From an uncultured Methanomicrobiales archaeon (GTDB taxonomy: Archaea > Halobacteriota > Methanomicrobia > Methanomicrobiales > Methanospirillaceae): a stretch of DNA of 37,396 nucleotides. The stretch covers positions 1 through 37,396 of the forward strand of contig CAIKOD010000116.1 in NCBI GenBank assembly GCA_903828975.1. The letters run 5' to 3'. Under the pieces are notes generated by a model. That model was not told where the DNA came from. It saw only the letters and a list, made by a program, of their open reading frames with translations, and ran no database searches. Of this stretch, positions 1-37,396 are shown in pieces. The translations under genes and the position numbers were made by a program. The number at the start of each line of letters is the position of its first letter. Positions within the stretch are counted from its first letter, which is position 1.

Positions 1-436
1 CAAAAAGATCTCGGTCACGATGGTTATACCGGTACTCTAATTCTTTGAGATAGAGAGGGAATTTATCAGCATCAACACCGTGATATTTTAATAAACGCTC
101 CTTTGCAAAGGACCAGAATCCCTCAATGCCATTAATGTACACTTTCCCATTCGCGAATTTCTTTCCATGGTCGATTCTTCGATGTTTAAATCCGTAGGAA
201 ACAAGGCCGTTATAACTACGGAATTTGTCCGTGTAAATAAGGCTTCCGCGCTTCACTTTTTTAATGGCCAGTACCAGGAGTGTCTCACTCTGGACATCCG
301 AAACGACCTCAACCATAACCTTCCCACCCCGTTCGAGAATACCGAATACGGGAACCTCACCTGCCGCCCCTCGCCCGCGTTTTCCCTTTCTTCTCCCACC
401 AAGATAGCCAGATATCGCAACAATACCGGACTTTAT
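1..436 (-). pseudogene. IS1595-family transposase, 3' remnant (runs off left edge)
   Basis: One minus-strand frame from about 436 down to base 1 reads as the C-terminal half of an ISXO2-like (IS1595 group) DDE transposase. Visible blocks are YLGGRRKGKRGRG, ILERGGKVMVEVV, GSLIYTDKFRSYNGL and INGIEGFWSFAKERLLKYHG. The TDKFRSY Asp and the Asn of YINGIEGFW match the second and third catalytic positions of this family. Upstream, an in-frame TGA lies near 446, and the residues before YLGG read AIS-G where the family has an L-D-E-type first catalytic Asp. So the N-terminal half and first catalytic residue are missing, and the copy should be inactive. The C-terminus lies beyond the window, so I cannot tell whether that end is intact. 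Family assignment is from motif recall, not a search. Confidence 0.72.
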
Positions 437-500
437 TTGATGGGGTCATCCCTTGCAGAATTGCAAAAAAGGAAATTATGAGTTATTTTAAATTCCAGTT

Positions 501-971
501 CTATTTCCGGGTGAGATAGAAAATCATGGTTTTTGAATCGGCCCCGTCTTCAAGATAAACAAACTCCAAGGTATTCGGGTCCTTTATTTTTCCAATCTGG
601 ATGCCCGCTATGGCGTCGGCCAAGTAGATATCCCCGCTAAAGGTGAGGACCCCTGTAAAATTTTCTGAAAGGGCCGGCCCGTCCGGTCGTTCATACTCCT
701 TTATACCTGCGAAAGCCTGCCCTTTCTGCACAGTGATGTTATACCTCATTGGAAAATTTTCGGCGTAACCTCTGACCGTGGAAAGCCCTGTTGCATTCCC
801 TGACCATATACCGATCATGTTAGGAGTAATCGTCTTCGCTGCGACATTCGGTGAGGTGGTCGGGGGTGTTGCCGCGGGTGTCGACGATACTGGTCCCGAT
901 GGGCTGGTCGAGGTACATCCTGCACACAGTATGATACCTACGAGAAGAATAGCAATAGCAATCCATTTCAT
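501..971 (-). CDS. Small secreted lipoprotein of unknown function
   Basis: Predicted 156-residue exported lipoprotein. The N-terminus is Met-Lys followed by a hydrophobic stretch (IAIAILLVGIILCAGC) with a lipobox-like AGC, then a Ser/Thr/Pro-rich linker of about 30 residues and a globular domain of about 110 residues. The domain contains IGIWSGNATGLSTV and repeated beta-like segments (FTGVLTFSGDIY, IAGIQIGKI), resembling small beta-barrel lipoproteins common in Methanomicrobiales. I chose the ATG at 971; an in-frame TTG at 992 would add seven polar residues before the signal peptide and is less likely. No good Shine-Dalgarno is seen for either. It stands alone between the transposase remnant and a 300-bp gap. 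No catalytic motif is visible, so no function is assigned. Confidence 0.75.
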   Translation of the reverse strand: MKWIAIAILLVGIILCAGCTSTSPSGPVSSTPAATPPTTSPNVAAKTITPNMIGIWSGNATGLSTVRGYAENFPMRYNITVQKGQAFAGIKEYERPDGPALSENFTGVLTFSGDIYLADAIAGIQIGKIKDPNTLEFVYLEDGADSKTMIFYLTRK

Positions 972-1273
972 GGTAAAGGATTCTTTGGTCAATCATATTA
1001 GTAAAGTATATCGATATGTCCTGAAACAAGAAAATTAGCATTAAAAGCCAGATTACACCGCCACAGCAGGCCATATGCAGGCGATTGGGAATGTTCCCAT
1101 AATTCTTATCCTGCAATACGGTATCCTTTATGCACACCAATTCACAATTAATGGTACGATTTTGATCCTCCCACAATGTAATGTGGTATTCGAATAGGAA
1201 TGATAATCACACTGATAACAGTGGTTTATTAAGTGATAATTCTATCATCTAAAAAGAACGGTGAGTGATAGTT
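972..1273. other. Intergenic region, 302 bp, promoter-like AT-rich part
   Basis: I see no credible gene here; the reading frames present are out-of-frame extensions of the neighbouring lipoprotein gene. The right part is AT-rich and holds a short inverted repeat (CACTG-ATAA-CAGTG, about 1211-1224) and a TTTATTAAG stretch that could be the TATA box of the DUF4870 pseudogene. A GGTGAG ribosome-binding site precedes its GTG start at 1274. Confidence 0.4.
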
Positions 1274-1624
1274 GTGGCAGAATCAGAAAAACAGAAAGCA
1301 AGCTTCGGTCTTGATGAAAATATATTTTCGGTATTCTGTTACCTTTTAACCTGGATAATAGGACTGATCTTTTATCAGGTGCAAAAAGGATAACAAGATG
1401 GTAAAATTCTATGCTTTACAGTCAATTATCACGTTTCTTCCCTTGCAGATAATTTACTGGCTCCTATGGTATGTATTATAGTGGACAGGCATCACCTATT
1501 TCCTGACCATGTTGTTGGTTTGATTATGTTTATATTATGGATTGTTCTTATGATCAAGGTCTACCAGGGAGAGAGTTATAAACTGCCCATTGTTGGAGAT
1601 ATTGCGGATAATGCAACGAAATAA
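1274..1624 (+). pseudogene. DUF4870 (Tic20-like) membrane protein, frameshifted
   Basis: Three consecutive frames together spell a typical DUF4870 small membrane protein. The first frame starts at GTG 1274, eight bases after GGTGAG, and reads ASFGLDENIFSVFCYLLTWI then GLIFYQVQKG before a stop. Shifting one base in the A-run near 1384 gives DNKMVKFYALQSIITFLP, the conserved second block (normally NKFVRFHAMQSI). This frame stops near 1482. A third frame from about 1525 gives GLIMFILWIVLMIKVYQGES and YKLPIVGDIADNATK, the conserved C-terminus, ending at TAA 1622-1624. All family blocks are present in the right order, so this is recent decay by small indels (or sequencing errors), not chance similarity. 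The family is thought to be a multi-helix membrane protein of unknown function. Confidence 0.78.
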
Positions 1625-1818
1625 ATATCCCATTCTCTTTTTCAGCATTGCAATCCAGATCGCACCGTCACATCGTAACAATACCGGAATTTATGGGATA
1701 GGGTTGTATATTCGATCCTTGTAAAATGGTCCACTTTAATAAAATATTTAGGATCAGGTGCGGATAGTAATAGACATCTCATTCAACAACATCTAGTGTA
1801 TTGGTTAATGAATTTGTC

Positions 1819-1891
1819 ACCCCTGTAGTGTAGTGGTCAATCATGCAGGACTTTGGATCCGGCGACGGCAGTTCGAATCTGCCCAGGGGTA
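1819..1891 (+). tRNA. tRNA-Gln (anticodon TTG)
   Basis: Cloverleaf: acceptor ACCCCTG (1819-1825) pairs perfectly with CAGGGGT (1884-1890), followed by discriminator A. The T-arm contains GTTCGAATC. The anticodon loop CTTTGGA carries TTG, for Gln CAA codons. The anticodon stem reads CAGGA/TCCGG, which leaves an A-G mismatch at the second pair; the rest is regular. No intron and no encoded CCA. The gene stands alone between the DUF4870 pseudogene and a ferredoxin gene. Confidence 0.9.
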
Positions 1892-2074
1892 TTGCGGAAA
1901 TTGGAGTTATTTTTTAATTTTGCGACTTCTTCTTCGAGATTTGATAACCCGGTTTCAAGTGCAGGTTGATCTTTTCGTTTAAACTTCTGTCCTCAACATC
2001 GACCGTGACGGCAGTTATCACTGGTGTTTTTAATATCCTGATTCAAGAAACTATTAGATGATTGAGGAATAACC

Positions 2075-2299
2075 ATGCTTATCGGACCATCTCCCACACT
2101 GGAAATGGAAATATACATTGATAAATTATTCTGCAATGGGTGTGCGAATTGCATCCATCAGTGTACAATGGGTGTTTTTAAAATGGATGGCAATCAGGCA
2201 CTTGTTGATAATGAATATATCTGTGTTGGCTGCTTTAAATGCCAGAGTTTCTGTCCAACGAATGCGATTCAACCACGTATAGTCATGAGGGTTTCATAA
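2075..2299 (+). CDS. Small 2[4Fe-4S] ferredoxin
   Basis: A 74-residue bacterial-type ferredoxin, presumably a cytoplasmic low-potential electron carrier. Two cluster motifs are complete: C-NG-C-AN-C-IHQ-C (C-x2-C-x2-C-x3-C) near residue 19, and C-VG-C-FK-C-QSF-C-P near residue 49, arranged to hold two 4Fe-4S clusters. About 16 residues precede the ferredoxin fold; an internal ATG (MEIYIDK) at 2105 is an alternative start, but GAGG at 2062-2065 sits nine bases before the ATG at 2075, which I prefer. Both sides are intergenic, so the redox partner cannot be inferred. Methanogens use such proteins with many oxidoreductases. Confidence 0.88.
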   Translation: MLIGPSPTLEMEIYIDKLFCNGCANCIHQCTMGVFKMDGNQALVDNEYICVGCFKCQSFCPTNAIQPRIVMRVS

Positions 2300-2642
2300 T
2301 TCATTCCATCCATGATTGCCTGCCTGTGGCCTGATAAGGTTGTGTAATCTGCCTTGCCTACTGGTAATGGAGAACAGGACATTTTCCAGGCGTATTCTCT
2401 AAGATACCGGGAACGAAATTGCCCCGTTATTTTGCATCATGGTCGTAGGTTTTAATACAAGAGGGTGAAAAAAATACGGCCCTGCATGGCTCATACCACG
2501 GGTTGTGACCCTGTCCAAGAGAAGGGTAAGACCCAGGGCATCGACGAATTTTATAATACCTCTAAAACACAATCGGCTATGAAAATAACTTGGTGGGCAT
2601 TTGGTATTTGAACATGATCCGGACAAATTTTTAAAATTATCA
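2300..2642. other. Intergenic region without recognisable gene
   Basis: Between the ferredoxin stop and the first repeat element I see no coding signal. One 105-codon minus frame exists, but it has no family resemblance and runs into the repeat, so I treat it as chance. The last eight bases (AATTATCA) form the left half of the element's probable target duplication. Confidence 0.4.
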
Positions 2643-3001
2643 GGCTTTGTTGAAACACGCATGAACAGGAAGTTCACACCCAAACCATGAAAATGCCCTT
2701 TCAAAAATATCTTCATATTGGGGTTTGTTCAGGTATTTACATGGGAAACCCCTGCGTGTAATAAAAATAATTAACAGAGTTGCTCAGACAGGAGGGGTTT
2801 TCACCCCCTCCCTGTCCCACCCCCAATAAGATATTCATTGGCAGGGTTTAATTTGGGCATTGGGAGAAAATTTCAGAGATTTGAAGATTATTACCTATCC
2901 CAACCGGGGTCGCCACAGCGGCGGGGCGGAGCCCCAGGAGCGTGGGTAATCTGGGAATAGCCTAATCCATAAGATGGATTTGAGAGCATGTCAACAGAGC
3001 C
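2643..3001 (+). mobile_element. IS6-like non-autonomous element, copy A (complete, 359 bp)
   Basis: Starts GGCTTTGTTGAAAC and ends TGTCAACAGAGCC, which are imperfect inverted repeats of one another and resemble IS6-family ends. It is flanked by AATTATCA on the left and AATTATTA on the right, a 7-of-8 match of the length expected for an IS6 target duplication. No transposase ORF is inside. Internally it carries a GC-rich hairpin (GACAGGAGGGG / CCCCCTCCCTGTC, about 2787-2820) and a conserved block CCAACCGGGGTCGCC. The right end lies 5 bp from the stop codon of the minus-strand zinc-ribbon/TPR gene. Six other copies occur in the window. Confidence 0.75.
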
Positions 3002-3006
3002 AATTA

Positions 3007-3924
3007 TTATACAATCCGGACTTTTTCAGGACAGAACTTGAGCATTAACTGCCTGACAGGTTCGTACACGTTCTTATGATCAATATAGATCTTCAATACC
3101 TCTCCGTCATTTGTAACAAATGAGATATATCCTGAAAGGAGGACCGGTCTCTTCATGCAAATTTGTTGCAGGGCTGTTTTTTCTATCTCGATCTCCTTGT
3201 AGACCTCCAGGTCCCCGATAGTCCTTTTCAGACTGTCCATGGTCCTTCCAAATAGTTCTGCATAGACGAAACCACCAATTGCGGGACCCTTCGGGTGACC
3301 AAAAACGTGTTTCTGGCTTTTTAGGATAAATACCCGTCTGTCCGTAACATAGATACCGTAACCGCCGACATTTGTGCCCATTGCACCTGCCAGGTCCTTG
3401 CTCTTCCCGTCAGTTAGTGAAAGTTTTATCGAAGGGCTGGACAGTCCACCTATATAGGTCTCTTGTGGCGAGCTCTTTTCAGGAAGGGATGTTGATCGTT
3501 TGGGTAAGGAAGTTGTGCCGGACGTCGGCTTCAGGTTGATAATGTTTTCATTGCATATCCGGGCTTCCATTGTGCGTCCCATCCGCACAAGCAGCTCGGC
3601 TTTCCTGTTCCATGCGTCATAGCTGGATGGATCAAGACCTATAGCGGCAGTATAGCACCTGAGTGCATCTTCATCCCCACCAGATGAAACGTAAACGTCT
3701 CCCTTTGCAACCCATGCAGCCGCCTGGGCCTTTGTTGCATCGCTCATCTCCCCCATGATATGGGGGTTGCCCTTTTCCCTGGTTATCTGGGTCTCTTCAA
3801 GGAATCGCCTGACCCGATCGAGACTGGAACCGCAGAAAAGACAAAAATTGCTGCCTGCAGGTATCTCTTTTCCACATTCCGGGCAGAACACCACAAAGAC
3901 CCCCTCTACCTTTTTCTTGGGCAT
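3007..3924 (-). CDS. Zinc-ribbon / TPR protein with C-terminal PH-like domain
   Basis: A 305-residue protein of unknown role with three visible parts. Residues 14-34 form a zinc ribbon, CPECG-x10-CLFCG. Residues 65-135 look like a TPR pair (AAAWVAKGDVYVSSGGDEDA, then LDPSSYDAWNRKAELLVRMG), a protein-interaction scaffold. After a Ser/Thr/Pro linker (138-160), residues 165-305 form a beta-rich domain with GIYVTDRRVFILKSQ and SFVTNDGEVLKIYID, similar in pattern to bacterial-PH or GRAM-like domains that begin 'YVTDRRVFI'. No membrane segment. The ATG has no Shine-Dalgarno; a GTAATAGTTTA stretch about 25 bases upstream suggests a leaderless transcript. The gene is monocistronic as far as visible. 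Domain calls are by pattern; biological function is unknown. Confidence 0.8.
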   Translation of the reverse strand: MPKKKVEGVFVVFCPECGKEIPAGSNFCLFCGSSLDRVRRFLEETQITREKGNPHIMGEMSDATKAQAAAWVAKGDVYVSSGGDEDALRCYTAAIGLDPSSYDAWNRKAELLVRMGRTMEARICNENIINLKPTSGTTSLPKRSTSLPEKSSPQETYIGGLSSPSIKLSLTDGKSKDLAGAMGTNVGGYGIYVTDRRVFILKSQKHVFGHPKGPAIGGFVYAELFGRTMDSLKRTIGDLEVYKEIEIEKTALQQICMKRPVLLSGYISFVTNDGEVLKIYIDHKNVYEPVRQLMLKFCPEKVRIV

Positions 3925-4057
3925 AAAAGGTAATAAACTATTACAAATTGTTTTTTTTAATCGTGGGATTAAAAAATTCCGGGGTTGCGGGTGGTGGGAA
4001 CATATAACTATTTACGAAAATGGTAGGAAAGATCCAGGCCCAGGCAAAGTTAGAAAT

Positions 4058-4420
4058 CTATTCGGGTATTTCTTCAGCCTCGGCAATCGCCAGCTGGTAC
4101 ATCCAGTCCATCAACCTGCTACAATCTATCACATTACATTCTTCTTCACAACCAATGCAGGGGATCAGATCTTCACCGGCAAGGATCTGGTTGGGGTCCA
4201 GGGGACGCTTGGTTGCCTTCAGGACGAAGGTCTTAATACCATCTTTTTTGAATTCTGTCCGTTCGATCAGCCCGGTGTCGACCAGTTTCTTCACAATTCT
4301 TGAGCATTTGCGGCTGTCGACATCAAGGATCTTCCAGAGCTCGCTCTGGAGAACGCCTTCAGGCTTGGACTGGATTACCTTCAGTGCCTCTTCGATCGGA
4401 TTGTTCATAAGTTCACTCAT
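4058..4420 (-). CDS. Winged-helix regulator with C-terminal Cys cluster
   Basis: A 120-residue protein. Residues 8-72 are a winged helix-turn-helix (LQSELWKILDVDSRKCSRIVKKLVDTGLIERT, followed by a wing with KTFVLKATK), MarR/Lrp-like in pattern, so a DNA- or RNA-binding role is likely. Residues 88-99 hold C-IG-C-EEE-C-NVID-C, four cysteines spaced to bind Zn or an Fe-S cluster, suggesting a redox- or metal-sensing domain or a structural site. The ATG overlaps the stop of the upstream Lsm gene (ATGA at 4417-4420), so the two are translationally coupled. Function in vivo is unknown; regulator is an inference from fold. Confidence 0.82.
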   Translation of the reverse strand: MSELMNNPIEEALKVIQSKPEGVLQSELWKILDVDSRKCSRIVKKLVDTGLIERTEFKKDGIKTFVLKATKRPLDPNQILAGEDLIPCIGCEEECNVIDCSRLMDWMYQLAIAEAEEIPE

Positions 4421-4659
4421 CAGAGGACCGGTGAGATCGAAAGGATATTGTTGCCCCGAATCACGACGGTTCCGAGGTTTCTTCCCCGCTGGTTGTTGTC
4501 ATTCAGTTCGGTTGTCTCTTCCATGTGGATATTGAGGTACTCATCCACTGCAACAAGACGACCCTGTAATTTTCTCCCATCATCTTTAATTTCTACGGTA
4601 ATTTTCGAATCAACAAGAGAAAATACCTTTTTTATGGGAAGTACGATTCCGTTAACCAT
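4420..4659 (-). CDS. Archaeal Lsm (Sm-like) RNA-binding protein
   Basis: A 79-residue Sm-fold protein. The Sm1 motif lies at about residues 17-50 (ITVEIKDDGRKLQGRLVAVD, then EYLNIHMEETTEL) and the Sm2 motif at 63-74 (GTVVIRGNNILSI), including the characteristic IRG-x-NI. Archaeal Lsm proteins form heptameric rings that bind U-rich RNA and take part in RNA processing and tRNA maturation. The length is typical. It is the first gene of a two-gene unit with the winged-helix/Cys protein, overlapping by four bases. A weak AAGG precedes the start and an ACTTTAATTA TATA-like stretch lies about 30 bases upstream. Confidence 0.92.
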   Translation of the reverse strand: MVNGIVLPIKKVFSLVDSKITVEIKDDGRKLQGRLVAVDEYLNIHMEETTELNDNNQRGRNLGTVVIRGNNILSISPVL

Positions 4660-4814
4660 CTGCCTTAATTTAGGGTGACAGGTAATTAAAGTTTCTCATA
4701 TTGCAGAAAAATGAGCTTCCCATATGAAGCAACCCGTGGCCCGGCTAATCATGATACAGTGAATTTTCCGGGAAACAATCCAATTTTGGGACGGAAAACG
4801 CCATAAAAGATAAT

Positions 4815-5912
4815 TTATCTGGGGATCGGCTCCCACCGAGACGTTAATTCTTTCTCTACCGCGGGAAGGGTCGTGTATTCCATCTCATCAAGAGAGAGCC
4901 GGTGGGGTTCGAAGGGGCCATGCGCACGGATCAAATCGGCCAGGTCATTGCACCGGCCCCGGACCCGGTCAAAGGCCGGGTCATCAAACATGTCAGCCGG
5001 GCCTGTCAGCGCGCCATTGCAGAGCTGGAAGCCGAGGCAGACAACTCTTGGCGGGCCATCGAACCTGGTACAGTTTGCATCGCACAGGCCGACCGGCATG
5101 AAGGGCCCGTGGTGTGAACCCCGCATCCATCCTGCCACCAGTACCGGCGTACAGAACGGTTCAATTACTTCCCCGACAGCGGGAAAACCGCTCTGGGAAC
5201 GGACGATCATGACCGGGTCATCCTTCCCGATGTACCTCCCTGCCATCATGTTCAGGCGCTGGGTGCTGGTCGATGCCGCGATCACCCCCTCTTTCCTGAA
5301 CACATGCTTAATCACATACCGCGATGGTGCGCCGATGTATACCAGGAGACTGTAGATCTCTTCAGGGCACGAAAACATGATCATACGTTTTTCGATGAGA
5401 TCGTGGACCTCAAAGACAAATCCCTTGTGCATTGAGGGATCAATGACGAGCCCGGGCGTGTTGAACGGATCGGCAAAGATCTTATAGAGGAAGAAGTTCC
5501 ATGCACCGGGTTCTGTTTTATCTGCCATAAAGACCAGCACGGGATCACTGCCCCGCTCCTCGAACTCCATCTCGGCAACACCGGGCCCCATCCCCTTAAC
5601 ATTACCTGAAAAGGCATCTGCGAGCATATCCTGTCCCGCACCATAGAGTTTCATGCTTTTTGCAATCGCTGTGCACTCCATGAATACCTCCCATGCGAGC
5701 TTGTGGACCTTTTCATTGTCCACGCCATGGGTGTGCGTCATGATCAGTTCGAGGTCATCGCCGCAGTGGGTGACAAACGAGTCGATCAGCAGTTTGCCTT
5801 CCTGCTCTTTGAGCAACCTGGCTGCCTTCTCCAGGAGCTTCGGGTGGGTGCGGGAGTGCCCGGGAAAACTTCCCACATCTGCTTTTATAACGGAAATCGT
5901 GGTTTTAGGCAT
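4815..5912 (-). CDS. fbp: Bifunctional fructose-1,6-bisphosphate aldolase/phosphatase (FBPA/P)
   Basis: A 365-residue class V FBPase, the ancestral archaeal gluconeogenic enzyme. It condenses dihydroxyacetone phosphate and glyceraldehyde-3-phosphate to FBP and dephosphorylates it to fructose-6-phosphate, using Mg2+. Visible signatures are the N-terminal DVGSFPGHSRTHP, HCGDDLELIMTHTHG, and RYIGKDDPV, in which Tyr227 and Lys230 match the aldolase Tyr and Schiff-base Lys; Tyr346 in MEYTTLP matches the phosphatase-state Tyr. Full length. It is the last of three minus-strand genes (class I FBPase, class II aldolase, this), 54 bp after the aldolase, so it may also have its own promoter. No clear Shine-Dalgarno is seen. 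It acts in the cytoplasm. Confidence 0.95.
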   Translation of the reverse strand: MPKTTISVIKADVGSFPGHSRTHPKLLEKAARLLKEQEGKLLIDSFVTHCGDDLELIMTHTHGVDNEKVHKLAWEVFMECTAIAKSMKLYGAGQDMLADAFSGNVKGMGPGVAEMEFEERGSDPVLVFMADKTEPGAWNFFLYKIFADPFNTPGLVIDPSMHKGFVFEVHDLIEKRMIMFSCPEEIYSLLVYIGAPSRYVIKHVFRKEGVIAASTSTQRLNMMAGRYIGKDDPVMIVRSQSGFPAVGEVIEPFCTPVLVAGWMRGSHHGPFMPVGLCDANCTRFDGPPRVVCLGFQLCNGALTGPADMFDDPAFDRVRGRCNDLADLIRAHGPFEPHRLSLDEMEYTTLPAVEKELTSRWEPIPR

Positions 5913-5966
5913 AAAGGATTCACACTATAGAATCTCTTTACAGGAGAAAAAAATTGTGGTGAATAG

Positions 5967-7106
5967 TTAAGACATATTTTTTCGCACAAGTGAAGCTGAC
6001 CCGTACGAGCTGAATGCTTTGAAAAATATAAGGCTTTCAGCATATGCCATCGCCTGGATCGCCTTTTCTGTATCTTTGTTAACGGTATAAATTTCGCTGA
6101 AAAACTCCTTAATTGCAAATTTGCAGTTGCCATCAACGATCTGCCTGTCCGATTTACCAGGGTTTGCAGCCCGGTATTTCTCAAGTGTCCATTCCTGGAT
6201 GTCCTTGTAGAGTCCGGGTTCGTATACCTTGAAGGTGTCCAAAACAACGTCCTGCCAGAAGGTCCCGACATTTCCCTTAATAATATCCCCTTTCGGGAAA
6301 TGCTGGTTAATGAGGTCACGGGGTGTGCCGGTAATACCATGCTGGGCGATACCAACATTCAGCTTATTGTCCCGGAGTGCTTTTGCGACCGCCTTTGTCT
6401 GTGGGATATCGATCGAAAGCTGCTCGACCACGTTCCCTTTATCATCATATACGTGACCATGCGTGCTCCCATTGGCAATCGCAAGAACGTGGGGGTATAC
6501 TTCATTCGTGTGTAAGGATTTGATGAACTCAACAGCTTCCTCGGGCGTGGTCAGGACCAGGCCATGCCCGTCTTTTCTCCCGATCTCCCCCACTTCCACT
6601 TCAAGGCCGAAGTCCTCCCCTTTCATTCTCTTCTTAATGTAGTGCGCCAGCTCTGTTGTGACCTGGATATTCTTTTCCAGCTCTTCCCTGACATTTTTTC
6701 CTTCAAAATTAAACAGGTGCGAGGCATCGATGGCAAAAGAAGTATACCCGGCGGTGACCTGGGCATCGATCAACAGCCTTGTCTGCTCGATCTCCGTTGC
6801 ATCACCGTTCTTAATCGTGATATGATCTGCATGAAGGGCCCAGATATCAAACTTCACCTCCTCCGCTGCTTCGCGGATTCTCTTCCCGAAATCCTTCGGT
6901 GTTAATCCTGTATACCCACCTTTCAGGTCACATTCAGAACGTGCGAGTTCCATAAATACGGCAGAATCTGTATCTTTTGCGGCCTGGAAAATTCCCTTTG
7001 CAACAGTAGTAATCCGCGTGTTCGCTGCCATTATTATTGCTTTCCGGCCTGAAATACCTTTAAAAATTGTTGAACCAGAGATTGGACCATAATCTTCCTG
7101 TTTCAT
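5967..7106 (-). CDS. Class II fructose-bisphosphate aldolase-like protein
   Basis: A 379-residue TIM-barrel aldolase of the zinc-dependent class II family (COG0191), predicted to catalyse FBP cleavage or condensation. Visible family blocks, in order: GLTPKDFGKRI, DIWALHADHIT (residues 88-97, metal-binding His), GLEVEVGEIGRKDG, HVLAIANGSTHGHVYD (metal His), VGIAQHGITGTPRDL (metal His) and IIKGNVGTFWQDVVLD. It is divergent from E. coli FbaA, so the sugar-phosphate substrate (fructose-, tagatose- or another bisphosphate) is uncertain. An ATG at 7106 preceded by GGAG is preferred over the GTG at 7118. It lies 22 bp downstream of the class I FBPase gene in the same direction; sharing a transcript supports FBP as substrate. 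Confidence 0.82.
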   Translation of the reverse strand: MKQEDYGPISGSTIFKGISGRKAIIMAANTRITTVAKGIFQAAKDTDSAVFMELARSECDLKGGYTGLTPKDFGKRIREAAEEVKFDIWALHADHITIKNGDATEIEQTRLLIDAQVTAGYTSFAIDASHLFNFEGKNVREELEKNIQVTTELAHYIKKRMKGEDFGLEVEVGEIGRKDGHGLVLTTPEEAVEFIKSLHTNEVYPHVLAIANGSTHGHVYDDKGNVVEQLSIDIPQTKAVAKALRDNKLNVGIAQHGITGTPRDLINQHFPKGDIIKGNVGTFWQDVVLDTFKVYEPGLYKDIQEWTLEKYRAANPGKSDRQIVDGNCKFAIKEFFSEIYTVNKDTEKAIQAMAYAESLIFFKAFSSYGSASLVRKNMS

Positions 7107-7128
7107 AAGACTTCCCACTCCTGTTTAC

Positions 7129-8034
7129 TTACCCGTGTGTCATAAACTTTTCAATCATCGCGATCTCTTTCAATCCACCAATGTAGATGGGTGTAATCTC
7201 ACCGATTGATTTCGGTGTAATATCCAGAATATCTGTGTACCCGTTACTGATTGCCCCTCCTGCTTCCCGGATAATCTTCCCCATCGGGTTTGCCTCGTAT
7301 AACAGCCTCAACTTTCCGTTTTCCTTATTTTTGAAACCCGGGTACGTGAATACCCCTCCCTTGTGAAGGATCTGGTGTACATCTGCAACAAAACATCCGC
7401 TAAACCGGAGTTTATACCCTGCAGCTTCAAGTCCCTCAATAAACCGTGCGTGAGCTGGCAGGTAATCCCTTCTCAGGGCACCGGGTGCGTAAATTTTCCC
7501 ATCAGGGATTTTAATATCCTGTTGTTTAAGAAAAAATTCATCGGTTTCATCCAGGACAAATTCGTGGACTCCCTTTCCTGCTGTATACGTCAGTGTGGTA
7601 AGGGGGCCATACAGGATATACATTGCAGCGACCATTTTTGCTCCCATCTCGAGAACATGCCCGGGATAGATACCAATGATTGACCCTACACAAAGGTTCA
7701 CATCAATAAGGGATGATCCATCCAGCGGATCGATGACAACCCCGAATTCGCTTTTCGGGTTCCCGACTTCAATGATCGTCTCTTGTTCTTCCGTGGCGAT
7801 ATACCGGGCAAGCCGCGTCTTCCTCAACCCTGAAATGAATATCTCGTCGGCATATTTATCCAGGGGCATCTGCTCTTCGCCGTACATATTCTGTGTCTTT
7901 TCATCTGCAGGTGATTTCCTGGCCGTGGAGAGAAATCCTTTCTTCACCGACCGGGCTTCCCTGCTGAAAAAGAGAATTAATTCCGCCAGGTTTTTTTCTG
8001 TCCCTGCACCGTCAAGGAATTCTTTGAGTATCAT
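7129..8034 (-). CDS. fbp: Class I fructose-1,6-bisphosphatase
   Basis: A 301-residue bacterial/eukaryotic-type FBPase (inositol-phosphatase fold) converting FBP to fructose-6-phosphate and phosphate. Diagnostic features are TEEQE (residues 81-85) and [10 protein letters not shown] (residues 99-108), the Mg2+-binding core, then [24 protein letters not shown] and [12 protein letters not shown], a sugar-phosphate-binding region. Slightly shorter than typical 330-residue enzymes. GAGGAAGG precedes the ATG. It is the first gene of the FBPase-aldolase-FBPA/P cluster. The presence of this type in an archaeon that already has FBPA/P suggests acquisition by transfer, with a specialised role such as the ribulose-bisphosphate (RHP) cycle; that role is inference. 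Confidence 0.94.
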
Positions 8035-8369
8035 TTTTTACTGCCTTCCTCTGCCATACAACTCGTTAAACCACGGGCTATCCAACCGGACTCCCTGATC
8101 ACGTGTAGTCTTTTGATTCCGGGGTTTATCAGGATTATTATCCTGTCTGGATGGGCTGTCCACAACCTGATATGGACCTCCTTTTTCCCTTACCTTGGAT
8201 GCCCGGGGATCATGGTAATGGTGCCGGATGTGGAACCAGGAAGATAAAAAATAACCTCGCTTTTTTTACAACTTTTAGCCGGGTAATAACTACAGGTATA
8301 ACCTGTCCTGAACCCGGGATACATCAACTGTAACCACCTGCGAATCCATCAGGAATTAACAACTATTTC
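8035..8369. other. Intergenic region upstream of FBPase cluster
   Basis: It should carry the promoter for the minus-strand FBPase cluster. I see no convincing gene: the only frame of note (60 codons, plus strand, 8151-8333) has no family resemblance. No strong TATA box or operator could be singled out. Confidence 0.35.
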
Positions 8370-8548
8370 GGCTTTGTTGAAACACACATGAACGGGAAGT
8401 TCACACCCGAACGATTGAAAATGCCACGTTTAAAGTCTCTTCATATTGGGGTCCGTTCAGGCATTTATATGGGGAACCCTGCATATTTTAACAAAGAGAA
8501 TATACATTGACAGGAGGGGGGATCACCCCCTCCCTGCCCCACCTCACG
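8370..8548 (+). mobile_element. IS6-like non-autonomous element, copy B (left half only)
   Basis: Begins GGCTTTGTTGAAAC and follows copy A through the block around the GAGGGGGGATCACCCCCTCC hairpin, then similarity ends at about 8548 after CTGCCCCACC. The right half and right inverted end are absent, so this copy is truncated. It lies between the hsp20 gene and the FBPase promoter region. Confidence 0.7.
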
Positions 8549-8655
8549 CTATCAGGTAAGGATAGCATAACAATTACACATTGAAGAACTACGACCACAG
8601 GTATCATTACATGAATGCGGGGTAGTTCAGCCAACGATGCTATTTTAAACTCCAA

Positions 8656-8690
8656 AAAAGGTTCTGTGGGAAAAACCGGTCAAAAAATAT
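8656..8690 (-). terminator. T-rich terminator after cdc48-hsp20
   Basis: Read on the minus strand, the region just beyond the hsp20 stop contains three T-runs (TTTTTTG, TTTTTCC, TTTTTTGG), the usual form of archaeal intrinsic terminators. It would end the cdc48-hsp20 transcript. Confidence 0.45.
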
Positions 8691-8693
8691 GGT

Positions 8694-9140
8694 TTATTCT
8701 TCCTCGACAGAAGGACCGGGCTCCCTGAACTGCTCCCGGTAGGTGACCTCGAGGACACCATGCCGGAATGATACAGAAACCGAGCCCTTTTCTGCCGGGG
8801 GTACATCTGCGGTTGTATGGTATTTCAAGTCCCCGTCCCCGGCCTTGATATGGACTGTCGAACCGGAAAACATCACTTTGACATCCTCGGGTGAGACTCC
8901 CGGCAGTTCTGTTGCCAGTATCACCTCGTTTCCAACCCGCTGGATCTCTACTTCAGGTTCTATCGTGCTATTCCTGGTGTGGTCCTGGTTCTGTTGTGTA
9001 GCTGGATATACCGGCATGTTGGCGTAGATCCGGAAGTTAAAAATGACAGGTGCCGGGTGATCGCTCATCCCAGCCTGTTCAAGCATTTTCCGGATGATCT
9101 CCCCGATGCTCCTGAAATTATCATCTGGTGCGCTGGTCAT
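8694..9140 (-). CDS. hsp20: Hsp20 / alpha-crystallin small heat-shock protein
   Basis: A 148-residue small heat-shock protein, an ATP-independent holdase that binds unfolding proteins. The N-terminal arm is residues 1-60. The alpha-crystallin domain spans about 62-138: EVEIQRVGNEVILATELPGV, PEDVKVMFSGSTVHIKA, and the signature VSFRHGVLEVTYRE. The usual C-terminal I-x-I oligomerisation motif is not visible; the tail is acidic (SVEEE), so assembly may differ. It starts 16 bp after the cdc48 stop codon, so the two are co-transcribed. A cdc48-hsp20 pairing is also known from the HSR1-controlled operon of Archaeoglobus, supporting heat-shock regulation here. Confidence 0.93.
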   Translation of the reverse strand: MTSAPDDNFRSIGEIIRKMLEQAGMSDHPAPVIFNFRIYANMPVYPATQQNQDHTRNSTIEPEVEIQRVGNEVILATELPGVSPEDVKVMFSGSTVHIKAGDGDLKYHTTADVPPAEKGSVSVSFRHGVLEVTYREQFREPGPSVEEE

Positions 9141-9156
9141 AATGGTATTCCCGATC

Positions 9157-11541
9157 TTATATCGTCTGTTTTAGTTGCTCATCCAGGTGGCTGGTGAGCT
9201 TTTTAATCTCGGTGAAGTCCTTTTTTGTTTTAAATGTCTCTTTCCGGAGGGTATCCGTACTGCTGTCCGTTACCTTCCTGAGTTCTGCCCGGGTCAGGGT
9301 GGCAAGGGCATTTTCAAGGATTACCCGTTGATCATGGTTGTACAGCATATCCCACGCCTGCCGTTCAGCCGTCTCGAGGGCGTCGCGGTCGAGAGAGCCC
9401 TTCACTCTTTTCGCTGCATCTTCAAAGTGCATCCTCGTGATTCGGATGTTCACCACGGCATCCTGCCGATCCTTCTCACTCGTATCTGCCATTACCGTGA
9501 TAAAGTCACGCATTGCACCAAGTTTTGCCTGGCGGATCAGTGCCTCGATATCAGCGCCAACATATCCATCGGTCTGCCGGACAAGGTCATCGATGCTGAT
9601 GTCACTGGTAAGGAGCGCACCCGCATCGCGCAGGTACACTCCGAAGATCTTCTTTCTTCCCTCTTCATCTGGTGGTGGCACGTAAATATGACGCTCCAGC
9701 CTTCCCGGGCGCAGGAGTGCCGGGTCGATCATATCGGGCCTGTTTGTCGCCGCAATAACGGTGACGTTTTTCAGTTCCTCGAGACCGTCGAGCTCGGTGA
9801 GGATCTGGGAGACCACGCTCTCGGTCACGTGGGATGAACCCGCGTAGGAACCCCGCCTGGGCACCAGTGCATCAACTTCATCGAAGAAGATGATCGAGGG
9901 AGATGCCTGCCTGGCCTTCCGGAATATCTCCCTGACCCCCTTTTCAGACTCCCCTACCCATTTGGAGAGGAGTTCAGGACCCTTTACGGAGATGAAATTG
10001 CATTCTGACTCGTTTGCCACAGCCTTTGCCAGCAGGGTCTTGCCAGTCCCCGGTGGTCCGAAGAGGAGGATCCCTTTCGGTGGCTTGGTCTTGAGCTGTT
10101 CGAATACGAATGGATACTTTAATGGCCATTCAACCGCCTCCTGCAGGTCTTTTTTCACATCGTCAAGCCCCCCGACCTCATCCCAGGTAACGTCCGGGAT
10201 CTCTACCAGCACCTCGCGCATTGCGCTTGGTTCGACCTGTTTCCGTGCCTCGTCAAAGTCAGCCCCGGTGACGTTGAGGTCATCGAGGATCTCTGCCGGG
10301 ATCTCCTCATCCGGTTTAATCAGGGGGATTATCCTGCGGAGCGCCCTCATTGCAGCCTCCTTAACAAGGAGTGCGATGTCTGCCCCGACAAACCCGTGGG
10401 TGGTATCCGCGTATGCCTGCAGGTCCACATCATCTGCAAGGGGGACTCCCCTGCTGTGGACCTGGAAGATCTCAAACCGCCCTTTCTTGTCGGGAATGCC
10501 GATCTCAATCTCCCGGTCAAACCGGCCACCCCGGCGGAGCGCCGGGTCGATCGAGTCGGGAAGGTTGGTTGCCGCTATGACAATAACCTGCCCGCGTCCT
10601 TTCAGGCCGTCCATCAGGGAAAGGAGCTGGGCGACGACGCGACGTTCAACCTCTCCTTTTGTCTCTTCACGCTTTGGTGCGATCGAGTCGATCTCATCGA
10701 TGAATATGATCGTCGGGGCATTCTCCTGTGCCTCTTCAAAGACCTCCCTGAGCTTTCCCTCGCTCTCACCGTAATACTTGCTCATGATCTCCGGGCCTGA
10801 AAGGGTAATAAAATGGGCCTCTACTTCATTTGCCACCGCTTTTGCTATCAGCGTCTTTCCTGTGCCAGGCGGCCCGTAGAGGAGGACTCCTTTTGGGGGC
10901 TCTATCCCAAGCCGTTCGAAGATCTCCGGGTGCCGGAGCGGCAGTTCGATCATTTCGCGCACGAGCTGGAGCTCGCGCCCGAGTCCGCCGATGTCCTCGT
11001 AGTGGACGTCAGAGACTTCCTGCTTTCCTTCTTCAGGCTTGTAGGCAGTCTCTTTAAGTTCTATCTCTGTGTCATCGGTCACAATACCGATCCCTTTCGG
11101 GATGACTTTTGAGATGACAAAGGTGATGGGGTTCCCGATTACATCGACCCGCACATTCTGTCCCTCCATCACCGATCTTCCGGAGAGGACCCGGTGGAGA
11201 TATTGTTCCCCTCCTATCAGGCGGATCGGCTGGGTAGGTGCAATAATTATCTTTTTTGCATACCCGAGTTCGATCTTCCTGATCGTAACCGTGTCATCGA
11301 CACCTGCCCCGGCATTGCTCCTCACAGTACCGTCAATGCGGATGACCCTGTTACCGGTATCCTGCTGGAAACCCGGCCAGACGATAGCAGTGGCTTTTTT
11401 CTTACCCTGTATCTCTATTACATCACCACTGACCAGCCCGAGTGCCCTCATTATATCGATACTTACCCGTGCTATTCCACGTCCAGCGTCATCACGGGCG
11501 GCTTCCCTTACCCCGACTTCTGCGTAATCTTTATTCGGCAT
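9157..11541 (-). CDS. Cdc48/VAT AAA+ ATPase
   Basis: A 794-residue archaeal p97/VAT unfoldase that extracts and unfolds proteins for the proteasome. The N-domain (double-psi beta-barrel plus four-stranded barrel) covers residues 1-185. D1 has Walker A GPPGTGKT at 223-230, Walker B IIFIDEID at 278-285 and pore motif KYYGES. D2 has Walker A at 495-502, Walker B IIFFDEVD, and KWVGES. The second region of homology in D1 reads ALRRGGRFD where classical AAA proteins have RRPGRFD. The C-terminus (DEQLKQTI) lacks an obvious HbYX proteasome-docking motif. CAGGAG lies nine bases before the ATG. It is the first gene of a two-gene operon with hsp20; the promoter has two inverted repeats. Confidence 0.96.
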
Positions 11542-11566
11542 CAGAACTAACTCCTGGTAAATGCTA

Positions 11567-11612
11567 ACTTAAAGTAAGTCTCATTTTATTATAAATATAG
11601 TGGTAGTACCAC
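11567..11612 (-). promoter_or_regulatory. cdc48-hsp20 promoter with two inverted repeats
   Basis: On the minus strand a TATA box (within CTATATTTATAATAAAA, 11584-11600) lies about 45-55 bases before the cdc48 ATG. It is bracketed by two palindromes: GTGGTA-G-TACCAC at 11600-11612, directly upstream of the TATA box, and ACTTA-AAG-TAAGT at 11567-11579, close to the expected transcription start. Such positions suit an activator or repressor site and a second repressor site. A heat-shock regulator is a guess based on the downstream genes. Confidence 0.5.
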
Positions 11613-11680
11613 ACCTGTCAGAGTCGTCCATAACGGTGAGGACCAGCAGTTTTACGCGCTTTTAATGGATTTACATTGAG

Positions 11681-11693
11681 GATAAAAAAAGTA
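11681..11693 (-). terminator. T-run terminator after formyl-THF cyclo-ligase
   Basis: A seven-base A-run on the plus strand (T7 on the minus strand) lies within 15 bases downstream of the minus-strand stop codon, a typical archaeal T-rich terminator. Confidence 0.4.
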
Positions 11694-11695
11694 AT

Positions 11696-12271
11696 TCAAT
11701 GGCAGGCGATATTTTCCCGTTCTGTAACGATCATGTCCATGGCCACATCGTTATCGTCATTGGGGACGGATCCGATCTCTTGGCAGGAAAATGCAACACC
11801 GATCTTTTTTGCCTGTGGATAGGACGAAAGGAACCGGTCATAGTAACCTGCACCGTAACCAAGCCGGTGTCCGGCCCGGTCAAAGGCAAGCAGCGGGACA
11901 ATAACTACCTCCAGGTCCTCACCCCACACCGGGATTTCGTTACCGATAGGTTCAGGGACCGAAAAAGTACTGATGACAAGTACTCCCGGGTCTTCCAGGC
12001 GGGAGAGACGGAGTGTCCGGGTCTCCCGCTCAATGATTGGCACGACCACTCGGATGCCCTGTTGTAACAGATACCGGATGAGTGGCATCGTGTCAACCTC
12101 CGGTGATTTTGGTACATAGACCATCACCGTCCTCTCCACGTTGAGTTCCTGGCGCAGGGCGTCACAGATCGACCCGCTGAATAACCTGCCCTCTTCAGGA
12201 GTAAGTCCTGACCGCACCTCCCGTGCCCTGTCCCGGAGTTCCTCCTTGGTTGATATCCCTTCGTGAGGCAT
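11696..12271 (-). CDS. 5-formyltetrahydrofolate cyclo-ligase family protein
   Basis: A 191-residue member of the MTHFS family, which in bacteria and eukaryotes converts 5-formyl-THF to 5,10-methenyl-THF with ATP. Visible blocks: ELRDRAREVRSGLTPEE near the N-terminus, MVYVPKSPEVDTMPLI (substrate-binding strand), EVVIVPLLAFDRAGHRLGYGAGYYDRFL (the ATP-binding signature), and an end of DMIVTERENI. Full length. Methanogens use tetrahydromethanopterin rather than THF in their main C1 pathway, so the true substrate could be a formylated pterin or THF. The gene is monocistronic, with a T-rich terminator downstream. Confidence 0.9.
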   Translation of the reverse strand: MPHEGISTKEELRDRAREVRSGLTPEEGRLFSGSICDALRQELNVERTVMVYVPKSPEVDTMPLIRYLLQQGIRVVVPIIERETRTLRLSRLEDPGVLVISTFSVPEPIGNEIPVWGEDLEVVIVPLLAFDRAGHRLGYGAGYYDRFLSSYPQAKKIGVAFSCQEIGSVPNDDNDVAMDMIVTERENIACH

Positions 12272-12654
12272 ACTTGGTATAAGAAATTGTTTGAGTCTGC
12301 TTAAAAGATGTCGCTGTGACAGGCTGGCAGGTACTTCAGTAAACCACTCGGTCAGCCAGCACAGGAACGCCGGAAATGGTTTTATACCTGGTCAGGGCGG
12401 TTCCTGATCACCACGTGCACATCCGGAAGAGGCAGGAAAGGGGACATTTCCGTTCGTTTAGTCCTCCGTTATCAGGCATAGGTACTTATGTAAACCCGCG
12501 GGGCAGGCCCGGAATATATTTCTACACTATTTGTCGTGGTTTTTGTCAGGACTCCCGGTGGTTATATTGTGCAGTTATGAACTTTTCAGTGGAAATCCGG
12601 TGAGTATGCAGGAATAGTTTTTTGGGTGAAAAACCAAAAGGAGTTACACTGCAT
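12272..12654. other. Intergenic region with probable divergent promoters
   Basis: It separates the minus-strand cyclo-ligase from the plus-strand phosphoribulokinase gene. I see no convincing gene. TATA-like stretches are TTTTATACC near 12380 and GGTTATATTG near 12560; the latter could serve phosphoribulokinase. AAAAGGAG at 12636-12643 is the probable ribosome-binding site for the ATG at 12655. Confidence 0.4.
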
Positions 12655-13722
12655 ATGCACACTCAGGGTTTAAAGGAAATAATTGCGGCGACCCCCTATA
12701 TTTTTACCATTGGCGTTGCAGGAGACAGCGGTTCTGGCAAAACAACATTTACGCAAGGTATACGGAGTATTTTTGGCAGCGAGCTAGTCTCCACGATAAC
12801 ACTCGATGATTACCACCGGTACGACCGGGAAGAACGAAAGAAGCTGGGAATTACGGCCCTTAACCCTGCTGCAAACCGTATTGACCAGCTTGAATCGGAC
12901 CTTGGCAGGCTGAAACAGGGAATGCCGGTTGATAAACCGGTATACAACCACGACACAGGAACATTTGATCAGCCGGTCACGTTCATACCCAAAAAAATCC
13001 TTCTCCTTGAAGGCCTGCATACGTTTTTTACCCCCGCAGTCCGTGAAAATCTCGACTTTTTGCTGTTTGTGGACCCCGCACCGGAGGTGAAGTATGACTG
13101 GAAGGTAAAGCGGGACATTAACAAACGCGGATATTCAGCAGCTGATGTGAAGAGGCATATTGAGGAGCGCAAACCTGATTATGAACGCTATATTGCTCCC
13201 CAGAAACAATATGCAGATGCAATAATCGGGATTGATTATTCAGAGTACGGCCGTGGCCTCGGTGAGGAGCGCAATGTTTACCGGGTAACCCTTTCCCAGA
13301 ACCGGATGAAACACAGCATCAAGGACATTGATCTTTCGCTCGACCTGTATTCCATCCTGTCGCTGTCAGAACGGGACTTTTCGCTTAAATTTGCGACAGG
13401 GGTCCAATACGGGCAGCGGATGGGAGAACTTATTATTGATGGCGAACTGTCTGAACACGTCGTAAAAAAACTTGAACGCAGCATTGAACACCAGACTAAA
13501 GTGCGCCCGATCTCTATGTTTAAGGACCGTGAATATGTGACAGCGGTAGATTTGATCCAGCTGATAATCAGCTGGCGGATCATCCATCGCAGGATTTTCC
13601 TGGAGATCAGCAGGGAATGCCACCCGGCAGACACCGGGGCCGGGGAAAATGCCATGACCTGTGAGTGGAAAAGAACTGGTACCACCGGTGAAAAGTTCTG
13701 GAACAACCGCCATTCAACCTGA
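12655..13722 (+). CDS. prk: Archaeal phosphoribulokinase (PRK)
   Basis: A 355-residue P-loop kinase predicted to phosphorylate ribulose-5-phosphate to ribulose-1,5-bisphosphate, the RuBisCO substrate. Walker A is GVAGDSGSGKTT (residues 20-31). DDYHRYDREER (51-61) carries the catalytic Asp and substrate-binding residues, NPAANRIDQL follows, and KPVYNHDTGTF (94-104) is the conserved PRK block; KKILLLEGLHTF is the Walker B-like strand. The uridine-kinase/PRK superfamily includes uridine kinases, but the YDREERKKLGITALNPAANR region and length fit PRK. An ATG preceded by AAAAGGAG is preferred over a TTG at 12622 that adds 11 residues. The last 25 residues are polar and probably flexible. Archaeal PRKs of this type were shown in Methanospirillum to feed a RuBisCO-dependent reductive hexulose-phosphate pathway. 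Confidence 0.86.
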   Translation: MHTQGLKEIIAATPYIFTIGVAGDSGSGKTTFTQGIRSIFGSELVSTITLDDYHRYDREERKKLGITALNPAANRIDQLESDLGRLKQGMPVDKPVYNHDTGTFDQPVTFIPKKILLLEGLHTFFTPAVRENLDFLLFVDPAPEVKYDWKVKRDINKRGYSAADVKRHIEERKPDYERYIAPQKQYADAIIGIDYSEYGRGLGEERNVYRVTLSQNRMKHSIKDIDLSLDLYSILSLSERDFSLKFATGVQYGQRMGELIIDGELSEHVVKKLERSIEHQTKVRPISMFKDREYVTAVDLIQLIISWRIIHRRIFLEISRECHPADTGAGENAMTCEWKRTGTTGEKFWNNRHST

Positions 13723-13749
13723 AATCGCGGGTCGGTGTTCCCCTTTTTT

Positions 13750-13965
13750 GGCTTTGCTGATATCCTCTCAAATCTATCTTGCGGATTAGGTCATTCCAAT
13801 ATTCGTCATGCTCCCGGGGACCTGCACCGCCGCTGTGGCGACCCCGGTTGGGATTAGGTTACTCTCCAAATCTCTGAAGTTTTCTTCCAATGCCCCAATT
13901 GAAACCTGCCAATGAATATCTTATTGGGGTTAGGGCAGGGAGGGGGTGAAATCCCATTCCGTCTA
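13750..13965 (-). mobile_element. IS6-like non-autonomous element, copy C (partial)
   Basis: Starts GGCTTTGCTGATATCC, matching the right inverted end of copy A read on the opposite strand. It then follows the family through the CCCCGGTTGGGAT block and the GGCAGGGAGGGGGTGAAA hairpin half, and similarity fades near 13965. The opposite inverted end is missing. It fills the gap between phosphoribulokinase and the acyl-CoA synthetase gene. Confidence 0.68.
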
Positions 13966-14091
13966 TAGACTTCAACCTGTTTTTCCTTCGCCGCTTCCCA
14001 GGCTGGTATGAGCTAAATCGAAGTTTACAGGAAGGGTTATTGATAAACCTCATAACCCGGAGCCGAGTATACCTACCATGGAATTGTTGAC

Positions 14092-16161
14092 ATGACTCGC
14101 AGGTTACTATCAGAAGCGGAAGGATACGGGCTGCTGAAAAACCATGGGATACCTGTTCCCGGGTTTTCGGTTATCACCTCCCGCCAAGATGTGTGTACAG
14201 CCGCAGAACGAACCGGCTATCCGCTGGTCATGAAGGTCATCTCTTCTAAGGTGGTCCACAAGAGTGATGCGGGAGGTGTCATCACCGGTATCCGGTCGGT
14301 TTCCGAAGCTGAAACTGCTTTTGATACGATAGTCCGCAATGTGCAGGCATTCGATCCATCCGCGACCATTTCGGGTTTTATTATTGAGCAGCAGAAGGAA
14401 AAGGGACTTGAAATCCTTATCGGGGGCAGGATTGACCCGACATTTGGAAAAATAATAACGGTCGGTATGGGGGGGACCCTGGTCGAACTTATCAAAGATG
14501 TCTCGATCCGGGTGCTCCCGGTCAGTTCATCTGATATCACCGCGATGATACAGGAATTATCAGCATACCCCCTGATCAAGGGGTTCCGGAATGAACCTGC
14601 CCGTGATGTTGCGGCCCTTATTGCATTGATAGAGTCTGTTGCACGATTGTTCCTGGAAAGTCCTGAAATTGTCGAGTTTGATCTGAACCCTGTTTTGTTG
14701 CATGAAAAAGGGGCTTGTGTCGTGGATACCCGGTTTTATGTGACTGATGAGGTGACAATACCTGAGGGTAACCTGGAACCCGCTTTGCCGGCAGGGATCC
14801 TTAATGTGAAGTCAATTGCGGTTATTGGTGCCTCCCCGGACCCCAATAAGGTCGGGTATTCAGTCTTACGTAACCTCCTTTCATTTCCGGGCTCCCTGTA
14901 TCCGGTGAATCCGAAACACCCGAAGATACTCGGGCGGGCCGTGTATCCCACCCTTTCGTCAATCCCGGGCCCCGTCGATATGGCTGTGGTCGTGGTCCCG
15001 TCACATTCTGTCTTGATGATTGTTGAAGAAGCCGGAAAGAAGGGTGTTCCCTTTGTTATCATTATCTCATCAGGCTTCCGGGAAACAGGGGAAGCGGGTT
15101 CGGTCCTTGAAGACCAGGTACTTGCAATTGCCAGGAATTATGGCATACGAATCCTGGGCCCGAACTGCCTCGGGATTATGCTCCCCCACCAGGGGATCAA
15201 TATAACATTTGACCCGATATCACCAAAACCTGGTAACATTGCTTTTGTTTCGCAGAGCGGGGCCATTATCTCTACCATCGTGGACTGGAGCCTGCCTGAA
15301 GAGATCGGTTTTTCTGCCGTGATCAGTATCGGAAACCAGGCTGATCTCACATTTGAAGATTTCCTGCAGTATGCGGCAGATGATCCTGATACCCGGGCAA
15401 TTATCCTGTACATTGAGCAAATCCGTGACGGAAAACGTTTTATGAAAATTGCAAGGGAGGTCACGCGGAAAAAACCTGTTGTTGCCATCAAGTCCGGGTC
15501 ATCCAGGACAGGACAGATAGCGGCCGCATCGCATACCGGTTCATTGTCAGGCAGTTTTGATGTGTACATGGCTGCATTCTGGCAATCCGGAATAATCCCC
15601 GTGCGATCCATCCGGGAAGCGTTCCAGACTGCTGAACTCCTCGCCTCCGAAGGATATCCAAAAGGTACCCGTGCTATCGTTATCAGCAATGCGGGGGGTT
15701 TTGCAGTACTGTCCTCTGATTATGCAGAACTGTTCGGGATAGAAATAGTGGATTTTTCTCCCGCCGTAATGAAGGAACTCGATGCCATCCTGCCGGAAAA
15801 CTGGAACCGGCGCAACCCGATTGACATGGTGGGGGATGCATCGGCCGACAGGTTCGCCCGGACATTCGACGTCATGATAAAAAACCAGGATGCCTGGGAC
15901 ATTGCATTTGTAGTAAATGTTCCCTCAGCAATATCGGACCCGATAAGAGTCGCAAACGAACTGGTCAGGTTCTCAAAGAATACCCACAAGATGATAGTCG
16001 GGTGCATGATTGGCGGGGACTCTATGAAAACACCGCTCCGGGTCCTTAAGGATTCGGGGATACCAAATTTCCCTGACCTGGAATATGCCTTCAAAGCAGT
16101 AGGAAATATATGTCGTCATATTTGCTGGGAAGAATACCATGGGAAAAGGTGCAAACCGTGA
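14092..16161 (+). CDS. ADP-forming acyl-CoA (acetyl-CoA) synthetase, fused beta-alpha
   Basis: A 689-residue NDP-forming acyl-CoA ligase that interconverts acyl-CoA + ADP + Pi with acid + CoA + ATP. The ATP-grasp (beta) part is at the N-terminus, residues 1-225: GYPLVMKVISSKVVHKSDAGGV, LIGGRIDPTFGKIITVGMGGT, EFDLNPVLL. The alpha part follows: a Rossmann CoA-binding domain at about 240-335 (SIAVIGASPDPNKVGYSVLRNL), the ligase-CoA domain (FVSQSGAIISTIVDW) and ASHTGSLSGS near 480-490 with the phosphorylated His. In many archaea these are separate subunits; here they are fused beta-alpha. Substrate (acetate or other acids) cannot be told. It stands downstream of repeat copy C and converges on thiC. 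Confidence 0.92.
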   Translation: MTRRLLSEAEGYGLLKNHGIPVPGFSVITSRQDVCTAAERTGYPLVMKVISSKVVHKSDAGGVITGIRSVSEAETAFDTIVRNVQAFDPSATISGFIIEQQKEKGLEILIGGRIDPTFGKIITVGMGGTLVELIKDVSIRVLPVSSSDITAMIQELSAYPLIKGFRNEPARDVAALIALIESVARLFLESPEIVEFDLNPVLLHEKGACVVDTRFYVTDEVTIPEGNLEPALPAGILNVKSIAVIGASPDPNKVGYSVLRNLLSFPGSLYPVNPKHPKILGRAVYPTLSSIPGPVDMAVVVVPSHSVLMIVEEAGKKGVPFVIIISSGFRETGEAGSVLEDQVLAIARNYGIRILGPNCLGIMLPHQGINITFDPISPKPGNIAFVSQSGAIISTIVDWSLPEEIGFSAVISIGNQADLTFEDFLQYAADDPDTRAIILYIEQIRDGKRFMKIAREVTRKKPVVAIKSGSSRTGQIAAASHTGSLSGSFDVYMAAFWQSGIIPVRSIREAFQTAELLASEGYPKGTRAIVISNAGGFAVLSSDYAELFGIEIVDFSPAVMKELDAILPENWNRRNPIDMVGDASADRFARTFDVMIKNQDAWDIAFVVNVPSAISDPIRVANELVRFSKNTHKMIVGCMIGGDSMKTPLRVLKDSGIPNFPDLEYAFKAVGNICRHICWEEYHGKRCKP

Positions 16162-16225
16162 AAATGTGAGATAAATAGGCCAAATTATCTTTAGTGCAGA
16201 TCGAAGGTATCAACCCATGAATTCC

Positions 16226-16233
16226 TAAAAAAA
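16226..16233 (-). terminator. T-run directly after thiC
   Basis: Seven A's on the plus strand directly abut the thiC stop codon, so the minus-strand transcript would end in a U-run. The region is shared with the converging acyl-CoA synthetase gene. Confidence 0.35.
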
Positions 16234-17511
16234 TCAGAAATTGAAATTTTTATTCACGATTTTAATCGCACAGTAGTCCCCGCACATCGTACAGGCATCG
16301 GTGTCCGCGGGTGAACGCTCGTCCCGGATTGCCTTTGCCCGTGCAGGGTTCATGGCAAGCTGGAACTGGCGGGTCCAGTCCAGGTCACGCCGGGCATGGC
16401 CCATCTCGAGATCAGCCTTACGGGTCTTTTTCAGCTTGATCATGTCCCCTACATGTGCTGCTATCCTTGAACTCATGACCCCCTCATAGACCTCTTCCAC
16501 CGTTGGCAGGGCAAGGTGCTCTGCCGGGGTGACGTAGCAGATGAAATCCGCACCAAGGCTCGATGATATTGCGGCACCGATGGCAGCGACCCGGTCATCG
16601 TAACCCGGGGCAATGTCCGTGACAAGGGGCCCGAGCATGTAGAACGGTTTATTGTTCGTCACACGCTTCATCAGTACCACGTTTGCCTCGATCTCATCAA
16701 GCGGAATGTGTCCGGGCCCTTCAACGATTGTCTGGACGCCTTCTGCATGGGCCTTGTCCGCGAGTTCGGCATTGATCAGGAGTTCCTGTACCGCAGCCCG
16801 GTCAGTTGCATCATGGACTGCACCGGCCCTCATACCGTTTCCCATCGACAGGGTGACTTCATGCTCCTTCATGATCTCGAGGAGGTAATCGAACTCTGAA
16901 TACAGCGGGTTCTCCTTCTCGTTATGGAGCATCCATGCCGTCATGAAGGCACCGCCACGGGAGACCAGCCCTCCATGCCGCCCCTGGTTTTTCAGCCGCT
17001 TAATGGTCTCAAAGTTGATCCCGGTGTGGATCGCCATGAAATTTGTCCCGAGTTTCGCCTGTTCGGCGGTGATACGGAAGAGGTCATCCTCTTTCATGTG
17101 GACAACGGCGCCGTCTTTTCTCGCAGCCTCGATAAATGCCTGGTAGAGCGGGACGCTCCCTACCGATAGGGTTGTGGCTGCAACAACGCGTCTCCTGATC
17201 TCGGCAAAGTCGCCCCCTGTTGAGAGCTCCATCAGCGTGTCAGCCCCCGCAAGTTCGGCCTGCCGGGCCTTTTCCACTTCCATATCGATATCGACAATAT
17301 CAGAGGATGTCCCGATGGAGGCATTGACCTTGGTCCGGAGCCCTTCACCAATACCGCATACCCTGACCTTACGGTATGGTGATACCGGGATAACAATGTG
17401 GCCGCCGGCGACCCCTCTCATCAAAAATTCCTCTGTTACGCCTTCTGCTTTTGCAACAGCCCGTATTTCGTCGTTAATGATGCCCGCCCGGGCATCGCTG
17501 ATCATACTCAT
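16234..17511 (-). CDS. thiC: Phosphomethylpyrimidine synthase ThiC
   Basis: A 425-residue ThiC, the radical-SAM enzyme that rearranges aminoimidazole ribotide into hydroxymethylpyrimidine phosphate for thiamine synthesis. Visible blocks are GIGEGLRTKVNASIGTSSD, ADTLMELSTGGDF, AVHDATDRAAVQELL, VEGPGHIPLDEIEANV (metal-site His), MLGPLVTDIAPGYDD and IGAAISSSLGADFICYVTPAEHL. The C-terminal cluster is ACTMCGDYC: C-x2-C-x3-C, one residue shorter than the C-x2-C-x4-C of E. coli-type ThiC, as far as I can judge a feature of the short form. Start: ATG 17511, or ATG 17505, which has better spacing from AAGGT. A TATA box and palindrome lie upstream; no TPP riboswitch is seen. Cytoplasmic. Confidence 0.95.
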   Translation of the reverse strand: MSMISDARAGIINDEIRAVAKAEGVTEEFLMRGVAGGHIVIPVSPYRKVRVCGIGEGLRTKVNASIGTSSDIVDIDMEVEKARQAELAGADTLMELSTGGDFAEIRRRVVAATTLSVGSVPLYQAFIEAARKDGAVVHMKEDDLFRITAEQAKLGTNFMAIHTGINFETIKRLKNQGRHGGLVSRGGAFMTAWMLHNEKENPLYSEFDYLLEIMKEHEVTLSMGNGMRAGAVHDATDRAAVQELLINAELADKAHAEGVQTIVEGPGHIPLDEIEANVVLMKRVTNNKPFYMLGPLVTDIAPGYDDRVAAIGAAISSSLGADFICYVTPAEHLALPTVEEVYEGVMSSRIAAHVGDMIKLKKTRKADLEMGHARRDLDWTRQFQLAMNPARAKAIRDERSPADTDACTMCGDYCAIKIVNKNFNF

Positions 17512-17548
17512 ACCTTCATAATTGAGGAATTGACGAGATAAAGGCTTG

Positions 17549-17607
17549 TTTTATAAATTGCAGACTAAATTTAGGTTGTTAAAAGATCAAGTAAAATTGT
17601 TTTACTT
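17549..17607 (-). promoter_or_regulatory. thiC promoter with 8-bp-arm palindrome
   Basis: The minus-strand TATA box TTTATAAA (17549-17556) is about 40 bases before the thiC start. Upstream of it, AAGTAAAA-TTG-TTTTACTT (17589-17607) is a perfect inverted repeat with 8-bp arms, a plausible operator. Archaeal thiamine genes are often controlled by ThiR, an HTH-ThiN regulator binding palindromes; a link here is inference. Confidence 0.55.
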
Positions 17608-17690
17608 TTACGCAATATTACTTTATTATTTACGAGGGCCGCAGGAAATGAAGTTGTCATCGGGTGATCTCCAATACAACGTGTATATCG

Positions 17691-17952
17691 GGCTTTTTTG
17701 AAACCCTGATTGTTTATAAAAGAAAAGGAAATACGTGGATAGGACGGTTTTTCACTCCTCGCTGCCCCAATCCCAATTATTTAAGCTTTCTGGCGGGGTT
17801 TAACTGTAGAATCCCCAGAAATTTAAAGGATTGAGTGATCATCCTATCCCAACCGGGGTTGCAACAGCGGCGGGGCAGGGCCCCGGGAGCATGGGTAAAT
17901 CTGGGAAAGACGTGAATCTGCATGATAGATTTGGGAGAATTTCAATAACGCC
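17691..17952 (+). mobile_element. IS6-like non-autonomous element, copy D (short, diverged)
   Basis: Begins GGCTTTTTTGAAAC (13 of 14 with copy A) and ends TTTCAATAACGCC, a decayed right end. The interior keeps the TATCCCAACCGGGGTTGC block and GCGGCGGGGC. Flanks GTATATCG and GCATATTG agree at 6 of 8 bases, with two transitions, consistent with an old 8-bp target duplication. It is about 100 bp shorter than copy A because the left internal part is reduced. Confidence 0.62.
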
Positions 17953-17976
17953 GCATATTGATAAAAAGAGCGGTTT

Positions 17977-18249
17977 TTAATCTTCTTTTCCCCAGAACAG
18001 GTCGGCTTCTTTCTCCATTTTTTCAAGTCGCGTGTAGTAGTCAGGGAACTCGTTCAGGTGTGCAAGCGCGATCTTTCCGGTCATCACCGGGTCATCATCT
18101 GTCACATTAGTGGCCGGGTCCACAAGACCATGTTCAAGTTCAACGTCAAGGCCCATCCTGAACTGTTCCAGGTCAAATTGGGACCACGTAATTCCAAGGG
18201 TTTTTCCAATCCCTGCGGCATCTTCGGTAGTAAAATGTTTCTTCGACAT
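17977..18249 (-). CDS. DUF5661 family protein
   Basis: A 90-residue conserved protein of unknown function. The pattern FTTEDAAGIGKTLGITWSQF, DLEQFRMGLDVELEHGLVDP, TNVTDDDPVMTGKIALAHL and NEFPDYYTRLEKMEKEA matches my recall of DUF5661, found in many bacteria and archaea. It is acidic and mostly helical, without cysteines or membrane segments. It is monocistronic, with its 3' end 25 bp from repeat copy D. No function is known. Confidence 0.85.
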   Translation of the reverse strand: MSKKHFTTEDAAGIGKTLGITWSQFDLEQFRMGLDVELEHGLVDPATNVTDDDPVMTGKIALAHLNEFPDYYTRLEKMEKEADLFWGKED

Positions 18250-18417
18250 ACGCGTTTTCCATTGTAATGGGTGCTTGCCTGGGGCATAATTTTTTCCATC
18301 CAGGTAAAATAATACCTTGACACTTGAGATCAGGTGACGCCGTCATCCTGTGCCACTTCACTACATTGAATACGACTCTTCGCCATACTACTGAGCAAAG
18401 ATCGATACGGTCGCGAG

Positions 18418-19140
18418 ATGGATGTCAACTTCGGTGGTTTTGTCCCAATCAGCACGGTAGACTGGAGGGGAAAAGCAGTTTGCACAGTATTTTTACGGGG
18501 GTGCCCGGTACGTTGTACGTACTGCCATAATGCATCAATCCTGTCAGGAAAAGACATAAGACCGTTGGAAGAGGTCATCGGGATGATCAGGTCGTCCCGG
18601 CTCCTCATCAGCGGGGTTGTATTTTCCGGTGGCGAGCCTACCATGCAGGCTGAGCCGCTGATTGCGCTTGCAGGTGCGGTGAAAAAAATGGGGCTTCTTG
18701 TTGGTGTACAGACAAACGGCGTGTACCCTGAAACCCTCGAAGCACTCATCGCAGACAACCTCGTTGACCGTATCGCGCTCGATATAAAGGCGCGGTGGCA
18801 GCGGTATGACAACCTGATGAAAGTTCCCTGCGTAGGGAAAGTCCAGCGTTCACTGGCACTCTGCAGGGCGGCCCATCAGAGCAGAAAAATCCAAGAGTTC
18901 GAGGTTGTTATCACCCTGTTTCGGGGATACGAGGACGAGGTCCCGTATATCGCCCGTGAATGCAGTGATATAGACCTTGTTATCCAGCAGGGTGTGCAGG
19001 GGGACATCCCCCCGTTATCCTGCAGCGAATTAAAAAAGATCGCAGACCAGATCAGCCGGCCGGTCAGGATCAGGACCCGGGAAGGAGGTGAGATTTCGTA
19101 TGAAGGTAGTAGGGATCGTTGGATTGCCAGCGAGCGGTAA
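18418..19140 (+). CDS. Radical SAM protein, anaerobic RNR activase-like (NrdG)
   Basis: A 240-residue radical-SAM activase. The cluster motif C-PVR-C-TY-C (C-x3-C-x2-C, about residues 29-36) binds the 4Fe-4S/SAM site. GVVFSGGEPTMQ (around 68) is the GGE SAM-amine motif, and LVDRIALDIKA is a later strand. This is the pattern of anaerobic ribonucleoside-triphosphate reductase activating proteins, which generate the glycyl radical on NrdD. NrdD is not in the window, so other glycyl-radical or tRNA-modification roles remain possible. It is the first gene of a plus-strand operon; it overlaps the next gene by 41 bases. Confidence 0.85.
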   Translation: MDVNFGGFVPISTVDWRGKAVCTVFLRGCPVRCTYCHNASILSGKDIRPLEEVIGMIRSSRLLISGVVFSGGEPTMQAEPLIALAGAVKKMGLLVGVQTNGVYPETLEALIADNLVDRIALDIKARWQRYDNLMKVPCVGKVQRSLALCRAAHQSRKIQEFEVVITLFRGYEDEVPYIARECSDIDLVIQQGVQGDIPPLSCSELKKIADQISRPVRIRTREGGEISYEGSRDRWIASER

Positions 19141-19648
19141 GGGAGAATTCTCCCGGATTGCGTTATCGTTGGGCATTCCCGTGATTGTCATGGGAGATGT
19201 GATCCGAAAGGCTGTGCAGGATTCGGGCCGGCCGCTTACTGATAAGAACCTTGGTGAAACAGCCGGGCGGCTCAGGGCAGAACATGGCATGGACGCGATC
19301 GCCAGGTTATGCGTCCCGGAAATCAGGGGCCTGGAAGCCCCGCTGGTGATTGTTGACGGGATCAGGGGGGATTCGGAAGTCCAGGTATTCCGGGACAATT
19401 TCCCCGGTTTTGTCCTTGTCAGGATAGATGCACCATTCGGGAAACGCGCGAGCCGCATTGCCGGCCGGGGAAGACCCGATGACAACCTTGACGAGGTCGC
19501 GCTGAAAGCAAGGGATGAGCGTGAACAGGCATGGGGCCTGGGTAAAGCCCTTCTGGGAGCAGATTACCGCATCGATAATGACAGCAGTCTCGAGTCCTTT
19601 ATCAAGCAGGTCATGGCCCTCCTCGAGAAAGTAAAGGGGTTACCATGA
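19100..19648 (+). CDS. UPF0200 family P-loop kinase-like protein
   Basis: A 182-residue archaeal UPF0200 protein related to dephospho-CoA kinase and adenylate kinase. The P-loop is GLPASGKGE at residues 7-15, with a later VMGDVIRKAV block, IVDGIRGDSEVQVF (Walker B-like) and RGRPDDN. The physiological substrate is unknown; a nucleotide or CoA-precursor kinase is the family suggestion. GGAGGTGA lies nine bases before the ATG at 19100, which is preferred over the GTG at 19088. The start is inside the previous gene, and the stop overlaps the next start (ATGA), so translation is coupled within the operon. Confidence 0.85.
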   Translation: MKVVGIVGLPASGKGEFSRIALSLGIPVIVMGDVIRKAVQDSGRPLTDKNLGETAGRLRAEHGMDAIARLCVPEIRGLEAPLVIVDGIRGDSEVQVFRDNFPGFVLVRIDAPFGKRASRIAGRGRPDDNLDEVALKARDEREQAWGLGKALLGADYRIDNDSSLESFIKQVMALLEKVKGLP

Positions 19649-20418
19649 GCATTACCCCTTATTTCTCCTCGTCTGCCAAGGTCTGGGACTCCATTGAATG
19701 GGTGTACGGGATCCCTGATGCCGGGTACAGCGGGTGGGAGATCGTTGCAGATGGCCGGTACCACCTTGATAACCCGGCCAACAGGAAGGATATCCGTGAA
19801 GCGATCGCGAGCACCGATCTTGGTATAACGGTCCATGCTCCCTACGGGGACCTGAACCTTGCCACCCTGAACCACCCGATATGGGAGGAGTCTGTCAGGC
19901 AGGTATGCGTATGCGTCACGAATGCGGCTGAATTCACGGACCGGGTGACCATTCACCCAGGCTACCTCTCCCCTGTGGGTAAACTCCTCCCGGAAAAGGC
20001 CTGGCAGCTCCAGAAAGAGGCCCTGGTCAGTATCGGACAGGTTGCAGCGGATTGCGGTGTACTTGCATGTCTTGAAAACATGATTGGGATCAGGGAGTTC
20101 CTCTGCCAGCGGCCGGAGGAAATCCTTGGTATGACTGAAGGTATAGAGGGGATCGGGATCACCATTGATATAGGGCATGCCAATACGGTCGGAAGGGTGA
20201 AGGAATTTTTACCCCTCTTAAAAAATGCAAAGCATCTCCATATCCATGATAACAGGGGAGTGTCAGATGAGCACCTTGCACTCGGGATGGGGACAATACC
20301 ATGGGATGTGGTTGGGCCTGCTGTCCGGAAGGATTATTCCGGTGTCGTCGTAGTTGAAGGGAAGTCACCTGAAGAGGGGAAAAAGAGCCTTGTCGTATAC
20401 AAGAGGTGGTTTGTATAG
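19645..20418 (+). CDS. TIM-barrel sugar phosphate isomerase/AP endonuclease-like protein
   Basis: A 257-residue AP-endonuclease-2 superfamily TIM barrel (xylose-isomerase-like). Features: GITVHAPYGDLNLATLN, VTIHPGYLSP, LACLENMIG (metal Glu), GITIDIGHAN (metal Asp/His) and HLHIHDNRGVSDEHLALGMGTIPW. The EN / DIGH / HIHDN set is the divalent-metal site of the superfamily. Members include endonuclease IV and sugar isomerases/epimerases, so I give no specific reaction. The start overlaps the UPF0200 stop by four bases, and it overlaps or abuts the RNase Z gene. Cytoplasmic. Confidence 0.86.
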   Translation: MSITPYFSSSAKVWDSIEWVYGIPDAGYSGWEIVADGRYHLDNPANRKDIREAIASTDLGITVHAPYGDLNLATLNHPIWEESVRQVCVCVTNAAEFTDRVTIHPGYLSPVGKLLPEKAWQLQKEALVSIGQVAADCGVLACLENMIGIREFLCQRPEEILGMTEGIEGIGITIDIGHANTVGRVKEFLPLLKNAKHLHIHDNRGVSDEHLALGMGTIPWDVVGPAVRKDYSGVVVVEGKSPEEGKKSLVVYKRWFV

Positions 20419-20429
20419 CCGGGGAGACA

Positions 20430-21353
20430 TTGCAGGTATATTTCCTCGGTACTGCCGGGGCCCTTCCTACCCCGCAGAGGAATCCCCCCTGCTTCATGAT
20501 CAGGAGAGGGTCTGACACGATCCTCTTCGACTGCGGGGAAGGTGCCCAGCAGCAGATGATGAGAGCGAGGACCGGGTTTACCGTGAACGCCATTTTCATC
20601 ACCCACTGGCATGCAGACCATTTTCTTGGTATCATCGGCCTTGTACAGACACTCTCGTTCAACGGACGGAAAGAACCGCTGACTATCTACGGACCGGAAT
20701 GGGTTCATGAGTTTGTCACGGAACTTCGGCATCTCTGTCGGTTTAATGTAAAATTCCCGGTCATTTCGGAAGAGCTCGTCCACGGGGTGTCGGTTGCGTT
20801 TGAAGGGTACCAGGTAAAGGCATTTGCGACCGATCACGGGATGGAGAGCCTCGGGTACGCACTGGTAGAAGAACCAAGGCCCGGCCGGTTTGACCGGGAA
20901 CGGGCAATTGCGCTTGGTGTACCCCCCGGCCCCCTCTTCGGACGCCTACAGCGGGGTGAACCAGTCAGCATTGTGCAGGATGGTGTAACCGTCAGCATCA
21001 CCCCCGGGCAGGTGATGGGGTCCCCACGACCGGGGCGGACCATTGTGTATACCGGGGACACGCGGCCGGTGATAAAAGACCTCCTTGCGGTGGTGGACCA
21101 CGCCGACCTCCTCATTCACGACGCGACCTATGATGATGCAGCAATGGAACGGGCACGGGAGGTCTTTCACTCAACTTCGGGAGAGGCAGGGGATATTGCA
21201 GGGAGGCTGTCGGCAGATACGCTGGCACTTGTACATATCAGCTCCCGGTATACCAGTACAGCAAGCCATATCAGGGATGCAGCGAAAAGGTTTTGTGGTA
21301 AGGTAATCGTTCCCGACGATCTTGATATGTTCGAAATACCATTCCGGGGATAG
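20430..21353 (+). CDS. rnz: Ribonuclease Z (tRNA 3'-endonuclease)
   Basis: About 307 residues of a metallo-beta-lactamase-fold tRNase Z that cuts the 3' trailer of pre-tRNA. The N-terminus is QVYFLGTAGALPT. The zinc motif is FITHWHADHF (HxHxDH), followed by LFDCGEGAQQQMM (an RNase Z signature, before it), TDHGMESLGY, TIVYTGDTRP (Asp ligand) and LVHISSRYT (His ligand). The family normally begins at the first beta strand, so I favour TTG 20430, four bases after GGGGAG; a GTG at 20406 would add eight residues and overlap the previous gene. Both tRNA genes in the window lack encoded CCA, consistent with need for this enzyme. It is the fourth gene of the operon. Confidence 0.94.
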   Translation: MQVYFLGTAGALPTPQRNPPCFMIRRGSDTILFDCGEGAQQQMMRARTGFTVNAIFITHWHADHFLGIIGLVQTLSFNGRKEPLTIYGPEWVHEFVTELRHLCRFNVKFPVISEELVHGVSVAFEGYQVKAFATDHGMESLGYALVEEPRPGRFDRERAIALGVPPGPLFGRLQRGEPVSIVQDGVTVSITPGQVMGSPRPGRTIVYTGDTRPVIKDLLAVVDHADLLIHDATYDDAAMERAREVFHSTSGEAGDIAGRLSADTLALVHISSRYTSTASHIRDAAKRFCGKVIVPDDLDMFEIPFRG

Positions 21354-21430
21354 ACCCCGGTCATCTGATATTCGAAAATTCGACGGAACTGCACCGGAAT
21401 ATGCAGGAATGCAAATATCGAGGATTTCGC

Positions 21431-23272
21431 ATGGAAAATAACAATGAAATAATTGTATACCGCCTTGGTGCATCATGTGACCTTGGCGACGTTGAAGAAG
21501 GGAAGACATATGCAGGGCGTGTGCAGGGATTCGCAACGTTTGGGACATTTGTCCAGCTGAATGAACGTGTAAAAGGGCTTGTACACAAGAGCAACGTAAA
21601 GACCGAGCATAAAGAGCGCGAAACGGTACTCGTCCATGTCAGGGCAATCCGGAGTAATGGTAATATCGACCTCGAAGAGGTTGTCATCCCGGTATACCAG
21701 GTGCGTCCCATCGAGAAGAAAAGCACTGCGGTGCTCCTTGCAGAACTGGGCCAGAAAATCGGGAGGACTGTCAGGATAGAAGGTGAGATAGCCCAGGTCA
21801 AGCAGACCAGCGGGCCGACGATATTCACCATTGTTGATGAGTCAGGGACTGAAAACGCGGCAGCATTTGTAGAGGCAGGAGTCCGTGCATACCCCGAGGC
21901 GGAGCTAGGAGACCTTGTCCGTATTGTCGGAGAGGTAATGCAGCGGAACAACCAGTTGCAGATTGAAGTTGACTCATTATCAGTCCTCACCGGCCCCGAT
22001 GCCCAGGAAGTCAGGGAACGGATCGATAAGGCACTGGACATACGTTCAGAGCCCGCGGACATCCCGCTCCTTGTCCCAAGCCCGGTCCTTGAGAAACTCA
22101 GGCCCGAGATGCGGAAGATTGCAAAGATCATCAGGCGGGCAGTCTTCACGTCCCAGCCGATTATTCTCCGTCACCACGCGGATGCAGATGGCATCTGTTC
22201 TGCAGTTGCAATTGAGCAGGCGGTAACGGCGCTGTTACGGGAATCAGGGGGAGATTTCGATTCGGATTACTACCTTTTCAAGAGGGCCCCGTCAAAAGCT
22301 CCGTTCTACGAAATAGAGGACATCACCCGCGACCTTGATTTCTCGCTGAAGGACCACGTCCGGTTCGGGCAGAAAATGCCCCTGATCCTCCTGACAGATA
22401 ACGGGTCAACCGAGGAAGACCTGCCCGCCTACCGCATGGCACAGGTATACGATCTCTCGATTGCCGTGATTGACCACCACCACCCGGACGAAATCGTAGA
22501 CCAGTTCCTTATCGGCCACGTGAACCCCTACCATGTCGGGGGGGATTTCGGGATTACGGCCGGGATGCTCGGGACCGAGGTGGCAAGGCTCATTAATCCT
22601 GCGGTTGAGCCCAATATCCGGCATATCCCTGCAATTGCAGGTGTTGGTGACCGGAGTGAGGCCCCGGAGCGTGCATTGTTCCTTGACCTGGTTAAGGACA
22701 CGTACACCGAGGAAGAATGCAAAAATATCGCCCTGGCTCTCGATTATGAGCAGTTCTGGCTCAGGTTTAACGACGGGCGTGAACTGGTCAAGGATATATT
22801 AAACCTGACGAACAACCCCGAACGGCACAAGAAACTTATTGCCCGGCTGGTTGAAGGGGCAAATTTAATGATCGAGGACCAGATGAATGCCAGTATGCCC
22901 CATGTGAAAGAGAGGCAACTGAAAAATGGTGCCCTCCTGTTCCTCCTTGATGTAGAGATCCATGCCCACAAGTTCACCTTCCCTCCCCCCGGCAAGACAT
23001 CGGGGGAAGTCCATGACCGGTTATGCAGGCAGCATGCCGGGAGCCCGGTTGTTACCATCGGTTTCGGCCCTGACTTTGCGGTCCTGCGCTCAAGGGGTGT
23101 CATGATGAACATCCCGAGGATGGTCAGGGAACTGAGGGAAGAGCTCAAGGGAGGCGGTATCAGCGGCGGAGGCCACCTTGTTGTCGGGAGCATCAAGTTC
23201 GTCGAAGGTATGCGGAACGAAGTGCTCGAGGCGCTGGTGGCAAAGATTGCCGATGCTTCGACCGGTGCATAA
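21431..23272 (+). CDS. DHH family phosphoesterase with S1 and OB domains (RecJ-like)
   Basis: A 613-residue archaeal RecJ-like exonuclease. Domain order: an S1 RNA-binding domain at residues 15-80 (GRVQGFATFGTFVQLNERVKG), an OB-fold at 110-185 (VRIEGEIAQVKQTSGPTIFT), the DHH catalytic domain from about 240 with LRHHADADGIC, ILLTDNGSTEEDL and VIDHHHPDE (the DHH triad), and a C-terminal DHHA1 with GGGISGGGHLVVGS. RecJ-type archaeal proteins degrade single-stranded DNA or RNA; GAN, associated with GINS, is one type. Which one this is cannot be decided. GAGG lies seven bases before ATG 21431; ATG 21401 is weaker. It is 77 bp after RNase Z, probably the last operon gene. Confidence 0.9.
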   Translation: MENNNEIIVYRLGASCDLGDVEEGKTYAGRVQGFATFGTFVQLNERVKGLVHKSNVKTEHKERETVLVHVRAIRSNGNIDLEEVVIPVYQVRPIEKKSTAVLLAELGQKIGRTVRIEGEIAQVKQTSGPTIFTIVDESGTENAAAFVEAGVRAYPEAELGDLVRIVGEVMQRNNQLQIEVDSLSVLTGPDAQEVRERIDKALDIRSEPADIPLLVPSPVLEKLRPEMRKIAKIIRRAVFTSQPIILRHHADADGICSAVAIEQAVTALLRESGGDFDSDYYLFKRAPSKAPFYEIEDITRDLDFSLKDHVRFGQKMPLILLTDNGSTEEDLPAYRMAQVYDLSIAVIDHHHPDEIVDQFLIGHVNPYHVGGDFGITAGMLGTEVARLINPAVEPNIRHIPAIAGVGDRSEAPERALFLDLVKDTYTEEECKNIALALDYEQFWLRFNDGRELVKDILNLTNNPERHKKLIARLVEGANLMIEDQMNASMPHVKERQLKNGALLFLLDVEIHAHKFTFPPPGKTSGEVHDRLCRQHAGSPVVTIGFGPDFAVLRSRGVMMNIPRMVRELREELKGGGISGGGHLVVGSIKFVEGMRNEVLEALVAKIADASTGA

Positions 23273-23273
23273 A

Positions 23274-23300
23274 TTACCTTTTTTTTTCTTTTCCCATATT
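23274..23300 (+). terminator. T-rich terminator after RecJ-like gene
   Basis: Immediately after the stop codon the plus strand has a run of nine or more T's and further T-rich sequence, a typical archaeal terminator for the whole operon. Confidence 0.55.
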
Positions 23301-23705
23301 TTTGAAACCCTCCCGAATCCATGTTGCAGATTAGGTAATTCCAAAATTTAGTCACGCTCCCGGGGCTCCGCCCCGCCGCTGCGGCGACCCCGGTTGGGAT
23401 AGGGAATAATCTCTTTAATCTATAAAATTTTCTTCCAATGCCCCAATTGAACCCTGTCAATGAATATTGGGGGTGGGGCAGGGAGGGGTCCTCCTGTCTA
23501 CGTATCACCCCTTTTTTTAAATATGCAGGGTTTCCCATGAAAACAGACATGATGCCAAAAAGGTCACAAGCATACAAAATGAAAATGCCAGGGGGGGATT
23601 TTCATATTAAATGCCTGAACAGACCCTAATATAAGGAGATTTTAAACGAAGCATTTTCAATCGTCCGGGTCTGAACTTCCCGTTCATGTGTGTTTCAACA
23701 GAGCA
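23295..23705 (-). mobile_element. IS6-like non-autonomous element, copy E (long form)
   Basis: It reads in the opposite direction to copy A and is about 410 bp. The plus-strand right end is TGTTTCAACAGAGC, a clear inverted end; the left end is decayed (TTTTTGAAACC). It contains the CCCCGGTTGGGATAGGG block and a GGGGCAGGGAGGGG hairpin half. It carries a segment of about 75-80 bp (roughly 23535-23612) that copies A and B lack but copy F shares. No target duplication is seen. Confidence 0.68.
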
Positions 23706-24000
23706 CTATTTTCGTATTGTTGACGTCCGGTACTGATATACAATCAGGTGGAATGCCATTGACAGGATTGGGTGTTTCACTCCTTCCCCGCCTCATCCCG
23801 GTCCTCCTGGTATGAGGCGTAACGGTTTAATACTGGTAATTCTTGCCCGCTGACGCCCTGGCTACAGGGTGCAAAAGTCTGTAAAATTCGTCCTTTGTCG
23901 AACTGCTGTTCATATAAGACTCAAAATTATGGGAGGAAAAATAGTTATTTATATATATGAGAGGAATTTATAGCTCAATATCTCTGGAGGTGAGAGATTC
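23706..24000 (+). promoter_or_regulatory. Leader and promoter of DUF7123-like gene
   Basis: The last 60 bases before ATG 24001 hold an AT-rich TATA region (TATTTATATATA, 23946-23957) and a strong Shine-Dalgarno GGAGGTGAG (23986-23994) with seven bases to the ATG. The part between 23706 and 23940 shows no gene. Confidence 0.6.
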
Positions 24001-24255
24001 ATGTCTTCAACAAGACGCATCGCCGATAAATACAACGAGTCCCAGGCGCGGATTATTGCATGCCTGAACTCGGGTATAACAAAAGGCAAGCACTACTTTA
24101 AGTCTAAATATATTGCAAAGGAGCTCGGCCTCTCGTCAAAGGAGGTCGGCACTAATATGGCAATTCTCTCAGAGATATGCCAGGAGCTATCAATTATACG
24201 CTGGAGCTATTCGAACAGCACGACCTGGATGGTTAAGCCGAGGTCGGCATACTAA
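24001..24255 (+). CDS. Small archaeal winged-helix-like protein (DUF7123-like)
   Basis: An 84-residue basic protein: ESQARIIACLNSGITKGKHYF, FKSKYIAKELGLSSKEVGTN, MAILSEICQELSIIRWSY, ending STTWMVKPRSAY. This matches a short archaeal helix-turn-helix family I recall as DUF7123, with the recognition helix in LGLSSKEVGTNM and a wing after IIRWSYS. It is probably a DNA-binding protein; its target is unknown. A strong TATA box and a GGAGGTGAG ribosome-binding site suggest high expression. A 64-codon gene follows after 21 bp. Confidence 0.75.
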   Translation: MSSTRRIADKYNESQARIIACLNSGITKGKHYFKSKYIAKELGLSSKEVGTNMAILSEICQELSIIRWSYSNSTTWMVKPRSAY

Positions 24256-24276
24256 TAAATCATTATTTTCTAGGTT

Positions 24277-24471
24277 ATGACTAAGGTTGCAGAACTGGAA
24301 TCAACAATTGAGTTCATTGCGGATATCAATGAATGTAAAGACTGCCTGATGTCCCAGGATGCCACATCTACGGACCCGGCCTGTCTCTGGTTCAACATTG
24401 ACGTGCTGAAAGGTCACAATATCAGGGCCGGGGACCGGGTGCGGGTAACCGTAGAAAAAATTGACCACTGA
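24277..24471 (+). CDS. Small conserved-looking protein of unknown function
   Basis: A 64-residue acidic protein, ELESTIEFIADINECKDCLM then DPACLWFNIDVLKGHNIRAG and DRVRVTVEKIDH. It has C-x2-C plus a third Cys, so it may bind metal, and a C-terminal half that resembles a small beta fold. It follows the DUF7123-like gene by 21 bp and probably shares its transcript; no Shine-Dalgarno beyond a weak AGG is seen. I do not recognise a family. Coding is supported by context and codon pattern only. Confidence 0.6.
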   Translation: MTKVAELESTIEFIADINECKDCLMSQDATSTDPACLWFNIDVLKGHNIRAGDRVRVTVEKIDH

Positions 24472-24588
24472 TCTTCTTGCTCCTGCCGGGATACAGCAAC
24501 ACGGTGAGTCATGTCTGAAAGAGGCGATAAGGACTCTTCACGGGGACAATAAGGTAGATATGGGATATTGACGAATGAATATGAGTGC

Positions 24589-24661
24589 GGGGCCATAGGG
24601 TAGCCTGGCATCCTAGGAGACTGGGGGTCTTCTGACCTGCGTTCAAATCGCAGTGGCCTCA
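24589..24661 (+). tRNA. tRNA-Pro (anticodon GGG)
   Basis: Acceptor GGGGCCA (24589-24595) pairs with TGGCCTC (24654-24660), with one G-U, followed by discriminator A. The anticodon stem GGAGA/TCTTC encloses loop CTGGGGG with anticodon GGG for Pro CCC/CCU codons. The T-arm is CTGCG-TTCAAAT-CGCAG. No intron, no encoded CCA. It lies 38 bp upstream of the DUF89 gene, in the same direction, so the two may be co-transcribed. Confidence 0.92.
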
Positions 24662-24699
24662 TTTTACTTATTTTCTGAAACGATACAGGATTGTTATGC

Positions 24700-25554
24700 A
24701 TGAAACTTGATGACCGGTGTGTTGACTGTCTTCTCTCGAGGGTGGCCCTTGAATGTAAGCTCTCGGCAGCAGGACCGGGCCTGACTGATGAGACTGTGCG
24801 TTCATGTGCAGAGCTCCTTTCAAAGATCCGTCATGATCCCGTGAGCCACCCGCAGATTGCGAGCGCGGTCCACCGGCATGCCTACGGGATGCTGGATAAT
24901 CCGGACCCGTTTAAGGAATTGAAGGAACAAAGCAACATCGAAGCATTGTCCGTCTGCAACCGCGTGCGACCGTCACTCCGGAGTTTTCGTGACCTTGTCC
25001 TTGCAAGCATTATCGGTAATACGTACGATTATGGTGTTAAAACCCACCAGGTAACAGAAAATTTCGATGAATTTTTTAACACCATGTTTTCAAAAGGCCT
25101 GACTATCGATGATACGGACAGGATCCTGCCGCTGATAAAACGGGTGGTCTATTTTACAGATAATTGTGGTGAAATCGTTTTCGACCGCCTGCTTCTGGAA
25201 TATCTCCATGCGAACGGGTCGGAGATTACCCTCGTGGTAAGGGACGCACCGATCTTAAACGACGCAACCATGAAAGAAGCCGGACAATTTGGTCTCAAAG
25301 ACGTTTCAGCCACCCTTACGACCACCGGGTGCGGGACTGAGCTTGGGGTACGGCTCGATCTCTGCCCGCCAGCCCTGAAGGAGGCACTTGGGCAGTGCAC
25401 ACTCATAATATCAAAGGGAATGGCAAATTACGAGTCGCTGTCACTTGAAAAGGACCTTCCCCCGGTCGCTTATCTCCTGTCTGTCAAGTGCGAACCCATT
25501 GCAGACGATATAGGTGTACCAAAAGGTTCCCTCGTCGCGAAACTCTGTACATAA
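24700..25554 (+). CDS. DUF89 / ARMT1-like damage-control phosphatase
   Basis: A 284-residue DUF89 protein, a metal-dependent phosphatase family proposed to remove damaged or surplus phosphometabolites. The N-terminus has CVDCL and a Cys-rich helix, typical of the archaeal subgroup. VYFTDNCGEIVFDRLLLEYL (about residues 150-169) gives the Asp-Asn metal site, LVVRDAPILNDAT the second, and LIISKGMANYESLS the third block. AGGA is nine bases before ATG 24700; a TTG at 24691 is less likely. Specific substrate unknown. It follows tRNA-Pro closely and ends before a T-rich stretch (25556-25563). Confidence 0.85.
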   Translation: MKLDDRCVDCLLSRVALECKLSAAGPGLTDETVRSCAELLSKIRHDPVSHPQIASAVHRHAYGMLDNPDPFKELKEQSNIEALSVCNRVRPSLRSFRDLVLASIIGNTYDYGVKTHQVTENFDEFFNTMFSKGLTIDDTDRILPLIKRVVYFTDNCGEIVFDRLLLEYLHANGSEITLVVRDAPILNDATMKEAGQFGLKDVSATLTTTGCGTELGVRLDLCPPALKEALGQCTLIISKGMANYESLSLEKDLPPVAYLLSVKCEPIADDIGVPKGSLVAKLCT

Positions 25555-25640
25555 TTCTTTTTTAATGGCTACTGGAACATACCGGAAAAATAGAATTAGT
25601 GGCTCTGTAAAAATCCTCTACCCGAATTTTACTGAATTAT

Positions 25641-26060
25641 GGCTCTGTTGACATGCTCTCAAATCCATCTTGTGGATTAGGGTATTCCCAGATTTACCCA
25701 CGCTCCCGGGGCTCCACCCCGCCGCTGTGGCGACCCCGTTTGGGATAGGGAATAATCTCTTTAATCTCTGAAATTTTCCTCCAATGCCCCAATTGAACTC
25801 TGCCAGTGAATAGGGGTGGTGCAGGGAGGGGGTGAAACCCCCTCCTGTATGAGCAGTCCTGTTAATTATTTTTATTACATGCAAGGGTTTCCCATGAAAA
25901 CAGACATGATACCACAAGGCCACAAGCATACCAGATGAAAATACCAGGGGAGATTTTCATATTAAATGCCTGAACTGCCACCAATATGAAGAGATTTTGA
26001 ATGTGGCATTTTCAATCGTTCGGGAGTGAACTTCCCGTTCATGTGTGTCTCAACAAAGCG
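25641..26060 (-). mobile_element. IS6-like non-autonomous element, copy F (long form, 420 bp)
   Basis: Both ends are clear: GGCTCTGTTGACATGC at 25641 and CTCAACAAAGC at 26048-26059. Orientation is opposite to copy A. It shares the CCCCGTTTGGGATAGGG block, a GGCTCCACCCCGCCGC arm, and the extra segment of copy E (about 25895-25968). No target duplication is seen, because the right side abuts the hairpin repeat at 26063. A second partial GGCTCTGT lies about 40 bp before the left end (near 25600). Confidence 0.74.
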
Positions 26061-26062
26061 TG

Positions 26063-26140
26063 CTATGAGCCCCCTGGCTCATAAATGGGGATGAAAAAGG
26101 TGGTCTTTCAGGTGGCTGCCTGGAGTTTTTCATAACAGCC
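26063..26140 (+). repeat. Hairpin-containing repeat next to copy F
   Basis: CTATGAGCC-CCCT-GGCTCATA forms an 8-bp stem at 26063-26083. It is followed by a shared segment with ATGAAAAAGGTGGT, TTTCAG, GGAGTTTTTCATA. A second copy lies at 29773-29850 next to element copy G. It may be a terminator or an RNA structure; it lies 3' of the convergent DUF89 and site-2 protease genes. Confidence 0.6.
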
Positions 26141-26287
26141 GAATTGATCAGTAATTCATCACATTTCGGGGTTCATCCCAGACGTGAGGCGAGATAAGAA
26201 CTATTCCAACATCCACTGCCAGGACAACGGATATGACGACGAGCGACCGGAATGGCTGTCCCATTTTACAGCCCTTCTGGTGACCCG

Positions 26288-27583
26288 TTAAATATGAAGG
26301 AGATACGGGAGTGCTACCAGTGACACCAGGATTACAAGCATGAAGGTACTGATGGAAGTTGCTACAAAGGTCGCGTATTTCTCAATTTTCCTTCCGTTAA
26401 ACAGCCTCTCCACGCCTTCTTTTAAGATGTACCCACCATCGAGCGGGACCATCGGGATTGCGTTGAAAATGCCCACATTGATGTTGATCCAGCCGCACCA
26501 GAAGAGCAGGTGCACGAGACCCCAGAAAACTCCGGGATATGGGACGGTATAATACCCGGTATCCGGCGTCTCAAAGGCAAGGACTCTCATGTACTGGCCT
26601 CCTGCCGACATGTCAAACGGTACGCTGATGAGACGGAGGAACCCGATCGGGGAGAACATGTTCCTGACGGTATCAATCACCTGTGCTCCGTCATAGTAGA
26701 AAACCCCCATAAAACCTGAGGGATGTGTCCCGAATTCTGCCGGCCAGGCGGTAAGATTGAGCGTGTAATCTTTGATACTTCTGTCTTTCTGGACCTGCAG
26801 CACGGCAGTATCACCGGGATGACTCGCGTTGAGGATCGCACTTACCTCGTCACGTGTTGCTACCGGGACACCGTTCACCGCCATAATCAGGGAGTCCTGC
26901 GGCAGTCCTGCATTATATGCCGAAAAGTTCTGGTACACACCATGAACCACCGGAGCATTGGTTGGTACTGCTGCCCCCATCACAAAAATAAGGAGGACGA
27001 AACAGATCGCACCGACGACAAGGTTATTCATAATGCCTGCACCGAACATTCTCATCTTTGGCATCCCTTTCGCCTTATCGAGTTCCTCCTCATCAGGTTC
27101 TACAAAAAAGCCGATCGGTATGACGGCAATGAGGGCTCCGATACCCCTTACCCTGATGTTTTCAACACGGCAGAGGATCCCGTGCCCGAATTCGTGGACT
27201 GCAATTGTCAGGACAAATGCAAACCAGACGGCAAAAGTCGAGGGGACATATTCATTGATCCCTGGCAGCAGGAGGATATTCTGGGGCTTGTATATCCCGG
27301 TTGGTTCAGGCTGGAGGAGGAGGGTGTATTGCAGGGCGAACAGGAGCAGGAATGTAATAAGGACTGATACCAGGACCACGATAATAACGCCGATTGAGCC
27401 ATAGATACGTAAAATCGGGCTGACACGGGTGAACCAATCAAAAAATGCAGTTTTATTGCTCTTTATTGCCATTATCGGGCCATAAAAAGTAATATGGTCC
27501 GGGAATAACTTTTTCGTATAGATAGCAAGAGCAATGGCTGCATAGATAGCGATCACCAAAACGAGGATCAGCAACCAGTTCAT
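26288..27583 (-). CDS. Site-2 protease, M50 family with PDZ domain
   Basis: A 431-residue membrane metalloprotease that cuts substrates within the membrane. TM segments lie at residues 1-25, about 62-88 and 115-135; the first catalytic motif HEFGH is in TIAVHEFGHGILCR. A PDZ-like domain (LPQDSLIMAVNGVPVATRDEV) follows at about 225-280, and the second motif NAIPMVPLDGGY (metal Asp) is in the C-terminal helices, followed by a last TM. The order HEFGH - PDZ - LDGG is that of the RseP/S2P group. In archaea the substrates are unknown; membrane-tethered regulators are likely. The gene is alone in its strand here; RNase HII lies 74 bp upstream. Confidence 0.93.
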   Translation of the reverse strand: MNWLLILVLVIAIYAAIALAIYTKKLFPDHITFYGPIMAIKSNKTAFFDWFTRVSPILRIYGSIGVIIVVLVSVLITFLLLFALQYTLLLQPEPTGIYKPQNILLLPGINEYVPSTFAVWFAFVLTIAVHEFGHGILCRVENIRVRGIGALIAVIPIGFFVEPDEEELDKAKGMPKMRMFGAGIMNNLVVGAICFVLLIFVMGAAVPTNAPVVHGVYQNFSAYNAGLPQDSLIMAVNGVPVATRDEVSAILNASHPGDTAVLQVQKDRSIKDYTLNLTAWPAEFGTHPSGFMGVFYYDGAQVIDTVRNMFSPIGFLRLISVPFDMSAGGQYMRVLAFETPDTGYYTVPYPGVFWGLVHLLFWCGWININVGIFNAIPMVPLDGGYILKEGVERLFNGRKIEKYATFVATSISTFMLVILVSLVALPYLLHI

Positions 27584-27657
27584 TCTATATCTATGGAATG
27601 GCGAGCTACATAATGGTGTGGAAACCGGGCCAACACAGGATTTTTCCCCGGGTATAA

Positions 27658-28362
27658 TCAGGAGAAATCCAGAATGCTCACCTGTTCACGCTCCGTGATC
27701 ATTTTCTCCACCGTTTTCCAGCTTGCCCTGGCAAATTCCGGCGGCTTTCCGGAACGTTGGATGACTGCTGACAGGAAATCGACAGTACGCTGGTCAGAAG
27801 GGTAACCGCTCCCGATATTGCCATATTTCGCTTTAAGCAGCTCAATTTCCCTGTCGCGCACTACTTTTGCCACGATGCTTGCGGCTGAAACGAGTGGGAA
27901 TAACTCGTCGGCATGGTGTTCGGCTACAATACGGCATTCACAACCCAGGAAATTCGACACCATATGTCCATGCCGCTCTGCTATTACGTCACATGCATCG
28001 ACATAAGCAAGGGTGGGGGAGAGGTCAGTAATCACTGCTGCATGCAGGCGGGCGAGCAGCACATTCAGGGTCATAGACTCTCTGGCTGTATCTATCTCCC
28101 CTGCGCTCACGACACGCAGTGCGGTGGAACATGTACTTGTGATCTCTTCGTAGAGACTGTCCCGTTTCTCCGGGGATAACTGCTTCGAGTCTTTGATGCC
28201 GATGCCAGGGAGTAGGTCCTCGTGATCAGAGCCCACTGCTGCTATGACCATCGGTCCGAGCACGGCTCCTTTACCTGCCTCGTCAACACCGCAGAACATT
28301 CGTACCAGTAGTACCGGGAGCATGATATTTGAATAATGGGATGAATTCCACTCCCCGTTCAT
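27658..28362 (-). CDS. rnhB: Ribonuclease HII
   Basis: About 234 residues of RNase HII, which cuts RNA in RNA-DNA hybrids and starts ribonucleotide excision. The catalytic set is visible: FCGVDEAGKGAVLGP (two acidic residues), LAYVDACD (Asp) and ADELFPLVSAASIVAKVVRD (Asp). GSGYPSD follows, the typical beta-hairpin. Start is uncertain: ATG 28362 has AGGA seven bases upstream, while the family usually begins near MFCGVDEAG (28299); ATG 28323 is also possible. The extra N-terminal 20 residues would be unusual. It is divergent from nothing nearby and lies between two minus-strand genes. Confidence 0.93.
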   Translation of the reverse strand: MNGEWNSSHYSNIMLPVLLVRMFCGVDEAGKGAVLGPMVIAAVGSDHEDLLPGIGIKDSKQLSPEKRDSLYEEITSTCSTALRVVSAGEIDTARESMTLNVLLARLHAAVITDLSPTLAYVDACDVIAERHGHMVSNFLGCECRIVAEHHADELFPLVSAASIVAKVVRDREIELLKAKYGNIGSGYPSDQRTVDFLSAVIQRSGKPPEFARASWKTVEKMITEREQVSILDFS

Positions 28363-28412
28363 CAGCCGATCCTGATGAACGAGAGTCAAAAAAAATGAAC
28401 TGGTCGATACTA

Positions 28413-28592
28413 TCAGATAAGTCCGAAGAAAATCATCCCTGTGGTAATGACCATTATGATTAGGATAACCACTGCAATTTTTGACTGGTTACCGGAGCTT
28501 ATCCCCGATGGGGTGACCTCATGCGCTTTTGCATGCTCTTCTTTAAGGTGAGATGTATTTTCTGATTTCTTTGGCGACTGGTGAGTTGTCAT
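28413..28592 (-). CDS. Small single-pass membrane protein
   Basis: A 59-residue protein: a polar, His/Lys/Glu-rich N-terminus (MTTHQSPKKSENTSHLKEEH) and a C-terminal TM segment (KIAVVILIIMVITTGMIFFG). The upstream part of the frame is untranslated-looking, and ATG 28592 follows a TATTAATATT-like box about 30 bases upstream, which suggests a leaderless transcript. No family is recognised; tail-anchored architecture. It lies 50 bp upstream of RNase HII in the same direction. Confidence 0.6.
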   Translation of the reverse strand: MTTHQSPKKSENTSHLKEEHAKAHEVTPSGISSGNQSKIAVVILIIMVITTGMIFFGLI

Positions 28593-28837
28593 TAGTACTA
28601 ATTTCGCAAGATCGAATATTAACCTGTTGAAAATGCCAGGCCTGATGTTCCGAACAACAGCAAGGGGATGTATAGGAAAACCTCCCTGATACCTGGTCAT
28701 CAGGAAATATGGTAGTAATCCGGGCAGATCCGGTTCTAATAGGCAGCAATTGTAGCTAATCTATCTGAACAATTCAGTCCGGCCTTGTCAGGAAAAAATG
28801 GGAAGTCTTCCAGACCTCCCGGTTCACTGGTTTATCC

Positions 28838-29299
28838 TCACAGTTTCAACGGGACCGTGGTCACGGTTGAGAATGGGATCTGCGGGGCAATTCCGAAGAA
28901 ATCCGGTGATGCTGTACCGCTAATCTTAAGGGTGATCTCTCCCCTGGCAAGTGCACCAACAACGGCACCCGGAATTGCAGTTGTTTTTATGCTCACCGGG
29001 ACCGTCACTTCATTTATTCCTGGTTTAATGCTGAAACTCCCTCGTTCACCATGTGAAATGAAGTTCCATTCATCCCCTTTCTGGTAATACACGTCAAAAA
29101 CTATGGATTTAAGGTTAATACCCATCGGGTTAGGATTGTTAATACTCAGCGTTACCAGAAGGTTCACACTGGAAAGGTCGGCGGATTCCAGTGCAACATT
29201 TTTAACCACAATTTCCGGGTCTTTTATGAGCATTCCACATCCGCTAAAGAGAAGTGCCGCAGCCATCAGCAAACAGAGGAGTGCCAGGTATCCTTGCAT
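28838..29299 (-). CDS. LEA14-like (WHy domain) lipoprotein
   Basis: A 153-residue exported lipoprotein. The signal peptide is MQGYLALLCLLMAAALLFSGC with lipobox FSGC near residue 21. The rest is a late-embryogenesis-abundant type 2 (WHy) beta-sandwich: VVKNVALESADLSSVNLLVTLSI, NNPNPMGINLKSIVFDVYY, GSFSIKPGINEVTVPVSIK, GEITLKISGTAS. The NPNP...I pattern is diagnostic of the family. It is anchored on the outside of the membrane. In archaea the role is unclear (stress or surface protein). Gene is alone; promoter probably within 29300-29360. Confidence 0.86.
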   Translation of the reverse strand: MQGYLALLCLLMAAALLFSGCGMLIKDPEIVVKNVALESADLSSVNLLVTLSINNPNPMGINLKSIVFDVYYQKGDEWNFISHGERGSFSIKPGINEVTVPVSIKTTAIPGAVVGALARGEITLKISGTASPDFFGIAPQIPFSTVTTVPLKL

Positions 29300-29526
29300 A
29301 TGCAGTAATGATCCGGCCTTCTATTTTTAGGTACGCCGCACTCCCAGGCTGGTTGAATGGCCACCTGTTCAGGGTCATCGTATGGATACCGAATTTCTCC
29401 CAAACCGGGAGCATTCATCGCATCAAACACTATGGATCCCCTTAATTCATCAGGGTTGTTATGCCAGGGGGAGTTATCCGTCCTGACATGAAAAAAGGGA
29501 AGAAAGGACTTTGTTGACCTCCGGCG

Positions 29527-29769
29527 TGTAAAAAAATAGAAGATGAAATAAGCAGACAGAAGGGGGTTTCACCCCCTCCCTGCCCCAAGCCCAATAAGAT
29601 ATTCATTGGAAGGGTTCAATTGGGCATTAGAAGAAAAATTCAGAGATTTGAAGATTATTCCTTGTCCCAAACGGGGTCGCCACAGCAGCGGGCCATGAGC
29701 CCCGGGAACGTAACGAATATTGGAATAACCTAAATCCGAAAGATAGATTTGAGAGGATATCAACAGAGC
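29527..29769 (+). mobile_element. IS6-like non-autonomous element, copy G (right part)
   Basis: Same orientation as copy A. The left inverted end is missing; similarity starts near 29527 and includes the AGGGGGTTTCACCCCCTCCC hairpin, the GTCCCAAACGGGGTCGCC block and a right end GATATCAACAGAGC at about 29756-29769. It directly abuts the hairpin repeat at 29773, as copy F does with its opposite end. Confidence 0.68.
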
Positions 29770-29772
29770 ATG

Positions 29773-29850
29773 CTATGAGCCTTTGGGCTCATAGATGATT
29801 ATGAAAAAGGTTGGTATTCAGATATTTGCCGGGAGTTTTTTATACCAATT
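29773..29850 (+). repeat. Hairpin-containing repeat next to copy G
   Basis: CTATGAGCC-TTTG-GGCTCATAG forms a perfect 9-bp stem (29773-29794). It is followed by ATTATGAAAAAGGTTGG, ATTCAG, GGGAGTTTTTTATA, in the same order as at 26063-26140. The stem is better kept than in the other copy. It lies 15-90 bp from the stop codon of the minus-strand membrane protein gene. Confidence 0.6.
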
Positions 29851-29865
29851 GAAAAAGGAATAGTA

Positions 29866-30645
29866 TTACCCCTTCCCAAGTTTCGCTTCCCTTTCTTCGA
29901 AGTATGTTCCAAGGTTGAGAAGTGTGTCGATATCCACATCAGCACTAGTACCCTGCTGGAATTCGAATGGGTTGTCCATGTCTTTGATCAGGAAGACGAG
30001 GGCAATCAACATCAGGCTGATAAACACGAAAATTACCGACCCCTCAAGATAGGGCTCATTTTTAATAAAGAGCATTACAAGGATCACTGCAGCAGTCGCG
30101 ATCTCAGCTATTGCATATGCTGCCGGGATAAAATCCGTCCTGGTAATAACATCGACTCGGTTGACCAGTTTATCGAGTGCACCGAGCTCGAATCTCAGTT
30201 TTGCAAGAGTCGGGGGCGCCACATTCAGTTTGCCAAGTACCCGGATATCATCGGTTACCATGTCCATTGCATGGTTGATTGCACGTGGGTTGAAGTTGTT
30301 TTCCATGAAGGACGCATTGATGGTGTTCAGGAGTGCCCGGATATGACTTCTCATCATTACCAGTGGTGTCTCGTCCTCGAGGGGAATGACGATAGAATCA
30401 TTATAAAGTGCCTTGAGTGCTGAAGCCATATCACCCGCAATTTTCTCGCTTTCTTTGAAATCGGTGAACGTACCGGTGAAAATTACTGCAATGGTGAATA
30501 TCGCACCCGTGATAAAAGCACCTACAATCGGGTTAATCGGTACCGTATCATACCCGAGTATATTGATCATTGTCCTCACCCCGAGGAGAATGAGGACAAT
30601 GGCCAGTGCCTTAAGTATAATACCCCATTTCTTCATCAAATCCAT
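29866..30645 (-). CDS. Membrane protein of unknown function, about four TM segments
   Basis: About 259 residues. TM segments: WGIILKALAIVLILLGVRTM (residues 5-25), NPIVGAFITGAIFTIAVIFTG (38-58), then a helical cytoplasmic part of about 110 residues (ALYNDSIVIPLEDETPLVMM, RALLNTINASFMENNFNPRA), and two more TM segments (YAIAEIATAAVILVMLFI and GSVIFVFISLMLIALVFLI) before a short tail. The layout resembles bestrophin-like/DUF4239 proteins, but I am not sure. ATG 30645 with an ATAAATAA box about 25 bases upstream suggests a leaderless transcript; TTG 30711 is less likely. Function unknown. Confidence 0.7.
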   Translation of the reverse strand: MDLMKKWGIILKALAIVLILLGVRTMINILGYDTVPINPIVGAFITGAIFTIAVIFTGTFTDFKESEKIAGDMASALKALYNDSIVIPLEDETPLVMMRSHIRALLNTINASFMENNFNPRAINHAMDMVTDDIRVLGKLNVAPPTLAKLRFELGALDKLVNRVDVITRTDFIPAAYAIAEIATAAVILVMLFIKNEPYLEGSVIFVFISLMLIALVFLIKDMDNPFEFQQGTSADVDIDTLLNLGTYFEEREAKLGKG

Positions 30646-30827
30646 GATTACTACTATGATGTTATTTATGTTAGGTGGTTTCGGTGGCCTGGAGAGAAAG
30701 GTAGTCACCAAAAGGAATGCCGACCGTTAAGCGTAGTGATGATGAAGCTTTCCGAATCGCCCAGAAACAGGAGAGAAGGGCGTAACCTGTATGTTGGACA
30801 CAACCCTCAAAAAACAGCTGGGAAAAA

Positions 30828-32024
30828 TTATGTTATAAGGTCTTTTAAGATCGCAAGCTCGAATATGAGTTTTGGGTCCCTCTTGATCAGCTCTTTTACC
30901 AGCTGGAGCGTGGAGAACTCTTTTAAGTTGATAGATGAGGCGGTCTGGATGATCGCGTTCATTTTTGCGTCCGTGAGGTTGATCATGTATTCCTTGATAT
31001 GGTAGTTCCTCTCGATAGTTTTGCCCATTTTTGATTGCCGCCACTGCATATCATACGGCATGAGCGCGTTTTTGCTGGTGTCACCCTTCTCGATCGCGTC
31101 AATTGCGACCTTTGCCGCAAGGTCGCCGGTGTACATTGCATTGTAGATCCCGCCTCCCGTGAGCGGGTCTACAACACGGGCTGCGTCACCCGCGATGATG
31201 AGTCCGTCTCCAACGGTACAGGCAAGCGGCCTGCAGACCGACACTCCCCCGACGATCCACTCGATGGTCTTTCCGTTGGGGAACTTTGAGGCCATGTACC
31301 TGTCAAGATAGTCCTTTGCCCGGTGACCGGTACCGCTTTTTAACCCGCTGATCCCGATACCGACATTTGCCGTGCGGTCGCCTTTCGGGAATACCCAGAG
31401 ATATCCCTGTGGGGCAACTTCATTCCCGAGGCAGAATACGGTGCAGTGTGGGTCGATATCGATATCAGTCACGATGTATTGCGCCGAAGACATGATCTCC
31501 CGGAGTGGCACGGTCGTGTCTATCCCGCACCATTTTGAGAATTTCGATTCCACACCATCAGCCGCGATAACGACATCAGCCGTTACATCGGTCTTTGTCC
31601 CGCAGAACTCCAGCGTTGCCCCGCGGACCTTTCCATCCTTGATGATCGGGGCACTTGCCCGTGTCTTGACTGCCACGTCTGAACCCGCTTCGGCGGCCTG
31701 CCAGACCAGTTCCCGGTCAAAGACTTTACGGTCGAGAACATACCCTACTTTTCCACCAGAACTCTGCGAGTCAAGTATCATGGTGGTGCCGTCAGGTGCA
31801 ACGAGTGCCGCACGCTGCATTTCGGCTGAGATAAAACAAGGGTCTGGTTTAACAAACTCTGCGAGGCTTTCCATCCCGATCCCCTCTGCACACCTGACCG
31901 GGGCACCAATTGCAGGCCGTTTCTCAACAATGCAGGCAGAAAGACCTGCCTTTGCTGCAGTCCTCGCGGCAATTGCTCCCGCCGGCCCTCCTCCTATCAT
32001 GAGGAGGTTGTAATGCTTCTTCAT
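30828..32024 (-). CDS. Geranylgeranyl reductase family protein (archaeal lipid saturation)
   Basis: About 398 residues of an FAD-dependent geranylgeranyl reductase, which saturates the isoprenoid chains of archaeal ether lipids. The FAD fold is [22 protein letters not shown] with GxGxxG-type GGGPAG near residue 10, followed by [11 protein letters not shown] (family motif with Cys), [14 protein letters not shown], and [20 protein letters not shown] (FAD-binding GD motif). The start is the ATG at 32024, overlapping the upstream ferredoxin stop (ATGA). Coupling to a ferredoxin fits the known ferredoxin dependence of the Methanosarcina enzyme. It acts at the membrane. Confidence 0.93.
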
Positions 32025-32194
32025 TCGCGTTCGACCTCCAGAGCCCCGACCGGACATGCCTTCGCACAGACACCGCAGTCCGTGCAACCCGGTCCCACTT
32101 CGAGGTACGCATCGATCAGTTCAAGCGCCCCCTCTTTACAGACCGATACGCAGCATCCACAGTAGCCACAAATATCCCGGTGAACCTTCAACAT
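32021..32194 (-). CDS. Small 2[4Fe-4S] ferredoxin coupled to the reductase
   Basis: A 57-residue ferredoxin: [11 protein letters not shown] and [12 protein letters not shown], two complete 4Fe-4S motifs. I start it at ATG 32194 ([12 protein letters not shown]), because the longer frame has no ferredoxin sequence upstream. Its stop overlaps the start of the geranylgeranyl reductase by four bases, so it is very likely the electron donor for lipid saturation. It has no separate signal. The next gene upstream is EndoQ, 88 bp away. Confidence 0.85.
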
Positions 32195-32282
32195 CCTGAT
32201 CAGATTGTCCTGCAACTCCAATAATAGTAACTCAAAGATCAGTATAAGCTGAGACGGTCCGTCAGCAGAGGATGAATTTTTG

Positions 32283-33410
32283 TCACTCCGGAGGGAGCAG
32301 GGTGAATGTCCCGTACTGCCCGGCCCCACCAGGATGGAGGACGACCCTCTTCTGGCGGAGTGCATCGACGGCACCGGACACCTCCTTGTTAATGTCTGCG
32401 AGTTCCAGGATATCAGCGGTTGTCAGGACGTTGATCTCGTTCCCGAAAGCGGATAAGAGATCATTGTAGAGAGAAACGCATTTTTTCGTATGGGTCGACG
32501 AAGTATGGAGGGCCGACCTGATGATCTCGCCAAGGGGTATCATGTTAAGGTAGGGGGGCCTCGGTGAAGGAGGACAGTCCGACAGTTCTTTCGCCCGATC
32601 GGAAACACCTTTTTTTATCCGCCCCCTGTCGGCTGGGCATCTCCATCTGAGATTTTCAGCCTCACGGAGGGAATACTGTGTGAAGCACTTCGTGCACGCT
32701 GTCCGGTTATATTTTCCCACCTCAGGAAAAAACCCGATATTCATGACGATCCTGTTCTCCCGGACTGCCGATATCAGACCGGATGGTGTACGGGCAGGGA
32801 GATCAAAAACCGTAAATTCCCTGCCGCATTTTGCCGGATCCGGGCTGTGGGCATCGGAATTAGTGAGGAAAGGAACGTCTTTCAGGTCGCATATCCCTGC
32901 ACCGTAAGAGCTGTCGGCCGAAAGGCCCAGTTCCAGAAAATCGATCGTCTCAGGTCCGTAACAATCCCGAGTACGATTAAACGAGGCAAAGAGTGAGGTC
33001 CAGGGCGTGAATGCATGAGCAGGGCCGATCAGGCCGCCGAAACGGTGGACGTGTCCGGCAATAGTTGCACCATCCAGCCGGACATGGGGGCGTCCCCCGG
33101 AATTGATATCCCTGCTGAATGGTGCAAGGACCGAATTGAGTTCGGAAAAATCTGCAAAATCCTCCATGATGATGAGGTGGTGCACTCTTGCAAGGTCCTC
33201 TACCTCTGCTGTCGGCACGACCAGAACACGGGAGCCGATCCCGGAAAAATCTTCCCATGATGCACGCCATCCGGGGTGAAGGGCATCACCGCTCCCCAGC
33301 ACATCAATCCCTTTCATCTGGCAGGCCCTGATAAGAGCATCAGGTGTCATCATCTGGGAGCTGGCTATTGAGTAGCGTGAATGGATATGGAGGTCAGCGT
33401 AGGCTTGCAT
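32283..33410 (-). CDS. Endonuclease Q (EndoQ), PHP-domain DNA repair nuclease
   Basis: A 375-residue PHP-domain protein of the TIGR00375 group, whose Pyrococcus member is EndoQ, cutting 5' of hypoxanthine, uracil, xanthine or abasic sites. The PHP metal motifs are ADLHIHSRYSIA (HxH), LGSGDALHPGW (Asp/His), VPTAEVED, IGPAHAFTPW and FLTNSDAHSPDP. A zinc finger follows: CTKC then CPADRGRIKKGV around 250-275, with ELSDCPPSPRPPYLNMIPL. Typical full length is about 400. GGTGGAG lies eight bases before ATG 33410. It is upstream of the ferredoxin-reductase pair. Confidence 0.88.
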   Translation of the reverse strand: MQAYADLHIHSRYSIASSQMMTPDALIRACQMKGIDVLGSGDALHPGWRASWEDFSGIGSRVLVVPTAEVEDLARVHHLIIMEDFADFSELNSVLAPFSRDINSGGRPHVRLDGATIAGHVHRFGGLIGPAHAFTPWTSLFASFNRTRDCYGPETIDFLELGLSADSSYGAGICDLKDVPFLTNSDAHSPDPAKCGREFTVFDLPARTPSGLISAVRENRIVMNIGFFPEVGKYNRTACTKCFTQYSLREAENLRWRCPADRGRIKKGVSDRAKELSDCPPSPRPPYLNMIPLGEIIRSALHTSSTHTKKCVSLYNDLLSAFGNEINVLTTADILELADINKEVSGAVDALRQKRVVLHPGGAGQYGTFTLLPPE

Positions 33411-33461
33411 GGATATAACTCCACCTGGGAAATGTCTTCCAACAGAATTGGAGAGATTCAA

Positions 33462-33667
33462 TATCCTTTTTACATATCATTTTTATTATTTTAGTAGATT
33501 TATAGAAATATCCTTCCTGTATCCGGCATTATACTTTTTCCCGGTCAATCAGCGATCTGCACAGCTGGTGGCAGTGGCAGACAGAAACATTTAATACAGA
33601 GATACATGATTAATTCCTTACCAACCAGTTGCTGATATGGCAATTAGGTTTTTTTGGGGTATATTTC
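33462..33667. promoter_or_regulatory. AT-rich divergent promoter region
   Basis: It lies between EndoQ (minus) and the secreted protein gene (plus). TATA-like sites on the plus strand are GATTTATAGAAAT near 33498 and ACATTTAATAC near 33588. GGGGT about nine bases before ATG 33668 is a possible ribosome-binding site. No gene is seen. Confidence 0.4.
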
Positions 33668-34984
33668 ATGGATAGAGGAACGGGTTTAAGAGCTCTGGGT
33701 ATTCTGACGCTTATTTTGTGTATTGCAATCCTCGGTTCACTGGTATCGGGGAGTAATGCCATATTCATGAACACCGGTTCAGATTCAGGGGGATTTGTGT
33801 CCAGTTCGGACAGCAGGTCAGCATTTCTGGACAGCGGGAGCAGTTCGGGATATGGCAAGTCGATATTTCTGAGCGGTGGGAGCGGTTCAAGGTATGGCGG
33901 GTCGATATTTCTGAGCAGTGGGAGCAGTTCAAGGTATGGCAGGTCAGCATTTCTGGGCAGTGGGAGCGGTTCAAGGTATGGCAGGTCAATATTTCTGAGC
34001 AGTGGGAGCAGTTCAAGGTATGGCAGGTCGATATTCAATTTCACAATCCCTACAACAATACCAACCACCCAGCCAACAACAGTACCGACAACGGTACCAA
34101 CGACCCAGCCACAGATTACTGCCGCACCTGCACATCCCGTGAAATTAATATTTGTTCATCACTCATCGGGAGAGAACTGGCTTTCGGATGATAACGGGGG
34201 TTTGGGAATTGCACTGATGAACAACAACTACTTTGTCAGTGACACCAATTACGGCTGGGGCCCAGAGATCGAAGGACTAGGACCGATCGGTGATTATACC
34301 GATATCGGGAACTGGTGGCTCTGGTTCCGGTCCCCGCAGTCAGGTGAAGTGATATCTGCGCTCTACTATGAGAGCGGTCAGAATGCAGCATATTCGAGAC
34401 TGGCGGAAAACCCTGGTACAAAGAACCAGATTATTATGATCAAATCATGTTTTCCGAATTCCAATCTCCTTGGGTCGGCCGGTGATCCCGTTTCCTCCAT
34501 CGGAAGCAATCCGTTGAGGGGCCAGGACAGCAGCTCCGAGTACCATACGATAGCGAATGCAAAAGGGATCTATATAGATCTCCTGGAATTTTTTAGAGCC
34601 CATCAGGACACGCTCTTTGTCGTGGTGACTGCCCCACCAGTGAGCGACAGTACTCACGCCGCGAACGCGAGAGCCTTCAACAACTGGCTTGTCAATGAAT
34701 GGCTCAGGGATTACCCGTATCAGAATGTCATGGTATTTGATTTCTATAATGTGCTGACGAGCAACAGCGGCAGCAATAGTGTCAATGACGCCACTTCAGC
34801 CGGTGGTAATCACCATCGCTTCTGGAACGGGCAGATCCAGCATGTCATCGGGGTTAACCGTGACACATCGGCGTATGCCCTCTCCTTATCGGACGATCAC
34901 CCGTCTGCGGCCGGCAACAGGAAAGCAACCATTGAATTCGTGCCTTTACTGAATATAGCCTATAACCGGTGGCATGGAGGATAA
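33668..34984 (+). CDS. Secreted SGNH-hydrolase-like protein with 14-residue tandem repeats
   Basis: A 438-residue exported protein. Signal peptide/anchor at residues 6-30 (GLRALGILTLILCIAILGSL). Residues 51-120 are five tandem 14-residue repeats of the type SIFLSSGSSSRYGR (42 bp each, 33818-34027). A Pro/Thr linker (TIPTTIPTTQPTTVPTTVP) runs to about 150. The C-terminal domain has IFVHHSSGENWLSDDNGGLG, DTNYGWGPE, IGDYTDIGNWWLWF, IMIKSCFPNS, VVVTAPPVS and LSDDHPSAAGN, the blocks of a GDSL/SGNH-like hydrolase (Ser 166/167, His 411), though the usual DxxH reads SDDH. The substrate is unknown; surface polysaccharide deacylation is possible. Upstream is AT-rich; a palindrome terminator follows. 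Confidence 0.8.
   Translation: MDRGTGLRALGILTLILCIAILGSLVSGSNAIFMNTGSDSGGFVSSSDSRSAFLDSGSSSGYGKSIFLSGGSGSRYGGSIFLSSGSSSRYGRSAFLGSGSGSRYGRSIFLSSGSSSRYGRSIFNFTIPTTIPTTQPTTVPTTVPTTQPQITAAPAHPVKLIFVHHSSGENWLSDDNGGLGIALMNNNYFVSDTNYGWGPEIEGLGPIGDYTDIGNWWLWFRSPQSGEVISALYYESGQNAAYSRLAENPGTKNQIIMIKSCFPNSNLLGSAGDPVSSIGSNPLRGQDSSSEYHTIANAKGIYIDLLEFFRAHQDTLFVVVTAPPVSDSTHAANARAFNNWLVNEWLRDYPYQNVMVFDFYNVLTSNSGSNSVNDATSAGGNHHRFWNGQIQHVIGVNRDTSAYALSLSDDHPSAAGNRKATIEFVPLLNIAYNRWHGG
33818..34027 (+). repeat. Five 42-bp in-frame tandem repeats
   Basis: Units begin at 33818, 33860, 33902, 33944 and 33986, each encoding 14 residues ending in SxYGx. The third and fifth units (33902 and 33986) are identical at protein level (SIFLSSGSSSRYGR). 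A sixth, truncated unit (SIF) starts at 34028. The DNA keeps GGGAGC-GGTTCAAGGTATGG in most units, so recent expansion by slippage or unequal crossover is likely. Confidence 0.85.
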
Positions 34985-34988
34985 AGAA

Positions 34989-35013
34989 GGGAATATTCCC
35001 GATCCTGTTTTTT
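34989..35013 (+). terminator. Palindrome plus T-run terminator
   Basis: GGGAATATTCCC (34989-35000) is a perfect 12-bp palindrome, followed by T6 at 35008-35013. It lies directly after the stop of the secreted repeat protein gene. Confidence 0.5.
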
Positions 35014-35149
35014 CAATTTTCTCCCTGCCGGACACTTGAACAGGGGGATTCTGATCACAGCATTTCAGCAGGTAATTCTGCATGTAAAAGAAACGATGTT
35101 CTCCTCGTGGGAACTGTGGGTAAAAATATGTAACCAGCCGGTGGGGAGT

Positions 35150-35905
35150 CTATCCAATGTACCGCAGTTCCTCGTCATGTACTGCTTGTTCGCCCTCGAT
35201 GAGTTTCTGGACCATCCGTTCCATCTCGACCCCCCGCTCCACGAGTGTCGTTGAATCGATCCCGATACCTATAAGGGATGAAAGGACTTTTAACAGGCTG
35301 GTAGCACTTTTAGGGTCCACGAGGTAACCTGATGTCTCCCCCATCAGGCATATCCCCTCGATGTTATGGTACGCACTAAGCCCGAGGAGGAGTCCTGCGG
35401 CCCCGATGATCCCGCCTACCGGTTCACCATTGTCAAAGGTTGCCCCGGCCTCTGCCGCTTCTTCCTTTAACTCTATCCGGTTAACCGCACCAATCACCCT
35501 CGGCTCTTCGACAAGGCGGCCGACACCGAAACCGCCGAGGGTATAGATCCGCCTGACCCCGAATTCTTCTGCAATTTTCAGGTACTTATCAGCGAGAAGG
35601 TAATGCCCTTCGTTTGATGTGCTCTGGAAATCACCGACAAGGAAGAGGATCTGGTGACTATCATCTTTATAGAAAAAAATCTCGTTATTTGCGAGACGGA
35701 TTACACTATCCTCCTCTATAATCACCTGGGGAGGAAAATAGATCGAATGGATCTGGGCAATTTTTTTCGCGCCAAGCTCGTGAATGATATGTTCGGCCAC
35801 CAGTTTTCCGACATGTCCGATCCCTGGCAGCCCTTCAATAAGGATGGGTGACTTCACCTCATCCTGCGAAAAATCATCAAGAAAACGGATTGTTATATCA
35901 TCCAT
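35150..35905 (-). CDS. PAC2 family protein (proteasome assembly chaperone 2 homologue)
   Basis: A 251-residue PAC2-family protein, related to eukaryotic proteasome assembly chaperones; the archaeal members (PbaB/PbaA) have been studied in proteasome assembly. Visible: ILIEGLPGIGHVGKLVAEHII, PQVIIEEDSVIRLANNEIFFY, RRIYTLGGFGVGRLVEEP, VGGIIGAAGLLLGLSAYHNI, CLMGETSGYLVDPKSATSLL. Helical C-terminus. The start overlaps the end of nop10 by 13 bases. It is the last gene of the L44e operon, as in most euryarchaea. Confidence 0.92.
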   Translation of the reverse strand: MDDITIRFLDDFSQDEVKSPILIEGLPGIGHVGKLVAEHIIHELGAKKIAQIHSIYFPPQVIIEEDSVIRLANNEIFFYKDDSHQILFLVGDFQSTSNEGHYLLADKYLKIAEEFGVRRIYTLGGFGVGRLVEEPRVIGAVNRIELKEEAAEAGATFDNGEPVGGIIGAAGLLLGLSAYHNIEGICLMGETSGYLVDPKSATSLLKVLSSLIGIGIDSTTLVERGVEMERMVQKLIEGEQAVHDEELRYIG

Positions 35906-36054
35906 TCTTTAACCCGTCTCCGGTATTCTCCAAACCTGTCTTCTGGTGAAAAACGTGGCGGGTGTGCAGTCCTCGTGGCGCCACCGCAGACCGGACACTG
36001 AATGTTCAGAGTATAAGTCCTGTCCGTGTTGCAACGCCTGATATGACCACTCAT
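35893..36054 (-). CDS. Ribosome biogenesis protein Nop10
   Basis: A 53-residue protein, too short to be picked up by most ORF filters. Read on the minus strand: MSGHIRRCNTDRTYTLNIQC, then PVCGGATRTAHPPRFSPEDR, ending FGEYRRRVKEWMI. It has the Nop10 zinc ribbon (Cys8, CxxC at 20-23) and the AHPPRFSPEDRFGEYRR signature. Nop10 is a core part of H/ACA RNPs that pseudouridylate rRNA. The ATG overlaps the aIF2-alpha stop (ATGA, 36051-36054), and the end overlaps the PAC2 start by 13 bases. It belongs to the conserved aIF2alpha-nop10-PAC2 order. Confidence 0.95.
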   Translation of the reverse strand: MSGHIRRCNTDRTYTLNIQCPVCGGATRTAHPPRFSPEDRFGEYRRRVKEWMI

Positions 36055-36839
36055 GAACTTTTACCGGATTTCGGCTTTTTAACGAACTTTCCTTCGCCGC
36101 CTGCCCGTTCCACAACGCCAATCGCAGCGCTTGCGGCCCTTTCGATTGCCTTCTCCGCGGTCTTGTAATCAGGGGCTGTGACCTTGATCCGGTAGGCCGG
36201 TGCACCGATATAGGTGAGTTCAATCTCCACATCCTGGATCTTTGGTTCGGCACTGCGGAGGGCCCGCCGGATAATGTTTACTCCATCCGGCTTTGGGGAG
36301 GTAAGGATGATATTCCCGGCCACCGTTACTTTCGGGATCCTGACGTTCTCTTTGGCTACAGCAACCAGAGCATCCACAGACGCCTCCGGGAGCCCGAGTT
36401 CCCTGACGACGTCTGCCCCGTTCATAACGATATCTTCAAATGCAGTATACAGGTCCCCGTATTTTTTGTATAATGCGGTTTCAATCGCCTCTGCTGATCC
36501 GCCTGAAGCTTCCGCGGCGAAACTGATCCACTTGCTGGCCTTGGACTCATTCTTCCATTCACGGATCGTTTCCCGGCGCTGGTGCTCATTGACATCTTTT
36601 AATGAAAGGTCGATATGGCCTCGTGACGTGTCTACATTGAGGACCTTGCAGACCACCTTCTGGCCTTCCCTGATGTGGTCCCTGATATACTTGATCCATC
36701 CCGTCGCGATCTCGGAGATGGGGATCAGACCTTCCCGTCCGTTATACTCATCGAGTGAAACGAACGCAACAAAGTCCTTCACATGCTGGACTGTGCAGAC
36801 GACGAGATCCCCTTCCTCCGGCCATTCCTCACCTTTCAT
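36051..36839 (-). CDS. Translation initiation factor aIF2, alpha subunit
   Basis: A 262-residue aIF2-alpha, part of the heterotrimer that brings initiator tRNA to the ribosome. The N-terminal S1 domain (LVVCTVQHVKDFVAFVSLDEYNG, REGLIPISEIATGWIKYIRDHI), a helical middle domain (RETIREWKNESKASKWISFA) and a C-terminal alpha-beta domain (VTVAGNIILTSPKPDGVNII, YIGAPAYRIKVTAPDYKTAE) are all present. The length is normal. It starts 9 bp after S27e, with a GTGAG ribosome-binding-like sequence. Operon: L44e-S27e-aIF2alpha-Nop10-PAC2. Confidence 0.96.
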   Translation of the reverse strand: MKGEEWPEEGDLVVCTVQHVKDFVAFVSLDEYNGREGLIPISEIATGWIKYIRDHIREGQKVVCKVLNVDTSRGHIDLSLKDVNEHQRRETIREWKNESKASKWISFAAEASGGSAEAIETALYKKYGDLYTAFEDIVMNGADVVRELGLPEASVDALVAVAKENVRIPKVTVAGNIILTSPKPDGVNIIRRALRSAEPKIQDVEIELTYIGAPAYRIKVTAPDYKTAEKAIERAASAAIGVVERAGGEGKFVKKPKSGKSS

Positions 36840-36848
36840 ACGCGGTAC

Positions 36849-37037
36849 TCACTTGTAGACTGCAAGTTTTTCAACCTGGATGCCTGCCTTGCCACCAGTT
36901 GGCTCGGCGAGCACTTTTCCGCATACTACACAATCCACTTTCGTGGATGCCTTGTCAAAGACCAGCTGCTCATTTTCGCAGTCCGGGCACTTGACCTTGA
37001 TAAAAACACTCCTGTTTTCCCTGTGCTGGCGTACCAT
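36849..37037 (-). CDS. rps27e: Ribosomal protein S27e
   Basis: A 62-residue S27e with a C4 zinc ribbon, [13 protein letters not shown] and [20 protein letters not shown], matching the family (C-x2-C ... C-x2-C). Start: ATG 37037 ([10 protein letters not shown]); a GTG at 37049 overlapping the L44e stop would add four residues. GGAGTGAG at the end of L44e acts as the ribosome-binding site. It is a small-subunit protein. Confidence 0.96.
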
Positions 37038-37045
37038 ATCGTATC

Positions 37046-37324
37046 TCACTCCGTCAGTTCAAATTTCGCAATTCTGTATCCCGGGCGGAGATGTGCTTTC
37101 CCGCAGGTCTTGCACCGGTAACGGACATTGATCTTCTTGGTCGGTTTGTCCCCACCGGGTACTTTCGAGAATTTCCCCATATTCCCGACATGGCCTCTTC
37201 GTGCCTTCTGCCGGTCAATCCAGTGGAGCCCGGTCGTCTTACTCTTCTTTACCTTTTCGACCTCGTGCTCCTGATGATTCCTGCAAAATGGGCAGTAGGT
37301 CTTAAATTTGGCGGGCATTTTCAT
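37046..37324 (-). CDS. rpl44e: Ribosomal protein L44e
   Basis: A 92-residue large-subunit protein with zinc-ribbon cysteines [14 protein letters not shown] and [17 protein letters not shown], plus [21 protein letters not shown], an L44e signature. The start ATG 37324 has GGTG eight bases before; an internal ATG at 37318 is possible. It is the first gene of the translation operon. Confidence 0.96.
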
Positions 37325-37396
37325 GAGATTTACACCTATGGAAATAGTAACAAATACCAGTATTATTTTCCCGGAGTGATATTTAACACTATGTTG
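37325..37396 (-). promoter_or_regulatory. Promoter of the L44e operon
   Basis: Minus-strand TATA-like box GTTAAATATC (37378-37387), about 55 bases before the ATG, with AGGTGTAA (SD) directly before the start. No other feature is visible. Confidence 0.4.

Follow-up and report, generated by a model that had tools for sequence, protein, structure and literature searches.

The window, by which we mean the whole 37,396-nucleotide stretch of DNA analyzed here, corresponds to contig C116 in a draft genome of 2.58 Mb (97.8% complete) from an organism that, judging from its relatives, is probably a methanogen. On the + strand, an open reading frame extends from an ATG at 12655 to a TGA at 13720-13722 and encodes a protein of 355 amino acids. 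We assign this feature (12655..13722) to archaeal phosphoribulokinase (PRK), specifically the A-type of Methanoregulaceae, based on NCBIfam model NF005655, the solved structure 5B3F and the substrate residues. The product of PRK, ribulose-1,5-bisphosphate (RuBP), is the substrate of the CO2-fixing enzyme RuBisCO. An alternative start, a TTG at 12622, lies within the same open frame; we took the ATG as the start because a GGAG, the likely ribosome-binding site (12640..12643, + strand), is situated just 5' of it and because homology begins at the ATG. GGAG is also found upstream of the ATG at the related locus L009. The sequence-only reading had placed a PRK gene with three motif blocks at exactly these positions, and all three blocks are present in the translation: the P-loop GDSGSGKTT, DDYHRYDREER and KPVYNHDTG.

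The protein belongs to Pfam superfamily PF00485, whose fold PRK has in common with uridine kinase (Udk), and NCBIfam uridine kinase models do match it, as would be expected of a uridine kinase, or another P-loop nucleoside or sugar kinase, mistaken for PRK. However, both matches fall well below their cut-offs (103 bits against 180, and 98 bits against 220), whereas the phosphoribulokinase model NF005655 scores 300 bits (cut-off 236). Similarly, the top match among solved structures was 5B3F, the PRK of Methanospirillum hungatei (Mhun_0794; E 7.5e-99, 334 bits, 313 columns without gaps), compared with only 74 bits for the highest-scoring uridine kinase chain. We also mapped onto the protein the residues involved in ribulose-5-phosphate (Ru5P) and ATP binding in the M. 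hungatei enzyme (His55, Arg59, Arg62, Tyr98, His100, Lys151 and Arg154; Kono et al. 2017, PMC5241800). We found that all seven are kept (H54, R58, R61, Y97, H99, K150 and R153) and that the P-loop is intact. The seven residues are identical in every archaeal PRK compared and in cyanobacterial PRK, whereas E. coli uridine kinase differs at several of them. The model scores and substrate residues rule out a uridine kinase, and there is hardly any chance that a P-loop kinase of this general kind was misread. The window gene is a real archaeal PRK, of an already known kind, in agreement with the identity proposed earlier.

The match to M. hungatei PRK leaves about half of the residues different, and the window protein carries an additional C-terminal tail (about residues 319-355; 13609..13719, + strand) that is not conserved: relatives end at or shortly after residue 318, and we found a counterpart of these ~37 residues in no relative compared. 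At L009, the stop codon in the tail region is shifted because of a deletion where that sequence diverges. Cyanobacterial and plant-type Calvin PRKs (e.g. 6GVE) resemble the window protein in the kinase domain (about 200 residues at 183 bits) and have the same substrate residues, but the match is restricted to the N-terminal domain.

A search of genome contigs found only two close relatives. The window PRK has 87% identity with the protein of the Methanoregulaceae MAG Prado136 and 84% with that of a Lac Pavin MAG. In a full tree, the window protein fell within an A-type clade (n=10, support 100/98); the same family has a distinct B-type clade (n=8, support 100/100). With all outgroups included, however, the full tree placed two of them among the archaeal rows: a cyanobacterial PRK sequence that is partial, and the uridine kinase of E. 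coli, which has a long branch. We treated this placement as an artefact of partial and long rows and therefore repeated the tree on the kinase domain alone. There, a moderately supported split (82/87) divided all 14 archaeal PRKs, that of M. hungatei among them, from the bacterial PRKs and uridine kinase. Thus, the window protein groups with archaeal PRKs, including the M. hungatei enzyme; the grouping with uridine kinases that would have counted against the sequence-only reading failed to appear. Four Methanoregulaceae genomes (G085, G093, G125 and G140; loci L073-L077 and L090-L092) contain both PRK types, and the substrate residues are intact in their A and B copies, the exception being G125, whose A copy is split between frames. 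We found no mention of two PRK lineages in Methanoregulaceae in the literature searched.

The sequence-only reading had further proposed a reductive hexulose-phosphate (RHP) pathway whose RuBisCO and Hps/Phi lay outside the window. We found these components on other contigs of the same genome, which is therefore not a genome without RuBisCO. The RuBisCO gene is located on contig C181; its product is type III-like, scoring 431 bits, below the type III model cut-off of 497, with form III enzymes as its best structure matches. Contig C80 encodes 6-phospho-3-hexuloisomerase (Phi), the sole Phi over cut-off found in the genome. Three OMPdecase-fold matches are present, among them one Fae-Hps fusion and one Hps-RraA fusion, both over equivalog cut-offs. 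In contrast, the transketolase N-domain (PF00456) and ribulose-phosphate epimerase (PF00834) gave no match in this 97.8% complete genome, although most control genomes were positive. The Calvin cycle, of which cyanobacterial and plant-type PRKs are part, is ruled out by the failure to find these two regeneration enzymes. Because RuBisCO, Phi and the Hps fusions are present and transketolase and epimerase were not found, we assign the gene set to the RHP pathway.

The genome also contains the complete set for the AMP (pentose bisphosphate) pathway known from Thermococcus kodakarensis: AMP phosphorylase (712 bits), ribose-1,5-bisphosphate isomerase (over cut-off, directly upstream of RuBisCO) and RuBisCO. 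That pathway needs no PRK, whereas the window genome has PRK too. Since AMP phosphorylase and ribose-1,5-bisphosphate isomerase are also encoded, PRK is not the sole predicted source of RuBP but one of two. The same combination occurs in M. hungatei, in which RuBisCO, Phi, Fae-Hps and Hps-RraA/MenG accompany PRK and a second RuBP supply comes from nucleotides. Kono et al. (2017, PMC5241800) described the M. hungatei PRK enzyme, its structure and the RHP pathway, reported the assayed PRK to be Ru5P-specific, and already stated the double RuBP supply. They also found that M. hungatei Phi-a and Phi-b are active only in combination; unlike M. hungatei, the window genome yielded one Phi. The form III-a and III-b clades are labelled differently in the text and in a figure legend of that paper.

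We surveyed 150 genomes of the order, 109 of which were good (>=90% complete, <=5% contaminated). PRK was found in 93 of the 109 good genomes, RuBisCO in 108 and AMP phosphorylase, as at least a partial match, in all 109. Side-by-side comparison of the tables showed that the good genomes without PRK do have RuBisCO and that the majority of them come from one genus, g24. PRK is therefore common in the order but not required for the retention of RuBisCO. The window gene extends a published story, PRK and RuBisCO occurring together in most of the order's genomes. Genus g24 (e.g. G024, L138), whose well-covered genomes contain RuBisCO and AMP phosphorylase but lack PRK, is a natural point of comparison for RuBisCO in the absence of PRK.

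We also observed two RuBisCO types in the order, about 39-40% identical to each other (L001 versus L053, L056 and L134). In most cases examined, the gene for ribose-1,5-bisphosphate isomerase lies upstream of that for the short type, which is 399 aa long in the window genome; the longer type scores above the type III cut-off. PRK co-occurs with both.

On the - strand of the window, 4.6 kb from PRK, lies a block of three genes: a class I-type fructose-1,6-bisphosphatase (FBPase; 7129..8034; PF00316 and PF18913 over cut-off, NCBIfam class 1 models below), a divergent class II-type fructose-bisphosphate aldolase (5967..7118; PF01116 at 104 bits, cut-off 25.5, with all NCBIfam aldolase models below) and a bifunctional FBP aldolase/phosphatase (4815..5912; NF041126 at 590 bits, cut-off 520). 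The FBPase/aldolase cluster noticed about 4 kb from PRK is thus real. Because PRK and the block are on opposite strands, they do not form one operon. The three genes adjoin one another (4815-8034) and appear redundant; several relatives share this gene order.

The genomes of relatives place this block in a larger setting and support the link to the PRK pathway that had been drawn from it. The A-type PRK of G093, G085, G140 and G125 is one of a row of genes, namely GlgP and, beyond it, GH57, glycosyltransferase, PRK, PFK, cupin GPI, FBPase, aldolase and FBP aldolase/phosphatase, such that the block is part of a glycogen cluster. In G121, which belongs to the same genus as the window organism, GH57 and two glycosyltransferases stand ahead of a glycogen debranching enzyme, which PRK follows without any gap; the other flank carries a divergent GlgP, 5-formyl-THF cyclo-ligase, a VCP-like ATPase, Hsp20, FBPase, aldolase and FBP aldolase/phosphatase. 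The window and Prado136 have a G121-like row, but the cyclo-ligase gene adjoins PRK and the genes from GlgP through the debranching enzyme are missing. Comparison of the window with L009 and L139 placed this junction at 12272..12654; in relatives, this position holds GlgP, GH57, two glycosyltransferases and the debranching enzyme. L009, an independent MAG, has the window's junction and likewise no polysaccharide genes there, while the relatives' cluster is seen at L116, L117, L118, L119 and L139. Orthologues of GH57, the first glycosyltransferase and GlgP were found nowhere in the whole window genome (best match 29%), and neither was a PFK. G059 and G011 retain parts of the glycogen row around their A-type PRK, the A-type locus of G109 shares PFK only, and that of G097 shares none of the cluster neighbours. 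None of the 6 B-type loci examined had glycogen or hexose-phosphate neighbours.

The simplest reading of these data is that an ancestral glycogen/hexose-phosphate cluster held the A-type PRK, and that the window lineage deleted the polysaccharide part and kept PRK. Because the cluster-bearing genomes are mutually related, they are not independent witnesses. The linkage in gene order suggests, without proving, that the window-type PRK was once tied to the use of stored hexose. The presence of close relatives' PRK inside a glycogen-metabolism cluster, and the loss of that cluster from the window genome, is the apparently new detail here. We found no paper on such a cluster with PRK in methanogens among titles and abstract openings of the open-licence literature. 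Kono et al. (2017, PMC5241800) include Methanoregula boonei in a figure legend, leave paralogues unmentioned in the main text, and contain the word 'glycogen' in the reference list only; Anderson et al. (2009, PMC2686161), who deal with both glycogen and phosphofructokinase in this order, do not mention PRK.

We conclude that the window gene very probably encodes a working archaeal PRK within the RHP pathway. The basis for this conclusion is gene identity, residue conservation, gene complement, phylogeny and synteny, from which we infer activity, flux and the direction of flux. PRK would phosphorylate ribulose-5-phosphate to RuBP, which the genome's RuBisCO would carboxylate to 3-phosphoglycerate. 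Gluconeogenesis, including the FBPase/aldolase block of the window, would carry 3-phosphoglycerate to fructose-6-phosphate, and Phi and the Hps fusions would convert the latter to ribulose-5-phosphate and formaldehyde, with Fae predicted to transfer the formaldehyde to methanopterin. RuBP may also be supplied from AMP by the second encoded route. The RuBisCO score below the type III cut-off, the unmatched C-terminal 37 residues and the single Phi found weigh against this reading.

The A-type gene neighbourhood raises the question of direction. A true but lineage-specialised PRK could serve sugar breakdown instead of net CO2 fixation, with stored or imported hexose passing via Hps/Phi, PRK and RuBisCO to 3-phosphoglycerate. 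In relatives, the A-type PRK, but not the B-type, lies beside glycogen phosphorylase, GH57, glycosyltransferases, debranching enzyme, PFK, GPI and FBPase. This evidence consists entirely of gene order, however, and the A-type copy of G097 is without any such neighbours. Furthermore, FBPase and FBP aldolase/phosphatase indicate gluconeogenesis, and the window genome lost the glycogen genes and PFK yet retains PRK, which argues that PRK serves RuBisCO more generally. We therefore regard hexose breakdown as the unlikely direction. The evolutionary form of this idea is similarly unlikely: a second PRK lineage, linked to glycogen, would have arisen in Methanoregulaceae and would route stored hexose via Hps/Phi, PRK and RuBisCO to 3-phosphoglycerate, and the window genome would have kept only that PRK after losing the glycogen genes. 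If it were true, archaeal RuBisCO would serve sugar breakdown. In comparison with M. hungatei, the window PRK differs in its position near an FBPase/aldolase block and in belonging to a lineage that is glycogen-linked in relatives. This synteny provides a testable idea on the purpose of archaeal PRK, and the genomes with both lineages, one of them within a glycogen cluster, could help to tell carbon fixation from the consumption of stored sugar.

The second encoded route to RuBP bears on how much PRK matters. If most RuBP came from AMP via AMP phosphorylase and ribose-1,5-bisphosphate isomerase, PRK could be a minor or decaying relic, as the AMP phosphorylase score, the isomerase gene next to RuBisCO, the retention of RuBisCO in good genomes of the order that lack PRK, and the split A-type copy of G125 would all allow. 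In contrast, the window PRK is full length with every substrate residue intact, shares 84-87% identity with the two relatives closest to it, and is accompanied by a retained Hps/Phi set, making a minor or relic role quite improbable.

Elsewhere in the window, we observed an open reading frame at 33629-34984 that encodes 451 aa, with tandem serine/glycine-rich repeats (SGSGSRYGRSIFLSS) followed by a PTTIPTTQPTTVPTT linker.
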